A program made the position numbers and the translations under genes. A stretch of 64,000 bases of DNA from Terriglobia bacterium. GTDB taxonomy: Bacteria; Acidobacteriota; Terriglobia; Acidiferrales; UBA7541. The notes under the pieces were generated by a model, which was not told the origin of the DNA, did not search any database, and saw only the letters and a program-made list of their open reading frames with translations. Position 1 is the stretch's first letter, and every line of letters starts with the position of its first letter. The DNA is taken from NCBI GenBank assembly GCA_020073485.1, contig JAIQFB010000007.1:1-64000 (forward strand). The letters run 5' to 3'. Below, in pieces: positions 1 to 64,000 of this stretch.

Positions 1-23
1 GTTGCAGCACGCGGGAGAAATTT

Positions 24-100
24 GGTGGCACAGGCCTCAGCCTGTGCGATTTTAATTATTTCTAATCGAATACAGCGCACAGGCTGAAGCCTATGCCACC
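24..100. repeat. GTGGCA-ended double-hairpin repeat (hairpin family copy 1)
   Basis: GGTGGC at 24-29 pairs with GCCACC at 95-100. Just inside lie two hairpin cores of the form ACAGGC-TYAG-CCTGT in opposite orientation, separated by an AT-rich spacer. It belongs to the same family as the copies near 25679, 32946, 35156 and 42626. The first in-frame ATG of prmC (93) lies inside its right end, which makes that start doubtful. Confidence 0.7.
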
Positions 101-110
101 GGACCGCTCC

Positions 111-1037
111 ATGCCTCACCAATCACCAATCAGCAGTCAGCGGTCGTCGCCTCTCGACCTACGCACCGCTCTCCGCGACGCCATCGCGCAGCTGGAGCAC
201 GCGAATGTGCCTTCCGCCGCGCTTGCCGCGGAATTGCTGCTGATGCACACGCTCGGGCAAGACCGCGCATGGCTGTACGCGCACCCGGAACACGAACTCG
301 ACTCGGCCGCGCGCGAGAAATATTTCGCGTTGATCGGACGCCGCGCCAGAGGCGTCCCGACGCAGCACCTCACCGGCCACCAGGAATTCTGGGGATTGGA
401 TTTTGAGGTCACGCCCGATGTCCTGATTCCGCGCCCCGAGACCGAACACGTGATCGAAGTTTCCCTGGAGCGTCTGGGCGTTTCCGCTGAGAGGGCCGAT
501 TCGCCGCGCCGCCGCGCCGCGTATCGCATCGCGGATGTCGGCACAGGCTCCGGCTGCATCGCAATCGCCCTCGCGCACGAACTCCCCGTCGCGCAAATCG
601 TCGCCACGGATGTTTCCGCCGCCGCGCTCGAAATCGCCCGCCGCAATGCCGCCCGACACAATGTCGCCACGCGAATCGAATTCATCGAGTGCAACCTACT
701 GGACGCGTTGCTACGCCAGTCACCGCACTTCGATCTCATCGCCAGCAATCCTCCCTACATCGGCCGCCGCGAAGCCGCCACGCTCCCGCGCGAAGTCCGC
801 GAGCACGAGCCGGACTCCGCATTGTATGGCGGTGAAACTGGCACGGAACTCTACGCGCCGCTCATCGCGCAGGCCGCGCAACTGCTCAAGCCCGGCGGCT
901 TCTTGGTACTAGAACTCGGCCACAACTCTGCCGAGTGCGTTGCCAGCCTGCTCAGAACACATGAGTGGACAGATGTAGCACTCACGAAAGACCTTGCGGG
1001 AATCGCGCGCGTCGCGTCCGCGCGGCGGCTCCAGTAG
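111..1037 (+). CDS. prmC: Peptide chain release factor N5-glutamine methyltransferase
   Basis: PrmC methylates the glutamine of the GGQ motif in release factors RF1 and RF2, using S-adenosylmethionine in the cytoplasm. The protein has an N-terminal helical domain, then a class I methyltransferase fold with the SAM-binding stretch DVGTGSGCIAIAL and the family signature NPPYIG followed by a PREV..EP..AL.GG segment, in the expected order and at typical length (about 308 residues). An in-frame ATG at 93 falls inside a repeat element. The ATG at 111 is used here, but neither has a clear Shine-Dalgarno site. Family similarity really begins near the residues LDLRTALRDAI, so a start further downstream is possible. 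The gene stands alone: no prfA is seen upstream, though the window begins here. Confidence 0.9.
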   Translation: MPHQSPISSQRSSPLDLRTALRDAIAQLEHANVPSAALAAELLLMHTLGQDRAWLYAHPEHELDSAAREKYFALIGRRARGVPTQHLTGHQEFWGLDFEVTPDVLIPRPETEHVIEVSLERLGVSAERADSPRRRAAYRIADVGTGSGCIAIALAHELPVAQIVATDVSAAALEIARRNAARHNVATRIEFIECNLLDALLRQSPHFDLIASNPPYIGRREAATLPREVREHEPDSALYGGETGTELYAPLIAQAAQLLKPGGFLVLELGHNSAECVASLLRTHEWTDVALTKDLAGIARVASARRLQ

Positions 1038-1038
1038 C

Positions 1039-1255
1039 GTAGGCTCCACAGGCTGCGAAAAGGTTCCCTTTTTCTGTCATTCCGAGCGAAGCGAGGAATC
1101 CCTCTTCGATTGAAGCCCAGGAAAAGAGGGATTCCTCGGCGAAAAGCGCGCCTCGGAATGACGGCGTTTTGAGTTTTTCTGTAGCCTGCTCACCCTGCTC
1201 GATTTAATTGTCGCACTTGCATAATCTAGACTGCGCAGGCTGAAGCCTACGCTAC
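1039..1255. repeat. Hairpin-family repeat enclosing a second repeat (composite)
   Basis: GTAGGCT...CAGGCTGCG at 1039-1058 and CGCAGGCTGAAGCCTAC plus GCTAC ending at 1255 look like the two outer arms of a GTAG...CTAC hairpin element. Between them sits the separate inverted-repeat element at 1076-1162, followed by further spacer. The left arm starts one base after the prmC stop codon. The nested arrangement is inference from the arms being divergent copies of the same motif. Confidence 0.55.
1076..1162. repeat. GTCATTCCGA inverted-repeat element, copy 1
   Basis: The left arm begins GTCATTCCGAGCGAAGCGAG and continues with GAATCCCTCTT. The right arm carries AAGAGGGATTCCTCG and ends CTCGGAATGAC, giving a long imperfect hairpin of about 87 bp followed by a T-rich stretch. 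Two more copies occur at 15769-15846 and 61799-61885. No coding potential is seen. It resembles a non-autonomous palindromic repeat (MITE-like), or a bidirectional terminator. Confidence 0.75.
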
Positions 1256-1356
1256 GAAATCGCGCCCGCGCATTTCCTTCACTTCTTCAACTTCTTTAAC
1301 GTCCTTCCCGTCCATCCTCCCGCCACCTGCGCTAGTATTGTTCCGGCGGAGCACAC

Positions 1357-1944
1357 ATGGACGAAACGAAAAATCCCTGGCAAGTCGTGTCGCGCGCGGC
1401 AGTCTACGAAAATCAATGGATTCGCGTGGACCATCATGAAGTTCTGGGTCCGGCGGGAGGGCCCGGCGTGTACGGCACCGTGCACTTCAAACATCACGCC
1501 ACGGGAGTTGTGCCCATCGACGAAAGTGGAAACGTAATTTTAGTGGGGCAGTATCGCTTCCCGCTGGGCGCCTACAGCTGGGAAATTCCCGAAGGCGGCG
1601 GACTCATGGACATTTCTCCGCTCGAATCCGCGCAGCGCGAATTACGCGAGGAATGCGGCCTGGCCGCCGCGAGCTGGGCCGAAATTCTGGCCATGGATCT
1701 TTCCAACAGCGTGACCGACGAGCGCAGCGTGATTTTTCTCGCGTGGGATCTTTCCGAAACGCCCGCGCAGCCCGATGAAACCGAGCAGCTGCAGATCTCG
1801 CGCCTGCCGTTCTGGGAAGCCGTCGAGCGCGTGAAGCGCGGAGACATCCGCGACTCCATGAGCGCAGCCGCGCTGCTGCGCGTGGCGCTCATGGCCGTGC
1901 AGGGCGAGTTGCCTCGCCCTGTCGCAAATTTAATTAGTGGATAA
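1357..1944 (+). CDS. NUDIX hydrolase, ADP-ribose pyrophosphatase-like
   Basis: A 195-residue protein of the ADP-ribose/ADP-sugar pyrophosphatase branch of the NUDIX family, which cleaves nucleoside diphosphate derivatives in the cytoplasm with divalent metal. The order is family-typical: N-terminal beta strands, VGQYRFPLG.YSWEIPEGGG, then the NUDIX helix with the metal-binding core RELREECGL (about residues 95-103). The box is not canonical: the glutamate expected eight residues before that arginine aligns with isoleucine (MDISPLESAQREL), while the REUxEExGU core is intact. The start follows a TTCCGGCGGAGCACAC leader containing GGAG. The exact substrate cannot be told from sequence. Confidence 0.88.
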   Translation: MDETKNPWQVVSRAAVYENQWIRVDHHEVLGPAGGPGVYGTVHFKHHATGVVPIDESGNVILVGQYRFPLGAYSWEIPEGGGLMDISPLESAQRELREECGLAAASWAEILAMDLSNSVTDERSVIFLAWDLSETPAQPDETEQLQISRLPFWEAVERVKRGDIRDSMSAAALLRVALMAVQGELPRPVANLISG

Positions 1945-1956
1945 ACCTTACGCGGA

Positions 1957-2286
1957 TTAAACGCCGAACGCTTGCTGGCCCAGCATCCCGTGATTGCGAA
2001 GATTCGATTTCTTGTTGCCCCGGTTGCGAAGCTGCACGGCTTCTTTTTGAATTCCGCGCGCCCGAATGGACTCCAGACGTTTCCTGAGGTGGCTCGGATC
2101 CACGCCGGCCGAGGAGCAAACCGCGCGGAAATCGCGGTCGTCGTCAAACAAAAACTCCTCGGCAATGCGGCTGTAGCGCAAAGGCCCGCGAACCCATTCT
2201 TCCAAAGTCTTCGCGATCACTGCGCGCCACAATTTCTCCTCCGCCGTTCCCCTGCCATGCTGATTGCGAATCGCGCTTTCAAACAT
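1957..2286 (-). CDS. Small conserved-looking protein of unknown function, possible helix-turn-helix
   Basis: A 109-residue protein. The start is taken at the ATG at 2286 because a GGGGG stretch lies about eight bases upstream; the longer reading adds a run with no family look. The middle (about residues 15-70) is a mainly helical segment with LWRAVIAKTLEEWVRG, a run of acidic residues (DDDRDF), then FRAVCSSAGVDPSHLRKRL, which has the spacing of a helix-turn-helix. The C-terminus is basic and Gly/Asn-rich. It converges on the NUDIX gene with only 12 bases between the stops. I do not recognise a named family; a DNA-binding role is inference only. Confidence 0.55.
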   Translation of the reverse strand: MFESAIRNQHGRGTAEEKLWRAVIAKTLEEWVRGPLRYSRIAEEFLFDDDRDFRAVCSSAGVDPSHLRKRLESIRARGIQKEAVQLRNRGNKKSNLRNHGMLGQQAFGV

Positions 2287-2779
2287 TGTTGTGGCCCCCG
2301 TAAGTATTTTTTCCGCCCCGGTGCGCCGATAGGTGCAGGTAAAGGTCCACAATCGCAATCGATTCCGCAAGTTACGAAGATTTTCGCCGCGCGATTAGCC
2401 CCGCGGCTCGATTTGTTCTTAGGAAACGATTTGGAGGCCCCGCACACCTTGTCTTTTTGGTCACTTTTCAAGCAGGCATGAGGCCTTGAGGCTTCCTCCT
2501 GGGGAAAGCACGACAGAAATTTCACGAATTTTTGACATCCCGGTATAGAAATTACAATACCCCGTGCCGCACTACGCCCTTGGTTGAAAACCACCGGTCC
2601 TGCTGGAAATTCACCACCAACCAGGGATTCATTGTCACCCTTGGCGGGAATTTATGCTGCGTATGATGCTGCAAATACAACGCTTATTTTATTTCTGGAT
2701 AACGGCACCCTTTGGCCCCCGTTTTGCATTCTTATCAAGTGCAAGTCGAAATCGGTCTTACAGATTTCAGGAGGGCCAA
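2287..2779. other. Intergenic region between divergent genes, with a possible promoter
   Basis: No convincing gene is seen in this 493-base stretch; small ORFs on both strands lack family features and Shine-Dalgarno sites. It holds the leaders of the minus-strand gene at 1957 and the glycine-rich gene at 2780. TTGACA at 2532-2537 with TACAAT at 2553-2558 (15-base spacer) is a possible sigma-70 promoter for the latter, leaving a leader of roughly 210 bases. Confidence 0.35.
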
Positions 2780-3301
2780 ATGAAATACCTGACGATGCTC
2801 GCCGTGCTGGGAATGGCTTTGATTGCAGCGCCGTACGCGCATGCCCAAAGAATCGAGGTTGGAGTCGGGTTCGGCCCGGCCTACGTTGGCCCGCCTCCCG
2901 ATTGCCTTTACGGCTACTATGACTATTATCCTTACGCCTGCGCCCCTTACGGATACTACGGACCAGCATGGTTCTCCGACGGATTTTTTATCGGCGCCGG
3001 TCCCTGGGTCCACGGCTACTACGGCGGTCGCGGGTTTTACGGGCGTCCAGGCTTCTATGGCCGGCCTTTCGTAGGGCGCGATTTTGACGGCCGCGGGCGT
3101 GGATTCGAAGGGCGCGGTTTCGATGGCCGCGGACATGATAGGGGCTTTCGCGGCGGAGACTTCCATGGGCAAAGCTTCCAAGGCGGAGGGCCTCGTGGCG
3201 GCGGCTTCCATGGCGGCGGTGGTTTTCATGGCGGAGGCGGCTCTCACGGTGGTGGCGGCTTTCACGGCGGAGGCGGCTCTCACGGTGGCGGGCACAGGTA
3301 A
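2780..3301 (+). CDS. Secreted glycine-rich low-complexity protein
   Basis: A 173-residue exported protein. The start at 2780 is supported by CAGGAGGG just upstream and by the classical signal peptide that follows (MKYLTMLAVLGMALIAAPYAHA). The mature part opens with a Tyr/Pro/Cys-rich segment (CLYGYYDYYPYACAPYGYYG), then short GR-rich repeats (GRGF(E/D)GRGFDGRG), then tandem HGGGG(S/F) units to the C-terminus. Proteins of this kind are envelope or extracellular and structurally disordered. The His/Gly repeats could bind metal, but that is speculation. A rho-independent terminator follows at 3351. Confidence 0.75.
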   Translation: MKYLTMLAVLGMALIAAPYAHAQRIEVGVGFGPAYVGPPPDCLYGYYDYYPYACAPYGYYGPAWFSDGFFIGAGPWVHGYYGGRGFYGRPGFYGRPFVGRDFDGRGRGFEGRGFDGRGHDRGFRGGDFHGQSFQGGGPRGGGFHGGGGFHGGGGSHGGGGFHGGGGSHGGGHR

Positions 3302-3350
3302 GGTCGGGTTCTAACGCACACCGAATCCGCGATCACTGAACATTCCACAT

Positions 3351-3383
3351 GGCCGGCAGTTCTCACTGCCGGCCTTTTGTTTT
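3351..3383 (+). terminator. Rho-independent terminator after the glycine-rich gene
   Basis: A nine-base-pair perfect stem (GGCCGGCAG / CTGCCGGCC) with a six-base loop is followed by TTTTGTTTT. It lies 50 bases after the stop of the gene at 2780, and separates it from the next co-directional gene. Confidence 0.85.
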
Positions 3384-3486
3384 CCTGCCAGGCGCAGCCG
3401 CCTTCCCTCGGAATCAAAGCCGACGGGAAACCCCGCTTGCTCGCAGTGCGTCAAAAATTTATGATTCCTGCCATGGAGGGAAGGCC

Positions 3487-3873
3487 ATGAAAAATAGATG
3501 GCTGGCGATCTTCATCGTTTTGGCTGGTTCTCTGACGCTTTCAGGTCCGACATTTGCGCACCACGCCTGGCGCGGGTTTGACAACGCCAATCAGACGACC
3601 ATCAAGGGAACCGTCACCAATTTCGATTGGTCCAATCCTCATGTGTGGATCTACTTCGACGCGACCGACGAGAAAGGCGGCGTCCAGAAGTGGAGCGCCG
3701 GAGGCCCCAGCCCCAGCCGCATGGCCAACACGGGCTGGGACAAATCCACCCTCAAGCCAGGGGATCAATTCGCCGCGACCGGCATTCGCGCCAACGACGG
3801 CTCGTACGTTTTGCGGCTGGAGAAAGTCACACTCGCCGACGGCCGCGAACTGATCTGCTACGGGAAGCGCTAG
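3487..3873 (+). CDS. Secreted DUF6152-like protein
   Basis: A 128-residue exported protein. The ATG at 3487 follows GGAGGGAAGGCC and opens a clear signal peptide ending near TFAHH. The mature sequence has the DUF6152 look: HHAW..FD......GTVT.F.W.NPHVWIYFD, then a G...W..GGPSP.RM...GW...TLKPGD segment and GSYVLRLEKVTLADGRE. The family is usually small, periplasmic and of unknown function; the NPH motif and OB-like beta pattern suggest a small beta-barrel that might bind a ligand or metal. The longer ORF upstream overlaps the terminator hairpin and is not used. Confidence 0.8.
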   Translation: MKNRWLAIFIVLAGSLTLSGPTFAHHAWRGFDNANQTTIKGTVTNFDWSNPHVWIYFDATDEKGGVQKWSAGGPSPSRMANTGWDKSTLKPGDQFAATGIRANDGSYVLRLEKVTLADGRELICYGKR

Positions 3874-3897
3874 ATCTTCAAATACGGAAATAAACTA

Positions 3898-4419
3898 CTA
3901 GGGGCCGTCGCAATAGCGCAGAGTGGTCAATCTCGGCTGGGAATTTGCCTTGCCGGCGGCCAGCGTGAGGATGAAGAACCGGTCGTACTCGGTGTGCGCA
4001 ACGGGCGGCACCTCCGGCGCTCCGAGAGCGCGCAGAATTTGTGTCAGCGTGGCGTCATGCCACACCACCAGCGTATTTTCCGCCTTCCCCTTGCGAATCG
4101 CTTCGATCAATAGATCCGGCCGGGCAATGGGTATGGCTTCCGGTTTTATGTGCAATTTTTCCGCAAGCGGCGCGGCCGTCCGCTTCGTGCGCTGCAGTTC
4201 AGATGTGAAGATTTGCCCGATGTGCGCGTCGGCTAGCGTATTCGCCAGGCATTCCGCGCGCCGTCGCCCCGCGTCGTTGAGCGGCGCGTCAGTGTCCTCG
4301 GATGCCTTGTCCGCATGCCGCACAAAAAAAATGGTGCGCACGTTTTGGGCGTGCGCACCGGATACAGCCGCCAATTGTAAGAACAAGCAGAACCCTGCCA
4401 TCTTCGAGAACGTTCGCAC
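3898..4419 (-). CDS. Exported histidine phosphatase superfamily protein
   Basis: A 173-residue protein with a GTG start, a signal peptide ending near GAHA, and a compact histidine-phosphatase (phosphoglycerate mutase-like) domain. The catalytic motif is VRHADK (about residues 34-39), with acceptor-side residues in SELQRTKRTA and the second active-site histidine in VVWHDATLTQIL. It is shorter than true phytases, resembling SixA or RHG-type phosphomonoesterases. It starts 18 bases after the stop of the TonB-dependent receptor, in the same direction, with GAAGGCGGA as Shine-Dalgarno site, so the two are likely co-transcribed. A role in freeing phosphate or another group from an imported organophosphate in the periplasm is inference. 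Confidence 0.85.
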   Translation of the reverse strand: MRTFSKMAGFCLFLQLAAVSGAHAQNVRTIFFVRHADKASEDTDAPLNDAGRRRAECLANTLADAHIGQIFTSELQRTKRTAAPLAEKLHIKPEAIPIARPDLLIEAIRKGKAENTLVVWHDATLTQILRALGAPEVPPVAHTEYDRFFILTLAAGKANSQPRLTTLRYCDGP

Positions 4420-4437
4420 GAAGATCCGCCTTCCCGA

Positions 4438-7320
4438 CTACTGCTCCGCCCCCGAAGACCAGCGCATGCCTATCATGACCGACGACTTATAAAACTCGCG
4501 CTGGATGGGATAGATCGGGCTGCCCTGGTAGAAGCCGAACACTTCGTTGCTCAGGTTCAGCCCCGACACTACGAGCCGTAGTCCCTTGTGCATCCGGTAG
4601 CTTCCCTGCACGTCGAACTGCGTGTGCGCGTAGAAGTATATATCACCGGTCGGGCCTTTTAGGCCAAGGATGGGATCGTTCACTTTCGTTGGGTCGCTCA
4701 CCTGGTAGTTATAGGCGTCGATGTTTGCATCGTTGTGGCTCACGCCGAAACGCATCGAGAAGCGGGCCTTGTCATACGTGAAGCCCAGATTCCAGGTGTT
4801 CGGCGCCTGGCGCAGCAGCGCCGGGTGATCCGTCCTGCCGCCGGAGAAGTCGGCGGGAAAACTGACCTGCGAAGTCATGTAACTGTAATTCGCAGCCACG
4901 CCGAATCCATTCATGAGTCCGGGAAGAAACGAAAGCCGCTGCTCCCACGCTGCTTCAAATCCGGTGATATGTGCGCGCGGGCCGTTGATGGACTGCTGAA
5001 CCGTGAACCCCGCGTACTGTGGGAGCGGGCTGTTGGTTTGCGTCGTGTTGTAGATCGGGTCGGTCAAGTCCTTATAGAAAAAGCCCGCCTGCAGGATTCC
5101 CAGAGGCTGGAAAAAGTGTTCAAACAGGACGTCGAAATCATTGGCGAGCGTGGCCTTGAGCGACGGATTGCCGATGGCAGCGGTTGGAGGGCTGCCGTTG
5201 GGAGAAAACAGAACAGACGGCACAAGGTCCGAGAAGTTGGGCCGGGAAATCGCCATGCCGTAGGTCGCGCGGATATTCGTGTTCGGGGTCAGGATGTATT
5301 GCCAATGCACGCTGGGCAGGACATTGAGGTAGCTGCCCCCGCCGGTCACTGGGACGGTGGAGACATAGTTGCCGCTCGCATCCGTGTTCACCTGGTTCGC
5401 GTTATAGGACTCGTTGGTCGCTTCAAACCGCACGCCCGCCTGCAGGCGGGACTTCCCGATGCTGATCGTGTTCATCAGATAGCCCGCGACAACGCGTTCG
5501 GTGCCGCTGTAATCCGCTCCGTCATTGTTCAGGTGCGAATTGGGCCCATCGAACGTGGGCGAATTGGCCGAGCAATTAAATAGGCTGGTGATTTTGTCGT
5601 AGCTGGAAAGCGGCCCCAACTGGTACGAGTTGTCATAATAATTTGCGTTGCTGTAAGTCCCCAGAACCTGGCTGAGCAGAATATTCGGCGTGGGAGGATT
5701 GCAATACGGATCGTTCACCAGATTCATCTTGTCGGAATTTCTGAATTTGAAACCGGCCTCGAACGTTCCCAGGTGCGACCCGGCGTTATATCGCTGAGCG
5801 ACGGAAAATGAGCCCTGCACGCTGAGTTCCGCGGTTCGCTCGTCGATGTTCTGCTGCTGCGACATCGAATATTGGGTAGGGTCAAAAATCGGGGCGTTGT
5901 TTTCCACGATGAATTTCGGCCGCAACGGATCTGTTGTATCGATGTTGAATTGGACGTTGGAGGGGCCGTTATTGAACCGGGTCGTGGGGAAGCCTCCATA
6001 CTGGTGCGATCGCGAAACTGAGACATCGTAGAGAATCAGCGTGGAAGAAAGATCGTGGCGCGCTCCCGCCGAAAAACTCCAGATTTGCTGGTCAGGGCGG
6101 CGGATGTATTCGCGGTACGCCATGCTGCCCGGGTTGCCGTTAATGTAATCGAAGGTTGTGATTCCCCCGGATTGCGTCAGCGGAGTATCGGGACGGTTGT
6201 ACGAATACACCCAAACGTCGCCGAAATCGTGGAAATCGGAATACAGGCCTTTCACATAGGCAGTGGATCCGGCTCCCAGGCGGTAATCCAGGCCGGTTTC
6301 AAAACCGTAGCGCGTCCGGTAGTACTCATATTCACGTGTGTCCATGCCGTCAACCAGCGCGACCGCCGTTCCGTTCGGCAGGTTTCCAGTCGTCTGCCCC
6401 GGCTCGATGTCATCGATCCCGCGGCCGTTCCAGTCATAACTGCCGCCAAACATAAGGCCGAGATTCTTGCTTTTCCCAAATCGCTTGCCAATCGAGCCGT
6501 CGAACGAATCCAGCCAGCGGCCGCTCTGAATGGGCGTATAGCCCCCGATGCCGCCGAAGCTGATCGAGGGCTTGTCGCCCGCGGCCTTGGTCACCAGATT
6601 CACCGAGCCACCGATCGCGTCGGCGTCCTGATTGGCCGAAAGAGTTTTGCTCACTTCAATGCGGTCGACCAGAGCGGCGGGAATGATGTCCATCTTGATG
6701 TTGCGCACGCCCGATTCCGGAGACGGAATGTTGACTCCGTTGATGGTCATGTTGCTCAGGCGCGGCTCGGTTCCGCGGATCTGGACGTACTTGCCTTCGC
6801 CTTCATCGCGCTCCAGCGTGACGCTGGGCAGGCGGCCCACGGCGTCGGCGATGTTGGTGTTTGGCAAACTCTGAATGACTTTCAGCGGCAGGACTTGCAC
6901 GATGTCGTCCGCCGTGCGCTCGATGTTGATGGCCTCCGCCTCACCCTGTATGCGGTCCGCGGTGACCACGACCTGATCGGTCACGCCGGCGACATTCAAG
7001 ACGGCATCAACGCTCGACGAGCGTCCCGCGCCCACTGTCAGCGTCTCCGTGAAATTCGCCAGCCCAACGTAGGAGGCGGTCAGTGTGTATTGTCCGGCGG
7101 CCACGTCCGTGATCTTGAATTGTCCCTGGTCGTCCGACGCCGCTCTCTTATCCGACGGCTCGAGCTGCACCAGCGCGCCTTTCAGCGCGGCGCCGCTGGA
7201 ATCTTTCACCGTCCCGGAGATGGTGCCATTGCCCTCCTGGGCCGCGGCGGGAAGCGCCGCGAGGCAGGCGCCGAACATCGCCGCCAATAACAGCGAGCGC
7301 AAATATTTAAATTTGTTCAT
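4438..7320 (-). CDS. TonB-dependent receptor with carboxypeptidase-regulatory-like domain
   Basis: A 960-residue outer-membrane active transporter powered by TonB-ExbB-ExbD. The ATG at 7320 is chosen because GGAGGAATTAAATTC precedes it and a signal peptide follows (cleavage near LPAAAQ). Domains in order: CarboxypepD_reg-like beta-sandwich (about 29-115, GTISGTVKDSSGAALKGA), a plug (about 125-260, with LPNTNIADAVGRLPSVT, VQIRGTEPRLSNMTINGV and VDRIEVSKTLSANQDADAIGGSVNLVTK), then a long 22-strand-type barrel. The plug phrases match the Caulobacter/Xanthomonas type of receptor (TIGR01782-like), which often imports plant-derived sugars or organophosphates. It is followed 18 bases later by an exported histidine phosphatase. 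The ligand is unknown. Confidence 0.93.
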   Translation of the reverse strand: MNKFKYLRSLLLAAMFGACLAALPAAAQEGNGTISGTVKDSSGAALKGALVQLEPSDKRAASDDQGQFKITDVAAGQYTLTASYVGLANFTETLTVGAGRSSSVDAVLNVAGVTDQVVVTADRIQGEAEAINIERTADDIVQVLPLKVIQSLPNTNIADAVGRLPSVTLERDEGEGKYVQIRGTEPRLSNMTINGVNIPSPESGVRNIKMDIIPAALVDRIEVSKTLSANQDADAIGGSVNLVTKAAGDKPSISFGGIGGYTPIQSGRWLDSFDGSIGKRFGKSKNLGLMFGGSYDWNGRGIDDIEPGQTTGNLPNGTAVALVDGMDTREYEYYRTRYGFETGLDYRLGAGSTAYVKGLYSDFHDFGDVWVYSYNRPDTPLTQSGGITTFDYINGNPGSMAYREYIRRPDQQIWSFSAGARHDLSSTLILYDVSVSRSHQYGGFPTTRFNNGPSNVQFNIDTTDPLRPKFIVENNAPIFDPTQYSMSQQQNIDERTAELSVQGSFSVAQRYNAGSHLGTFEAGFKFRNSDKMNLVNDPYCNPPTPNILLSQVLGTYSNANYYDNSYQLGPLSSYDKITSLFNCSANSPTFDGPNSHLNNDGADYSGTERVVAGYLMNTISIGKSRLQAGVRFEATNESYNANQVNTDASGNYVSTVPVTGGGSYLNVLPSVHWQYILTPNTNIRATYGMAISRPNFSDLVPSVLFSPNGSPPTAAIGNPSLKATLANDFDVLFEHFFQPLGILQAGFFYKDLTDPIYNTTQTNSPLPQYAGFTVQQSINGPRAHITGFEAAWEQRLSFLPGLMNGFGVAANYSYMTSQVSFPADFSGGRTDHPALLRQAPNTWNLGFTYDKARFSMRFGVSHNDANIDAYNYQVSDPTKVNDPILGLKGPTGDIYFYAHTQFDVQGSYRMHKGLRLVVSGLNLSNEVFGFYQGSPIYPIQREFYKSSVMIGMRWSSGAEQ

Positions 7321-7652
7321 GAATTTAATTCCTCCGGCGGAAAAATAGTTATCGGCCCCCATTGAGCCGGGCCTCTTTTTTTGAGATCGCAAATATGTAA
7401 GTCGCTCTCGCGCAAAAGCCTGCTGATTTTCCTGTATCAACGGGGGCTGGGCGGGCCAACGGCGTCTCGCGATACGATAAAAACGCGACTGGAATTTAGT
7501 TTGGCAATATGAATCGTGTGTGACGGCAGAATGAAATCCGGATGAACCGGTCCCTGCGGTCCGAGGAGCAAGAAAGCCGCAAGGAGAGATCTCTGGTGCT
7601 GCAAAATAATTCGCTTTATATTCGCCCTGGTGTATAGTAACGGCGAACGCCG
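7321..7652. other. Intergenic region between the divergent receptor and dinB
   Basis: No gene is seen in these 332 bases. They hold the Shine-Dalgarno site of the receptor on the minus strand and, at the right end, a -10-like element with flanking inverted repeats in front of dinB (7621-7647). Confidence 0.4.
7621..7647 (+). promoter_or_regulatory. Candidate promoter/operator of dinB
   Basis: TATAGT at 7633-7638 is a good -10 hexamer placed 15 bases before the dinB ATG. It is bracketed by the inverted repeat TTCGCC (7621-7626) and GGCGAA (7642-7647). An operator straddling the -10 box would suit a damage-regulated gene, but the repeat is not a known LexA box, so the assignment is tentative. 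Confidence 0.35.
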
Positions 7653-8829
7653 ATGCCAAAGTTGGCCACTTTTCGAGCCAAGCGGGATTCCTCCGCCACG
7701 GAATCCTCAACGTCCTCTACTTTCTCTAGCACCTCAACGTCCTCAACCAGCATCCTCCACGTCGACATGGACGCGTTTTTCGTTTCCGTGGAATTGCTGG
7801 ACCGGCCGGAGCTGCGCGGCAAGCCCGTGATCGTCGGCGGGCAGCCGGACGAGCGCGGCGTTGTTTCGGCGGCGAGTTACGAAGCGCGAAAATACGGAAT
7901 TCAGTCGGCTATGCCGCTGCGCACGGCGGCGCGGCTGTGTCCGCACGCCGTGTTTCTCGAGTGCCGCCACCATCTCTATTCCGAATGGAGCGATCGTGTC
8001 GCCGCCATCCTCGGAAAATATTCACCGATTGTGGAAATGGCCTCCGTGGATGAAGCCTATATGGATCTCACCGGCACGGAACGCCTGTTCGGCCCGCCGT
8101 TCGCAGCGGCGCACGCGTTGCTTCGCGAAATCACGGCCACCACCGGCCTGCCGTGTTCGGCCGGCCTCGCCCGCACGCGCTTGGTCGCGAAAGTCGCCAG
8201 CGACCAGGCCAAGCCGCGCGGCCTGCTGTGGGTGCCCGCCGGAATCGAGGAAACTTTTCTCGCGCCGCTCAGCGTGCGGCGCATTCCCGGAATCGGCAAA
8301 GTCACGGAAGCCGCGCTGCAAGCGGCTGGAATCGAAACCGTCCGGCAACTCGCCGCGGCCACGCAGGAAACACTGGAACAGAATTTCGGCCGGTGGGGCA
8401 CGGCGCTCTATCGCAAGGCGCGCGGCGGCGATACCTACGAATTCCTCGAGGACGCCGAGCCCAAATCGATTTCGCACCGGCCTCAGCGCCTCGACCGTTA
8501 CACTCACGATCCGCTACGCCGGATTTGAAACCATCACGCGCGCCCATACGCTCCGCGAACCCACGCACCTCGACCCCATCGTGCTCGAAGCCGTCACCAA
8601 TCTGTTCGACCGCCACTGGGACCGCACGCGAAAGGTGCGCCTGCTGGGCGTGGCGCTCACCACGTTCACCCACGGCGGCGAACAGCTCAACCTGCTCGAC
8701 GCCGCGCGCCGCGAAAAGCTCGAGCGCGTGGCTCAGGCCGCCGACAAGCTGCGCGACCGCTTCGGTTTTTCCAAAGTGCAGTTTGGCGGCTCGGTAATAA
8801 GAGGGCACAAAGAAAGAGAAGATGGATGA
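7653..8829 (+). pseudogene. dinB: DNA polymerase IV with frameshifting internal deletion
   Basis: The first frame (7653-8528) encodes the Y-family polymerase palm, fingers and thumb: ILHVDMDAFF and SVDEAYMD carry the catalytic carboxylates, SYEARKYGIQSAMP is the finger signature, and RIPGIGKVTEAAL is the thumb helix-hairpin-helix. After KSISH the frame runs into a stop at 8526-8528. The little-finger (DNA-grip) domain continues in the next frame, from TVTLTIRYAGFETITR to LRDRFGFSKVQFGGS (about 8490-8800). Compared with ordinary DinB proteins, about 30 codons between KSISH and the beta-strand TVTL are missing, and the loss is not a multiple of three. The product would be a 291-residue polymerase without its little finger. 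The N-terminus has an odd Ser/Thr-rich run encoded by a CT-rich tract. Confidence 0.85.
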
Positions 8830-9091
8830 GTGTTGCCCGCTGAAAGGGTCCGATCTCCAACAATCCTCGTCTTAATTCTTGGGCATCAATCCTTCCGAAT
8901 CTGAAATAGGTGCCAGATTCCGATAAGACCTGCCGGCTTATCGGGACTTGGGTCATATCGTTGCCGTTGCTCCCACAGCACCACACTTAAACCATGCCAT
9001 TTGTGCCGCATGTATAACGGGTAAAATGTTAATGTTTAGATAAAGCATTTAGATCTTTTTGGTTCATTCTTGAAGACCTCGGAGAACAATA

Positions 9092-10555
9092 ATGTTTCGT
9101 CCTTCCTTTCTTTTGCTGGCGCTCGTCCTCTCCATGACTACATTTGCGGCTGAATCATCAGTGTCTGAACAGTGGAACGCATTTCTAACGAAGCCTTCGT
9201 CCAGCACGTACAAACCGCTTTCGAAAACCATTCAATCGTGTCTCGTCACGAAATGCCATGACGATATTATTGCCGGGAGTGCGGATAATTTTGCCAGCCT
9301 CTACAAACTCCTAGGACTTGTAGAACGTGGAAATCATTTTGCGATGGAAATCGCATTTCAGATTCGTGCATTGTACGAGAATGCTGCAGCACCCAGCGAG
9401 GATATTGATAGAAGTATTGGGCTATCGGCTTCTCTTGAGCCAACATTCTTCTTGGAGCTAGTTCAAAAATACAGCCTATCGGATAAGGCGCTTGAATATG
9501 TTGCTGTCCAGACATCAACGGAATCGATTGACAGTTTGGGTCAGCACCGCTCAGAGTGGAAGAGGCGTATCCAATCGCTCTCAAGAGTGAGTGACCCGCA
9601 CCTGTTGTCCCTGCGAGACAAAGCAATTTCAATTGTACAGCGAGAGATCGACGAAAACTCCTCGCTGCCGGATGACGCGTTAGGAAAGCCGTCTGGTACT
9701 CAATCCTCGAAATCAATCCTGCTCGGTGTCCTTGAGGATGTCCCAGGGAAATATCAGGGACAACCCAATTCCCGCCACGTCCGCGTAGTTTTTCAATGGG
9801 AAGGGGACGTCTGGCAGCCGTTCCCAGCCAACTGCCCCAATCAGGCTTGTCTCAAGGTACTTCCGTCAAATTTTCCGACACAAGTAGACTGGACCATTGC
9901 ATTTGACGGAAGGAACCTTGGGCAAGTAACAACCCATTCCCCGAAGGCATATGACTTCTATATGGATGCGGGACTTCAAGATATTACGAGCGAAGGTCCA
10001 ATTCCAACCATAGGACAAAGAGCTGAAGAGTATGGTGGCTTTCTTTCGGCAGCGGTATTTCGCCCTCTGGTAGCCAATTCACAGCCGTACTCCAAGGACC
10101 CCGAGTCATGGAAACCTGTTCACTTGCCTGCAGTACTGGTTGCTTCCTTGCGCCAGCAATTTCGTAAGCAGTTTCCCAATGTCAAAAACTGCTCCAGTCC
10201 TGAAGAAAACGTCGCTCGTACCTGGCGATATCGTGATCAGGATATTGAGATTCACAAAGGCTACTCTTCCAATAAGAAATATGTTCTCGCACCGCTGAGT
10301 TTAGGCGGGTATCGGTGCGACGGTCCTCCGGTTAGCTCCTCGCAGGACCCTTTTAGTGGGCAGTGGTTCGTGATTGATCCTGAAAATCATATTGAGCTGT
10401 TGGGGCAAGACATGTGGCTGGTTGACGCCGGTGACTACAATAATGACGGCAAGTCAGAAGTAATTTTTGCCATCGCCGGGTACAACAAGGGCGGATACGA
10501 ATTGTTCTATGATGACTTCAAGAAACATGTTGAATTTGAGTTCAGCTACCATTGA
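9092..10555 (+). CDS. Secreted protein of unknown function with a C-terminal FG-GAP-like motif
   Basis: A 487-residue protein with a signal peptide (MFRPSFLLLALVLSMTTFAA) and the start preceded by CGGAGAACAATA. The N-terminal third (about 25-190) is helical with Leu-rich segments. The middle is beta-rich (RHVRVVFQWEGDVWQPFP; QVDWTIAFDGRNLGQVT). The end has DAGDYNNDGKSEVIFAIAGYNKGGY, a calcium-binding FG-GAP/VCBS-like unit. I do not recognise a family; it resembles orphan secreted proteins found singly in many environmental bacteria. Its base composition is visibly more balanced than that of its GC-rich neighbours, and codon use differs, which suggests acquisition. It lies just behind the broken dinB. 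Confidence 0.7.
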   Translation: MFRPSFLLLALVLSMTTFAAESSVSEQWNAFLTKPSSSTYKPLSKTIQSCLVTKCHDDIIAGSADNFASLYKLLGLVERGNHFAMEIAFQIRALYENAAAPSEDIDRSIGLSASLEPTFFLELVQKYSLSDKALEYVAVQTSTESIDSLGQHRSEWKRRIQSLSRVSDPHLLSLRDKAISIVQREIDENSSLPDDALGKPSGTQSSKSILLGVLEDVPGKYQGQPNSRHVRVVFQWEGDVWQPFPANCPNQACLKVLPSNFPTQVDWTIAFDGRNLGQVTTHSPKAYDFYMDAGLQDITSEGPIPTIGQRAEEYGGFLSAAVFRPLVANSQPYSKDPESWKPVHLPAVLVASLRQQFRKQFPNVKNCSSPEENVARTWRYRDQDIEIHKGYSSNKKYVLAPLSLGGYRCDGPPVSSSQDPFSGQWFVIDPENHIELLGQDMWLVDAGDYNNDGKSEVIFAIAGYNKGGYELFYDDFKKHVEFEFSYH

Positions 10556-10658
10556 GGTTTTCGGAGAGCGGAGCAACATAGTTAGAACGGACTGGTTTGG
10601 ACTGGTCCAAAACCGCTGAATCCTTTGTTCCTCTCACCGATAGGCGCATAATTCCCTC

Positions 10659-12011
10659 ATGACCCCGCGCGAATTGGCGGACCAGATCTGCGCGACGCTT
10701 CGCCAGAACGGCCATCAGGCCTACCTGGTCGGCGGCTGCGTCCGTGATCTGGTTTTGGGGCGCGAGCCCGCCGATTATGACATCTCCACCGATGCGCGGC
10801 CCGAGCGCGTGCAGCAGCTTTTTCCGCACAGCCTGGCCGTGGGCGCGAAATTCGGCGTCATCCTGGTCTTGGAAAATACAGCGATCGAGGAAGGCGTCGC
10901 GGAACACCCAGCCCAGGTTGAAGTGGCCACGTTTCGCTCCGACATCGGTTATTCCGACGGGCGTCATCCGGACCGCGTCGTCTATTCGGATTCCCCGCAA
11001 GAGGACGTGCGCCGCAGGGACTTCACGATCAATGGCCTGCTGATGGATCCGGCCACGCGCGAAGTGCTCGATTTTGTGGAGGGACGCGCCGACTTGCGCG
11101 CGGGAATCATTCGCGCCATCGGCGATCCGCGCCTGCGTTTTGCCGAGGACAAGCTGCGCATGTTGCGCGCCGTCCGGTTTGCGGCGCGTTTCGGTTTCCG
11201 GATCGAACCCGAAACGCTTGCGGCCGCGCAGGAATTGGCAAGCCACATTACGCAAGTGTCCATAGAAAGAATCCGCGAGGAGTTAACGAAACTCCTCACC
11301 GAAGGCGCCGCGCGCTGCGGATTTGAACTCCTCGATGAAACCGGCCTACTCGCGATCGTGTTGCCCGACATCGCGCGTATGAAGGGCGTCGAGCAGCCCC
11401 CCCAATTTCATCCCGAGGGCGACGTCTGGATCCACACGCGCATGATGCTGGAAATGCTTCAGCCCGATTGCTCGTCCACGCTTGCCTGGGGCGTGCTGCT
11501 TCACGACGTCGGCAAGCCGCCAACCTTTGCCCCCGCAAAGGGTCCCGGCACGCGCATCCGCTTCGACGGCCACGTGGAAGTCGGCGCGCGCATGGCCGAA
11601 GCGCTCAGCCGGGCGTTGCGATTTTCCAACGACGACATCGAGCAAATCGAATCCTTGGTCGCCAATCACCTCCGATTCAAGGACGTACATCAAATGCGGC
11701 AGGCGACACTCAAGCGCTTCGTGCGCCTCCCTAAGTTTGAAGAGCACCTGGAATTGCACCGCCTGGATTGCCTGTCCAGCCACCGCAACCTGGACGCCTA
11801 CAACTTTGTTCAGCGATTCCTGGCCGAAACGCCGCCAGAGCAGGTCCGTCCGCCACGGCTGGTTACCGGTAACGACCTCAAGGATATGGGGATACGTCCG
11901 GGTCCGAGGTATAAGGAAATCCTGCTGGCGGTGGAGGAGGCGCAATTGGACGGCCGGTTTTCAGACCGCCAGAGCGCCCTGGATTTTGCCAGGTCGATTA
12001 CCCTGTCGTAA
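10659..12011 (+). CDS. CCA tRNA nucleotidyltransferase / poly(A) polymerase family, with HD domain
   Basis: A 450-residue class II nucleotidyltransferase. The head carries YLVGGCVRDLVLGREPADYDISTDA, with the metal-binding DYD, followed by RRRDFTINGL, then the neck RLRFAEDKLRMLRAVRFAARFGF that contains the template-amino-acid region. The C-terminal half contains HTRMMLEML and LLHDVGKPP, an HD phosphohydrolase motif at about residues 285-290. Such proteins add or repair the 3'-terminal CCA of tRNAs; some paralogs add only CC, A, or poly(A). Which activity this one has cannot be decided by eye. The ATG follows a weak leader, and the gene is monocistronic. Confidence 0.9.
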   Translation: MTPRELADQICATLRQNGHQAYLVGGCVRDLVLGREPADYDISTDARPERVQQLFPHSLAVGAKFGVILVLENTAIEEGVAEHPAQVEVATFRSDIGYSDGRHPDRVVYSDSPQEDVRRRDFTINGLLMDPATREVLDFVEGRADLRAGIIRAIGDPRLRFAEDKLRMLRAVRFAARFGFRIEPETLAAAQELASHITQVSIERIREELTKLLTEGAARCGFELLDETGLLAIVLPDIARMKGVEQPPQFHPEGDVWIHTRMMLEMLQPDCSSTLAWGVLLHDVGKPPTFAPAKGPGTRIRFDGHVEVGARMAEALSRALRFSNDDIEQIESLVANHLRFKDVHQMRQATLKRFVRLPKFEEHLELHRLDCLSSHRNLDAYNFVQRFLAETPPEQVRPPRLVTGNDLKDMGIRPGPRYKEILLAVEEAQLDGRFSDRQSALDFARSITLS

Positions 12012-12384
12012 ACCGCGTCTTTTCACGGCCCCTAAGACCGGCGGGAGACCGGCCCTGCACCCGGTCGGGACACAATCGGATCAATTGTTTGTGATTTCAT
12101 CACCTAGCGACTCAGGCCATGAGGCCCACATGCCGATAGCGCTTAAGGGAAGAGGAAGATTCAGGGGCAAACTTGGGCGCTTTGGTGCATTTCCTTGTAA
12201 AATGTTTATTTTCAATAGCTTGAAATTAGTTAGGGCCGGCCAATGGGCAAGGACTAACTCTTTAGTGGCATACGCTAAAGCTTCTTGCTAATTGCTCTAT
12301 CTTTTTGTGCTACTTTTTCCCATTGTCCTGCATCGAATTGATTGTTGCTGTAATCGGCCCGTTATTTTGATGAAAGGGGACCCA
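12012..12384. other. Intergenic region upstream of lon
   Basis: No gene is seen. The 5' part has imperfect GC-rich inverted repeats (ACCGG/CCGGT units around 12030-12070). The 3' part is the AT-richer leader of lon, with a small inverted repeat CTTTAG (12260-12265) / CTAAAG (12275-12280). CTTGAAA at 12219-12225 looks like a heat-shock -35 box, but no matching -10 box is seen. There is no CIRCE element. Confidence 0.4.
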
Positions 12385-14811
12385 ATGTCCGAAAAAAATA
12401 TCTCCATTCCCAACGAACTTCCGATCCTGCCGGTTCGCGAGATCGTGTTGTTTCCCGGAGGCGTACAGCCACTGACCGTTGGGCGCGAAGGGTCTCTTGC
12501 GTTGCTCAACTCCCTGCACGGTGACGAAAAGCTTTTGGGGATCGTAGCGCAACATGATCCGCGTGTCGAAGAGCCTGCCGCGGCGGACCTGCACACCGTC
12601 GGCACTGCGGCCAAGATTCACAAACTGGTGAAGATGCCGAACGGCAACGTCGTCGTTTTCCTCGAGGGCCTGCAGCGCATCCGCGTGCTGGAGCTGATCA
12701 GCTTCCGGCCGTTTCTGACGGCGCGCGTGGAAATTCAGGCGGACCTGGTTGGTCCGCAGGACGCCGAACTGAGCGCACTGGAACGCAACGCCCGCGAGTT
12801 GTTCCGCGACGTTGTGGCGCGCTCGCCGCAACTTTCCGACGACCTGCAAACGGCAGCCTTGAACATTGATGATCCGGTTCGTCTCGCCGACTTCATCGCC
12901 GCCAACCTGCCATCGCTTCCCACGCTGCTGCGCCAGGAACTGCTGGAAACAGCCGACGTGCGGCGGCGACTGGAAACGCTGATTCGCGAACTCTCCAAGG
13001 AGCTCGAAGTCCTGGAACTGCGCAGCAAGATTCAGGAACAGGTGCAGGAACAGGTCAGCCAGAGCCAGCGCGAGTATCTGTTGCGCGAGCAGCTCAAGGC
13101 CATTCACAAGGAGCTGGGCGAATCCGACGACGGACAGGCGGAAGTCGACGAGTTGCGCGAGAAGCTCGAGAAGTCCGGAATGTCCGCCGAAGCGCTCAAG
13201 GAATGTGAGCGGGAACTGAAGCGGCTCTCAAAAATGACTCCGGCGTCGGCCGAATACATGGTCGCGCGCACCTATCTGGAGTGGATGATCTCGCTGCCCT
13301 GGGCGAAATCCTCGGGCACCGAGGAGATCGATATCGCCAAGGGGCAGCAGATTCTGAACGAGGATCACTACGATCTTGAAAAAGTGAAGGAGCGCATCCT
13401 CGACTACCTCGCGGTGAAGAAACTTCAGCCGGGCATGAAGGGGCCGATCCTGTGCTTCCTCGGGCCGCCAGGCGTGGGGAAAACTTCGCTTGGCAAATCC
13501 ATTGCGCGTGCTCTGGGCCGCAAATTCGTGCGTATCTCGATGGGCGGGATGCACGATGAAGCGGAAATCCGCGGACACCGGCGCACGTACATCGGCGCGC
13601 TCCCCGGACAAATCATCCAGGGAATTCGCCGGGCCGAAACCAACGATCCGGTGTTCATGCTGGACGAAGTGGATAAACTCGGACGCGATTTCCGGGGCGA
13701 TCCTTCGGCGGCGTTGATGGAAGTGCTCGATCCGGAGCAGAACACGTCGTTCCGCGATCACTATCTCGACGTGCCGTTCGATTTGTCGAAGGTATTGTTC
13801 ATCGCCACGGCAAACGTGATCGATCCGGTTCCGGAACCCCTGCGCGATCGTATGGAAATCATCGAACTCGCGGGTTACACGGAGATCGAAAAGATCCACA
13901 TCGCCAACAAGTACCTGGTGCCGAAACAGGTCAAGGAACACGGACTCAAGTTGGACGAACAGGTCGAGTTCACCGACGACGGTTTGCGCGAGATCATTCA
14001 TAGCTACACGCGCGAAGCGGGCGTCCGGAACCTCGAGCGGGAAATTGCCACCTTGATCCGCAAGCAGGCGCGTCGCATCGCCGAAGGTCAGATGGCCAAG
14101 CTGGTGGTCACGCCAGAGATGGTGCACGAGGCGCTCGGCGTTCCGAAATACCGCGCCGAAAGGGAAGTCGAGGAGCGCGTCAAAAAGCCCGGAGTTTCCG
14201 TGGGGCTGGTCTGGACGCCCGTGGGCGGCGACATCGTCTTCATCGAGGCGAGCCGCATGCGCGGTGGCAAGCAGTTCACCATGACCGGACATCTGGGCGA
14301 AGTGATGCAGGAATCGATGACCGCGGCGCTCACCTGGGTGCGGGCCAATGCCGAACGCTATGACATCGACCCGGACTTCTTCCGCAAGCAGGACATCCAC
14401 ATCCACGTTCCATCGGGTGCGGTGCCCAAGGATGGCCCATCGGCCGGTGTCGCGATGGTCACCGCTCTGGTAAGCCTGCTTTCGGGACGCCCGGTTCGCC
14501 CGCGCGTGGCCATGACCGGCGAGCTTTCTCTTACCGGCGTCGTGCTGCCCGTGGGAGGAATCAAGGAAAAAGTCCTCGGTGCGAAACGCGCCGGAATCCG
14601 CGAGGTGATTTTGCCCGCGGAGAACGAGCCGAACGTCACTGAAGACCTGCAACCGCACATGCTCGACGGCGTTCAGATCCACTACGTCAGCACCGTGGAT
14701 CAGGCGCTCGAGTTCGCGCTCTCCAAACCCGCAGCAGCCGCGGCGGGTTTGAAGACGGAACCGTTGCCACCGGTAACGCCTGCCCCGGCAGGTGTGCCGC
14801 CGATCCACTAA
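12385..14811 (+). CDS. lon: ATP-dependent protease Lon
   Basis: Lon is a hexameric AAA+ serine protease that degrades misfolded and regulatory proteins. The ATG at 12385 is preceded by AAAGGGGACCCA; two upstream in-frame starts lack that spacing. The 808-residue protein has the N-terminal substrate-binding domain (LPILPVREIVLFPGG onward), a coiled-coil region (about 190-250), the AAA module with Walker A GPPGVGKTS (about residue 360) and Walker B FMLDEVDKLG (about 422), and the protease domain with catalytic Ser686 in PKDGPSAGVAMVTAL and Lys729 in GGIKEKVLGAKRAG, the same 43-residue spacing as in E. coli Lon. A Pro/Ala-rich tail follows. A strong terminator lies 28 bases downstream. Confidence 0.98.
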   Translation: MSEKNISIPNELPILPVREIVLFPGGVQPLTVGREGSLALLNSLHGDEKLLGIVAQHDPRVEEPAAADLHTVGTAAKIHKLVKMPNGNVVVFLEGLQRIRVLELISFRPFLTARVEIQADLVGPQDAELSALERNARELFRDVVARSPQLSDDLQTAALNIDDPVRLADFIAANLPSLPTLLRQELLETADVRRRLETLIRELSKELEVLELRSKIQEQVQEQVSQSQREYLLREQLKAIHKELGESDDGQAEVDELREKLEKSGMSAEALKECERELKRLSKMTPASAEYMVARTYLEWMISLPWAKSSGTEEIDIAKGQQILNEDHYDLEKVKERILDYLAVKKLQPGMKGPILCFLGPPGVGKTSLGKSIARALGRKFVRISMGGMHDEAEIRGHRRTYIGALPGQIIQGIRRAETNDPVFMLDEVDKLGRDFRGDPSAALMEVLDPEQNTSFRDHYLDVPFDLSKVLFIATANVIDPVPEPLRDRMEIIELAGYTEIEKIHIANKYLVPKQVKEHGLKLDEQVEFTDDGLREIIHSYTREAGVRNLEREIATLIRKQARRIAEGQMAKLVVTPEMVHEALGVPKYRAEREVEERVKKPGVSVGLVWTPVGGDIVFIEASRMRGGKQFTMTGHLGEVMQESMTAALTWVRANAERYDIDPDFFRKQDIHIHVPSGAVPKDGPSAGVAMVTALVSLLSGRPVRPRVAMTGELSLTGVVLPVGGIKEKVLGAKRAGIREVILPAENEPNVTEDLQPHMLDGVQIHYVSTVDQALEFALSKPAAAAAGLKTEPLPPVTPAPAGVPPIH

Positions 14812-14839
14812 CTTAACCGGCAACCGAAAAAACAAAAAA

Positions 14840-14872
14840 GCCCGGCCCTGAAATTGCGGCCGGGCTTTTTTT
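14840..14872 (+). terminator. Rho-independent terminator of lon
   Basis: An eight-base stem GCCCGGCC / GGCCGGGC with a ten-base loop, preceded by A-rich sequence and followed by seven T residues. The A-tract on the left could let it act on the minus strand as well. Confidence 0.9.
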
Positions 14873-14916
14873 ATTGCCAGGAAATCTTTGACATCCTTAA
14901 GCGCTGCCATCGTCTG

Positions 14917-14948
14917 CTGTAGCCCGCCTCTTCAGAGGCGGGCTACAG
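14917..14948. repeat. Perfect GTAG...CTAC hairpin, single-unit variant
   Basis: CTGTAGCCCGCCTCT and AGAGGCGGGCTACAG form a perfect 15-base-pair stem with a TC loop. Ends (GTAG/CTAC) and centre (TTCAG) match the hairpin family seen elsewhere, but only one unit is present and the stem sequence differs. Confidence 0.65.
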
Positions 14949-15006
14949 AAATCACGACCGATGCGTGAGGATGTGAACCGAGCCGGATAATTCCTAGTCA
15001 AGAATT

Positions 15007-15534
15007 TCAAATCTTGGCCAGCGCTTGCAAAGCGAGCGTTTTCTCCACGTCCTTCTTCTTTTCCGCGGGCAGGTTGCCGTAAATGGCGATCTTGAGCGAG
15101 ACATTCCCCTTCTTCAACAGCAGGCCGGTGTAGCCGGTGCCCATGCTGGTGTAAAACGCGTCATCCCCGATCCCACTGGCCGTGTCGTTTTGAAATTTCC
15201 CGGCGTCTTTGTTGTTTTCCACGGTCGTCCTGGCTTTCGCCTGCTCCATAAAGCCTTTCGCGGCCGCGTACCCATCCGCCGACTGGTAGCTGATCGTGAC
15301 GGCACTGACGCTCTTCGCGGAATCGCCGGAAACACTGAACGTGCAGGTTTTCACATAGGTTGGAGTCACGTATGTACCCGCGCCAACCGGGATTCCAAGC
15401 GCCGCGCTCACCTGGGCCTGGGTGAGCAGCGCGCAGGCGTCTTCCGCCGGAGCGGCGTTCGCCGGGAGCGCTGCGCCGGCGCAAATCAGGAAGATTGCGA
15501 AGATGCTTACGGCAAGGCTGATTTTCGATCGCAT
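15007..15534 (-). CDS. Exported protein of unknown function (DUF3558-like pattern)
   Basis: A 175-residue protein. The ATG at 15534 follows GTGGAGGCTTCTGAC and opens a signal peptide ending near PANAAPAED. The mature part starts ACALLTQAQVSAALGIPVG, has one further cysteine in KTCTFSVSG, and ends with FYTSMGTGYTGLLLKKGNVSLKIAIYGNLP. The 'C.LLT..qv..alG....' start and a C-F beta strand are typical of small solute-binding-like or DUF3558-type lipoprotein domains, but there is no lipobox here. A two-cysteine disulfide is plausible. Function is unknown. Confidence 0.65.
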   Translation of the reverse strand: MRSKISLAVSIFAIFLICAGAALPANAAPAEDACALLTQAQVSAALGIPVGAGTYVTPTYVKTCTFSVSGDSAKSVSAVTISYQSADGYAAAKGFMEQAKARTTVENNKDAGKFQNDTASGIGDDAFYTSMGTGYTGLLLKKGNVSLKIAIYGNLPAEKKKDVEKTLALQALAKI

Positions 15535-15976
15535 GTCAGAAGCCTCCACTCTCGGGTAGTGCGCTGGAATCACTCCCTGTTACTGGCGAGCCGAAGCCAA
15601 CCCCAAATTTCAGAATTGGCTCGCTTTCCCGCGAATCCTACACCTCTGCTGCGCTCGAAACAACGGTCTTGCCAGCAGCACAAGCTTCCGCCTGTGAGAT
15701 CTAGATTTCGCACGAGCACAATTGCTGATGCGAAGGCGCCTCTGGCCGAGGAAAAATTAACTTCCCACGTCATTCCGAGCGAAGCGAGGAATCCCTCTTT
15801 TATTGACTTAAAACGAAGAGGGATTCCTTGTTTCACACGGAATGGCGGCGTTTTGATTTTTCTCGCAAGCCTGTGAAGCCAACCTCGCCACTGCCCACAG
15901 CCTGCGTTGCTCTCAACAGCCTCCGAAATGCGCAGGCAGCTTGGAGCCCGCCGCACCCCCTGTTAAGATTCCGCGC
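15535..15976. other. Intergenic region holding a GTCATTCCGA repeat
   Basis: Apart from the repeat at 15769-15846 and the leaders of the two flanking genes, no gene is recognisable. Short CAGGC/GCCTG palindromes around 15680 and 15865 may be decayed hairpin-family arms. Confidence 0.4.
15769..15846. repeat. GTCATTCCGA inverted-repeat element, copy 2
   Basis: The left arm GTCATTCCGAGCGAAGCGAG with GAATCCCTCTTT is followed by an AT-rich loop, then AAGAGGGATTCC and a decayed right end GGAATGGC. A T-rich run follows, as in copy 1. Confidence 0.7.
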
Positions 15977-16567
15977 ATGGCCCGCGCACGCAAACTCTTC
16001 CCCATCTACGGCAGCGCGCTGGCGAACAACATGCTCAAGGCCGTGGAACGCGAGCGCGTCGTCGCCAACTTTGTCGCGCGCTACATTGACGAATACGACC
16101 GCCACGGGATCCTGGGCGGCCCCGCGCGCGACCGCGAACTGGCCGAAACCATCGGCCGCGAGGTCGTCTTGGCCATGCTTCTGGAAGTGCCCAAGGGCCT
16201 GCCGCGATTTTTCGGCAAAACGCAGCGAGGCAAATTCACGGATAGCGAAAAGCAGGCCATGGACGCTTTTTTCCAGGAATGCATTGCCGCGCTCGGCCGC
16301 GCCTGGAATTGGAAACCGGAGGACCGCCGCCGGTTTCACCAGGACTTCACTCTTTACTCGGAATTCGGAGCGCGCCAGACCGCGCAGGAGAACGCACCCA
16401 AGCGGGAAAAGGCGCCGATCGAGGAGCCGCCCTTCATAGGGCGCGTCGCGCTGTTGCTGGACCCCTCCATGCTGGACCAGGCGCGACGCGCCACGCGCAA
16501 ATTTTACGGCGAAGTTGAACGCCTGGCACAGAGCCTCCTGAGAGAGACGCTGCGACCCGGCAGGTAA
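15977..16567 (+). CDS. Conserved-looking hypothetical protein
   Basis: A 196-residue, mostly helical, charged soluble protein. The ATG at 15977 is preferred over an in-frame ATG at 15941 because the extra residues (MEPAAPPVKIPR) look like read-through of the leader. The sequence has KLFPIYGSALANNMLKAVERERVVANFVARYIDEYDRHG at the start, a Lys-rich middle (GKFTDSEKQAMDAFF) and a C-terminal LLDPSMLDQARRATRKFYGEVERL. No signal peptide, membrane segment or catalytic motif is evident. I do not recognise the family. Confidence 0.6.
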   Translation: MARARKLFPIYGSALANNMLKAVERERVVANFVARYIDEYDRHGILGGPARDRELAETIGREVVLAMLLEVPKGLPRFFGKTQRGKFTDSEKQAMDAFFQECIAALGRAWNWKPEDRRRFHQDFTLYSEFGARQTAQENAPKREKAPIEEPPFIGRVALLLDPSMLDQARRATRKFYGEVERLAQSLLRETLRPGR

Positions 16568-16588
16568 ATCGAGAGAGAGCCAGGTTTT

Positions 16589-16667
16589 GGTAGCATGGGC
16601 TTCAGCCTGCGCGGTCTAAATTTCCTACGCACACAAACTAAACCGCGCAGGCAAAGCCTGCCTTACC
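16589..16667. repeat. GTAG...TACC double-hairpin repeat, copy between 15977 gene and ybjQ-like gene
   Basis: GGTAGCATGGGCTTCAGCCTGCGCGG on the left is mirrored by CCGCGCAGGCAAAGCCTGCC and TTACC on the right across an AT-rich spacer. It lies between two convergent genes, 21 bases after one stop and 9 bases from the other. Confidence 0.7.
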
Positions 16668-16676
16668 AGGAGCCCG

Positions 16677-17021
16677 CTACGAGATGCGCTCCACCTGCAC
16701 GGCCGTCCCATACGCCAGCACTTCGGTGACGCCCTGCATAACTTCCGTCGCGTCATAGCGCATGTTAATCACGGCGTTGGCACCGTGCTCGGCGGCATGT
16801 TGCAGCATTAACTCGAAGGATTCCTCGCGTGTCTTCTCGCACAATTCCGTGAGTAAAGTGATGTTTCCTCCGACGATCGTCTGAAGCCCCGCGCCAATCG
16901 AGCCGAGCAGGCTGCGCGAGCGGACAATGATGCCGCGGACGATGCCGAGATTGCGCACGATGCGGTATCCGGGAAGTTCCATCGAAGTGGTCACCATCAT
17001 GGGTTCGACACGTACGGGCAT
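16677..17021 (-). CDS. YbjQ/DUF74 family protein
   Basis: A 114-residue protein of the YbjQ (heavy-metal-binding-like) family, cytoplasmic, forming pentamers in known structures; the biological role is poorly defined. The start at 17021 follows CAGGGAGAATCCGCC. Recognisable segments are [27 protein letters not shown], then [47 protein letters not shown], and a C-terminal EVLAYGTAV strand. Length and all segments are normal for the family. Confidence 0.88.
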
Positions 17022-17171
17022 GGCGGATTCTCCCTGTTTACGATTTGGTTCCATCCCGATTCTAACGGCTCCATCGGTTCGCCATGCGGCGAAATTTATC
17101 TGATATGCTCCGGCTGCACGCCCCATGCGCGCGGGGAATCATTCGCGAACAATGCTGCGTGCCCTTTCATC

Positions 17172-18371
17172 ATGACGCTGCTCTACATTTTCTATTTTCT
17201 GATCGTCGAGCAGATTCTGCAGAGCCTTTACAATTTGTGGGACGGACTACGCTGGCTGCACCTGGCGCAGCGCCGCGCCGGAAGCCACTCCGGGTTTTAC
17301 GCGCCGCGCGTGGCCTTGTTTTGCCCGCTCAAGGGCGCCGAGCCCGGGCTGGAACTCAATCTGGCGGCCCTCGCGGGCTTTGATTATTCCAACTACGAAG
17401 TATTCTTCACCATGGCCAGCGTCGAAGACCCGGCGCGCAAGATCGTCGAGCGCATCGCCAGCGGCACCAAACGCAAAATTCACACGGTGATTGCCGGACG
17501 GCCCGACGGCTGCGGCGAAAAAGTGAATAATCTTCGTGCGGCAGTGCACCAGGCCGCCGAGGGATTTGATGTTTTCGTGTTCGCCGATTCCGATGGACGC
17601 CCCAGCCGCAGCTGGCTGGCCAAAATCGTCGCCCCGCTCGCCGACGCCAACCTCGGCGCGGTCACCACGTTTCGCTGGCTCTTCCCGCAGACCGGCGGCC
17701 TCTGGAGCGCGCTGGCCTCGGCCTGGAACGCCCCGGCCGCCACCTTTCTCGGCGAGCATCAGCACAATTTTTGCTGGGGCGGCGGCACGGCGATTCGCCG
17801 GGAGCGCTTCGAGCAAGCCAATGTGATTGAATTCTGGAACGGATCGGTCAGCGACGACCTCTCCATGACGCACGCGCTGCGCCAGGCCGGGCTGCCCATT
17901 CAGTTTGCGCCCGAGTGCCTGGTGCCCGCGCCGTTCGATTGCGACGCCGCCGGGTTGCTCGAGTTCACCAATCGCCAGATCGTCATCACGCGCGTGTACG
18001 AATCGAGGTTGTGGTCCATGGGCGGCCTCGGGCACGCTCTGTACTGCGGCTCCGTGCTGCTTGGCATCGGATTGTATTTCGGCAATTTGATCACCGGCGC
18101 CCCTGCGGTTCAATTGCTGCTGCTCGCGGCGGTGCCGCCCGTGCTATCGATGGCGCGCGGCGTGCTGCGCCTGGCGGCCGTGATGGAACTTCTGCCGGAG
18201 TGGAAATCGAAGCTGCTGGCCGATGGCTGGATCTGGACGTTCCTGGCGGCGGTCGTGCCGTTTCTGGCTTTGTGGAACACGATCGTTGCGTTGTTCACCA
18301 GGCAAATTCGCTGGCGCGGCATGCGCTACGAACTTCTCTCCCCGGGACAAACCAAAATCCTCCCGCGCTGA
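17172..18371 (+). CDS. Membrane glycosyltransferase, GT2/GT21 (ceramide glucosyltransferase-like)
   Basis: A 399-residue inner-membrane glycosyltransferase. There is one N-terminal membrane segment (about 2-18), a GT-A domain with VFVFADSDGRPSRSWL (nucleotide-sugar/metal DSD, about 139-141), GGTAIRRE, a catalytic SDDLSMTHALR, and the C-terminal acceptor motif RQIRWRG. Three or more membrane segments lie between about 285 and 375. This layout matches GT21, whose bacterial members include HpnI of hopanoid synthesis and glycolipid enzymes. No hpn genes are near, so the lipid acceptor remains open. It is transcribed divergently from the ybjQ-like gene. Confidence 0.85.
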   Translation: MTLLYIFYFLIVEQILQSLYNLWDGLRWLHLAQRRAGSHSGFYAPRVALFCPLKGAEPGLELNLAALAGFDYSNYEVFFTMASVEDPARKIVERIASGTKRKIHTVIAGRPDGCGEKVNNLRAAVHQAAEGFDVFVFADSDGRPSRSWLAKIVAPLADANLGAVTTFRWLFPQTGGLWSALASAWNAPAATFLGEHQHNFCWGGGTAIRRERFEQANVIEFWNGSVSDDLSMTHALRQAGLPIQFAPECLVPAPFDCDAAGLLEFTNRQIVITRVYESRLWSMGGLGHALYCGSVLLGIGLYFGNLITGAPAVQLLLLAAVPPVLSMARGVLRLAAVMELLPEWKSKLLADGWIWTFLAAVVPFLALWNTIVALFTRQIRWRGMRYELLSPGQTKILPR

Positions 18372-18494
18372 GGAATGCCCCAGTAACTTTCTTATCGGAC
18401 TTGCGGTTTTCGCCCCGGGGACCGATCACGGTTATTTTTGCGACGTCGGATCTTTCCTGGTCCATAATGAGGAAAGGTTTTTCAATGAGGATCG

Positions 18495-19118
18495 GTGATT
18501 GGCGTGGATGCGCAGGCTCACTGGGAGAGGATCTACTCGGAGAAAGCTCCGAATCAAGTCAGCTGGTACCGTCCGCATCTTGAGACCTCGCTCGCGCTTA
18601 TCGAACAATGCGCCTCTGCACGCTCCTCATCCATTATCGATGTCGGCGGGGGAGAATCCACTCTGGTCGACGATCTTCTCGCTCACGGATACGAGGACAT
18701 CACGGTTCTGGATATTTCGCAAACTGCCATCGACGCGAACAGGAAACGATTGGGTAGAGCCTCTGAGAGCGTCCGTTGGCTCGTTGGGGACATTACGCAG
18801 ATCGCGCTGGAACCCTCTGCTTACGATGTGTGGCATGACCGCGCCGTCTTTCATTTTCTCACTGCCCCAGGTGACCGTGCCACTTACGTCCGCCAGGCCG
18901 CCCGCGCCGTGAAGCAGGGAGGCCATGTGATCATTGCCGCCTTTGGACCCGAAGGCCCCGCAAAATGCAGTGGTCTGGAAGTTGTCCGCTATGACGCCGA
19001 GTCTCTGCAGCGGGAATTTGGCGTAAAGTTCCGGTTGTTGAGCAGTTCGATCGAATTGCACCGGACCCCGTTTGGGACAGTCCAGCAGTTTGTCTACTGT
19101 TGTTTTAAAGTTGATTAA
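18495..19118 (+). CDS. Class I SAM-dependent methyltransferase
   Basis: A 207-residue methyltransferase with a GTG start preceded by ATGAGGATCG. It has HWERIYSEKAPNQVSWYRPHLE, the SAM site IIDVGGGESTLVDDLL (about 48-63), the acidic adenosine-ribose residue in DITVLDISQTAI, WLVGDIT, and VWHDRAVFHFLT as the post-II motif. The 'W...Y....P...SWY...' start is typical of a widespread small methyltransferase family of unknown substrate, sometimes linked to thiol or metalloid methylation. The VWHDRA motif is a hallmark of that group. Confidence 0.85.
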   Translation: MIGVDAQAHWERIYSEKAPNQVSWYRPHLETSLALIEQCASARSSSIIDVGGGESTLVDDLLAHGYEDITVLDISQTAIDANRKRLGRASESVRWLVGDITQIALEPSAYDVWHDRAVFHFLTAPGDRATYVRQAARAVKQGGHVIIAAFGPEGPAKCSGLEVVRYDAESLQREFGVKFRLLSSSIELHRTPFGTVQQFVYCCFKVD

Positions 19119-19204
19119 ATCAACTACCCGATCCCTCCGCTCTTCCGCAGGCAGTCCACAATCAAAAAGTAGCTGGCGCGAGAATGGAAGTCTCGGCATT
19201 CATC

Positions 19205-19990
19205 TTACCCGCCCGACAAAAACGGAAAATGAGCCGAGGCGGCCATGAAGAAGATCAGCGGAAAGGTCAGCCAGAAATTAATGTGCATGGTCAGCGTGGC
19301 CATGCGCGTTAGATTTTCCGCTTCGGGCGGCATGGGTGTCCCGTTTTCGGCCGCCGCGCGAGTCCACGCAATCAGCCGCTTCTGGCATCGCCAGGCAATT
19401 CCCCAGACGTTAAAAAATAAAATGGTGCCCAGCCCTCCGCCGATGGCGATGCACAGCGTGCGGTTGCTCGCCCCCGGCTGCGCCAGCAGCGATACCACCA
19501 GCCACGAAGTCGCCGTCATCACGAACGCCACCAGCGCCCCGGTCACGAATTTATTTCCCAACGCGCCCCCGGCCCGGATCAGGGCCATCTCCACGGCAAA
19601 CGCCGCCAGCCAGCAGACTAGCCAGATCCCGATCCACCCGGCCCAGGCATGAGGCTTCCCGGCGTTCACCGCATCGGTCTGGGCCAGGATCATGAAGTAG
19701 CGGAATCCGGCGAGCCACGCCGCCACCGAACTCCACCGCAGCCACCACAAACCCCGCCCCGCCAGCTTCGGGAAAACCTTGGCGCGCGTCGCCGGATCCA
19801 GCGATTTCAGCGTCGGCGCCACCACCAGCAAAAAGAAAAACAGGAACCCGACCCAAATAATCGCCGAGACGATATGAATCCAACGCAGGCTGATCTGCTC
19901 GAATCCCGCGGGTCCCCCGGAAAACATCACATCCAATTTCCACAGGGTCGCCCAAACCGCCCAATGTGTGGCCCCAGCCGTTGTAAGCAT
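19205..19990 (-). CDS. PuuD-like membrane protein (urate oxidase N-terminal family)
   Basis: A 261-residue integral membrane protein with about six to eight transmembrane segments. The ATG at 19990 follows AGGGGGAAAAATT; the upstream extension is unlikely. SLRWIHIVSAIIWVGFLFFFLLVVAP carries a conserved His-rich helix start, and LGTILFFNVWGIAWRCQKRLI is typical of the Urate_ox_N (PF06181) family. Full-length PuuD, which hydroxylates urate, carries a C-terminal cytochrome c domain that is absent here. The electron acceptor and even urate specificity are therefore uncertain. Confidence 0.72.
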   Translation of the reverse strand: MLTTAGATHWAVWATLWKLDVMFSGGPAGFEQISLRWIHIVSAIIWVGFLFFFLLVVAPTLKSLDPATRAKVFPKLAGRGLWWLRWSSVAAWLAGFRYFMILAQTDAVNAGKPHAWAGWIGIWLVCWLAAFAVEMALIRAGGALGNKFVTGALVAFVMTATSWLVVSLLAQPGASNRTLCIAIGGGLGTILFFNVWGIAWRCQKRLIAWTRAAAENGTPMPPEAENLTRMATLTMHINFWLTFPLIFFMAASAHFPFLSGG

Positions 19991-20473
19991 AATTTTTCCC
20001 CCTGTAGCCGCCTTCCCGCCGCTGCATTCTATGTCATCCCCGGCCGAATTTCGAAAACTCACGGGTCGCAGCCGTGAAAATTTTGCGAGGGCATGGAAAT
20101 CATTACCAAATTTGCTAACCGGGATCCACCTCGGACGGCGTCAACTCCTTCCGATTGTGTGCAGGAAGATTTGCATGCAGATGGTTATCAGCTTGCATGG
20201 CTCAAATGTCACTTTGAAACTAATACCGGAGGATTCATCGGGTCGAATACCGAAGTTTGTCTGCGTCCTGGACGACGCCACGCACAACGGCCCTCTCACG
20301 CTGGTACCCTCTCCCTGCTCGCCGGCCGGCATCTCTCGGATGTTCAAACTAACTTGGACTCATTGGCAACATGTAGGATGAATCGCCGTTCGGTGAAAAA
20401 TTAGTCTGCACCCCGGCACGGACTGAAAACTGTGAGGTCTATCCTGATACGAAGAAAGAAATCATCCGTGGCT
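19991..20473. other. Intergenic region upstream of the LuxR-type regulator
   Basis: Overlapping small ORFs on both strands between 20093 and 20404 have no domain features, no Shine-Dalgarno sites and atypical composition, so I treat the stretch as non-coding. Confidence 0.4.
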
Positions 20474-21106
20474 ATGACCCATTCCACCTCTTCCATGCAA
20501 CCTCAAAGCTTTGTCTTTTGCGAACGTTGTTCCGGCGCCGTGCGATTTCGAGTGGACGCGGAATCCGACGGCAGCCTCCCGGTCGAAAAAGTCGCTGGCA
20601 TGCTTGCCATGCATTGTCTGGTGCGCGGCCAGTCCCCCGAGGACTACGAACTGATGGTGGTAACGCGGCAATCCCTGCTCCTTCAGGTCGCCGATCGCGC
20701 CAAGCAACTTCTGGAAGCAGGGCGCGCCCTGGGAGCGGGAGTGAAAGTCAGCCGCCGCGAGCAGGAAGTGCTCGACGGCATTCTCCAGCACCACACCAAC
20801 AAGGAAATCGCAAAACGCCTGAACGTGTCCGAACGCACCGTGAAATTTCACGTCTCGTCCTTGCTGGCAAAGTTCGGCGTAAACGACCGCATGGCGCTGA
20901 CCCGCGAAGTCCAACTGGGCCGCACGCCATCCAATTACCAATCCGCGAATCCTGTAACGCAAACTCTCTTCGGGTATCCCGTTCCACCGGCGGCCGTCGA
21001 TGCGCTGAGCTCAAAGGACCCCGCACCGGCCGAGAGTCCCAAGCCGGCTCCCAAGGAACGCACCCGCGTGCTCCCGATGTTTCGAAGCGAGCGCTTCGCC
21101 ACTTGA
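20474..21106 (+). CDS. LuxR/GerE-type helix-turn-helix regulator
   Basis: A 210-residue protein. The C-terminal half has a complete GerE helix-turn-helix (about residues 95-150: VSRREQEVLDGILQHHTNKEIAKRLNVSERTVKFHVSSLLAKFGVNDRMAL). The N-terminal part has CERCSGAVRFRV, a lone CxxC, but no response-regulator receiver domain. Activation therefore does not depend on a standard phospho-acceptor aspartate. A Pro/Lys-rich tail follows. The start is uncertain between GTG 20432, ATG 20474 and ATG 20495, none with a strong Shine-Dalgarno site. Confidence 0.85.
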   Translation: MTHSTSSMQPQSFVFCERCSGAVRFRVDAESDGSLPVEKVAGMLAMHCLVRGQSPEDYELMVVTRQSLLLQVADRAKQLLEAGRALGAGVKVSRREQEVLDGILQHHTNKEIAKRLNVSERTVKFHVSSLLAKFGVNDRMALTREVQLGRTPSNYQSANPVTQTLFGYPVPPAAVDALSSKDPAPAESPKPAPKERTRVLPMFRSERFAT

Positions 21107-21121
21107 GTGGAGCGTCTTCGT

Positions 21122-21168
21122 AAAAAGAACGGCCCGTCCGGACTTTGTCCGGACGGGCCGTTCTTTTT
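21122..21168. terminator. Perfect bidirectional terminator
   Basis: A 22-base-pair perfect inverted repeat (AAAAAGAACGGCCCGTCCGG... and its complement) with a TTT loop lies between the convergent regulator and superoxide dismutase genes. A-tract on one side and T-tract on the other let it stop transcription in both directions. Confidence 0.92.
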
Positions 21169-21186
21169 TATTCTTCTAGGCGCGAT

Positions 21187-21834
21187 TTACTTTGCCGCGG
21201 CGTAATTGCCGGCGACTTCGTTCCAGTTGACCACGTTCCACCACGCTTCGATGTAGTCCGGGCGCCGGTTCTGATATTTCAGGTAGTAGGCATGTTCCCA
21301 GACGTCCAGTCCCATCACGGCCTTTCCGCCGGCCATCAGCGGATTATCCTGATTGGGCGTGGATTCGATGGCCAGTTTGCCATCCTTGACCACCAGCCAG
21401 GCCCAGCCCGATCCGAACCGGCCCACGCCGGCAGCCGCGAATTTGGTTTTGAAGTCGGCAAAGGAGCCGAATGCGGATTTAATCGCATCGGCCAGCGCGC
21501 CCGTGGGCTCGCCGCCTCCGCCCTTCTTCATCAGTTTCCAGAACATCGAGTGATTCCAGTGGCCGCCGCCGTTGTTCCGCACGGCCGTGCGAATCGATTC
21601 CGGCACGCGATCCAGGCTCTTGAGCAATTGATCGATCGAAAGCGCCTGAAGCTCGGCTTGTCCTTCGAGCGCCTTATTCAGGTTGGTGACATAGGCGTTG
21701 TGGTGTTTGCCGTGATGGATTTCCATGGTCATCTTGTCGATATAGGGCTCGAGCGCATCGAATGCGTACGGGAGCGGTGGAAGAACGTGGGCCAAGGGAC
21801 CCTCCTTTTGTGATGTTGCAGCCTGCTGTGACAT
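21187..21834 (-). CDS. Superoxide dismutase, Fe/Mn family (Mn-type signature)
   Basis: A 215-residue enzyme that dismutates superoxide. Metal ligands are visible: first His in [15 protein letters not shown], second in [10 protein letters not shown], then Asp and His in [11 protein letters not shown]. The residues around [10 protein letters not shown] and [21 protein letters not shown] favour the manganese type. A short N-terminal extension ([14 protein letters not shown]) is not a signal peptide, so it is cytoplasmic. The start follows TAGGGAGGTAACC. Confidence 0.95.
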
Positions 21835-21891
21835 GGTTACCTCCCTACAATAGACATGGATAATAGCTCAGTGTCACTGGGCGCATGCATT

Positions 21892-23049
21892 TTATCTCCG
21901 ACCGCCCGGTGGCACAACTCGCCCCGGCGGCGCTTGTGGAAGACTCGCGGAGAATCCCAGGCGTTCGAGCGCCCATCGTGCGTGCTCGGCGAGAATATCA
22001 TCCCCCAAGCTGGCTAAGTAGGAAAGCCTCTCACGGATCTCCGCGAAGCGCGGCCCGCCCGGCCGAATCCCCGAATTCCCGATCGCGACGCACGCGTTGC
22101 GCATCAGCCCGCGCCACTTCGTGCGCTTGACGGGGCTCCCGCGAAACAATTCGCGAAATTCTTCTTCGCCCAGCGAAACCAGCCATTCCAGCTCGGGCGA
22201 GAAAAGCGATTTTTCCCGAAATTGGCGGGGCTGAAAATCCGGCAGCGGAGTCTCCGGCGCGCGCCGGTTCCATGGGCAAACGTCCTGGCAGATATCGCAC
22301 CCGAACACATGCCGCCCCATCGGCTCGCGCAATTCGGCCGGAATCGCGCCGCGCAATTCAATCGTCAGGTAGGAAATGCACCGCCGCGCGTCCAGCACGT
22401 ACGGTTCGACGATCGCGCCTGTCGGGCACGCGTCAATGCACAGGCTGCAGTTTCCGCACATGTCCGGCGCGGGAGATTCTGCGGGCCCAAGAGAAGCCGC
22501 CAAATCGAGTGTGGTCACGATGACGCCCAGAAACAGCCACGAGCCCAACTCTTCATGGATCAGGCATGTATTCTTCGCGAGCCAGCCGAGACCCGCGTAT
22601 TTCGCCGCAACGCGCTCAACGATCGGCCCGGTGTCCACATACGCGCGTGCTTCAAACGGCTCGGGAAATTCCCCGCGCAAATGCAGGATCAACTCCTCGA
22701 GTTTTTCGCCCAGCACGTCGTGGTAATCGTCGCCCCAGCCGTACCGGGAAATCCATCCCCGCGGACCGGATGCATCGCTTCGTGGATCGGATAGTTCGGT
22801 GGATTTCGGAAGCGCCGTATTGTAATTGAGCGCGCAGACAATCACGCTGCGCGCGCCCCGCATCGTCAGCGACGGCGATCGCCGCCGCGGATCCCGCAAA
22901 TAGCGCATCTCGCCCGCATACCCGCGCCCCAGCCACTCCTCCAGATGCGCCAGTTCCGGGAATTCCTCGGCCCGCGCAACGCCGCAGAGATCGAATCCTG
23001 CGGCGCGCGCCATTTCCATGGTTCGTGCAGTGCTTTTCGCGCCGCTCAT
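21892..23049 (-). CDS. queG: tRNA epoxyqueuosine(34) reductase
   Basis: QueG reduces epoxyqueuosine to queuosine in the wobble position of tRNAs, the last step of the pathway, using cobalamin and two [4Fe-4S] clusters. The ATG at 23049 follows CGGGAGAATGAAACT. Of 385 residues, the N-terminal cobalamin-binding region ends with YVDTGPIVERVAAKYAGLGWLAKNTCLI. The clusters are in CGNCSLCIDACPTGA and HVFGCDICQDVCPWN, followed by the HEAT-like tail LMRNACVAIGNSG. The C-terminal Pro/Gly/Arg-rich tail is unusual but harmless-looking. No other queuosine genes are seen nearby. Confidence 0.95.
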   Translation of the reverse strand: MSGAKSTARTMEMARAAGFDLCGVARAEEFPELAHLEEWLGRGYAGEMRYLRDPRRRSPSLTMRGARSVIVCALNYNTALPKSTELSDPRSDASGPRGWISRYGWGDDYHDVLGEKLEELILHLRGEFPEPFEARAYVDTGPIVERVAAKYAGLGWLAKNTCLIHEELGSWLFLGVIVTTLDLAASLGPAESPAPDMCGNCSLCIDACPTGAIVEPYVLDARRCISYLTIELRGAIPAELREPMGRHVFGCDICQDVCPWNRRAPETPLPDFQPRQFREKSLFSPELEWLVSLGEEEFRELFRGSPVKRTKWRGLMRNACVAIGNSGIRPGGPRFAEIRERLSYLASLGDDILAEHARWALERLGFSASLPQAPPGRVVPPGGRR

Positions 23050-23211
23050 AGTTTCATTCTCCCGCACGCACCCATCGTTTGCGAACTCGGAGAGCTTTGT
23101 GAAGCGTCCGCCTTTTTCCCTAGCGGTGTGACACTTCGCTGGAACCCCACTTTGCCCTTTCGCCGCGTAATGCTGGTTCCATTCGCGTTCCGCTGATACA
23201 ATACCCGGCCA

Positions 23212-24336
23212 GTGAGCGATTGGCGACAAATTCAGGCCCGCATCCGCAAAGCTCGAACCAGCGCGGATCCTCCAGGTCAACTTGCTGCGTTATACGAACG
23301 CACGCGCGACGCCATGGTCGCGTTTGAACTGGCGCAAATTCATGAAAAGGCCGGCGTGATTTCCGACGCCGTGCGATGGTACACGGCCGCCGCCGAACGC
23401 TTCCGCCGCGCTCAATGGAAGCAAAAGGCCGAGGAAGCCCTCACCCGTTTGGGTGCGCCCATCCCGGCCGCTCTTCCCGCTACAACAGCCGCGATTTCCG
23501 AAAGTGAAACGCCGGCTGACTCCGCGGCTCATACGGAGCCCATCATCGCGGAATTTTCTGGAGACCAAGTGACCGAAGAAGGTGACGAAATCGACGGAGG
23601 CCAGCAGGAATCCGTTTTCGAACAGCCCGCGGCAGCCGCTGCCGCATCGCCACAAGTCGCACCGGGCGAACCCGGACGCCGCCGCAAGCGCCGCGGCCGC
23701 CGTGGCGGCCGTGGCCGCAACAAAGGCGCGCGCGCGGGCGGCGCAAACGCCGCAACGCCAGCTCCGCTCCCTCAACCCGTTCCACCCTCCGCGTTTGACC
23801 GCGCCGCCGAACCCCGCTCGTTCCCGGCCGCGCGCGTCCATGCGCCCGAGGAATTTTCCCGGCCGCGCGCGCAGGAAACCGAATCGCTTCGCGCCGCCGA
23901 GCCCGCCGTGCCGGCTTCCGCGTTTCAAGTGCGCGCGCGTTCCGGCGACCCGGCGCTCTCTTCGCGCATGGTCCAGCTGGAATCGCAATTGCGCCGCATG
24001 CTCGCGTGCGCCGTGCATTCGGTCGATCTGGCCGACGAGGCCCCCGCGGGCCCCGGCGTTTTCCTGATCACCGATACCGACCAGACCACCTATTACTATG
24101 TCGAGGCCTGCCAGACGCTGCGCGTCGGGATCGGCAACTTGCTGCGCAGCGGGCGCGGCAGCCGCGAAGGCGCCGACCTGAAAGGCAAGCTCGCCGACCA
24201 TCTGGGCATCAACGAAGCGCGCGTGGGAAAATATCTGAAGGATCACTGCGTGGTCCGCTGGCTGCAACTCGACGAAGGCGCTCCGCTGCTTGCACATTTT
24301 TCCGTCGCTGTCCTTCGCCCCATCGCCAACGAATAA
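23212..24336 (+). CDS. Basic, partly disordered protein of unknown function with a GIY-YIG-like C-terminus
   Basis: A 374-residue protein with a GTG start, divergent from queG. The N-terminus (about 1-85) is helical and TPR-like (AALYERTRDAMVAFELAQIHEKAGVISDAVRWYTAAAERF). Residues about 90-245 are Ala/Pro/Glu-rich and disordered, with a highly basic patch GRRRKRRGRRGGRGRNKGAR at about 155-175 that should bind nucleic acid. The C-terminal ~100 residues (FLITDTDQTTYYYVEACQTL to the end) carry LLRSGRG, LKGKLADHLGI, KYLKDHCVVRWLQLDEG and a final L..F...VLRPI. The order of these is reminiscent of GIY-YIG domains, but the key GIY/YIG tyrosines are not clear. Function is unknown. Confidence 0.6.
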   Translation: MSDWRQIQARIRKARTSADPPGQLAALYERTRDAMVAFELAQIHEKAGVISDAVRWYTAAAERFRRAQWKQKAEEALTRLGAPIPAALPATTAAISESETPADSAAHTEPIIAEFSGDQVTEEGDEIDGGQQESVFEQPAAAAAASPQVAPGEPGRRRKRRGRRGGRGRNKGARAGGANAATPAPLPQPVPPSAFDRAAEPRSFPAARVHAPEEFSRPRAQETESLRAAEPAVPASAFQVRARSGDPALSSRMVQLESQLRRMLACAVHSVDLADEAPAGPGVFLITDTDQTTYYYVEACQTLRVGIGNLLRSGRGSREGADLKGKLADHLGINEARVGKYLKDHCVVRWLQLDEGAPLLAHFSVAVLRPIANE

Positions 24337-24469
24337 CGCCGGGCGAAGCCTCGGCCGATTTGCCATAGTTCGCCCCTCCTGACGCAGCGCAGGGAATCCA
24401 CGTACATTGCAAATCGTTTGCCCCACCCTCATGGACAATTGCCATCTAGGGTGTCTAAACTGCGCCTAG

Positions 24470-25678
<1,209 letters not shown>

Positions 25679-25784
25679 GTAGGAAAGGCTTCAGCCTGTT
25701 CCTTTTGATATTAGAGCAGTTGTATTCGTTACTCCCACATCCCCTAGCCGCTCGCAAAACCCGACAGGCTGAAGCCTGTCCTAC
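25679..25784. repeat. GTAGGA...TCCTAC double-hairpin repeat
   Basis: GTAGGAAAGGCTTCAGCCTG at the left and CAGGCTGAAGCCTGTCCTAC at the right form inverted ends, and each end can also fold on itself (AGGC-TTCA-GCCT). It begins directly after the pobA TAA and stops 5 bases from the end of the convergent SDR gene. Confidence 0.8.
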
Positions 25785-25789
25785 GTGCA

Positions 25790-26578
25790 TCAACTCAGCG
25801 GCCGCCCGCCATCCACGGGAATAATTCCGCCAGTAGTAAAAGTGAGGTGCTTGACCGCCGCAATTATCGAAGCAGCCACCTCATCCGGCGCGGCAAGCCT
25901 CTTCAGCGGCGTGCGCGCCACCTGTTCCTCCAGCCATTTCTTGTCCATCGACCGGATGAAATCGTTATCGACTACGCCTGGCGAAATCGAAATCACGCGA
26001 ATGCGCGGCGCGAGGGCGCGCGCGAGCGATTTGGTCATGTTGTCGACCGCCGCTTTCGACGCGCAATAAATCACGTTGCTGCCCATGGCGGTCACCGCGG
26101 CGATGGACGAAATATTGATGATCACGGCGCCGCCGGGCTGCTTGCTCTTATCGAGCAGCGGCCGCAGCGCGCGCACGGTCGCGAACGGCCCGCGCACGTT
26201 CGTCGAAAGAATATTTTCGATCAGTTCGTCATCGAGCGAGTCCAGATCGCCGTGCGGCACGAATCGCGTGACCCCCGCGCAATTCACCAGCACGTCGCAC
26301 ACGCCGTAGCGCTTGGCGATTTCCGCGGCCATCGCCGCGAGCGCCGCGCTGTCCGTCACCGGTGCAGCAATTGCGGCATGTCCCTCCCCCGGCAGACTCG
26401 CCGCCAGCGCCTTCGCCTTCTCCGCGGAACGGTTGTAGCCCACCACCACGCGCATGCCCTCGCGCGCCAGCGCTCCGCAGATGATCGTGCCCATGCTTCC
26501 CGCGCCGCCTGTGACCACGGCCACGGGGCGTTCCCCCGAAACGTTTTTCGAGTCCTTCTTCTTGCGCGATGCTCCCAT
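25790..26578 (-). CDS. Short-chain dehydrogenase/reductase, second gene of an HpsN-like operon
   Basis: A 262-residue classical SDR. The NAD(P)-binding site is VAVVTGGAGSMGTIICGAL (about 20-38), then NCAG, the catalytic serine in INISSIAAV, and the YxxxK pair in IYCASKAAVDN. A Lys-rich N-terminal extension precedes the fold. The start is 3 bases after the stop of the HisD-like gene on the same strand, so both are surely co-translated. In sulfonate and sugar-acid pathways such SDRs interconvert a secondary alcohol and ketone next to an HpsN dehydrogenase, but the substrate here is unknown. Confidence 0.88.
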   Translation of the reverse strand: MGASRKKKDSKNVSGERPVAVVTGGAGSMGTIICGALAREGMRVVVGYNRSAEKAKALAASLPGEGHAAIAAPVTDSAALAAMAAEIAKRYGVCDVLVNCAGVTRFVPHGDLDSLDDELIENILSTNVRGPFATVRALRPLLDKSKQPGGAVIINISSIAAVTAMGSNVIYCASKAAVDNMTKSLARALAPRIRVISISPGVVDNDFIRSMDKKWLEEQVARTPLKRLAAPDEVAASIIAAVKHLTFTTGGIIPVDGGRPLS

Positions 26579-26581
26579 GGA

Positions 26582-27868
26582 CTAGGCCACCTTCTTCCCG
26601 TAACGCCGCACGCGCAGGTCGGCCTGCTCCTTGTGCGCCGCAAAACCTTCCAGCGCGCAAAGCCGCGAACAATATGCGCCCACCAGCGCGGCGGCTTCAT
26701 CGGTCAGCACGCGCTGGTACGTACAGGTTTTCAGGAATTTGCCGACCCACAACCCGCCGGTATAGCGCGCCGCCTTCATTGTCGGCAACGTGTGATTGGT
26801 GCCGATGACTTTGTCGCCGTAGGCTACGTTGGTGCGATGCCCCAGAAACAGCGCGCCGAAATTGGTCATGCGCTGCAGGAAATAATCGGGATCCCGAGTC
26901 AGCACCTGCACGTGCTCGGACGCGATGCGGTCGGCCTCGCTGACCATTTCGTCCAGCGTGTCGCACAAAATGATCTCGCCGCAATTCTTCCAGGCTTGCC
27001 GAGCGATTTCCGCAGTCGGCAGCCACGAAAAAAGTTTTTCGATCGCCGCCGGCACATCGGCCGCGAGCTTCGCGGAATTCGTGAGCAGCACGGCAGGGCT
27101 GCCCGGCCCATGCTCCGCCTGGCCGATCAAGTCGACTGCGGCCATCTCGGCGTCGCACGAATCGTCAGCAATAATCAGCGTTTCCGTCGGCCCGGCGAGC
27201 AGGTCGATGCCCACACGCCCGAACAGTTGCCGCTTGGCTTCGGCCACAAACGCGTTGCCCGGCCCCACCAGCATGTCCACCGGCGCGATATTTTCCGTGC
27301 CCAGAGCCATGGCCGCGATCGCCTGCACGCCGCCGAACGCATAGATTTCGTCGGCGCCGCCAAAATACATGGCTGCAACGATGGCGGGATGCGGCTTGCC
27401 GCCAAACGGCGGCGCGCTGGTCACGATGCGCTTCACGCCCGCGGCCTTGGCCGTCACCACGCTCATGTGCGCGGAGGCCACCATCGGATACCGCCCTCCC
27501 GGCACGTAGCAACCGACGCTGTTCACGGGAATATTCTTGTGGCCCAGCACGACCCCAGGAATCGTTTCCACCTCCACGTCGCGCAGCGCGCCGCGCTGCG
27601 CCAGCGCGAAATTCCGGATCTGCGTTTGCGCGAATTTGATGTCTTCGATCGTCGAAGGCGACAGCGAGCGCACGCATTCGGCAATATCGCTCTCCGACAG
27701 GCGAAACGACGCCGGCGACCACTTGTCGAACTTTTCCGAATACTCGCGCACGGCTTTTTCTCCGCGCGCCGATATGTCCGCAAGGATTGCTTCCACGGTG
27801 CTGCGCACCTGCGCGCTGTTTTCGGCCTTCGCCTCGGCGGACTGGCCGGATTTCAGATGACGGATCAT
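26582..27868 (-). CDS. Histidinol dehydrogenase paralog, HpsN-like (sulfopropanediol 3-dehydrogenase type)
   Basis: A 428-residue, zinc-dependent, NAD-linked dehydrogenase of the HisD superfamily, which oxidises a primary alcohol to a carboxylate in two steps. The ATG at 27868 is supported by GGGGGAACGCATC; an upstream TTG is possible. Family marks: [67 protein letters not shown], the metal/catalytic region [13 protein letters not shown], and [13 protein letters not shown]...GGLWVGKF. From memory, these phrases, especially TNHTLPT and [11 protein letters not shown], fit HpsN proteins better than biosynthetic HisD. No other his genes are nearby. Substrate identity is inference. Confidence 0.82.
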
Positions 27869-28166
27869 GATGCGTTCCCCCAATTGAAAAAATGATTTTC
27901 CCAGTATACGCCGAACTCACGATCCTTCTATCCCCCCGGTCGTGCCGGTCCTGTGGCCCGGACCTCTTTTCCTGAGCCAGTCGCAGCGTGCAAAGGATCA
28001 GACCCCAGGTTTTGTGGTACACATCAAGCACATCTCCATACGCCTGTGTCCGCAGTCAGGAATTTCGACTGCAGACACCCGTGAGCCAAGTAAATCCCGC
28101 AAATTGTCTGGAACAGGAGCGGCCGCCGCGGTAGAAATGTCTTCTTGGCTGGGCGGCCTCGCTCGA
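27869..28166. other. Intergenic region between the HisD-like gene and rlpA
   Basis: No gene, RNA or repeat recognised. Confidence 0.35.
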
Positions 28167-28679
28167 TCACATTGGCGTGGTCATTGCCGCTGCTTGCAGC
28201 TCTCCCTGAGGGGCGGTGCCCGGCGTATCGATTAGTTTGGAATCGAATGCCGCCGATTGCGTTTCAAAGGCGGAGACAGGATATAGAAATACCTTCGTCA
28301 ATCCTTGCCCCACATAGTCCAGTCGCTCTGCGGCAGCTTCGGAGAGATCGATGAGCCGGTTGAGGCGGTGATTCGGGCCGCGATCTGTAATGGTCACGAT
28401 GACCGATCGGTCGTTATTCACGTTCACGACTCGCAAAGTCGTGCCCAGCGGGAAGTACCAGCTGGCGGCCGTCAATTTGCGCCGGTCGAATGGTTTGCCA
28501 TTGGCCATCTTACGGCCCTGATGTTGTGCGCCATACCACGATGCCGTGCCTACATAATCAATCTTGCTACCATTAGCCCTGTTTTGCATCTTCGCCCCTT
28601 GGGTTGCAGCTGACGTTGGGGAAGTCCAGAGCAGGCTCGCTACGACAGCGATACCAAAGATTCGTAGTTTAGTCTGCAT
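28167..28679 (-). CDS. RlpA-like double-psi beta-barrel protein
   Basis: A 170-residue exported protein of the septal-ring lytic transglycosylase RlpA family. The ATG at 28679 follows AAAGGAGAGAAACTC and opens a signal peptide (LRIFGIAVVASLLWTSPTSAA). The barrel has YVGTASWYGAQHQGRKMANGKPFDRRKLTAAS, LPLGT-equivalent FPLGTTLRVVN, VTITDRGP and RLIDLSEAAAERL. RlpA cleaves naked glycan strands at the septum or acts as a cell-wall-binding protein. There is no SPOR domain and no lipobox, so this is the minimal secreted form. Confidence 0.9.
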   Translation of the reverse strand: MQTKLRIFGIAVVASLLWTSPTSAATQGAKMQNRANGSKIDYVGTASWYGAQHQGRKMANGKPFDRRKLTAASWYFPLGTTLRVVNVNNDRSVIVTITDRGPNHRLNRLIDLSEAAAERLDYVGQGLTKVFLYPVSAFETQSAAFDSKLIDTPGTAPQGELQAAAMTTPM

Positions 28680-28818
28680 GAGTTTCTCTCCTTTTCGTCG
28701 GTCCGAGTAGTTGCCCCCCCGGCTCTTGTTTTTTCCCTTGGTACCTCCTTTCTTTTCAGTGACTTCTGCGTTTAGATTTACGCCCTTTTCCTTGGCTCTT
28801 GAATTTTCTTCATCCTTC

Positions 28819-28989
28819 TCAGGCGCAAGCCTGAGGGGTCGGAGCATCCATCCTAACCTCTGAAACTGAACCATTTACATCGTTTTGATGTTCCGCCAGG
28901 ATCACCGCTTCGGAGTCGCAGGTCCCGCACCGGCCGTGCCGGTCGATCTGCACCTTATTTCGGCAATCCATACAAAACCAACGATTCAT
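28819..28989 (-). CDS. Small zinc-ribbon protein
   Basis: A 56-residue protein starting at the ATG 28989, with GTAGGGAGGCACGAAATC upstream as a strong ribosome-binding site. Two CxxC knuckles, CMDC and CGTC, bracket a short basic loop (RNKVQIDRHGR), a typical zinc ribbon. The rest is short, with no other motif. The longer ORF reading is not supported. It is on the same strand as rlpA, 139 bases upstream of it. Function is unknown; nucleic-acid or protein binding is likely. Confidence 0.65.
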   Translation of the reverse strand: MNRWFCMDCRNKVQIDRHGRCGTCDSEAVILAEHQNDVNGSVSEVRMDAPTPQACA

Positions 28990-29281
28990 GATTTCGTGCC
29001 TCCCTACTAAATTTAGTGTATGAATGCATTCTGACCGGAAGGCCCGGTGAAGGCGATAGGCAGTTAGCGCCAATTTTTGGGGTACAAGAGTACTGGGGCA
29101 GTTTCTATCCATTCCGCGGGCAAGATCAAATGCGCTGCACGCGAAATCTTGTCGGCGCATTTTCCGTAATAGACACATTTGTAACCATTTAGACGATTCT
29201 AGGGGTCTCGTAATCGAATCATTAGAGCTTGCCGAGGACTAGAAGTGACGGCCATGCTCATATGAATGAGGGGGCGGCCGG

Positions 29282-29953
29282 TCAATTGGCAATGGTCGGA
29301 GAGGAGTAGACGAAGGCAATGACCATGCTCGACGCGACTGGCTCGCCGTGGAAGGTAGCCGCACTGAATTGCCACTTCTTGGTGGCCTCCAAGGAGAACT
29401 GATCAAAGGGGTTATAGGACCGAACAAGTTTGACCTTCCCGACCTTCCCATCGGCGTCCACTCCAACCTGGACGACAACTGCTCCAACGGTTGCCGCATC
29501 TATGGGATAGGCAGGGTAGGCGACCCCAATAATCCCGGCTGGGGCATACCCAGCATGCACGTCTGGCGTTTCGTCATCCGGCTGATGTAAGGGGTCAAAG
29601 ATTGGGGGTGCCGCCATAATTACGCGGGGCCTGAACGCGAAGGCTACCCGAAGCAGAGAATTCTGAGGGGACCCATCCATCGATGCGGGGAGGTATTTCC
29701 AGGACTTGACGGATGACGTTGCTACGGACGTCAGGGAAGCGATGTCTCGCTGCACCTCGGTTCCGGTGACGTCCCCTTTGGAGTTCAGCTGGACGTCTAC
29801 GACGACGATCCCACTTGCAATGCTGCCGGCAGGAAATTGGACGTCGCCTGCAGATGTAACTTCGGCAGATTTGAAAGAAGTCAGCGCCAGTGTCGAAAGG
29901 GCACAGTTGAGGATAAGAGTAGCGAGCGCGAGGGTTGACGGTAGCTTTTTCAT
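29282..29953 (-). CDS. Exported protein with two TonB C-terminal-like domains
   Basis: A 223-residue protein with an N-terminal signal/anchor (KKLPSTLALATLILNCALSTLAL). Two beta-alpha-beta TonB_C-like repeats follow: IVVVDVQLNSKGDVTGTEVQRDIASLTSVATSSVKSWKY (about 50-90) and VVVQVGVDADGKVGKVKLVRSYNPFDQFSLEATKKWQF (about 155-195). The proline-rich periplasm-spanning region of a true TonB is missing, so it is a TonB_C repeat protein rather than TonB itself. The ATG at 29953 follows GGCGGATAGGA. Confidence 0.78.
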   Translation of the reverse strand: MKKLPSTLALATLILNCALSTLALTSFKSAEVTSAGDVQFPAGSIASGIVVVDVQLNSKGDVTGTEVQRDIASLTSVATSSVKSWKYLPASMDGSPQNSLLRVAFAFRPRVIMAAPPIFDPLHQPDDETPDVHAGYAPAGIIGVAYPAYPIDAATVGAVVVQVGVDADGKVGKVKLVRSYNPFDQFSLEATKKWQFSAATFHGEPVASSMVIAFVYSSPTIAN

Positions 29954-30001
29954 TCCTATCCGCCGGACCCTAATTCTAACAGGAGTGGAAGAGATTCTCA
30001 T

Positions 30002-30396
30002 AGGGAACGTTCCGGCTTGCGGAAATATGGCCGAAAATGGCCCTCATATGCGCAAAATTTTGCAGAAAAAATTCGCCGGCCGCCGGAGCACAGTGATCGC
30101 CAAGCCTCTCTAAGAGAACCGAATACGGGCAACTGCCGGGTGCCGCCCCATTGGGTGCGGCAAATCGCCGTTTAGCCCTTGATTCGGCCCTTTGGGCGCA
30201 ACTCAGTAGACGCTGGCGGGAGGTAACGGGCAAACTACACAGGTGGAAAGCTTTAGCTGGACCGCAAGGGGCCATTTTAGTTAGGCTATGCAGGATTCAG
30301 GTTTTTTAGGATCAGGGGCCGTATTCATCTTCGGGGGCTCCCACTTAGTTTTGTGGTTTGAATTTATTTGAATCGTATTCTGGAGGTTTTTGAGAC
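30002..30396. other. Long leader of the radical SAM gene
   Basis: No ORF with family features. The stretch 30140-30200 contains imperfect GC-rich inverted repeats (GCCGCCCC...GGGTGCGGC; GGCCC...GGGC). The part 30215-30290 has GGGCAAAC and CCGCAA words but does not fold into a riboswitch I can name. A T-rich run with TTTTTT precedes AGGATCAGGG. GGAGG lies at the proper distance before the start codon at 30397. Confidence 0.35.
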
Positions 30397-32559
30397 ATGC
30401 CTCAAACTTTGGGGACACGTGCATGGAAAGCGCTGGATTATGTCGTGTGCAAGACCGCAGGCGTGGCCTTTGACACGATCCATTTTTTTAACAAGCACAA
30501 TCCCAATCCGAATTTCACGCCCAAGTGGTCCGATAAGCCGCTGCTGAAGTCGTGGGAAAAATCCAAGCCCACGCTCGGCTGGCCGCGGCAAACCGACTCG
30601 CTGTGCCCGGGCTGCGTAAAAGAAGCGCGCGACGCCATCTTTGAAGGGAAGAAAGACTGGCGCGACCTGATGCACGAAAAGGTCGGGGAGATCAAGGCGC
30701 AGATCATCGAGCGCGACGGCCAGATCTGGATGGTCAAGGAATGCCCGATTCACGGCCACTACGAAGACATGATGGCCATCGACGCCAAATTCCTGAATTG
30801 GATCGAGCAGAATTTTCCGGGCCGCGACATTCCCGCGCATAACGACGAAGACTTGCACAAGCACGGCTCCAGCACCGTCCGCTATGGCCGCGGCTCCGTG
30901 CTCACCGTGGACCTCACCAACCGCTGCAACATGATGTGCGATCCGTGCTTCATGGACGCCAACCAGGTCGGTTACGTGCATGAACTTTCCTGGGAAGAGA
31001 TTCAGGAAATTCTGGACAACGCGCTGAAGATCAAGCCGCGCCGGCAGATGTCCGTGCAGTTCTCGGGCGGCGAGCCGACCATGCACCCGCGATTCTTCGA
31101 CGCCATCCGCCACGCGCGCAAGATCGGCTACAACAGCGTGCAGGCCGCGACCAACGGCATCGAGTTCGCCAAGAGCAAGGAATATTGCAAGCAGGCATTC
31201 GAGGCCGGGCTGCGTTACGTGTACCTGCAATTCGACGGCATCGGCAACGACGCGAACAGCCACCGCCAGGTGGGCAACCTGTTCGACGTGAAACTGCGCG
31301 CCATCGAAAACATCCACGCGGCGGGCATCGAAATCATTCTGGTCACGACCATCGTCAACAATTTGAACAACGACCAGGTGGGCGCCATCGTGAAATTCGC
31401 GATGGACAACCCCAAGAAGATCTCCTTCGTCGCATTCCAGCCCGTATCATTCACTGGGAGGGACGAGGAGATCACTCCCGAGCGCCGCATGAAACAGCGC
31501 TATACGCTTTCGCACCTCGCCAAGGACGTCAGCGCGCAGGTGGGCAAAATCGAACCGACGCGCGACTGGTTCCCGATTTCGCTGATCAGCACGTTTTCCG
31601 CATTCGCCGATCTCTCTCACGGGCCGGACGCGCCGTGGGGCTCCGTGAGCTGCGGCTGCCACCCGAACTGCGGTGTGGGCACCGGCGTACTGATCAATAA
31701 AGAAACGAAGGAATGGGCTCCCGTCCCGGCGTTCCTGAATGTTCCTCAGTTGGTTGAGGACATCAAGAAGGTCACGGACGCCGCCCGCGGCAAGACTTTT
31801 TCCAACCTCACGTTCGGGCTCGCCATGCTCAAGAATTACAACCCGTATGGCGCACCCGGAACGTTCCGCCTGCTCGACTTGTGGAAGAAAATGGACAAGT
31901 CCTGGGGGCTGACGAAGAACCAGCGCGAGAAATACGGTACCGCAGGTCCGGAGCGCACCTACGAAGACGCCATGAAGCGCCGCAATACCGATCCGTGGAA
32001 CTTCCTGATGATCGCCGGAATGTGGTTCCAGGACCTGTTCAACTATGACTTCCGCCGCACCGAAATGTGCATCATCCCGTACGCGACGCAGCAGGGCGAA
32101 ATTTCCTTCTGCGCTTACAATACGGGCATCGGCTGGCGCAAGATTATCGAGAACATGTACAAGAACGCGACGGTCGCCCAGTGGTACAAGGAACACGGCA
32201 AGCACGAGATTTACGCCAAGGGCAAGGCCGTGAACCTGGACACCTACAATCACTCGCTGGTGATCGACGCCGAGGATGCCGCGCGCGTCCGCGCGGTCGA
32301 CCACGAAGTGCCGAACACCGCCGCCGAAGAGAACCGGGCACGACGCCGCGCCGAATTCCTCAAGGAAGAAGCGCGGGTCCGCAAGATTTACGAGGAACTC
32401 GTGCTGAAGAAGGCGCCGCAGGAAGTGGTGCAGATCGGTTCGGTCAGCGACATCAAGAAGGCCACTCCGTCGGTCGCTCCGGTGACCATCAGCAACGCCA
32501 CCGGAAACGGCAATGGCGCGTCGAAGCCCCAGGTCGCCGAGCCGGTTGCAGGCGACTAG
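30397..32559 (+). CDS. Radical SAM protein, Tes/Mss-like (tetraether or membrane-spanning lipid synthase family)
   Basis: A 720-residue radical SAM enzyme, much larger than a lone radical SAM domain. The N-terminus has LCPGC at about 69-73 and KECPIHGHYED at about 113-123, a rubredoxin-like metal site. The radical SAM cluster is in LTNRCNMMCDPCFMDA (CxxxCxxC), followed by QFSGGEPTMHPRFF, the SAM-binding GGEP. Further on lie LRYVYLQFDGI and a C-terminal SCGCHPNCGVGTGVLI that can hold an extra cluster. This order is that of the archaeal MJ0619/Tes family, which joins lipid chains, and of the bacterial Mss proteins. The RGCPYDC-type linker of Tes is missing. GGAGG precedes the ATG. An Ala/Glu/Asn-rich tail ends the protein. 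Confidence 0.8.
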   Translation: MPQTLGTRAWKALDYVVCKTAGVAFDTIHFFNKHNPNPNFTPKWSDKPLLKSWEKSKPTLGWPRQTDSLCPGCVKEARDAIFEGKKDWRDLMHEKVGEIKAQIIERDGQIWMVKECPIHGHYEDMMAIDAKFLNWIEQNFPGRDIPAHNDEDLHKHGSSTVRYGRGSVLTVDLTNRCNMMCDPCFMDANQVGYVHELSWEEIQEILDNALKIKPRRQMSVQFSGGEPTMHPRFFDAIRHARKIGYNSVQAATNGIEFAKSKEYCKQAFEAGLRYVYLQFDGIGNDANSHRQVGNLFDVKLRAIENIHAAGIEIILVTTIVNNLNNDQVGAIVKFAMDNPKKISFVAFQPVSFTGRDEEITPERRMKQRYTLSHLAKDVSAQVGKIEPTRDWFPISLISTFSAFADLSHGPDAPWGSVSCGCHPNCGVGTGVLINKETKEWAPVPAFLNVPQLVEDIKKVTDAARGKTFSNLTFGLAMLKNYNPYGAPGTFRLLDLWKKMDKSWGLTKNQREKYGTAGPERTYEDAMKRRNTDPWNFLMIAGMWFQDLFNYDFRRTEMCIIPYATQQGEISFCAYNTGIGWRKIIENMYKNATVAQWYKEHGKHEIYAKGKAVNLDTYNHSLVIDAEDAARVRAVDHEVPNTAAEENRARRRAEFLKEEARVRKIYEELVLKKAPQEVVQIGSVSDIKKATPSVAPVTISNATGNGNGASKPQVAEPVAGD

Positions 32560-32587
32560 GTTGCCTTCCAATCGTCTATTTTTCCAG

Positions 32588-32620
32588 CTGCCTCCGGCTC
32601 GCCGGAGGCAGTTGCTTTTT
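32588..32620 (+). terminator. Rho-independent terminator after the radical SAM gene
   Basis: CTGCCTCCGGC and GCCGGAGGCAG form an 11-base-pair stem around TC, followed by TTGCTTTTT. It lies 29 bases after the stop and separates the gene from the FmdB-type zinc ribbon. Confidence 0.85.
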
Positions 32621-32663
32621 GGTGATCGCATCCAACGGTTAAGACCTGAAAGGGAAAAGAAAA

Positions 32664-32891
32664 ATGCCCATTTACGAATACGTTTGCGACGCCTGCAAGG
32701 CGCGCTATGAATCCATCGTGATGTCGGTGAAGCAGAAAGTTTCGTGTCCTCATTGCGCGAGCGAGCGGCGGACGTTGCAGCTTTCCGTGTTTAGCGCGGG
32801 GAAATCCTCGAACGGTTCTTCCCCGGCGAGCGGGCCGTCGGCCTCCGGCGGGGGTTGCGGGTGCACGCCGCATTCCTGCGGGTGCCATTAG
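32664..32891 (+). CDS. FmdB-family zinc-ribbon protein
   Basis: A 75-residue protein beginning MPIYEYVCDACKARYESIV, with the second knuckle CPHCASERRTLQLSVFSAGKSS, the normal FmdB regulatory-type zinc ribbon. A Ser/Gly linker leads to a Cys/His cluster (GGGCGCTPHSCGCH) at the C-terminus that could bind another metal. The ATG follows AAAGGGAAAAGAAAA. A terminator lies between it and the radical SAM gene, so it probably has its own promoter. Confidence 0.88.
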   Translation: MPIYEYVCDACKARYESIVMSVKQKVSCPHCASERRTLQLSVFSAGKSSNGSSPASGPSASGGGCGCTPHSCGCH

Positions 32892-32945
32892 TTCGTCCTT
32901 TATCTTGCGAGAAGCCTGAATCCGCATCACGGGGCGTGGGTTTTG

Positions 32946-33018
32946 GTAGGCAGACTTTAGCCTGTCGGGTTTGGAATATTCCCCGCCGAAAAAGCAGACA
33001 GGCTGAAGCCTGTCCTAC
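32946..33018. repeat. GTAGGC...TCCTAC double-hairpin repeat
   Basis: GTAGGCAGACTTTAGCCTGT at the left faces ACAGGCTGAAGCCTGTCCTA at the right, with an AT-rich spacer. It lies between the FmdB gene and the aldolase gene, 54 bases after the former. Confidence 0.78.
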
Positions 33019-33103
33019 TTAAGACCTTGCGATATTTTGGCGTTGCGTGCACACTTCCTGCATTATTCAAACCTGGAAATGATGATTTGAGGGGAATTCC
33101 TGA

Positions 33104-33829
33104 ATGGATGCCGCCGCGGCAATTTCCGAATTGGTGATCGCCAACCGCGTGGTGGCTCACCTGAAACTGGTGGACTCCTTTGGCCACGTCAGCGTGCGCA
33201 ATCCGGAAAATCCGCAGCGATATTTTATGTCGCGTTCAAGGGCGCCGAGCCTGGTGACCAAGGACGACATTCTGGAATTCGACCTGGACAGCAATCCGAT
33301 CGATGCGCGCGGGCTGCGGCCGTATGCCGAACGGTTTATCCATGGCTGCCTGTATTGCGCGCGTCCTGATGTGATGGCCGTGTGCCACAATCATGCGCAC
33401 GGACTGCTGCCCATGGCCGTGACCAAGACGGCGATGCGCCCGGCGATTCACAGCGCGGCCGTGATCGGCCAGCAGGTTCCGGTGTGGGATATTCGCGACC
33501 AGTTTGGCGACACGAACATGCTGGTGACCTCGAGCGAAATGGGAAATTCGCTGGCCAGGGCGGTGGGCGCGGGCAAGGCGGCGCTGATGCGCGGCCACGG
33601 CAGCGTGATTGCGGCGAAGTCGGTGCAGGATGTAGTGTTTACGACATTTTATTTGCAGCTGAACGCGGAAGTGCTCATTAAGGCCATGTCCATGGGCGGC
33701 GAGATCACGTATTTGTCGCCCGGGGAAACCGAGCGCTCGGGCGAAGTTCACAGCCAGCCGTTTTCGCGAGGGCGCGCGTGGGAAGAATGGTGCTCGCAGG
33801 CGGGAGTTGCCTGCATGGACACGAAGTGA
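33104..33829 (+). CDS. Class II aldolase/adducin family protein
   Basis: A 241-residue zinc enzyme of the class II aldolase group (relatives: fuculose-phosphate aldolase, ribulose-phosphate 4-epimerase, 3-oxo-tetronate phosphate decarboxylases). Visible parts are the phosphate-side GHVSVRNPENP, the catalytic acid ERFIHG, the zinc ligands in CHNHAHG (about 104-106) and RGHGSV (about 163). Some members act on hydroxycarboxylic acids, not sugars. An OFA-type transporter begins 51 bases downstream on the same strand, which suggests an organic-acid substrate. The start follows TTTGAGGGGAATTCCTGA. Confidence 0.85.
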   Translation: MDAAAAISELVIANRVVAHLKLVDSFGHVSVRNPENPQRYFMSRSRAPSLVTKDDILEFDLDSNPIDARGLRPYAERFIHGCLYCARPDVMAVCHNHAHGLLPMAVTKTAMRPAIHSAAVIGQQVPVWDIRDQFGDTNMLVTSSEMGNSLARAVGAGKAALMRGHGSVIAAKSVQDVVFTTFYLQLNAEVLIKAMSMGGEITYLSPGETERSGEVHSQPFSRGRAWEEWCSQAGVACMDTK

Positions 33830-33880
33830 CGCCTGGATTTATTGTAGCCTGTTGAGTGTGCGGACGCCGATGGAGGGAAC

Positions 33881-35143
33881 ATGCCAGTGTCAAATCGTTG
33901 GTGGATGGTCGTGGCGGGAGTGTGCCTGCAGATGGCGCTCGGCGCGGCCTACGCCTGGAGTGTTTTTCGCATTCCGCTCTCCAAGGAATTCGGCTGGAGC
34001 ATCACCGAAATCACCTGGGTATTCCTGATCAGCTGGTTTTTTCTGGGATGCACCGCCACGGTCGGCGGCATGTGGATGAAGCGCGTTGGCCCGAAGTTCG
34101 TGGCCATGACGGCGGGCCTGTTTTGGGGCGGCGGCGTATTTCTGGCCAGTTTTTCCGCGCACCGGCTGTGGTGGATGTATCTGACGTACGGGGTGATCGG
34201 CGGGACCGGCTTGGGCATGGGGTACATCGTGCCGATTACGGTGCTGGTGAAATGGTTCCCCGACCGCCGCGGACTGATCACCGGAATTGCCGTGGCCGGA
34301 TTCGGCGCGGGCGCCTTGTTCTCCGCGCCGGCCGCCGGATGGTTGATCCAGCACGTGGGATTGATGCCGACATTTGCCTACCTCGGCGTGGCCTACGGGA
34401 TCATCGCGATCGCCGGGGCCGCGTTCATGAAAAATCCCCCGGAGGGCTGGACGCCGGCGGGATGGACACCGAGCGCCACGCAAATCTCGCAACGCTCCAA
34501 CCGCGACTATACCCTGGGCCAGGCGCTGGGTACCTGGCAGTGGTGGGCTCTTAGCGCCCTGATGTCGATCAACACCATGGCGGGCTTGTCGATTGTGACG
34601 CAGGCGTCGCCCATTTTTCAGGAACTGGGTAAAGCGACCGCGGCCGAGGCGGCGTTCTGGGTTGGCGCGATCGCTGTCGGCAACGGCGCCGGGCGGATTT
34701 TTTGGTCCTGGGTCTCGGATTTAACGACTAGAAGGAAGGCGTTCTTCATGATGTACCTGGTCGAAGCAATTCTTTTCTGGAGTTATCACACGATTCACGC
34801 GCTCCCTCTGTTGATCGTCGCGACCTTCATCCTGGTGATGTGCTACGGCGGGGCCTACGGCATCACGCCCGCCTTCGCGGCGGATTATTTCGGGCCGCGG
34901 GATGTCGGCTCGATTTTCGGATTGATGATGCTGCCCTGGGCGTTCGCCGCCGCTTTCGGGCCGTCCCTGTTCGCCTATCTCCGGCAGATCAACGGAAACT
35001 ACAATCAGGCCTTGAGTTTCCTGGGGGGATTGATGACCGTTGCACTCTTGCTGCCGATTCTCGTTCATCCGCCGCGAAGCCATGCGACTGCGAAGAGTGC
35101 GGCTGCAAACAGTCCGCTCGATGCAGGAGAGGTAATCGATTAG
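33881..35143 (+). CDS. MFS transporter, OFA (oxalate/formate antiporter) family
   Basis: A 420-residue major facilitator with twelve predicted membrane helices. The first helices read WWMVVAGVCLQMALGAAYAWSVF, then WVFLISWFFLGCTATVGGMWMKRVGPK. The loop 2-3 signature is GGMWMKRVGPK, and the pattern GLGMGYIVPITVLVKWFPDRRGLITGIAVAGFGAGA is characteristic of the OFA family. Members exchange small carboxylates, such as oxalate for formate. GGAGGGAAC precedes the ATG. It probably forms a unit with the class II aldolase. Confidence 0.88.
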   Translation: MPVSNRWWMVVAGVCLQMALGAAYAWSVFRIPLSKEFGWSITEITWVFLISWFFLGCTATVGGMWMKRVGPKFVAMTAGLFWGGGVFLASFSAHRLWWMYLTYGVIGGTGLGMGYIVPITVLVKWFPDRRGLITGIAVAGFGAGALFSAPAAGWLIQHVGLMPTFAYLGVAYGIIAIAGAAFMKNPPEGWTPAGWTPSATQISQRSNRDYTLGQALGTWQWWALSALMSINTMAGLSIVTQASPIFQELGKATAAEAAFWVGAIAVGNGAGRIFWSWVSDLTTRRKAFFMMYLVEAILFWSYHTIHALPLLIVATFILVMCYGGAYGITPAFAADYFGPRDVGSIFGLMMLPWAFAAAFGPSLFAYLRQINGNYNQALSFLGGLMTVALLLPILVHPPRSHATAKSAAANSPLDAGEVID

Positions 35144-35155
35144 GGTTGGATTTTA

Positions 35156-35256
35156 GTAGCACAGGCACTCTTGCCTGTGTGATTTTGCAGAATAAACGTA
35201 CGCCACCGATACATTCGCGATTGCAAAAACCGCGCAAGCAGGAGTGCCTGTGCTAC
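35156..35256. repeat. GTAGCACAGGCA double-hairpin repeat overlapping a stop codon
   Basis: GTAGCACAGGCACTCTTGCC at the left is mirrored by GCAAGCAGGAGTGCCTGTGC and TAC at the right. The right-end CTAC supplies the TAG stop (35253-35255) of the minus-strand oxidoreductase gene, and the left end lies 12 bases after the stop of the transporter gene. Confidence 0.8.
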
Positions 35257-36422
35257 CCGAATTCTTCCTCCTCTTCTGAAACTTTCTTCCGGGTGATCTT
35301 CATCGACACCTGAATTCCACGCGATTTGATGTCCTTGAGAATCGCCTGGCGATTTTCCAAGGGGATCGCGCCGGGAGGATAAACGCCGGCGGAGTCGCGC
35401 GGGAAATGCTTGACGAACAAAGCGGCCATATGCGCGGTGGCGTAGGAGATGGGCGAAAGGGCCAGGCCTCGCTGGCGGATCTGAAACAGCGAGGGGAAGA
35501 TGGCGTCGTAGCGGATCTCGATCGGGCGGTCCTTCTTCACTCCATGCACGACGACGGCGGCGGCGAACCTCGCGTTCTGCAGGCGGCCGCGGCGGATCAG
35601 GCGCGCCGTCTGGCGCGGCGTCAGCGTAGTGGGAAAACGCGACGCGATCAGCCCGCGGGACTTCGATAATTTTCCCTGTTTATACCAGCGCCGCAGGCGG
35701 TCGATTTCGTTGCCACCGATCTTGACGTCCATTTCCTTCAGCTTCAGAAAATAAGGAACCGTGCCGACCTCATCCTGCGCGGCGAGGACGACGCTGGTTT
35801 CGCCGATCGGCGGCGGGAAACGGAATTTTTCGCGTTCGCCAAAGCGTTTCCCGAACCGGAATTTTCCGTTGCGCAAAATGCGGGGAAGAGAAACGGCCTC
35901 GTCAAAGGAAACTTCCGCGGACCACTGCGAGACCGGATCTTCGCTTTCGGTGCTCTCAAACAGGCGAATGTAGACGGCGTCCACCGAGTCCATTTGCGCT
36001 GCGGCGCGGGCCACCAGCAGGTTGGTGAGTCCCGGAGCGGCGCCGCTGGTAATGACGGCGGCGCGATTCTTGTCCTGGAATCGTTTGCCGTAGCGGAGCT
36101 GCTCGGCCTTGAACGGGTTGCGCGTGAGGTGCGCGCTGAGGTCGATGTAATGAGAGCGGATCCGCAAGGCGGCGCGCAGAACGATTTCGTTGAAAACGGC
36201 TGCGCTGGCGTTCACCAGAAGCTGCGAGCCTCGCGCGACACGCACAATGCCCCAAAGGTTGCGGGCATTCACCTGGACCACGGGGATTTTGCTCTTCTTG
36301 CCCAGAAAGCGGCGGGCGCGGTCGGGGTCTCGGTCGCCGCAGGTGACCTGATGTCCCTGTCGCGCGAGCAGGTGTGCGAGATACGATCCGGTCGCTCCGG
36401 TCCCGAGGATGAAGATGCGCAT
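35253..36422 (-). CDS. Saccharopine dehydrogenase-family oxidoreductase
   Basis: A 389-residue protein with an N-terminal Rossmann fold, MRIFILGTGATGSYLAHLLARQGHQVTCGDRD, and the family's later elements VNASAAVFNEIVLRAALRIRSHYIDLSAHLT and TSGAAPGLTNLLVARAA. The C-terminal domain is the typical alpha/beta catalytic one, ending in a Lys/Glu-rich tail KKVSEEEEEFG. Members oxidise or reduce amino-acid- or carotenoid-like substrates; the substrate here is open. The stop codon is contributed by the adjoining repeat, so the acidic C-terminus may be a repeat-driven end. Confidence 0.82.
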   Translation of the reverse strand: MRIFILGTGATGSYLAHLLARQGHQVTCGDRDPDRARRFLGKKSKIPVVQVNARNLWGIVRVARGSQLLVNASAAVFNEIVLRAALRIRSHYIDLSAHLTRNPFKAEQLRYGKRFQDKNRAAVITSGAAPGLTNLLVARAAAQMDSVDAVYIRLFESTESEDPVSQWSAEVSFDEAVSLPRILRNGKFRFGKRFGEREKFRFPPPIGETSVVLAAQDEVGTVPYFLKLKEMDVKIGGNEIDRLRRWYKQGKLSKSRGLIASRFPTTLTPRQTARLIRRGRLQNARFAAAVVVHGVKKDRPIEIRYDAIFPSLFQIRQRGLALSPISYATAHMAALFVKHFPRDSAGVYPPGAIPLENRQAILKDIKSRGIQVSMKITRKKVSEEEEEFG

Positions 36423-36571
36423 TGGGGGAAAACTTTAACATATTCGTTCCGCAAGTGCCGCGCCGTCCCTCTGGTAAACTGCACAGCAATGAACGAGAAT
36501 AGAGGCGCCATGGCGGGGCATTCCGGGGCGACGCTTGGGGCGTCCCCGTGCTGATCGGCGAGCAAAAATCA

Positions 36572-37024
36572 ATGAGCCACGAAGATCACGAACCGAAACT
36601 CTTCAGCCTTTCCGAGGCCGAAACCGCCCGGCGCCACGTCGAGCCGCTGCTGATCGAAGCCATGGAAGGCAATCGCGAGATGGAAGAGCTGGACGAGAAA
36701 TTGAGCGCCATCTCGAACCGCATCCTGATCATGGGCGGGATCACCATCGACTACGAAGTGGCCGCCCGCGTGCGTTCCGCGCATAATCAGTCGGTTGCGA
36801 AGGTCCGCGACGCCCTCGACCGGATTCACGCCATCGGGTGCGTGGTGAAGGACCTCGAATCCGGCCTGGTGGATTTCCCCGCAGTCCTGGAAAACGAAGA
36901 AGTGTATTTGTGCTGGCGGCTGGGGGAAGACCGCATCCGGTTTTATCACCGGCAAGACGAAGGATTCTCCGGACGCAAACCGATCAATCCGGACGACACC
37001 GGCCCGGAACACCCCATCCAATAA
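36572..37024 (+). CDS. DUF2203 family protein
   Basis: A 150-residue protein: LFSLSEAETARRHVEPLLIEAME, a helical-hairpin segment, then the conserved DLESGLVDFPAVLENEEVYLCWRLGEDRIRFYH, which is the DUF2203 signature, and a Pro/Gly-rich end. It is small, soluble and of unknown function. The ATG at 36572 is chosen; an alternative GTG lies at 36548. It may form a unit with the DUF255 gene 46 bases downstream. Confidence 0.85.
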   Translation: MSHEDHEPKLFSLSEAETARRHVEPLLIEAMEGNREMEELDEKLSAISNRILIMGGITIDYEVAARVRSAHNQSVAKVRDALDRIHAIGCVVKDLESGLVDFPAVLENEEVYLCWRLGEDRIRFYHRQDEGFSGRKPINPDDTGPEHPIQ

Positions 37025-37070
37025 GCCGAATTTCAATCAGCCGGAATGCGCGAATCCGGAAAGGAATGTC

Positions 37071-39203
37071 GTGACCGAAAAACCCCAAGGGCGCCTGGCG
37101 AATTCGGCGAGTCCCTACCTGCGTTCGGCAGTGCACCAGCCGGTGGAGTGGTACGAATGGGGCGCGGAAGCGTTTGCGCGCGCCGCCGCCGAGGACAAGC
37201 CCATCCTGCTCGATATTGGCGCGGTGTGGTGCCATTGGTGCCACGTGATCGACCGCGAAAGCTATGAAGATCCGAGGCTGGCCGCCGTCATCAATCAGCT
37301 CTACATCCCGGTGAAAGTGGACCGCGACGAACGGCCCGATGTGGATGCGCGTTACCAGGCCGCGATCAGCACCATTTCCGGGCAGGGAGGCTGGCCGCTT
37401 ACGGGATTTCTGCTGCCCGATGGGCGCCCGTTTTACGGTGGCACGTATTTTCCGCCGGACGACGCCATGGGGCGGCCGGGATTTCGCCGCATTCTGGAAG
37501 CCGTGGCGGCAAGCTATCGCACGCGCCGCCCAGAGGTCGAAGAGGCGGCCTCGCGGCTGGCCGAAGCGGTGGCGCAATCGGAGACGTTCGCGGGTGCGCG
37601 CGCGGAATTCGATGCGCGCGTGGCCGACGATCAGGCCGAATCCATCCTGAATATGTTTGACTCGCGCAACGGCGGCTTCGGCCGTTCGCCGAAATTTCCG
37701 CATCCCTCGGCGATCGATTTGCTCCTCGAACTCCGCCAGGCGGGCGGCAGCGACCGGTTGCTGGTGGCCGCCGCGTTTACGCTGGAAAAAATGGGCTCAG
37801 GCGGAGTGTACGACCAGGTCGGTGGCGGTTTTCATCGCTATTCAGTGGACGAACGCTGGTGCGTGCCGCATTTTGAGAAAATGTCGTACGACAATTCCGA
37901 GCTGCTGAAAAATTTTCTACACGGCCATCTGGTCGCGCGCGATGCCTTTATGCGGGAAGTGGCCGAAGGGATTATCGACTGGACCAACGCCGTGCTGTCG
38001 GATCAATCACTCGGCGGATTTTACGCCAGCCAGGACGCCGACCAGACGCTGGACGACGACGGCGATTATTTCACGTGGACGCAGGAGGAAGTGCGCGCGG
38101 TATTGACGCCGGAAGAGTCGCGTGTGGTCGAGCTGCGCTATGACGTGGAGCCTCGCGGCGAGATGCACCATAATCCGTCGAAAAATGTTCTGTGGATCGC
38201 GCGGTCCATCGCCGAAATCGCCCAGACCATTGGCGGCGTGGAAATGGCTTCGATTCGCAAGACGCTGGAGGGCGCGAAGGAAAAACTTCTGGCGGCGCGC
38301 GGGGCGCGGCCCGCGCCGTTTGTGGATACGACGCTGTACGTGGCCTGGAACGCGATGTTTGTTTCCGCATATCTCGAGGCGGCGGCCGTGCTGGGCGGGG
38401 AACGCGGCGCCGCCTGCCGCGCATTCGCGCTGAAGACGCTGGATCGCATGCTGGCCGAAGCCTGGAGCGACGAGCGCGGATTCGCGCACCGCATCGGTGG
38501 CGCGCGCCTCGATGGGTCGCTCGACGATCAGGTTTTTGCGGGGCTGGCGCTGCTGGACGCTTACGAGGCGACGCTCGATCAAAAATATTTCGATGCCGCG
38601 CGGCGCGCCGTGGATTTTGCCATCGCCGAATATTTTGACGCGGAGGGTGGCGGATTTTTCGATCGCGCCTCGGGCGCGGCGCCCATGGGAGGGCTCGAAG
38701 TGCGCCGCAAGCCGCTGCAGGATTCGCCCACGCCGGGCGCGAATTCCTCGGCGGCAATTCTGCTCGACCGGTTGTACGGGTACACGGGAGACGCGCGCCA
38801 CCGCGACGCGGCGACGGCGACGCTCGAAGCCTTCGCCGGCATCGCTCCGCGGTTCGGAATTCACGCGTCGAGCTACGGCTTGGCCGCGCTGCTGCACGCG
38901 CGCCAGCCGTTTGAAGTAATCATCACCGGTAAGAGCGGCGATCCGCAAGCGGACGCGCTGGAGCGCGCCGCGCATTCCGTCTACCGCTTTGGCAAGGCCG
39001 TGCTGCGCGTCACGCCCGAGCGCATGACGGCGGCGGGGTCGCTGGCTCCGGCGCTGGCCGAGACGCTGCCGTATTTGCGCGCGGATGTGGCGCAGGCCCT
39101 GGTGTGCGTGGGCACCACGTGCCGCCCGCCGGTCAGCGATTCCGCCGCACTGGTGGCGCTGCTGACGCAGACTCCTCCCATGCTTCATGCGAAGGGTGAC
39201 TGA
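37071..39203 (+). CDS. DUF255 thioredoxin-domain protein (YyaL/SPATA20-like)
   Basis: A 710-residue protein of the YyaL/SPATA20 family. The N-terminal thioredoxin-like domain has LANSASPYLRSAVHQPVEWYEWG, the redox motif WCHWCHVI (about 49-56) in place of the standard CGPC, and WPLTGFLLPDGRPFYGGTYFPP. The rest is an alpha/alpha barrel (glycosidase-like) with FYASQDADQ. Its exact reaction is not settled in the literature I know. The GTG start is preceded by AAAGGAATGTC. Length is close to the family norm. Confidence 0.92.
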   Translation: MTEKPQGRLANSASPYLRSAVHQPVEWYEWGAEAFARAAAEDKPILLDIGAVWCHWCHVIDRESYEDPRLAAVINQLYIPVKVDRDERPDVDARYQAAISTISGQGGWPLTGFLLPDGRPFYGGTYFPPDDAMGRPGFRRILEAVAASYRTRRPEVEEAASRLAEAVAQSETFAGARAEFDARVADDQAESILNMFDSRNGGFGRSPKFPHPSAIDLLLELRQAGGSDRLLVAAAFTLEKMGSGGVYDQVGGGFHRYSVDERWCVPHFEKMSYDNSELLKNFLHGHLVARDAFMREVAEGIIDWTNAVLSDQSLGGFYASQDADQTLDDDGDYFTWTQEEVRAVLTPEESRVVELRYDVEPRGEMHHNPSKNVLWIARSIAEIAQTIGGVEMASIRKTLEGAKEKLLAARGARPAPFVDTTLYVAWNAMFVSAYLEAAAVLGGERGAACRAFALKTLDRMLAEAWSDERGFAHRIGGARLDGSLDDQVFAGLALLDAYEATLDQKYFDAARRAVDFAIAEYFDAEGGGFFDRASGAAPMGGLEVRRKPLQDSPTPGANSSAAILLDRLYGYTGDARHRDAATATLEAFAGIAPRFGIHASSYGLAALLHARQPFEVIITGKSGDPQADALERAAHSVYRFGKAVLRVTPERMTAAGSLAPALAETLPYLRADVAQALVCVGTTCRPPVSDSAALVALLTQTPPMLHAKGD

Positions 39204-39207
39204 ATCG

Positions 39208-39537
39208 ATGAATGAAAAAGACAAACGCGCCTCTCCCCGGTTTAAACCCAAGGCCGGAACGCACATCGTTTACATCGAAGGATCCGCGGCCATCCGGGAC
39301 CTGAGCGAAAATGGCATGTTTGTTCAGGATCCTGAACCTCTTTCTGACGGAACGAAAATCAAATTTGCGCTTCGCCTGGGAACCTTTGATATCCCAATCG
39401 AAGGAATTGTCTCGCGCTCGGCGGCCGGGCAGGGGATGGTCATTCAATTCACGGACATGTCCCGCGAATCGAAAAGGCGACTGCGGATACATCTTTCCGA
39501 ATTGGGCCCCTCGTCCCAGGAACCGAAAAAGAGTTAG
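39208..39537 (+). CDS. PilZ domain protein
   Basis: A 109-residue single PilZ domain, a cyclic-di-GMP receptor. KRASPRFKPKAGTH gives an R(x3)R-like part, RDLSENGMFV the (D/N)xSxxG motif, then EPLSDGTKIKFAL and IEGIVSRSAAGQGMVIQF. Only one arginine of the usual RxxxR precedes FKP (S-P-R), so binding strength is uncertain. The ATG at 39208 lies four bases after the stop of the DUF255 gene, with GAAGGGTGAC as ribosome-binding site, so the two are likely coupled. Confidence 0.85.
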   Translation: MNEKDKRASPRFKPKAGTHIVYIEGSAAIRDLSENGMFVQDPEPLSDGTKIKFALRLGTFDIPIEGIVSRSAAGQGMVIQFTDMSRESKRRLRIHLSELGPSSQEPKKS

Positions 39538-39758
39538 CATCGAGAATTCCTCCAAGCGTGAAAATCCCGTCCGCCGCGGAGGACTACAGCAACCTTCCGC
39601 AGCAGATGTTGCAATTTCACTGATTCAATGCTGCCGCCCGCGCCTTCGGAGTCGAATCTTTTCCATCGCCCCGCCCGGATTCTGCTAACTCTTAAGATCC
39701 GTGGATCTGTGCAACCGCGCCGCCTGACGGTACTCTAATTACTGAGGACTCGTAGCCG

Positions 39759-41102
39759 ATGTTTCACGACAGCCTGCTCGCGATCGGGACTCTTGTGGCG
39801 CTGGGAGTGCTGGCGCTGGCGTGCCTATCGCAGCGGTACTGGTTTGCGCGGGCGTGGAGATTTGCGGGGCTGATCCAGGGGGCGCCGGCGCGCAAAGCGA
39901 TGCGCGGGGCGCTGTTATTGCTTGTGTTCGCCGTGCTGTACGCCGCGTTTGCGGGCGTTACGCGCAACGTGCGCGGGACGGTATCGCGCGGGTCCTGGTG
40001 GACGGCGTTTCTGGGGTTTTGGCTGTCGAGTTCTGTCGTTTCGTATCTGTTCATCAAAATTGTGGCCGGGGCGGATTGGGTCTGGCGGCGCTTACGGTCG
40101 GCAATTTTTTCTCGCGCGCCGGTTCCGGATGCCCCGCATGGTGTAGCCGGGACGGGGGACTCTTCGCGCGGCGAAGCCATCGATCATTCCCGGCGCCGTT
40201 TTTTTCATGCGGCGGGGTTCGTCGCCGGCGCGATCCCGTTTGTCAGCGCCGCGTACGGGTTTGCCGAGGAGCGTTTCCGGTACCAGATCCGCGAAATTGA
40301 AATTCCCCTGGCGAACTTTCCGCGAGCGCTCGACGGCCTGCGCATCACGCAGTTAAGCGATATCCACATTGGATCGTACATGCCCGTCTCGCAGGTGCGC
40401 CGCGCCGTGGGCATGGCCAACGAACTGGGCAGCGACTTGATCGTCGTCACCGGGGATTTTTTGACCACGCGGGGGGATCCTCTGGAAGATTGCATAGCGG
40501 AACTCTCGCGGCTGCGAGCTCCGCTGGGCGTGTGGGGATGCAACGGCAATCATGAGATCTATGCGAACGCCCAAGCAAAATCCGCGGAGTTATTCCAGCA
40601 GCATGGAATGAAGCTGCTACGCCAGGAAAATGCCGAAGTGCGCTGGCAGGGAACACCGTTCAACCTGATTGGCGTGGATTACCAGCGCCAGCGCGACGCC
40701 GATCAGAATCGCGCGCCCATGCTGGTGGGCGCTGAATCGCTGGTCCGCCACGGCATGCCGAATATCCTGCTTTCGCACAATCCCAATTCGTTTCCGCGCG
40801 CGGCCGAATTGGGCATTGAGCTGTCCCTGGCGGGACACACGCATGGCGGCCAGGTGCGCGTCGAAATCCTGGATCACCGCTGGAATCCCGCGATGTTTCT
40901 GACTCCGTACGTTGCCGGGGCATATCACCGTCCTCTGTATTCTTCCTCGCAACTCTCGGACGAGGAGGTTTTCTCTCCGCCGGGAATTCAGCAGGTAGCC
41001 ACCAGCACTATCTACGTGAATCGCGGCCTCGGCACGATCGGCGCGCCGGTCCGGTTGGGCGTTCCTCCTGAAATAACGAAGATCACGTTGCGCTGCTCCT
41101 GA
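39759..41102 (+). CDS. Membrane-anchored metallophosphoesterase (YkuE/YaeI-like)
   Basis: A 447-residue protein with three N-terminal membrane segments (about 5-25, 45-65, 85-105), then SRRRFFHAAGFVAG at about 143, which resembles a twin-arginine signal inside the protein and precedes the catalytic domain. The metallophosphoesterase motifs are in order: SDIHIG, GDF, GNHE, SHNP, GHTHGGQ, at about 203, 234, 265, 345 and 365. Members of the YkuE group act on phospholipid head groups or UDP-diacylglucosamine (LpxG-type). Here the domain would face the periplasm. Function is inferred from family only. Confidence 0.88.
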   Translation: MFHDSLLAIGTLVALGVLALACLSQRYWFARAWRFAGLIQGAPARKAMRGALLLLVFAVLYAAFAGVTRNVRGTVSRGSWWTAFLGFWLSSSVVSYLFIKIVAGADWVWRRLRSAIFSRAPVPDAPHGVAGTGDSSRGEAIDHSRRRFFHAAGFVAGAIPFVSAAYGFAEERFRYQIREIEIPLANFPRALDGLRITQLSDIHIGSYMPVSQVRRAVGMANELGSDLIVVTGDFLTTRGDPLEDCIAELSRLRAPLGVWGCNGNHEIYANAQAKSAELFQQHGMKLLRQENAEVRWQGTPFNLIGVDYQRQRDADQNRAPMLVGAESLVRHGMPNILLSHNPNSFPRAAELGIELSLAGHTHGGQVRVEILDHRWNPAMFLTPYVAGAYHRPLYSSSQLSDEEVFSPPGIQQVATSTIYVNRGLGTIGAPVRLGVPPEITKITLRCS

Positions 41103-41179
41103 CGAAAAGTAAGTCCTGCGAATCCACACGCCTCCGGGTTGCCGTAAGCGCGCTGCGGTGCGATAATTTGGCTGCGTAA

Positions 41180-42625
<1,446 letters not shown>

Positions 42626-42628
<3 letters not shown>

Positions 42629-42716
42629 GACAGGCTTTAGCCTGTCTGCTTTTCAATTGAAACAATCGACCGGGATCTCGCCGTAACCAAACCCGACAGG
42701 CTGAAGTCTGTCCTAC
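42626..42716. repeat. ATAGGACAGGC double-hairpin repeat supplying the thiC stop
   Basis: TAGGACAGGCTTTAGCCTGT at the left faces ACAGGCTGAAGTCTGTCCTA at the right. The TAG stop codon of thiC (42626-42628) is the same triplet as the repeat's left end, where other copies have GTAG. Confidence 0.8.
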
Positions 42717-42760
42717 TGGAACCCCTATTTTCATTTGTACAAAATTTTCACCAAAAACTC

Positions 42761-43453
42761 ATGACTCCGGGAACTGAGCGGAACGAAGCGCTGCGCGAGG
42801 AATTCAACCGCTGGGCCGAGGCCGGGCGCGGCGAGGGCATGGAGGAATCGCATCTTCCGATCGTGCTCCCTGTGCTCGATGCGCTGGGACTGGCGCCGTA
42901 CGACAACGTGCTGGACGTGGGCTGCGGCGCGGGGTGGATGGCGCGGCTGCTGGCCGAACGGCTGCCCGAAGGGCGCGTCATCGGGATGGATATTTCCGAT
43001 GAAATGGTGCGGCGGGCGCGGCGCAACTACGTCTCTATCGAGAATGCAATGTTCGTGATCGGCGGCGTGGATGAAATTCCCTGGGACGCCAATTTTTTCT
43101 CGCACGCGATCTCGGTGGAATCGGGGTATTACTGGCCGGACCCGGCGAAAGGCATGCGCGAGATTTTTCGCGTATTGCGCGAGGGCGGATCGGCATGGAT
43201 TCTGATCAACTACTATCGCGACAATCCGCACTGCCACCAGTGGGCGGAGCAGTTTGCCACGCCCGCGCATTTACTGGGCGCCGGGGAATGGGAGGCGCTG
43301 TTTCGCGATGCGGGGTTTTCCGATATCGCACACCGCCAGATTCCCGACCCCACGCCCGCGCCGGAAACCTATACAGGCCGGTGGTTTCGCGATGCGGCGC
43401 AGTTGCGCGCGTTTCGCGAGGCTGGTGCGCTGCTCGTCCACGGCGTGAAATAG
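42761..43453 (+). CDS. Class I SAM-dependent methyltransferase
   Basis: A 230-residue methyltransferase with VLPVLDALGLAPYDNVLDVGCGAGWMARLLAERL, the SAM site, then RVIGMDISDEMVRRARRNY and the YWPDP...IFRVLREGG pattern of UbiE/COQ5-like enzymes. It lies downstream of thiC but with its own start after the repeat. The acceptor substrate is unknown; quinone or small-molecule methylation are both possible. Confidence 0.87.
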   Translation: MTPGTERNEALREEFNRWAEAGRGEGMEESHLPIVLPVLDALGLAPYDNVLDVGCGAGWMARLLAERLPEGRVIGMDISDEMVRRARRNYVSIENAMFVIGGVDEIPWDANFFSHAISVESGYYWPDPAKGMREIFRVLREGGSAWILINYYRDNPHCHQWAEQFATPAHLLGAGEWEALFRDAGFSDIAHRQIPDPTPAPETYTGRWFRDAAQLRAFREAGALLVHGVK

Positions 43454-43559
43454 CCTTTGCAGCCTTGAATCAGGAGAAGAGGCGCCTTTCCATGATTCGC
43501 ACGCGACGGTTTTCAGAATCGCACTTTTTTTCATCGTTATAAATATTCAAGGGGTCCTA

Positions 43560-44510
43560 ATGAGAAATTTTGCCCGGATGTTTGCACTCGCTTTGCTGAT
43601 CGCCGCGCCGATGGCGGCTAAACCCCGGCCACAACAGGCCGGCCCCGACTTGCCGTGGGCGTATCCGGTACCTGATAAAACGCAGCCGGCCCGCGAAGAG
43701 GAAGGTCCCATGCACGTCCCGGGCAGCACCAAGGCGTACACCCGGGCGCAGATCAACGATGTGATGAATCCGCCCGACTGGTTTCCCGACGCGCACGGGC
43801 CGGCGCCGGCCGTGATCCTTCATGGAAGCGGGGCCGTGATTGCATGTGGCTCCTGCCATCTGATGTCGGGGCTTGGTCATCCCCAATCCGCGAATCTTAC
43901 GGGGCTTACGGTTGCGTATTTCGTGGAGCAAATGGCCGATTTCAAGAGCGGCGCAAGGAAAACCGCTGCCATGCCGGGAATTGCGGCCGCCCTCAGCGAT
44001 GAGGATACGAAAAAAGCCGCGGAGTGGTTTGCGTCGCTCAAACCAAAGACCTGGACCAGAGTGGTTGAAACCGATACCGTGCCGAAATCGTACGTCGATG
44101 CCGAATTCATGCGGGTTCCGCTGCCCGGAGGCGGTACGGAGCCGATCGGCAATCGCATCATCGTATTGCCGGAAGATACTGCGCGGGCGCTGAGCCGCGA
44201 TCCGAACTCCGGCTTTGTCGCCTACGTTCCGAAGGGCAGTATCGCCCGGGGCAAGGAGTTGGCAGAGAATGGAATCGGAGGCATGGGGATAGGTTGTACG
44301 AGTTGCCATGGAGAGTCGCTGGAAGGCATGGGCCAGGCGCCGTCGCTCGCCGGAATGCCTCCCCTCTACATGGTCCGGCAGATCGTCGACATTCAATCCG
44401 GAGCGCGGGCCGGCAACATGATCAAGCCGATGATCGTGTTCGTTAAAAAGGCAACCCTTGACGAAATGATTGCGATCGCCGCGTATGCGGGGTCGCTCGC
44501 CCCTCGGTGA
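43560..44510 (+). CDS. Exported diheme cytochrome c
   Basis: A 316-residue exported c-type cytochrome. There is a signal peptide ([17 protein letters not shown]), and two CxxCH sites: CGSCH (about 97-101) and CTSCH (about 244-248), with [14 protein letters not shown] around the second. Between them are the paralog-shared blocks [20 protein letters not shown] and PKGSI. It is very similar in layout to the second copy on the minus strand at 60686. The start has GGGGTCCTA upstream. It stands one gene before nuoB and Rieske, all on the plus strand. Electron-transfer partners are unknown. Confidence 0.9.
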
Positions 44511-44619
44511 AACCGGGGGCGAAGGCCTTCCTTCGCCGGGACATTTCGCATTTTCCCCGTTTGACTCGCCCAACCGGGGATGGATATACTCCCCACACTT
44601 ACGGGACTCAAGGAGACAC

Positions 44620-45180
44620 ATGGGCGTTCTCGACCAGCGGTTTGAAAAAAATTTCATGATTTCGTCTGTGGACTACGTGTTCAACTGGGCGCGCAAGTCG
44701 GCCATCTGGCCGCTGACGTTCGGCCTGGCGTGCTGCGCGATTGAGATGATTGCGTCGACCACGTCGCGCTTTGACCTGGCGCGGTTTGGCGCCGAAGTGT
44801 TTCGCCCCTCTCCCCGGCAATCCGACCTGATGATCGTGGCCGGCACGGTGACGTTGAAGATGGCGCCGGTGCTCAAGCGCGTGTGGGACCAGATGCCGGA
44901 TCCCAAGTGGTGCATTTCAATGGGAGCCTGCTCAAGCGTGGGAGGGCCGTTTAACGCCTATTCCGTGCTCCAGGGCGTGGATCGCATCGTGCCCGTGGAT
45001 GTTTACGTGGTGGGGTGCCCGCCGCGTCCTGAGGGTTTGATCTACGCGCTGTTGAAGCTGCAGGACAAAATCGACCAAATGTCCCTGGCCAAGAGGCCCA
45101 CCGAGATCCGCCTGCACCCCGGGATGGCAGAAGACTTCAAGCGCAATGTGATGGTGGCGCAGACGCCGTCTCCGCGGTAA
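44620..45180 (+). CDS. nuoB: NADH-quinone oxidoreductase subunit B
   Basis: A 186-residue NuoB carrying the [4Fe-4S] cluster N2 that hands electrons to quinone in complex I. The ATG at 44620 follows CAAGGAGACAC. The cluster ligands are in [20 protein letters not shown] and [11 protein letters not shown]. The protein has normal length and all family blocks. No other nuo subunits are present in the window, unlike the usual nuoA-N cluster, so the gene is displaced or a second copy. Confidence 0.95.
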
Positions 45181-45281
45181 ACGGAGATTTTGGACGGCGG
45201 GATCGAAAGCCCCGTCCGCCATGCCGGACGAGGCATGGCAGCAACTTCAAGTTGTGCTCGAGGTTCAGGAGGAGCACCCGA

Positions 45282-45587
45282 ATGGCATTGATGCGAGTGG
45301 CGCGAAAAGACGAAATTCCGGCAGGGACCATCCGCGAATTTCAAGTCGAGGGCCTGACCATCGCGATCGCGAATGTGGGCGACAAGTTTTATGCGATTCA
45401 TAATACCTGCCTGCACCGCGGCGGGCCCCTTGGCCAGGGGGTGCTTCAGGGGGTGGCGGTTACCTGCCCATGGCACGGATGGCAGTATGACGTCACGACG
45501 GGCAAGCTGGTGATGAACCCTGCCATCGGGGTCAAGACATTCACGATTGAGGCCCGGGGAGACGATCTCTGGGTCGAAGCGGCCTAG
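45282..45587 (+). CDS. Rieske [2Fe-2S] ferredoxin
   Basis: A 101-residue Rieske domain without membrane anchor or signal peptide. The ligands are C-x-H in NTCLHRGGPLGQG and C-x2-H in TCPWHGWQYD, standard for the Rieske-type ferredoxins of dioxygenase systems or nitrite reductase small subunits. The ATG at 45282 follows CAGGAGGAGCACCCGA. It lies 101 bases after nuoB, possibly co-transcribed. A terminal oxygenase partner is not seen here. Confidence 0.93.
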   Translation: MALMRVARKDEIPAGTIREFQVEGLTIAIANVGDKFYAIHNTCLHRGGPLGQGVLQGVAVTCPWHGWQYDVTTGKLVMNPAIGVKTFTIEARGDDLWVEAA

Positions 45588-45741
45588 CAAAGCCCCGCGG
45601 AGTCCGTAACCCTCCATACTAATTCGTTTAAATACATAGACTTATACGGTTCCCCTGCCTTTCTCTGCAGAAATTTTTCGTGAAGCCGATAACCATTTCC
45701 CCGCATCTAAGTCTAAAGGGTTGAAAGACGGAGAGTTATCC

Positions 45742-45783
45742 GTAGCCTGGACGGCCCCGCCTTCCAGGCGAAGGAATTCCTAC
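45742..45783. repeat. Imperfect GTAG...CTAC hairpin upstream of the EVE gene
   Basis: GTAGCCTGGACGG and GCCTTCCAGGC form an imperfect stem, ending in CCTAC. It has the GTAG/CTAC ends and size of a single hairpin-family unit. It lies inside a longer in-frame reading of the EVE gene, arguing for the later start at 45808. Confidence 0.5.
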
Positions 45784-45807
45784 ACTTCGGGCGAGGTCCC
45801 GTGTATT

Positions 45808-46326
45808 ATGTCCGACCGACTGAGCGTAAGTAACGCACATTTTATTCGGAGGCTGCCCGGTTTGTCGACGATTCGCCCACCGGCCAAGCGGAATCACTGG
45901 ATTTTTTCCGTGAATCCGCACCATTATCATTGGGATACGCTGTTCGTGAAGGGCAAGGAGATGTGGCGGGGGGCAGGGACGCGCCCGGACGCCATTCGCG
46001 GCCTGAAGCAGGTCCGGAAGGGTGACCGTGTGTTGTGTTACCACGCCGCGCCGGAACGCGCCCTTTACGCCATAGCCGAGGTCACGCGGGATCCCTACCC
46101 GGATCCGCACGACCGCGAATCGAAGATGATGGTGGCCGACCTGCGAGCCATGGAACGCCTGCCGCGGCAAGTGACCCTGGATGAACTCCGGGAAAACAAC
46201 GCCGTGAAGAAATTGAAGTTCCTGAAGAACGTCCGGCTGATTATTTCCCAGGTGAGCGACGAGGAATACCAGGAGATCCTGCGCATGGCCGGGATTGTCG
46301 CCACGCCGGGGCTGCCGCTGCCGTGA
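45808..46326 (+). CDS. EVE domain protein
   Basis: A 172-residue EVE/PUA-like domain protein. After a short N-terminal extension, NHWIFSVNPHHYHWD starts the fold, then GLKQVRKGDRVLCYHAAPERALYAIAEVTRDPYPDP carries the typical 'GD.v..Y......v.gi..V....Y.Dp' pattern, and RLIISQVSDEEYQEILRMAG ends it. EVE domains bind modified bases and often sit in restriction-like systems, but no defence genes are nearby. ATG 45808 follows GCGAGGTCC. Confidence 0.85.
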   Translation: MSDRLSVSNAHFIRRLPGLSTIRPPAKRNHWIFSVNPHHYHWDTLFVKGKEMWRGAGTRPDAIRGLKQVRKGDRVLCYHAAPERALYAIAEVTRDPYPDPHDRESKMMVADLRAMERLPRQVTLDELRENNAVKKLKFLKNVRLIISQVSDEEYQEILRMAGIVATPGLPLP

Positions 46327-46488
46327 AGTGGTGACTGGTGATTACTGACCGCTGACTGGTGAAGACCGGTTGCAGATTCCCATCTGTTTTTCCTTCTTCA
46401 GAGCCCGATCTGCTTCATCCTACGTTAAGAAATAATTCCGACAACCATCGTCAGGCCTTTGGACGTGGTATTTTGGTGGTCTCATTCC

Positions 46489-47355
46489 ATGCCGGAACTT
46501 CCTGAAGTTGAAACCGTCGTGCGCGGGCTGCGCTTGTTGCTGCCTGGACGAACGATTTTGGACGTGCGATTGGGCAAGGTGGATTTCGTCGATGATCCGG
46601 CCTCGCTGGCGGAGTCCTTGCCGGGGAAGCGAATCGTGGACGTGGCGCGCCTTGGGAAATTCATTTGTGTCGCGCTGGAGCCCGGTAAGGATCTTTCCGG
46701 CGCCGCAGGCGTCTCCGAATCCCGGCTGAATTTCATTGTTCATCTTGGGATGACCGGGCAACTGACTGTAAAGAGCGCCGGCGACCCGGTCAAATCGCAT
46801 ACGCACTGCTTTTTTGGGCTGGACGATGGGCAGGAGATTCGTTACAGGGATATCCGGCGGTTTGGGCGCATGCTCGTGGTTCCGGAATCCGGGATGCGCG
46901 AGTTCCTGGGACATTTGGGGCGGGAACCGCTGGAGATCGGGGCGGAAGAATTCTGCAAGGAGTTTTCCTCGCGGCGGGCGCGGGTGAAGGCGCTGCTGCT
47001 CGATCAGCGCGTGCTTCGCGGCGTTGGAAACATCTACGCGGACGAAAGCTTGTTCCGCGCGCGGCTGCATCCGGCGCGAATCGCGGCGAGCCTTACGAAG
47101 AAACAAATGCTGGCGCTACACCGCGCCGTCCGCGAAATTTTGGAGGCCGCGATTCATTTTCGCGGCTCCTCGATTTCGGACTATGTGGACGCCAAGGGAA
47201 TGCGCGGGAAATTTCAGCAGCAGCATCGCGTGTACCAACGCAAAGGGAAGGCGTGTTTTCGCTGCCGGGGGAAAATACGGCGCGTGATAGTGGCGGGGCG
47301 CAGCAGTTATTTTTGTCCGCGCTGCCAGCCGGCGCCGCGCGCGCGGAAAAAGTAA
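46489..47355 (+). CDS. mutM: Formamidopyrimidine-DNA glycosylase
   Basis: MutM removes 8-oxoguanine and formamidopyrimidines from DNA and nicks the abasic site. The start at 46489 is set by the required [10 protein letters not shown]: Pro2 forms the Schiff base and Glu3 is catalytic. The 288 residues include [13 protein letters not shown], the helix-two-turn-helix region with [18 protein letters not shown], and the C-terminal zinc finger [25 protein letters not shown] (CxxC and CxxC). dtd begins 39 bases after its stop and is probably co-transcribed. Confidence 0.97.
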
Positions 47356-47393
47356 TTTTGGGGCGCGGGATTGGCCAGATAAGGAGTTTCCTT

Positions 47394-47843
47394 TTGCGTG
47401 CGGTCGTACAGCGTGTGATTCGCGCCCGCGTCACGGTTGACGCTCGCATCCGCGGAGAAATCCGTTCGGGAGTGCTGATACTGCTAGGGGTCGCCAAGAC
47501 CGACAATATGGAATCCGGCTCTTATCTGGCGGAAAAAATCGCGAACCTGCGCATTTTTCCGGACGCGGCGGGAAAGATGAACCTCTCGCTGCTGGAAGTG
47601 AAGGGCGCGGCGCTGGTGGTCTCGCAGTTCACGCTATATGGAGATACGCGCGGCGGGCGCAGGCCGTCGTATATTCAGGCGGCCGCGCCCGAACAGGCGA
47701 ACGCGTTGTACGAGGAATTCGTCGGGTCGCTGCGCGCGCTGGGCGTGCCCGTCGAGACCGGGGTGTTTCAGGCGCATATGGAAGTTGAATTGACCAACGA
47801 CGGGCCAGTCACGATTCTGCTGGATTCGGAAAAAATAATTTGA
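47394..47843 (+). CDS. dtd: D-aminoacyl-tRNA deacylase
   Basis: DTD hydrolyses D-aminoacyl- (and glycyl-)tRNA mischarged on tRNA. The TTG at 47394 is chosen because AAGGAG lies at 47381-47386 and MRAVVQRV is the invariant beginning; the longer ORF is not supported. The 149-residue protein has [19 protein letters not shown] (the SQxT motif) and [15 protein letters not shown], holding the Gly-Pro motif. Length is normal. It follows mutM closely. Confidence 0.93.
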
Positions 47844-47920
47844 ACGCGCGTGGCGGTCCTTCCACGTCAGCGCTGCGGCACGATCAGTCATGGGCTCATC
47901 CGGGCATGGAAACATTTCAG

Positions 47921-47955
47921 TTTCCCGTGAAAAGTATGTCGGGAAACGATATAAT
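47921..47955 (+). promoter_or_regulatory. Promoter with operator-like inverted repeat ahead of the MarR gene
   Basis: TTTCCCG (47921-47927) and CGGGAAA (47940-47946) are perfect inverted arms separated by 12 bases. TATAAT at 47950-47955 is a perfect -10 box. The repeat covers the -35 region, where MarR regulators typically bind to repress themselves. Transcription would begin near 47962, ruling out the upstream starts of the ORF. Confidence 0.6.
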
Positions 47956-47961
47956 TTCCTG

Positions 47962-48414
47962 GTGTCAAAGCAAACGATGACTTCCGCGGAATTCCGCGCC
48001 CTCTCGGAATTCCGGTACCGGATCCGTATCTTCCTGAATGGCAGCGAGGAAGCCGCGCGCAAGGCGGGCCTTGAGCCGCAACAGTACCTATTTCTGCTGG
48101 CGCTGCGCGGATTGCCGCTGGGGCGCACGGGCAGCATACGGGACCTGGCCGAGCGCATGCAGCTTCGCCATCACAGCGTTGTGGAACTGGCCGACCGGCT
48201 GGAACGAAGGGGGCTGGTGCGCCGGGAGCGCTCCCGGGACGACCGCCGGCAAGTGATCCTGCACCTGACGCCGCGCGGCGAACGAATCCTCACGAGGCTT
48301 GCCAAGCAGCGCATCGCCGAGCTTCGCACGACAGCGCCCGCGCTGGTCCGATCGCTAACGGCCGTGATTCGGCCGATGCGTGAGACCAAGGCGCGGCGTG
48401 GACAGCCATCGTAA
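47962..48414 (+). CDS. MarR-family transcriptional regulator
   Basis: A winged helix-turn-helix regulator of about 145-150 residues. AGLEPQQYLFLLALRGLPLGRTGSIRDLAERMQLRHHSVVELADRLERRGLVRRERSRDDRRQVILHLTPRGERIL is a full MarR core, with wing DDRRQVILHLT. The start is either the GTG at 47962, which would coincide with the predicted transcription start (leaderless), or the ATG at 47977, with a 15-base leader lacking a Shine-Dalgarno site. The ORF extends further upstream, but that part contains the promoter. Autoregulation through the inverted repeat is inferred. Confidence 0.85.
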   Translation: MSKQTMTSAEFRALSEFRYRIRIFLNGSEEAARKAGLEPQQYLFLLALRGLPLGRTGSIRDLAERMQLRHHSVVELADRLERRGLVRRERSRDDRRQVILHLTPRGERILTRLAKQRIAELRTTAPALVRSLTAVIRPMRETKARRGQPS

Positions 48415-48499
48415 CGCGTGCTGCCGGCGATCCACCCGCTTGCGGTTATGATTGCGCCGTTTCATCCGGGACAGCCGTGCAAATCAAGGAAACCACAAA

Positions 48500-50554
48500 T
48501 TGAACGCTACTCTTGAATGGGGCAAGGAGGCGAGTCGCCACGAGGTTCCCGACGGGTTTCGCCTCGGAACTATTTCGCTGCTTGCCGTCCTGGTGGGCGT
48601 CATCGCCGGAGTGGTTGCATTTCTTCTGTATCACTTCATCGGATTTTTCACCAATCTTGCGTTCTACCACGTCGTGTCCTTCGCATTTCGCAGCCCGGTC
48701 GATAATCATCTGGGTCCGTGGGTCATCCTTGTGCCAGTCATCGGAGGCCTTCTTGTCGGCCTGATGGCGAAATACGGATCGCCGAAAATCAAAGGCCACG
48801 GTATTCCCGAAGCCATGGAAGCGGTGCTGACATCGAAGAGCCGCATCGAAGCCAAGGTGGCCTTACTGAAGCCGATTTCGGCGGCCATCGCCATCGGCAC
48901 CGGCGGGCCGTTCGGCGCCGAAGGGCCGATCATCCAGACGGGAGGCGCATTCGGTTCCCTGGTCGGCCAGGTGGTTTCCACGACGGCGTCGGAGCGCAAA
49001 GTGCTGCTGGCTTGCGGCGCCGGCGCGGGGCTGGCGGCCATGTTCAACGCTCCTCTGACGGGCGCGCTGCTGGCCATCGAGCTCCTCTTATTCGAGTTTC
49101 AGGCGCGATCGTTTATTCCGCTGATGCTCGCCAGCACGGTGGCCGTGGCCGTGCGGCTGCAATTGTTCGGCGACGAGACCATGTTTCCCGTCGGCGCCTT
49201 TGAATACAACTTCATTCACGGCATTCCTTTCTATCTTCTGCTCGGCGTGGTCTGCGGGTTTGCGGCGGTGGGATTTGGCGCCACTCTGAAATGGCTTGAA
49301 GAATTCTTCGACCACATGCGCAAAGTGCCCGTTCTGTTGCACCCGGCCATCGGAGCGCTGGGCTTGGGGATTACCGGATATTTTCTTCCCCGTGTATTCG
49401 GGCCGGGGTACGGAACGATTGTGGACGTGCTGAACACGCGCTTTGCGCTGGCGGCGGTGGTGCTGCTGCTGGTGTGCAAGGCCGCCGTGGTGCTGATTTC
49501 CCTGGGGTCGGGGACGTCGGGAGGGACGCTCGCGCCCATGTTCATGATCAGCGCGGCGATCGGCAGCGCCTTTGCCATGGCCGTGAATTATTTCCTGCCC
49601 GGCGCGCATCTTTCCGTGGGCGCGTACGCGGTGGCGGCGATGGGAGCGTTGCTCTGCGCCAGCGCGCGTGCGACTTTCACATTCATGGTTTGCGCCATGG
49701 AAACCACTCATGATTTTCATGCCGTGGCTCCCATCATCCTGGTTTGCGTGGTGGCCGATGCGATCGCGGTGCGTTATATGCCGCACTCGATCATGACGGA
49801 GAAATTCGCGCGGATGGGGCGCGCCCCGCGCCAGGAATTCGAGTCTAACGCGCTGAAGCAGCTCAGGGTGGAGGATGTGATGGTTCGCGACGTCGCCACG
49901 GTGGACCCCCGGGAAACGATCCACGCGGCTGCGGAGCGATTCGCCAATGGGGATCTTAAATTCTCGCGGCACCACGCGTTGCCCATCGTGGATTCCGGCG
50001 GGCGCTTGCAGGGGATTGTGACGCAGGGCGATTTGCTGCGCGCGCTGCAGGCCGATCCCTCGGGCGAGATGACGGTTCTGGACGCCGGCACGAGTTCGCC
50101 TGTGGTTGCGTTCCCTGACGAGCGCGTGTTCGACGCCGTGACAAGAATGCTGGAGAATAATATCGGGCGCCTTCCCGTGGTCGATCGCGCCGATCCACAG
50201 AAGTTGGTGGGCTACATCAATCGGGCGAACGTAATGGGTTCCTGGCGCGGACATTTGCACGAGGAACTCGTGCGTGAAGACGGCTGGTTCAGAAACCTGG
50301 CAGCGTCCGGCAATTTTGGGGATGCAGGCGGCGTGGTGACCGGCAGGGTTTTGGCCATTTCGCAGGAGGAAATCAGGATCATTGCGGATTCGCAAAGCAA
50401 GACAGAACCGGGAACCGGCGGGAGCAGCGAATCATTCGTGCTGCTTGCTCCCGTGCGAGGCGTGACTCCAGGTGACGAAGTCCAAATCGAATACCGCTCC
50501 GAGCAGGGCCACAAAATTGCCCTGCGTGTCGCGGAGCTTTCCCACCGGCAGTAG
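48500..50554 (+). CDS. ClC-type chloride channel/antiporter with two CBS domains
   Basis: A 684-residue protein of the ClC family. About ten to twelve membrane helices occupy residues 25-430, with the anion-path motifs GHGIPEAMEAV (G-S-GIPE has His for Ser), GTGGPFGAEGPIIQTGGA with the gating glutamate, and GSGTSGGTLAP. Then come two CBS domains (about 450-570: VEDVMVRDVATVDP and DAGTSSPVVAFPDERVFDAV...GRLPVVD), and a small C-terminal beta domain. The TTG at 48500 is used because AAGGA lies nine bases before it; an upstream TTG at 48452 is possible. Whether it is a channel or a proton antiporter is not decided. Confidence 0.92.
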   Translation: MNATLEWGKEASRHEVPDGFRLGTISLLAVLVGVIAGVVAFLLYHFIGFFTNLAFYHVVSFAFRSPVDNHLGPWVILVPVIGGLLVGLMAKYGSPKIKGHGIPEAMEAVLTSKSRIEAKVALLKPISAAIAIGTGGPFGAEGPIIQTGGAFGSLVGQVVSTTASERKVLLACGAGAGLAAMFNAPLTGALLAIELLLFEFQARSFIPLMLASTVAVAVRLQLFGDETMFPVGAFEYNFIHGIPFYLLLGVVCGFAAVGFGATLKWLEEFFDHMRKVPVLLHPAIGALGLGITGYFLPRVFGPGYGTIVDVLNTRFALAAVVLLLVCKAAVVLISLGSGTSGGTLAPMFMISAAIGSAFAMAVNYFLPGAHLSVGAYAVAAMGALLCASARATFTFMVCAMETTHDFHAVAPIILVCVVADAIAVRYMPHSIMTEKFARMGRAPRQEFESNALKQLRVEDVMVRDVATVDPRETIHAAAERFANGDLKFSRHHALPIVDSGGRLQGIVTQGDLLRALQADPSGEMTVLDAGTSSPVVAFPDERVFDAVTRMLENNIGRLPVVDRADPQKLVGYINRANVMGSWRGHLHEELVREDGWFRNLAASGNFGDAGGVVTGRVLAISQEEIRIIADSQSKTEPGTGGSSESFVLLAPVRGVTPGDEVQIEYRSEQGHKIALRVAELSHRQ

Positions 50555-50570
50555 GCGCCGTCGAGCCTAC

Positions 50571-52400
50571 CTAAAACCCGCCGCCACCGCCTCCCCCGAA
50601 TCCTCCGCCGGAGGAGCCTCCACCGCCGAACCCCGAGCCGCCGCTGCTGCGCGGAGCCGAGGACATCACCGAACCTGCGCGGGCGGTCATGTTGTCCAGG
50701 CTGTTGACGAACAGGATGGGATAAAACACTCCGCCGTGGTAGCCGCCCTGATACCAGGTCGGCGGCTGCGAGTAGATATTCTGGAACGCGCCGACCCATT
50801 TCTTTTCCACGCCCAGGGCCATGGCGAATGGTAGAAATTTCTCGAAGGTTTCGGGCGTCTTTTCCAGGCGGGTCATGCGATCGGATTCCACATGGGTCAG
50901 AAAATCCTCAAAGCCCAGGACTCCGGCCAGGGCTTTGGCGCCGGCCGCGGTGCGCGCCGGCATGAACCAGCCGAATCCGGCGATGATCAGGCCGGAAAGT
51001 ATGCCTGCGACGAAAAAGGGCGCGGCCGCAATTCCCGTCCTCTGGGCGATCGAACCTCCCAACGCGATCAACACAATGGCCGCGGCGATTGCTCCGGTCA
51101 CATATCCGCTGCGCACATAATCGGGGCGGTGCAGGAAATAGCCGCGCTGCATCAGGGCGTCGAAAATGCCGTTGGAGATGCCCGGAATTTTTGTGTAGAA
51201 CTGATTCTGCATGCTGGAGAGTTCCACATCGGCCAGCACGCCGTTCGAGAAGATCCCCGCGAGCAGCATCAATTCGTGCGGTTTCAATCCGGCCCATTCC
51301 GCCGGACTTTTCTTCATGTGGAAGACGTAGTCCTTGCTCGAGATCAGCCCCATCATCTGGGATTTTTCCTTTTCCTCGATCACCAGGTAGCCGCGCACGG
51401 CCAGGTCCACGATAGTGGCGGTGATGTCGCGCATGGCCACGTTGTCATCCACCAGCGTTCCGGCCTCGCCCGGAGTCAATCCGTCGGGCGGGTCGTATTG
51501 CACGGCCACCGGGCCGGTTCGCGGATCGCGACCGCGCGTGTACCACAGCCAGAACATGAACAGGAAAACGGGGATGGGGATAAAGACGGGCCAGTTGCTG
51601 GCGAGGAACTGACCGATCAGTTCGCCCGTGCTCGGCTCGGTGACAAAGCCCTTGTCCCAGCCCACAACGATGGTGAGGCCCTCGTGAAAAGCGAGGGGCC
51701 GCAACACGGTGAATTCCACGTGGTTGCCGTCGGTAATGGCCTCGGCGTTTTGCGCGCGGGAGCCGTAGGAGCCGGTGAATTCATTCGTCCGTATCCCGGT
51801 CGCTCCGGTGGGCAGAAAAATCTCCGCGCTGACGTCTTCCAGGGGGACGTCCCACTCGTCCCCAGTAACGTTCCAGTACAATTCGTCGTGATCCTCGAAA
51901 AATTTCAGGCCGTTGCTGACGCGGTAATGAAGGGTGATGGTCCGCACGGCGTCGGTGGCGTCATCGATATAGATTTTCCATTTCAAGTAGTGCCGCTCGT
52001 GCGAGGATTCGACTTTCAGCTTCTGCCCGCCGGCCTCGGCGCTGATCAGTTTCACGAACAGCGTGTAATTGAATCCCTGGGGGGTCACGTATTCAATGGG
52101 GATCGAGCGGTACAGTCCGTGCCAGACGCCGATGAAGTTGGCTTCAATGGTTTCGGTGACGTCCAGCGAGGCATCGGGCTGTACGAAAACTTCCGAGGCG
52201 AATTTCTGGATCTTGAGTTCTCTGGCGGACGCGGAGGCGGTGAACGCGAACACGAGCGCGAACAGGAGGGCGAACCGCCCGAAATTTGGAACCAGCCTTG
52301 GAGGGCCGGGCTTCAGCCCGGCCGAAACGGTGCGCCCGAAGAGCGGCTTTAGCCGCTGAAGCTGCACCTGAATGCGCTTGCCTCCACCTGTCCGCGACAT
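50571..52400 (-). CDS. DUF2207 membrane protein with a repeat-derived N-terminal extension
   Basis: A protein of about 609 residues following lemA on the minus strand. The signal segment FGRFALLFALVFAFTASASARE starts only about 45 residues in. The preceding basic stretch includes LKPLFGRTVSAGLKPGPPR, which is encoded by a hairpin-type repeat at 52303-52358. The DUF2207 part has VTETIEANFIGVWHGLYRSIPIEY and a beta-rich domain, a membrane segment (FIPIPVFLFMFWLWYTRG), then ATIVDLAVRGYLVIEEKE, two more membrane segments, and a Gly/Ser-rich tail (GGSGFGGGGSSGGGF). ATG 52400 lies 5 bases after the lemA stop, but no Shine-Dalgarno is visible. An initiation site inside the repeat, near the signal peptide, is possible. 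Confidence 0.82.
   Translation of the reverse strand: MSRTGGGKRIQVQLQRLKPLFGRTVSAGLKPGPPRLVPNFGRFALLFALVFAFTASASARELKIQKFASEVFVQPDASLDVTETIEANFIGVWHGLYRSIPIEYVTPQGFNYTLFVKLISAEAGGQKLKVESSHERHYLKWKIYIDDATDAVRTITLHYRVSNGLKFFEDHDELYWNVTGDEWDVPLEDVSAEIFLPTGATGIRTNEFTGSYGSRAQNAEAITDGNHVEFTVLRPLAFHEGLTIVVGWDKGFVTEPSTGELIGQFLASNWPVFIPIPVFLFMFWLWYTRGRDPRTGPVAVQYDPPDGLTPGEAGTLVDDNVAMRDITATIVDLAVRGYLVIEEKEKSQMMGLISSKDYVFHMKKSPAEWAGLKPHELMLLAGIFSNGVLADVELSSMQNQFYTKIPGISNGIFDALMQRGYFLHRPDYVRSGYVTGAIAAAIVLIALGGSIAQRTGIAAAPFFVAGILSGLIIAGFGWFMPARTAAGAKALAGVLGFEDFLTHVESDRMTRLEKTPETFEKFLPFAMALGVEKKWVGAFQNIYSQPPTWYQGGYHGGVFYPILFVNSLDNMTARAGSVMSSAPRSSGGSGFGGGGSSGGGFGGGGGGGF
52303..52358. repeat. Hairpin-type repeat inside the 5' end of the DUF2207 gene
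   Basis: GGCCGGGCTTCAGCCCGGCC at 52304-52323 and AGCGGCTTTAGCCGCT at 52342-52357 are two adjacent palindromes with the TTCAG/TTTAG centres of the dispersed hairpin family, here without the GTAG ends. They are read in frame on the minus strand. Confidence 0.7.
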
Positions 52401-52405
52401 GGCGG

Positions 52406-52969
52406 CTAGGCGCCGGTGGTGCCGAAGCTGACTTTCGGCACTTCGCGCTCGGCCGGCGCGCTGATCTGGAAAAATTCGCGTTCCTTGAAGTTGCCCATGC
52501 CGGCGACGATGTTGGAAGGGAACTGCTCGATCATGGTATTGAAATCGCGGACCACGGCGTTGTAGTAGCGGCGCGCGTTTTGCAGGGTGTCTTCGATCTG
52601 GTTGAGCGTCTGCTGTAATTGCGTGAAGCTTTCGACGGCGCGCAGCTGGGGATAGGCTTCGGCGAGGGCAAACACCTGGCGCAGCGCGCCGGTGAGCATG
52701 CCTTCGGCTTCGCCTTTGGCCGCGGGGCCCTGCGCGGTCATGGCCGAATTGCGCGCGGCCACCACGGCTTCGAGCGTGTCTTTTTCGTGCGCCGCGTAAC
52801 CTTTCACGGTCTCGACGATGTTGGGGATCAAGTCGTAGCGGCGCTTGAGTTGTACGTCGATGTCCGACCAGGCGTTGTCGCACTGCACCTTGAGTCTCAC
52901 GAGGCCGTTGTAGGCGAACATGAGATACAGAACCACACCCACGACTATGGCCACTAAGGCTATCAGCAT
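52406..52969 (-). CDS. lemA: LemA family protein
   Basis: A 187-residue protein with one N-terminal membrane anchor (MLIALVAIVVGVVLYLMFAYNGLVRL), then the LemA coiled-coil bundle: AWSDIDVQLKRRYDLIPNIVETVKGYAAHEKDTLEAVVAARNSA, and later LQQTLNQIEDTLQNARRYYNAVVRDFNTMIEQFPSNIVA with the family-typical ARR(Y)YN. The start at 52969 follows AAGGGTCCTCC. LemA genes are usually paired with a DUF2207 or TPM gene, as here. The function is not well known; membrane organisation or scaffold roles are proposed. Confidence 0.93.
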   Translation of the reverse strand: MLIALVAIVVGVVLYLMFAYNGLVRLKVQCDNAWSDIDVQLKRRYDLIPNIVETVKGYAAHEKDTLEAVVAARNSAMTAQGPAAKGEAEGMLTGALRQVFALAEAYPQLRAVESFTQLQQTLNQIEDTLQNARRYYNAVVRDFNTMIEQFPSNIVAGMGNFKEREFFQISAPAEREVPKVSFGTTGA

Positions 52970-53254
52970 GGAGGACCCTTTCGTAATCCGAGGAAATGGC
53001 CCCACTGGGCGACTGCTTTGACTATAGGGCGGCTGTGGAGCGGTGTAAAGTGTTGCGCGTTTCCGGTGTGCCGAAATTGTTGACGCAAGATCGCCAGGCG
53101 GAGCGGGCTATTTCGCGCCTCAGGCGCCGGGGGGAGTTTGTCACGCGAGCTCCGCGGGCATGGCCCGCCGATGCGCAGGCCATCCACTGGCGATAAACTC
53201 TCCATTCTACTGGTATGCACATACCATTTGCGTTACTCTTGCGCGTGCCGGAAG

Positions 53255-53273
53255 GTGTCACTTCCGATGACAC
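53255..53273. promoter_or_regulatory. Inverted repeat abutting the yifB/comM-like start
   Basis: GTGTCA (53255-53260) and TGACAC (53268-53273) are perfect inverted arms ending directly at the ATG at 53274. It could be an operator or translational hairpin, but the arms are short, so chance cannot be excluded. Confidence 0.3.
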
Positions 53274-54812
53274 ATGCACTACAAGAACTACAGCGCCGCG
53301 GTGTTTGGCATTGACGCCTACCTGATGGAGGTGGAGGTCGATGTGGGCTCGGGGAAGCCGGGCGATTTTAATATCGTCGGGCTGCCGGACGTGGCGGTGA
53401 AAGAGAGCCGCGAGCGCATCAAGGCGGCGCTGAAGAATTGCGGGCACGAATTTCCGTTTCAGAGCGTGACGGTGAATCTTGCGCCTGCGGATATCCGCAA
53501 GGAGGGTTCGGCGCTCGATCTGCCGATGGCGCTCTCGATTCTGGGCTGCGAGGGCGCGTTTTTCGGGAAGCGGCTCGACCAATTTATTTTTCTGGGCGAA
53601 CTCGCGCTCGACGGGCAGGTTCGCTCGGTGCGCGGAGCGCTTTCGGCGGCGCTGGCCGCGCGCGAGCACAAGATCAGGGCAGTGGTGGTGCCGGAGGCCA
53701 ACGCGCGCGAAGCGGCCGTGGTCGAAGGCATCGACGTCTTCGCGGTGCGCACGCTGCCGCAGGCCGTGGATCTGATCAATGCGCCGGAATCGTTCACTCC
53801 GGTGCGCGTGGATGCGGCCTCGATGCTGGCGGACGCGGCGCAATATGCCGTTGACATGCGCGACGTGCGCGGGCAGCAGGCGGCCAAGCGCGCGCTGGAA
53901 GTGGCCTGCGCCGGGGGGCACAATATTATCTTCATCGGGCCTCCGGGCGCGGGCAAGACCATGCTGGCCAAGCGTATCCCGACGATCCTGCCGCCGATGT
54001 CGCTCGAGGAAGCTATTGAAACCACGCGCATTCACAGCGTCGCTGGCCTGTTGGACGATGCGCGGGGCCTGGTGGGCACGCGACCGTTCCGCTCGCCGCA
54101 TCACACCATCAGCGATGCAGGGCTGATCGGCGGCGGTGCGATACCGCGGCCGGGAGAAGTTTCGCTGGCGCATCACGGCGTGCTGTTTCTCGACGAACTT
54201 CCGGAATTCGAGCGCAACGTCCTGGAAGTGATGCGCCAGCCACTCGAGGACGGCTCGGTGACCATCTCACGCGCGGCAACGTCCATCACGTTTCCCGCGC
54301 GGTTCATGCTGGCCGCGGCGATGAATCCCTGCCCGTGCGGATTTTTCGGCGATTCCACGCGCCAGTGCCACTGCTCGCCGCCGCAAATCCAGCGGTACGT
54401 CTCGAAAATTTCCGGGCCCTTGATCGACCGCATCGACATTCATATCGAAGTGCCCGCCGTGAAATACAAGGAGCTGCGCGGCACGGGCGTGACCGAGGAT
54501 TCGGCCGCGGTGCGCGAACGCGCGCTGCGGGCGCGCGCCATCCAGACCGAGCGCTTTGCCGGGGAAAAGAAAGTGTTCTCGAATTCGCAGATGCCGCCGA
54601 AGCTGATCCGGAAACACTGCGCCATCGGCGACGACGGCGAAAAAATGCTGGAGAACGCGATTTCCCGCATGGGCCTTTCCGCACGCGCGCACGACCGCAT
54701 CCTGAAAGTGGCGCGCACAATCGCCGACCTGGACGCGTCGGAAAATCTGGAGACGCGGCATATCGGGGAGGCGATCCAGTACCGGACGCTGGATCGGACG
54801 TATTGGGCTTGA
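53274..54812 (+). CDS. YifB/ComM-family Mg-chelatase-like AAA ATPase
   Basis: A 512-residue protein. The N-terminal domain (about 1-185) has [19 protein letters not shown] and [24 protein letters not shown]. The Mg-chelatase-like AAA module follows: Walker [22 protein letters not shown] (about 225), Walker [12 protein letters not shown] (about 303), and a finger region [18 protein letters not shown] with paired cysteines. In transformable bacteria ComM is a branch-migration helicase that helps integrate DNA. Function in other bacteria is less clear. No competence genes are nearby. Confidence 0.93.
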
Positions 54813-54912
54813 GGACCTATGTCACTAGAGATCGTTGTTCGTAATGGGGGCGGGCGCGGGCTACGGTTTCACCGCGCGTGTGACCTGCCGGAAATCGACT
54901 GCTGGAACGCGG

Positions 54913-55500
54913 CTATTCGCCGTTGTTTCCGTTGGGGCTGGCAGCCTGCTCCGCATTGAAGGGATCGATGGATCCTCCGCCCTTCAGGCACTCGCCGGGT
55001 GAGGGAATGCCGCCAGCGGTTTCGCACGCGCTGTCTTCTACGCCGTGGTGCATCCTTGCGGCCTGCGCATTTGCCTCTCCCTGCATGCGCATGCCCTTGG
55101 CTTCCATCTGGGCGTAGCGCTGGCCCTTCTCGGCGGCCCGGTCGAACAGATCCATCGCTTTTGGAATGTCCTGATTCACGCCGCGGACATGTTCATACAT
55201 GAGGCCGAGGAAACCCATGCCTTTTGTGTTGTCCTGATTGGCGGACGCCAGGGGCCATTTTTCGCATTGCGCGTAGTAGCCGGTGCCGGGGGGATTGATA
55301 TTATTGAACAGCATCGCTCCCATTCCGGCTTCGCCCTCGGAATCGCCCTTCTGCGCCGCTGCCATGAAATTGCGCCACGCGGTGTTGTAATCCTTCTGGT
55401 TGAACGCGGCGATCGCGGCGTTGACCTCCGGCGCAAGCGAAGGATCGGGCGCAGTCGCTGGCGCAGGCTGGATTGGATGGATTAGGATTGAAAAATACAT
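54913..55500 (-). CDS. Sel1-like repeat protein, probably with a truncated or missed N-terminus
   Basis: A 195-residue protein with Sel1-like helical pairs: AIAAFNQKDYNTAWRNFMAAAQKGDSEGEAGMGAMLFNN and KGMGFLGLMYEHVRGVNQDIPKAMDLFDRAAEKGQRYAQ. A Cys-containing, Gly/Pro-rich tail ends it. The first residues MYFSILIHPIQPAPATAPDP do not form a signal peptide although the composition suggests export, and the start lies in a CT-rich low-complexity tract. The true beginning may have been altered by that tract. No Shine-Dalgarno site is evident. Confidence 0.6.
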   Translation of the reverse strand: MYFSILIHPIQPAPATAPDPSLAPEVNAAIAAFNQKDYNTAWRNFMAAAQKGDSEGEAGMGAMLFNNINPPGTGYYAQCEKWPLASANQDNTKGMGFLGLMYEHVRGVNQDIPKAMDLFDRAAEKGQRYAQMEAKGMRMQGEANAQAARMHHGVEDSACETAGGIPSPGECLKGGGSIDPFNAEQAASPNGNNGE

Positions 55501-55841
55501 AACACAGAGGACACAAAGGACGCAGAGGGCACAGGGAAGAGAATCGGGTTTCTATTCTCATAATTGGCCTGATGGAAAGCGTTTCCAGCAAGCGGTTCGG
55601 CATTGAGCTAGTTTCCGGTAAGGACCTTGCGGAACTTTGCCTGGAAAACGGGCGAGCGTCAAGCTGCAACAACAAGCGATCAACCCAATACGATCTTCCC
55701 GGGGGATACTCTGGCGACAAATTCGTTGTGTCGAGCGTGGAAGAAGCGTACGATCCGCGAAAAAGCGGCATAAATTGCAAATTCACGCTGAGCTGCTTCC
55801 GAACGTGCGCCGTTGATTCGCGCTACAACAGGGATGGAATC
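55501..55841. other. Intergenic region with CT/GA-rich tract
   Basis: 55500-55540 is a purine-rich run (ACACAGAGGACACAAAGGACGCAGAGG) with a near-decameric period. The rest is leader for the gene at 55842; no further gene is seen. Confidence 0.35.
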
Positions 55842-58001
55842 ATGAGGAAAACGATCAAACTGCTGTGCGGTTGCGCGCTGATTGTAGCGATATTCCATAC
55901 CAGCGGCAGGGCAGCCGATCAGAAATATCACATCACGGTGCTTTCCAGCCGGCCGGAGATGGTAAGCGGGGGCGATGCGCTGGTGCAGGTTATCGTGCCG
56001 CCGGACGCGGCCTTGGATCAAGCCATGATTCGGCTGAATGGCCAAGACGTGAGCGCGCTGTTTCATTCCGCCGCCGCTCATACATTGACGGGGTTGGTGA
56101 CGGGGCTGAATGTGGGCGAGAACACCCTGGAAGTGTTTCCCGACAAGAAAGGGCGTGGGCACGCGGCGGAGCAGTTGCGGATGAAGAACTATTTCATTAC
56201 CGGGCCGATCTTTTCGGGGCCGCAGGAGCAACCGTTTATTTGCGAGACGCAGGATTTCAAACTGCCGGATGGGAGTTCGCTGGGCCCGTCGCTGGCTGCG
56301 GACTGTTCGGTGAAGACGGTCGTCACTTACGTGTATAAGTCCACGGCTCCCGCGCCCTCAACTGGCCGAGGCGGGCGCGGTGGCGGAATTAACTTGAAGC
56401 CGCTGCCGAGTCTTACGGCGCTGCCGCCGGACGTGGCCTGGACGACCACGACGACGGGCGAGAAGGTCCCCTTTGTCGTAAGGGTTGAGACCGGCACGAT
56501 CAATCGCGCGATCTATCAGTTTGCGGTGCTGCATGACCCGAGGACTGGAGAGACCGGCCCGATGGCGCCACCGAAGAGCTGGAACGGGCGCTTGCTGTAT
56601 TCGTTCGGGGGCGGCTGCCTGGGCGGCTGGTTCAAGCAAGGGAAAACCCTCGGTTTGGGGGGCGGGTTGATCAGCGACGCGGCCGTGGGCAAGGGCTACG
56701 CCGAAGCGGGCTCGACGCTCAACGTCGCCGGCAACAGTTGCAACGACGTGATCGCGGCCGAGACCATGATGATGGTGAAGGAGCGATTCATCAAGGCTTA
56801 CGGCAGACCGGCGTTTACGTTTGGACGGGGTCCCTCCGGCGGCTCTTACCAGCAGAACCAGATCACGGACAATTATCCGGGGCTACTGGACGGCATCATC
56901 CCCAGCATGACTTTTCCCGACGTGCAGGAATTGACGCAGATGATCACGGACGCGCGGCTGCTGGAACGCTACTACAAGCAGGTGGGAGAGGCGCTCACGC
57001 CGGAACAGGAGCGGGCCATCGCCGGCGTCGCCGAACTGCAGAACGTGACCGCATCGGCTCCCCTCGCCGGACGGATCAATCCCACGGAGTCTTGCCCGCC
57101 GGATCTGGCGAAATCACTTCGCTACGATGCAATGGCGAATCGGTCCGGGGCGCGCTGCGACATCTACGACCACAACATCAACATGTATGGCCGCGACCCG
57201 GAGACCGGCTTTGCGCGCCAGCCGATTGACAATACCGGGGTGCAGTACGGGCTGGCGGCGCTCAATGACGGCGCGATTACGGCAGCGCAATTTCTCGATT
57301 TGAATGAGGAGATCGGCGGATACGATCACGACGGAAATATGGTGAGCACGCGTTCCGTTGCCGATCCGCTGGCCCTGCGCGGGGCCTACCAGAACGGCCT
57401 GATTACCAATGCCGGCGGCGGTTTGGGGAAGTTGCCGATCATTGATGTCCGCCCCTATCGCGACAAACTGCCAAACGGCGACAACCATCTCAAGTATCAT
57501 TCGTTTTCGCTGCGGGCACGCCTGCAAAAGGCGAATGGCACATTTGCCAACGATGTAATGCTGCTGCATGGCGGGACAGACATTAATACTCCGGTGGACG
57601 ATTACGCCCTGGCGAAAATGGACGAGTGGCTGACGAATCTGCAAAAGGACTCGTCGAGCGATCCCGTTCTGACCAGGATTTTGCGCGCCAAGCCCGCGGA
57701 TCTGGTGGACTCGTGCTGGACCCCAGACGGGGAACGGATCGTCGAAGCGCAAACCTTCAGTGGCGGAAGGTGCAACGAGATCTATCCGACCTTCGCGGGC
57801 CCACGGGCCGTGGCCGGCGGGCCGGCGAGCAACAACGTTCTCAAATGCCAGCTCAGGGCGATCGCGTTCAGCGATTACAAAGTGGCATTTTCCGACTCCG
57901 AAAAAGCGCGTCTGGCGGCCATCTTCCCAAACGGCGTCTGCGATTACAGCAAGCCCGGCGTCGAGCAACAGGCTCCCAGCGGGACCTGGCTTTCGCACTG
58001 A
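55842..58001 (+). CDS. Exported DUF6351 protein (tannase/feruloyl-esterase-like)
   Basis: A 719-residue exported protein. The ATG at 55842 opens a signal peptide (KTIKLLCGCALIVAIFHTSGRAA) and follows AGGGATGGAAT. DUF6351 proteins are distant relatives of tannase/feruloyl esterases with an alpha/beta-hydrolase fold. GRGPSGGSYQQNQITDNYPG (about 325) fits the nucleophile elbow, and LHGGTDINTPVDDY (about 570) fits the catalytic aspartate region. CSVKTVVTYVYKST is in the N-terminal beta domain. The protein has many cysteines, as expected outside the cell. Substrate is unknown; ester bonds of plant or polyester material are guesses. Confidence 0.8.
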   Translation: MRKTIKLLCGCALIVAIFHTSGRAADQKYHITVLSSRPEMVSGGDALVQVIVPPDAALDQAMIRLNGQDVSALFHSAAAHTLTGLVTGLNVGENTLEVFPDKKGRGHAAEQLRMKNYFITGPIFSGPQEQPFICETQDFKLPDGSSLGPSLAADCSVKTVVTYVYKSTAPAPSTGRGGRGGGINLKPLPSLTALPPDVAWTTTTTGEKVPFVVRVETGTINRAIYQFAVLHDPRTGETGPMAPPKSWNGRLLYSFGGGCLGGWFKQGKTLGLGGGLISDAAVGKGYAEAGSTLNVAGNSCNDVIAAETMMMVKERFIKAYGRPAFTFGRGPSGGSYQQNQITDNYPGLLDGIIPSMTFPDVQELTQMITDARLLERYYKQVGEALTPEQERAIAGVAELQNVTASAPLAGRINPTESCPPDLAKSLRYDAMANRSGARCDIYDHNINMYGRDPETGFARQPIDNTGVQYGLAALNDGAITAAQFLDLNEEIGGYDHDGNMVSTRSVADPLALRGAYQNGLITNAGGGLGKLPIIDVRPYRDKLPNGDNHLKYHSFSLRARLQKANGTFANDVMLLHGGTDINTPVDDYALAKMDEWLTNLQKDSSSDPVLTRILRAKPADLVDSCWTPDGERIVEAQTFSGGRCNEIYPTFAGPRAVAGGPASNNVLKCQLRAIAFSDYKVAFSDSEKARLAAIFPNGVCDYSKPGVEQQAPSGTWLSH

Positions 58002-58756
58002 GGAGCGGTCGAGGCGTTTTCGTCGAGGGGGCGTGGGCTGGTGCAACCCGTGCAGCGCGCAAAGCAAGTTAGCGGATATCTTGCGAACCCCAGGATGGGG
58101 CCTGAGAAACAGGACTATCGGAATGCGGCCTAATCTACTTGAGGCCAAAAAGCCCGTTTCCCAGATGAGAACTTATCAGCATCTGTTCCGAAGCCTCGGT
58201 GCTGCAGGTGACCCTCTAGCGCTATAAGAGATTGCGAAAACTCCCGTCAAATCCGCATGTGATGGTTCGCACCCTTTTTTCAGGCGGCAGAAAGTCATTC
58301 AATGCCGCATAAAACCGGACGCCGGCCTGCTTCATGGATGCGATCCCCGCGTGAGGGTGGAAGGCTTGGCAAGTCCGTTGAACTTTTTCAACATTCTGCT
58401 ACACATTGAGAATGCGTCCCGAATCGTCCACGTCAGTGGATGCGGCGCGAGATACCTTGGGAAGCCTGGGCATGAGCATCATGTTACCGGTGATAACTAC
58501 CACAAAGCGAGGTTATGCACTTCTCAGATGGCCGCGCGCCAGTTCACTTTGGCAAGAATAGAGACAATATCTGGTTCATCGATATAGAGGGGACATTGCT
58601 ATTCCCACTAACGGCGGAAAGCTCTGAGTTTCCGGAAGGACTTGTACCAATGGCAGAAAACAGAATATACGGATTTGCGGATATAGGTGGGCACACTGTG
58701 ATTCCTGCTCAATGCTTTCTCATCCAATTAGCCCGCCGTCGTCACGCCGTTCTGCA
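58002..58756. other. Gene-poor region with a WG-repeat remnant
   Basis: In 755 bases the only recognisable trace is the WG-repeat fragment at 58515-58790. Base composition is lower in GC than the neighbouring housekeeping genes. No RNA gene is seen. Confidence 0.45.
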
Positions 58757-58790
58757 TTACCAAACGCCGCGGTGGTGCTCCGATACGTAG
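58515..58790 (+). pseudogene. Remnant of a WG-repeat protein
   Basis: The frame from 58515 reads two successive units of the WG (KWG) repeat type: FSDGRAPVHFGKN...WFIDIEGTLLFP and FPEGLVPMAENRIYGFADIGGHTVIPAQ. Both have the 'F.eGl.pV..n..wGfID..G..viP' pattern. A stop codon sits a few codons upstream of the ATG, and after PAQ the pattern stops abruptly. So the front and rear of the original gene are missing. No start signal is visible. Confidence 0.55.
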
Positions 58791-59701
58791 CGGTACATAC
58801 CGAGGATATTCAAAATGTGGTTCGCGTCGTAGTTGGGGTATTTCTTTTGCTCGTCGGTGAATTTGACATCCCGATAGAGATGGTCCCACTCTTCACCTTT
58901 TCGAACGAGTGCGAGCACTTGGTCGTGCAGATTGATCATGTAGTCCCGCGCAACCTGCTGGTCCTCCTTCGTTCCCATTCCGTGTCCCGTATTGATGGTA
59001 TCTACATCCTGTTTGATAACCCAGTCCAGGGTTGCGATGAAACCTTCATAGTAGAAATCAGGAAAGTCGTTGAACGGAAGCGCCCGTCCGGCTTCGCAGA
59101 CGTCGACGCATTGGAGAGCCTTGTACGTGGGGAAATAAACGAGGGTCATGCTGTTGGAGTGACTGGGACCAACGTAATAGAGAATCGCGTTCTCCCCGCC
59201 GAATGTCAGTTTCATTTGATTTTCGAAGACCCGATCCGGAACGGCTGTGGGAAGTTTGTCTCCGATGATCGGCTCTAAGGCATTTTTCTGCGAAATCACT
59301 GTCGCACCGGCCTGTTGAAATACCTGGGCGCCACCGATGTGATCAAAATGAGCGTGGCTGAGGATGACGTATTTGACGGGCACTTTGAGCTGAGTCTTGA
59401 TTTCATCGAGAAGCCAGCGGGCGTTGCAGGTCCCGCCTGCATCGACGACCAGAGCACCCTCGGGGCTGGTGAGGACGAAACCTGTATACCCTCCACCGGG
59501 GCCGCCAACCCAGCGGTAAAGATTGCCCTTCATCTGAGCCAGAGAGTGCGGCTGGTTCGTACAATTGTTGACGCTGGGGTCCGGAGCGATTTCTCGCGAG
59601 GCGTATTGGCTGCGGTTGACAGCTTGACTCTCGTCCTGCGCCCGAACGAGGGTGGAAACACAAAGTGCCGCTACGAATGCGAAGATTTGAATGATGCGCA
59701 T
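58757..59701 (-). CDS. Exported metallo-beta-lactamase-fold hydrolase
   Basis: A 314-residue exported hydrolase. The ATG at 59701 follows GGGAGGGAAGA and opens a signal peptide (RIIQIFAFVAALCVSTLVRAQ). Zinc ligands appear in HAHFDH (about 130), GPSHSNSM and TGHGMG. VVDAGGTCNARWLLDEI is the strand before the active site. It lacks lactamase-specific motifs and could be a lactonase, thiolesterase or quinone-processing enzyme. The gene lies in the lower-GC accessory stretch. Confidence 0.87.
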   Translation of the reverse strand: MRIIQIFAFVAALCVSTLVRAQDESQAVNRSQYASREIAPDPSVNNCTNQPHSLAQMKGNLYRWVGGPGGGYTGFVLTSPEGALVVDAGGTCNARWLLDEIKTQLKVPVKYVILSHAHFDHIGGAQVFQQAGATVISQKNALEPIIGDKLPTAVPDRVFENQMKLTFGGENAILYYVGPSHSNSMTLVYFPTYKALQCVDVCEAGRALPFNDFPDFYYEGFIATLDWVIKQDVDTINTGHGMGTKEDQQVARDYMINLHDQVLALVRKGEEWDHLYRDVKFTDEQKKYPNYDANHILNILGMYRYVSEHHRGVW

Positions 59702-60063
59702 TCTTCCCTCCCGGACCCTACGTTCTCTGAGCTCTTTTAAAAAAATCTTTTGTCCGGAATTTCCGATTTGGACCTCTGACTCGCGCATCGTACGCTACTC
59801 CTGCCATAGACACAACGAATATGCTACCAGAGCAGGCCCAAACGCAGAGGCTCTGGCGCCCAAGTCGTGATCAACGGGATTCTCGGCAACTGGCTTTTCC
59901 ACCGGGCCACATTCTAATAAGCCAATTTCCCGGTGGCTGGCTCAAGGATTTAAGTAGCGGGTTAATTTACCAAGGCGAATATCTTGACAGAATCGCTTGG
60001 AACCTCACATAGTGCTATTTTCCGCTTAATGGCCTAGCTTTTTGCGACTTAGGGGAACCTCCA
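59702..60063. other. Intergenic region with one of two 31-base direct repeats
   Basis: No gene is supported; the only structured feature is the direct repeat at 59864-59894. Confidence 0.35.
59864..59894 (+). repeat. 31-base direct repeat, left copy
   Basis: GTCGTGATCAACGGGATTCT and CGGCAACTGGC match the stretch 60591-60621 at 26 of 31 positions. The two copies flank the gene at 60064-60573. Confidence 0.6.
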
Positions 60064-60573
60064 GTGAAAACGACGAAACCTATCTTGCTGGCACTTTTGT
60101 TTCTGTGTGTTGGAAATGCCTTCGCGCAGTCAGCCGAAAAGGAGCCTGTCGCAATCGTGGAGCTTGGGGGAGCTACTAATTGGAGTATTATAGATGGAAG
60201 ATGGACTTTCGGCCCCACCGTCGCGGTCGAAATCACGCCGATAGAGAATTGGCTGGAACTTGAGGCGGGGGTTACACCGATTTTCACCCGTCACTCTACA
60301 GAATGGGACACCGACCTACTGTTCAAGAAACCTTGGACGCTCTCGAAGAAGGCGGAGTTCATGGTGGGCCTTGGTCCGCAGTGGGTTCATGCGACGAAAT
60401 CCGGCATAACAACAAACTCCGTCAGTGGCGAAGCCGTGCTGGATTTCATGTTCTGGCCCTCCAAAAAGCACAGATTTGGTTGGTACCTCGAACCGGGCTA
60501 CGAGTACAACTTTGGGCGGGGGCATGAACAATCGCTTGGAATAAGCGGCGGCCTATTGATAGCGATCCCATGA
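60064..60573 (+). CDS. Small outer-membrane beta-barrel-like protein
   Basis: A 169-residue exported protein with a GTG start after AGGGGAACCTCCA and a signal peptide ending near GNAFAQ. The mature part alternates hydrophobic residues as in beta strands (VEITPIENWLELEAGVTPIF; FMVGLGPQWVHAT; FGWYLEPGYEYNFG) and ends with LGISGGLLIAIP. This suggests an eight-stranded outer-membrane barrel. No family name is certain. It is flanked by 31-base direct repeats. Confidence 0.6.
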   Translation: MKTTKPILLALLFLCVGNAFAQSAEKEPVAIVELGGATNWSIIDGRWTFGPTVAVEITPIENWLELEAGVTPIFTRHSTEWDTDLLFKKPWTLSKKAEFMVGLGPQWVHATKSGITTNSVSGEAVLDFMFWPSKKHRFGWYLEPGYEYNFGRGHEQSLGISGGLLIAIP

Positions 60574-60590
60574 GGTGTTTGTATGGATTA

Positions 60591-60621
60591 GTCTTGATAA
60601 ACGGGGTTCTGGGAAACTGGC
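60591..60621 (+). repeat. 31-base direct repeat, right copy
   Basis: GTCTTGATAAACGGGGTTCT and GGGAAACTGGC are the counterpart of 59864-59894, with five mismatches. Confidence 0.6.
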
Positions 60622-60685
60622 CCGGAACCAATATGCCGCCTTTATATTCTATGTGCCCTCTGTGTTGAATTCTTCGCTCTTGAAT

Positions 60686-61663
60686 TTACGGCTCTCTCGA
60701 CGCCAGGTACGCCGCAATCGACACCAGATCGTCTTCGCTGAAGTGCGCGACGGGCGCCTTCATTAGATCGCTCCACGGGCCTTTGCGGGTGCCGTGCTGT
60801 AAGTCGTACAACTGGCGGAAAAGGTAGCTGGGAGAGCGGCCGGCGAGGCGGGGGACCGGGCCGAGGCCCCGCAACTCCGGGCCATGGCAAATGGCGCACT
60901 GGGTGGTTTTTCCACCGCCTGTGGTGACCAGGGCTTCGCCCTTTTTGATGCTGCCGGGCGGGACGTAGGCGATGAAACCGGAAGCGTCGTCGCGCAATTC
61001 GGTTTGCTCGCGATTCACTGGGGTCTCAATGATGCGGTTGCCGATGGGTTCGGTGCCTCCGCCATCGGCGAGGACCAGCATGCTGCCGCTCACTTTAGTT
61101 TTGGGCACGGTGTCGGTTTCGACGACCTTAATCCACGGCTTCAAATTCAGGGAGGAGAAATATGCCGCGGCGGATTTTACTTCGTCATCCGAAGCCTCTT
61201 CCGCCACCATGATCATATTATTCGGAGGGCCCATTTTCGGCTCCGAACTTCTCCGCGCCCCGCTTCTGATGTCGCGCACCTGCTGCTCGATGTAGAGCGC
61301 GGGGAGGCCGGCCAGGCTGGCGTTTTCCGGGCGGCCCTGTCCATTGGGCAAATGACAATATCCGCAGCCGCGGACTCCGGGCTTGCGTCCGTGTTCGACG
61401 ACTTGCGGCAGCGCGGGATGGCCTTCGGGGTGCCAGTCCGGAATGTTGAACGAATCCAGGATCTGCGGAACGGTCAGCGATTTGGGGCTGCCGGGAACCT
61501 GGTGCGCCGCGCCGTCATTTTTCAGCGGGACGTCATTGGGAGGACTTACCGGATAGGCCCAGGACGGTGGTGCTGAGGCGGCTTTTTCGTTTTGCGGAGA
61601 CGCTGCGCCGGCCGCGGGAACCATGAGGAAAAGCATTGCAAGAACCGAGATTAAATGTTTCAT
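60686..61663 (-). CDS. Exported diheme cytochrome c, paralog of the one at 43560
   Basis: A 325-residue exported cytochrome with signal peptide (HLISVLAMLFLMVPAAGAA) and haem sites CGYCH and CAICH. The same blocks occur in the same order as in the first copy: [72 protein letters not shown] and GLGPVPRLAGRSPSYLFRQL. It is evidently a duplicate. Its redox partner is unknown. The gene is single and in the opposite direction to its neighbour. Confidence 0.9.
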   Translation of the reverse strand: MKHLISVLAMLFLMVPAAGAASPQNEKAASAPPSWAYPVSPPNDVPLKNDGAAHQVPGSPKSLTVPQILDSFNIPDWHPEGHPALPQVVEHGRKPGVRGCGYCHLPNGQGRPENASLAGLPALYIEQQVRDIRSGARRSSEPKMGPPNNMIMVAEEASDDEVKSAAAYFSSLNLKPWIKVVETDTVPKTKVSGSMLVLADGGGTEPIGNRIIETPVNREQTELRDDASGFIAYVPPGSIKKGEALVTTGGGKTTQCAICHGPELRGLGPVPRLAGRSPSYLFRQLYDLQHGTRKGPWSDLMKAPVAHFSEDDLVSIAAYLASREP

Positions 61664-61984
61664 GACACCCCAATTGGAGCAGATCGTCTGTCAAAATTAC
61701 GTGCACCAAGGGATACCACGCGCAAATTGCAAGTTCAACTGGGTTTTGGCGGTGATGCGATGATTCGGGAGTAATGGTCTGAAGGTCAATCGGTTTTCGC
61801 CGTCATTCCGAACGAAGTGAGAAGTCCCTCTGGCAGTGACAGGCCGAAAGAAAGAGGGATTCCTCACTTCGTTCGGAATGACGGCGCTTTTTTCTTAGCC
61901 TTTCCGCAGCGTCATGCGGCGCGCTTCGTTCTACTTACGGCTTTCATGCACGCATAGATTGACGAACGAGAACGCAAATGCCAG
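61664..61984. other. Intergenic region holding a GTCATTCCGA repeat
   Basis: Apart from the repeat at 61799-61885, nothing else is recognisable. Confidence 0.35.
61799..61885. repeat. GTCATTCCGA inverted-repeat element, copy 3
   Basis: GCCGTCATTCCGAACGAAGT at the left is the near-complement of TTCGTTCGGAATGACGGC at the right, with CCCTC/GAGGG in the inner arms. It lies between convergent and tandem minus-strand genes, followed by a run of T as in the other copies. Confidence 0.75.
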
Positions 61985-62368
61985 CTAATTGGCTGGGATC
62001 GTGGCGGTGACCGCAAGCGTTGGGAGGCTCTGCAGATTGGCGGAATCGAAAGACGTGACCGTGTAGTAGTAGGTCTGCCCAGCCACGACAGTCGTGTCGG
62101 CGTACTGGCTGACCCCGGGCAGCGTGATCGCCAAAGGGTAGAAGGGGCCTGCAGGATCTCCGGAGGAACGGTACACCGCGTACCCACTTACGTTTGACGC
62201 GCTGGCGGCCCAACTCAAGGTGACTGAATGACTGGTTACCTGCACGGTGGGACTCTGGCTGGGCACGCTCCCGCAGCCACTGAGCGCAAACGCGGCCAAA
62301 ATAAGAAGAGCCGCACCGCGCAAGAGCACGGGCAGCTTCGGGTGCCGAAATGGGGAAATGGCGCTCAT
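61985..62368 (-). CDS. Lipoprotein with one fibronectin type III domain
   Basis: A 127-residue lipoprotein. The signal peptide ends in the lipobox LSGC (ALLILAAFALSGCGS). The single FN3 domain reads SHSVTLSWAASASNVSGYAVYRSSGDPAGPFYPLA, then YADTTVVAGQTYYYTVTSFDSANLQS. Such one-domain lipoproteins stand on the cell surface or periplasmic face. The ATG 62368 (or GTG 62371) lacks a strong Shine-Dalgarno site. Confidence 0.8.
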   Translation of the reverse strand: MSAISPFRHPKLPVLLRGAALLILAAFALSGCGSVPSQSPTVQVTSHSVTLSWAASASNVSGYAVYRSSGDPAGPFYPLAITLPGVSQYADTTVVAGQTYYYTVTSFDSANLQSLPTLAVTATIPAN

Positions 62369-62519
62369 CACCAGGGATATTTCGAGAGAAGATTGTCCCC
62401 CACCATTCCAGCAGTAGGATGCGGAATGGCCAATGGTACGTTGGTCCGCTGCGATTGGTACTTATTGAATCGGGCCGAGCCGGATAATGTGCGTGGGAAT
62501 CCCGGCTGCGCGGATGGAA

Positions 62520-63821
62520 TTATTTGTGGCGAATATCGTCGGGCGCGCGCTGGCGGTCGAGCGGCACGATCTGCAGATTCCAGGTGACCGGAACCGATGC
62601 CGGCAGATAACAGATTTTGGAGTCGCAGGCCTGGTATTCGAGCGTTCCGTTGATCGTGACCGGCTTTCCATCGGTGGCAATCGCGCCGCTGAACGCCGTC
62701 ATTGAATTCACTTTTAGCTCCTGGCGGATGCGGAACGTGCCCTCAAAGACGGGCACACGCTCCTTGATCGCGGGCAAGTAGAGAATTTTTGCGCGGGGGT
62801 AATCCGCTTGGCGGAGCTCGAAATCGGGGAGCGGGTCGATCACCAGGCGGATGGGCTTATAGCCTTTTGTTCCGGGCGCGTACACGTGCACGTCGGCGGG
62901 AAGTTTTATTTTGGCAGAGAGCGTGACGAGATTGCCGGGCACGCCGATGCGGTCGGATTGCCCGACGGCAAGCTGCAGGTGAGGAGCCTCGACCGTGTCG
63001 CTGACCTCTTCTCCCAGCTCAGGAAATAATTTGGCAAGGACGCCGTTGCCGGTCAGGCGCTCGCGGTATTTCGCTTCAAAAAACTTTTCCCGGATCACGC
63101 CTTCTGGGTCGATAAAAAAATATCCGGGGCGCGCCATGCCCTGATTGGGGCCGATCGCCTCGGAGTTCAACACCTGGTACATGCGGATGATTTTGGAATC
63201 GGGATCGGACAGGAGAGGGAATTCGATTTTGCGGCGGCCGGCGAAAAATTTCAGAATTTCCACGCTGTCGTAGCTGATTCCGGCCAGTTTGATTCCTTGC
63301 TTCTCAAATCGCGCCTTCGCCGCCTGCAACTGGATGAGCTGTCCCTTGCAGTAGGGGCACCAATCGGCGGAGCGGTAGAAGAGCAGGACCGTGCCCTTGG
63401 CGCCTTTCAAGGAATCGAGAGATTGTTCGGCGCCAAATTGATCGCGGGCGGAGAAGGCCGGGGCTTTCTGGCCGACATTTAATCCGACTTGTGCGAATGG
63501 CTGGATCGATGTGACGTGTATGGTGTTGTTATCGAGCGTTCCGCTGACCGTGACGCTGTCGCCCAGGCGTCCCTTGGCCTGGTCCTGCGGGTCGAGTGCA
63601 TACACCTGGCGGATGGTGTCGTCGTAGAGCGCCAACAATTCGCCGGGCGCGGCCGCGGTGCATTTCGGCGCTTCGGCGAAGGCTTCATCGGCGGTGCAGG
63701 CGGCATTGACGATGACGCCGGACCAAGATTCTGCTTTCGCCGCGCTGCCTTGGCCGGCGTGGGCGAAGGTTGCGACAAGCGCCAAGGCAATGGCGCCAAT
63801 CAGAGGGTACCTGCTCATCAT
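62520..63821 (-). CDS. Exported redoxin fused to a DsbD N-terminal-like domain
   Basis: A 433-residue exported protein. ATG 63821 follows AAGAGGATTCG and opens a signal peptide (IGAIALALVATFAHA). After a small beta domain (about 30-100: LGDSVTVSGTLDNNTIHVTSI) comes an AhpC/TSA-like redoxin (about 115-265) with VLLFYRSADWCPYCKGQLIQLQ and a CPYC active site, then a DsbD alpha-like domain (about 300-420) ending CDSKICYLPASVPVTWNLQIV. The arrangement suggests a periplasmic peroxidase or thiol-redox relay that can take electrons from DsbD-like carriers. Confidence 0.8.
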   Translation of the reverse strand: MMSRYPLIGAIALALVATFAHAGQGSAAKAESWSGVIVNAACTADEAFAEAPKCTAAAPGELLALYDDTIRQVYALDPQDQAKGRLGDSVTVSGTLDNNTIHVTSIQPFAQVGLNVGQKAPAFSARDQFGAEQSLDSLKGAKGTVLLFYRSADWCPYCKGQLIQLQAAKARFEKQGIKLAGISYDSVEILKFFAGRRKIEFPLLSDPDSKIIRMYQVLNSEAIGPNQGMARPGYFFIDPEGVIREKFFEAKYRERLTGNGVLAKLFPELGEEVSDTVEAPHLQLAVGQSDRIGVPGNLVTLSAKIKLPADVHVYAPGTKGYKPIRLVIDPLPDFELRQADYPRAKILYLPAIKERVPVFEGTFRIRQELKVNSMTAFSGAIATDGKPVTINGTLEYQACDSKICYLPASVPVTWNLQIVPLDRQRAPDDIRHK

Positions 63822-63939
63822 CGAATCCTCTTTGCGATACACAGTGCGCGACGCATGGAGTCCATAGCGCGAATTTGTTCGTGGCACAAGCATACGCGCG
63901 GTTCGCGCGAGTGGGCAAGCAAGAGGATCAATTTCACGA

Positions 63940-63945
63940 TATAAT
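63940..63945 (+). promoter_or_regulatory. -10 box upstream of the ABC ATPase gene
   Basis: TATAAT lies 9 bases before the ATG at 63954, with AAGG in between as possible ribosome-binding site. No good -35 is seen. Confidence 0.4.
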
Positions 63946-63953
63946 TAAGGGCT

Positions 63954-64000
63954 ATGCTTTCGGTCAACGACATCACCATGCGTTTTGGCGGCAGGATCCT
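63954..64000 (+). CDS. Start of an ABC-type ATPase (ABC-F-like), cut by the window end
   Basis: Fifteen codons read MLSVNDITMRFGGRI before the window ends. This is the usual first beta-strand pair of an ABC ATPase, most like ABC-F proteins (LSVN.I...FGG..L). Too little is present for more. Confidence 0.6.
   Translation, partial: MLSVNDITMRFGGRI

Follow-up and report, generated by a model that had tools for sequence, protein, structure and literature searches.

The gene P0001 of the analysed window (the whole stretch of 64,000 nucleotides from a Terriglobia bacterium) probably encodes, by analogy with Tes, an acidobacterial membrane-spanning-lipid synthase. The same analogy makes it likely, in our estimate, that this member of the Tes superfamily is a lipid-coupling enzyme acting as the acidobacterial iso-diabolic-acid (iso-DA) synthase, which would join two iso-C15 tails end to end. 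Temperature proxies in wide use for soils and lakes are based on branched GDGTs (brGDGTs) and iso-diabolic lipids, and Acidobacteria are the best-known producers of these lipids. No assay of an acidobacterial coupling enzyme was found in the literature searched. P0001 is a real gene of 720 codons, which opens with ATG, ends at a stop codon exactly as delimited in an earlier note on this DNA and occurs in one copy in its own genome. The observation made in that note is confirmed, and its interpretation is partly supported. Features of the gene are collected in Table 1.

Table 1. Features of P0001 and its start region, in window positions (MJ, residue of MJ0619)
Feature	Position	Strand	Remarks
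P0001	30397..32559	+	Tes-like radical SAM protein without N-terminal auxiliary cluster; proposed iso-diabolic-acid / membrane-spanning-lipid synthase
Ribosome-binding site GGAGG	30382..30386	+	ten bases 5' of the P0001 ATG; read in the sequence
N-terminal helix absent from MJ0619 (residues 5-32)	30409..30492	+	AlphaFold2 helix H5-32
Rubredoxin-like domain	30583..30777	+	PF23545 match and ligand columns; C70, C73, C116, H119 (MJ C9, C12, C33, H36)
Linker at Tes [4Fe-4S]N site	30829..30891	+	MJ C73 = gap, C77 = H156, C80 = S159, H83 = R162
Radical SAM motif C177-x3-C181-x2-C184	30925..30948	+	invariant in 71 aligned sequences
C419-G-C421-H422-P-N-C425	31651..31671	+	C425 = conserved C-cluster Cys; C419, C421 = clade-typical additions
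M542, counterpart of labile ligand Met439	32020..32022	+	103/103 A, 14/14 B, 12/12 Tes-type
C558 ... Y562 ... C572	32068..32112	+	remaining C-cluster Cys and counterpart of Tyr459
C-terminal extension past Tes core, residues 604-720	32206..32556	+	VIA alignment to 7TOM stops at 603

Sequence matches of P0001 are far beyond chance. Pfam models Radical_SAM (6.8e-21) and Zn_ribbon_HMPTM (1.7e-13) were recognized, PF23545 scored 50.3 bits with a cut-off of 27, and the best NCBIfam model was that of Tes (NF045702, 2.1e-96), which covered the full length of the protein and gave 323.5 bits, thus missing its own cut-off of 450. In the PDB search the best match was 7TOL (E 7.6e-61), followed by MoaA (4.7e-07). 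Near full-length relatives, approximately 61–92% identical, are found throughout Acidobacteriota. Taken by itself, the Tes score does not separate P0001 from TrsS-like proteins: two plasmid-borne ones reached 324.2 and 303.4 bits on the Tes model, aligning with its first two thirds only and scoring lower than on their own TrsS model. The plasmid searches also returned MoaA, NirJ and other radical SAM genes, and a scan of viral contigs gave three weak loci. Membership of P0001 in TrsS, a family of radical SAM selenoproteins, was rejected on the score of 223.1 bits, which lies under the NF045646 cut-off of 490. GMGT synthase (Gms) is also a radical SAM enzyme and forms C–C bonds between lipid chains (PMC11186832), as is predicted for P0001 from Tes-type chemistry, but it carries a SPASM domain and two auxiliary clusters ligated entirely by Cys, and P0001 had no SPASM match in the Pfam search at E up to 1.

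The AlphaFold2 model of P0001 (mean pLDDT 88.9, pTM 0.87) was superimposed by VIA on 7TOM with Z 43.3 and rmsd 2.7 over 482 of the 498 residues of this structure; the runner-up protein was MoaA with Z 20.4, although absence of a family from the VIA match list does not exclude that family. As modelled, P0001 shares the overall Tes/GDGT-MAS fold. Thus, judged by sequence, predicted fold and ligand positions it belongs to the superfamily of Tes/GDGT-MAS (MJ0619, 7TOL/7TOM), and the MJ0619-type architecture proposed in the earlier note was borne out. Common to P0001 and MJ0619 are the rubredoxin domain, the radical SAM core, the positions of the C-terminal cluster with its labile Met, Tyr459 and the fold.

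Relatives were collected by discarding matches below 190 bits, open frames shorter than 500 aa, the window's copies and duplicates, which left 130 sequences; 70 of them and P0001 make up the alignment of 71. Removal of the B-type fragment L156 (428 aa) left, besides P0001 and MJ0619, 103 sequences of type A, 14 of type B and 12 of Tes type, the classes being set by identity with cuts at 62% and 45%; in trees only A and B jointly form one clade. Ligands of the rubredoxin site, noticed earlier as a CxxC...CxxH pattern, were found as C70xxC73...C116xxH119, with Cys in 103/103 and H119 in 102/103 A-type sequences. The radical SAM triad, also pointed out there, is C177xxxC181xxC184 in LTNRCNMMCDPCF, and the motif GGEPTMHP is present. 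Cysteines of the rubredoxin, radical SAM and C-terminal sites together with M542 and Y562 are unchanged in all three types; the exceptions, both in type A, are a single H119C and a single undetermined residue at C572. The C-cluster Cys of MJ0619 were assigned by conservation, and the ligand geometry in P0001 was judged by alignment and fold superposition. The motif SCGCHPNCG (418–426), described in the earlier note as a match to MJ0619, is real and its C425 aligns with C338 of that protein; C419 and C421, however, have no Cys counterpart there. C419 is kept in 103/103 A, 14/14 B, but 3/12 Tes-type sequences, and C421 in 103/103, 13/14 and 7/12, respectively. Positions M542, C558 and C572 were missing from the earlier list of cluster residues. 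F106, Q268 and S271, reported as 5'-dAH contacts, are conserved in all A and B sequences; at R210, a 5'-dAH contact of MJ0619, type A has Q, H or K, and at N108 it has D.

The main difference from MJ0619 lies in the N-terminal auxiliary [4Fe-4S] cluster ([4Fe-4S]N). None of the three ligand positions (MJ C73/C77/C80) holds a Cys in P0001, in 103 A-type or in 14 B-type sequences, while 12/12 Tes-type sequences, including those from Acidobacteria, keep all three Cys and the His. Read from the alignment, P0001 and its 117 aligned A- and B-type relatives have all lost the cluster. In the tree, 40 A/B rows including P0001 are separated from 12 Tes-type rows and MJ0619 with support of 100/100, and the stem of the clade carries 2.0 changes per column. 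This tree comprised 25 of the 103 A-type sequences and the window, all 14 B-type and 12 Tes-type sequences, and left out three long-branched outgroup rows. When these very long rows were used as a root, A/B emerged from among Tes-type rows (SH-aLRT 99), which suggests that the clade is an offshoot of Tes-type genes. Placement in another radical SAM family, which a tree could have revealed, was therefore not seen in relation to Tes, and the missing CPYDC linker, suspected earlier to mark a distinct subgroup, does mark this clade. B-type paralogues (L155 and L142, for instance) are 48–59% identical to P0001 and likewise devoid of the N cluster. They form no clade of their own, as most branch below A, with L132 and L133 standing beside the A-type L131. 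Tes-type genes are carried by some Acidobacteria as a second gene; they reside together with the P0001 type in genomes G037 and G057, the latter having A, B and Tes types at once. Among them, L158 (586.8 bits) and L153 (619.1 bits), unlike P0001, exceed the 450-bit Tes cut-off.

The P0001-type gene was registered in 52/52 same-class genomes of one sample, in which the two best first-look candidates were scored per genome and 173 genomes without a match stand outside the list, and in 17/18 of another. It is absent from the same-class genome G051 (94% complete) and also from G027, G028 and G029 (80, 59 and 86% complete). The loci that bear names come from Terriglobia, Acidiferrales, Solibacteraceae, Blastocatellia and Pyrinomonadaceae, among others. 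With class names matched to subdivisions, the gene-bearing groups overlap the iso-DA-producing ones, which is a fit to the literature at subdivision level. Iso-DA has been reported from acidobacterial subdivisions 1, 3, 4 and 6 (PMC13274423). Around the gene, no conserved neighbour with a lipid role was recognized by eye among the 25 commonest neighbour clusters of 81 loci including the window, where genes were called by a crude greedy caller. The commonest neighbour is an upstream gene without a Pfam match, lying on the same strand in 31/32 loci at a median distance of 343 bases; the homologous gene of the window (23212-24336) is about 6 kb upstream of P0001. Genes at distances of up to 3 kb also encode an IscA-type Fe-S carrier (PF01521; 6 loci) and an FmdB-like zinc ribbon protein (7 loci).

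Lipid coupling is, as the earlier note had it, the likely chemistry, and what follows on activity, substrate and product we infer by transferring the mechanism of MJ0619. SAM would be cleaved at the radical SAM cluster (C177/C181/C184), and the resulting 5'-deoxyadenosyl radical would abstract hydrogen from the last carbon of an iso-branched (iso-C15) acyl tail of a membrane lipid. The C-terminal [4Fe-4S] cluster (C425/C558/C572, with displaceable M542) would then hold this carbon radical as a C–S bond until the tail of another lipid is activated by a second SAM and the tails join, giving a membrane-spanning 13,16-dimethyl-octacosanedioyl (iso-diabolic) lipid; the ester-to-ether step would belong to other enzymes. 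Since the ends of iso and isoprenoid tails are alike (PMC8941075), the same coupling would give iso-DA. Edaphobacter aggregans has an iso-DA-based brGDGT and one Tes homologue (32%, 4e-61; PMC8941075 and PMC13274423), whose value fits the P0001 type (7.6e-61 to MJ0619) better than the Tes type (1.1e-138), with query and database differing between these comparisons. Speaking against this reading are the genomes that lack the gene, the missed Tes cut-off, the changes at R210 and N108 and the failure to find a conserved lipid gene nearby; loss of [4Fe-4S]N could also accompany another activity.

It is rather unlikely that P0001 couples tails as a Tes-superfamily enzyme with some other main product, for example by joining ether-bound tails to brGDGT or by coupling within one lipid or at other carbons. 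MJ0619 does yield both macrocyclic archaeol and GDGT (PMC9433317), and Tes-type genes co-occur with the P0001 type in some genomes. Solibacter usitatus has brGDGTs, no detectable iso-DA and two Tes homologues (PMC10087280). As a Solibacteraceae locus (L057) has a P0001-type gene, this gene does not guarantee accumulation of iso-DA. However, a DUF2229 (Ger/PlsA-like) match was found in only 10 of the 52 same-class genomes, all of which bear the gene, so that, as judged by this one ether route, the usual substrate would seem to be ester lipids.

Assignment of P0001 to the Mss family, the diabolic-acid synthase of Thermotoga and Clostridia, is improbable. The predicted chemistry is the same, tail-to-tail fatty acyl coupling being reported for Mss (PMC13274423 and PMC11604127), and modelled Mss is said to retain the Tes catalytic architecture (PMC13274423). 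Yet PF23545 matched only 3 of 14 control genomes, those of M. jannaschii, S. acidocaldarius and M. acetivorans and not that of T. maritima, whose mss has been expressed (PMC11604127), although a diverged domain could escape; kinship with Mss, proposed earlier, is not supported by this indirect comparison. Besides, Mss with Ger is reported from 561 species of Lachnospiraceae and 304 of Clostridiaceae (PMC13274423), whereas the best 80 of 586 loci in the genome scan have acidobacterial titles, save one dubious. Still more improbable is a repurposed Tes paralogue that no longer couples lipids but acts on a different substrate, hydrophobic or peptide, or is a methylase as in the old pterin annotation of MJ0619: the long stem, the lost cluster, the new C419/C421, the 117-residue tail and the methyltransferase genes adjoining the related TrsS-like radical SAM genes would suit it, but the catalytic set is kept with M542 and Y562, the superposition spans nearly all of 7TOM, and the pterin methylase activity was not corroborated (PMC9433317).

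Bacterial Tes homologues were proposed for brGDGTs earlier (Zeng 2022); new here are the clade split, the cluster loss and the distribution. Returning to P0001 as an iso-DA synthase, it is quite possible, though we stop short of calling it likely, that acidobacterial iso-diabolic lipids are made by a naturally cluster-deleted Tes, which would add a third kind of tail-coupling enzyme to archaeal Tes and Thermotoga Mss. In this case [4Fe-4S]N would be dispensable for sp3-sp3 coupling, bacterial membrane-spanning lipids would have arisen from more than one radical SAM lineage, and the role of C419/C421 would be to tune or protect the sulfur-donating cluster when cells live aerobically. Should P0001 be the coupling enzyme, producers could be recognized by its gene family, and the absent N cluster would show which of the four metal sites of Tes are required. 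Given the split into Tes type and cluster-less type, surveys that rely on one BLAST cut-off may lump two enzymes together.

Besides the core, P0001 differs from MJ0619 by the C-terminal tail, in which residues 691-720 have pLDDT below 50, and by the N-terminal helix, modelled with pLDDT of 74 for residues 1-10 and 93–97 for residues 11-40. The hydrophobic moment of this helix is 0.37 (mean 0.39 in 102 A-type sequences), while 18-residue windows of the whole protein average 0.23, and its best window of this size reaches 0.433, the 95th percentile of P0001. The helix is therefore weakly amphipathic, and its contact with the membrane or anchoring there is possible, as a guess.

The open reading frame of the radical SAM protein P0001 is intact in the window sequence (30397-32559, + strand, 720 aa), with GGAGG ten bases upstream of its ATG. 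In the window's genome it is single-copy, two further matches being weak and confined to the radical SAM core. Against Pfam the protein matched Radical_SAM (6.8e-21) and PF23545, the MJ0619-type N-terminal zinc ribbon (1.7e-13), while the top NCBIfam model was that of tetraether synthase Tes (323.5 bits, below the curated cut-off of 450), followed by TrsS, another radical SAM family (223.1 bits). The match to Tes spans positions 1-484 of the 486-position profile. Three TrsS-like proteins from plasmids, taken as controls, scored higher with TrsS (352.5, 335.5 and 188.8) than with Tes (303.4, 324.2 and 137.2), and their Tes matches ended at about position 320. On the Halorarius and Mycolicibacterium plasmids (loci L160 and L161) the TrsS-like gene is directly followed by a methyltransferase gene. 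The PDB sequence search for P0001 was headed by 7TOL, the M. jannaschii tetraether/macrocyclic archaeol synthase MJ0619 (E 7.6e-61), with MoaA as the runner-up (4.7e-07). AlphaFold2, applied to the window protein and 70 relatives, gave a model of P0001 with mean pLDDT of 88.9 and pTM of 0.87, for which Foldseek returned 7TOM (E 4.3e-35) and 7TOL (1.7e-34) ahead of MoaA in third place (1.8e-08). The resemblance to Tes suggested in the earlier note was borne out by superposition: VIA-align fitted 482 residues (61-603 of the model) to 7TOM with Z of 43.3 and rmsd of 2.7, and the next protein after Tes was MoaA (Z 20.4), which has the radical SAM core in common. The AlphaFold2 model extends beyond this range on both sides: residues 5-32 form a helix at the N-terminus, and the C-terminus ends in a tail whose confidence is low past residue 690.

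MJ0619 is described as having four metal sites: a rubredoxin iron bound by C9, C12, C33 and H36, the radical SAM cluster, and two auxiliary [4Fe-4S] clusters, of which the N-terminal one has C73, C77, C80 and a His as ligands and the C-terminal one, with labile Met439, captures the substrate radical as a C-S bond (PMC9433317). P0001 was aligned with MJ0619 and 129 acidobacterial relatives, classed by identity as A (103 proteins, at least 62%), B (14, 48-59%) and Tes type (12, 27-36%). In this alignment P0001 has the rubredoxin ligands (C70, C73, C116, H119) and the radical SAM cysteines (C177, C181, C184), and MJ0619 C338, C455, C470, Met439 and Tyr459 correspond to its C425, C558, C572, M542 and Y562; judging from their conservation, the three MJ0619 cysteines are presumably the C-terminal cluster ligands. 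All these positions are kept throughout the A, B and Tes-type rows, with the exception of one H119C replacement and one indeterminate residue at C572. Cysteine was found at none of the three N-cluster positions in any of the 117 A and B rows (opposite C73 there is a gap, H156 takes the place of C77, C80 is replaced by S or, in one B row, by A, and H83 mostly by R or K), and at all three in each of the 12 Tes-type rows. The A and B rows have added cysteines, C419 (117/117) and C421 (116/117), forming with C425 a CxCHPxC motif; C419 occurs in three and C421 in seven of the 12 Tes-type rows. The SCGCHPNCG motif, previously taken for a match to MJ0619, is indeed present in P0001; of its three cysteines MJ0619 has an equivalent of the last only.

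In a tree of 53 rows (26 A with the window protein among them, 14 B, 12 Tes type and MJ0619) A and B lay together on one side of a branch that is 2.0 changes per column long and supported at 100/100, neither being a clade by itself; a faster tree that included three outgroup rows from plasmids gave the same split (support 100, stem 2.01). Rooted by this outgroup, A/B emerges among the Tes-type rows, beside loci L145, L147 and L148 (SH-aLRT 99), though the root is unsure because the outgroup rows are very long. Given this uncertain root, the N cluster may have been lost once, on the A/B stem. Two acidobacterial Tes-type proteins passed the NCBI Tes cut-off (586.8 and 619.1), and one matched 7TOL at 1.1e-138. 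All three types co-occur in genome G057, and in G037 A and Tes-type matches lie about 0.95 kb apart and are divergently transcribed.

By the tests run, P0001 is predicted to work like Tes. It differs from Tes in lacking the N cluster, a defining Tes feature, in scoring below the NCBI cut-off and in its place in the tree as a long offshoot. Kinship with Mss, also proposed initially, is disfavored by a single indirect test: PF23545, present in P0001, was found in three of 14 control genomes (M. jannaschii, S. acidocaldarius, M. acetivorans) and gave no match in the other 11, T. maritima included. The mss gene of T. maritima was expressed in PMC11604127, which refers to earlier work in E. coli as having confirmed its function; in that paper's own mss + ger strain membrane-spanning lipids were not seen. 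A survey of 97 Acidobacteriota MAGs counted Tes (17) and Mss (11) separately (PMC11868695). Bacterial Tes homologues were already proposed as brGDGT makers by Zeng 2022 (PMC8941075). A literature search, most subscription papers lying outside it, found neither an assayed acidobacterial enzyme of this family nor a description of N-cluster loss; Sahonero-Canavesi 2022 (Sci. Adv.) may treat the gene.

Iso-diabolic acid makes up 20-40% of fatty acids in 17 cultures of acidobacterial subdivisions 1 and 3, is found in subdivisions 1, 3, 4 and 6, and probably arises by end-to-end joining of two iso-C15 tails; the brGDGT of E. aggregans contains two ether-bound iso-diabolic chains (PMC13274423). Since iso and phytanyl tails end alike, MJ0619-type coupling applied to iso-C15 lipids would give iso-diabolic acid, and we consider it rather probable that P0001 is a synthase of this acid acting through such a reaction. 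One Tes homologue was reported for E. aggregans (32%, 4e-61), and those of Koribacter and Solibacter showed 42% and 40% (PMC8941075). Although obtained with another query and database, the former values seem to fit the A type and the latter the Tes type, so that, as judged from published values, E. aggregans would have no Tes-superfamily candidate other than the A type. Against the assignment of P0001 to iso-diabolic acid we count Solibacter, which makes brGDGTs with iso-diabolic acid undetectable (PMC10087280), the absence of the gene from G051, a same-class genome, and the long A/B stem, which would leave room for changed function.

The P0001-type gene, whole or partial, was registered in 57 of 61 nearer genomes (own, genus, family, order, class); G027 (80% complete), G028 (59%), G029 (86%) and G051 (94%) gave a radical SAM core match at most, G051 being the only exception among 18 same-class genomes. 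At 1e-40, 203 of 396 phylum genomes matched, including all 52 of the same class (the window's own among them), and no same-class genome appeared among the 20 matchless ones listed in order of kinship (173 further are matchless). In 183 of the 203 the best E was at most 8.9e-115, read from the table as probably A or B type; the remaining 20 reached no more than a Tes-type level. Family f11 (48 genomes, at most two candidates scored in each) had one match in 44 and two in four. The best 80 of 586 loci in the named genome scan bore acidobacterial titles, bar one 'Betaproteobacteria' bin; its gene (L031) is of acidobacterial type (76% identity) and the bin is probably mis-named. Beyond these 80 best loci, members of other phyla may carry such genes too. 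DUF2229 (Ger/PlsA-like) matches were found in 86/396 phylum and 10/52 same-class genomes, which makes this candidate for ether formation far rarer than the coupling gene.

Two DUF2229 matches were found in the window's own genome, one of them in a 1080-aa BcrAD_BadFG/DUF2229 protein with a 474-aa partner after it. The layout of the two genes resembles the clostridial two-gene plsA-plsR operon, and the pair is a candidate for converting ester to ether bonds in membrane lipids. Within the order, but outside the window's family, five of six genomes have a radical SAM/SPASM gene near the P0001-type gene: in four sister-family genomes (G039-G042) it lies directly 3' on the same strand, matches being about 25-145 bases apart, and in G037 beyond the Tes-type gene adjoining the P0001-type gene. 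It was not seen near the gene fragment of G038 (3.5 kb covered), nor does the window's genome contain an orthologue. The five proteins share 76-78% identity with the G037 copy over 522-526 residues and are about 547 residues long, their radical SAM and SPASM domains being preceded by an N-terminal extension of 130 residues; no NCBIfam cut-off was passed among the matches listed, the best being heme b synthase AhbD (248.8 of 500). Their layout is like that of the archaeal GMGT synthase Gms as described in PMC11186832, which makes them candidates for branched GMGT formation.

Coordinates of genes linked to or compared with P0001 (L, individual loci; G000, the window's own genome)
Feature	Location	Strand	Remark
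Radical SAM/SPASM gene	L169:4286-5863	-	
Radical SAM/SPASM gene	L170:3069-4634	-	
Radical SAM/SPASM gene	L171:2515-4155	-	
Radical SAM/SPASM gene	L172:3719-5287	-	
Radical SAM/SPASM gene	L173:2975-4552	-	
PlsA-like BcrAD_BadFG/DUF2229 protein, 1080 aa, then 474-aa partner	G000:C26:26500-34000 (L167:1023-5620)		
374-aa protein with R/G-rich stretch	window 23212-24336	+	
Short zinc ribbon ORF (PF09723), Cys-rich tail CGCTPHSCGCH, 3' of P0001	window 32664-32891	+	
TrsS-like radical SAM + methyltransferase gene pairs	L160:1474-3637, L161:1423-3791		radical SAM genes below TrsS cut-off

The 374-aa window protein has no Pfam match; 33 of 81 loci have a homologue of it no more than 10 kb from the P0001-type gene, in most cases immediately upstream and in the same orientation. 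Six loci contain an IscA-type Fe-S biosynthesis gene within 3 kb of the P0001-type gene (PF01521 at L062:7698-8024), and a zinc ribbon gene similar to that of the window follows the P0001-type gene in seven of the 81.
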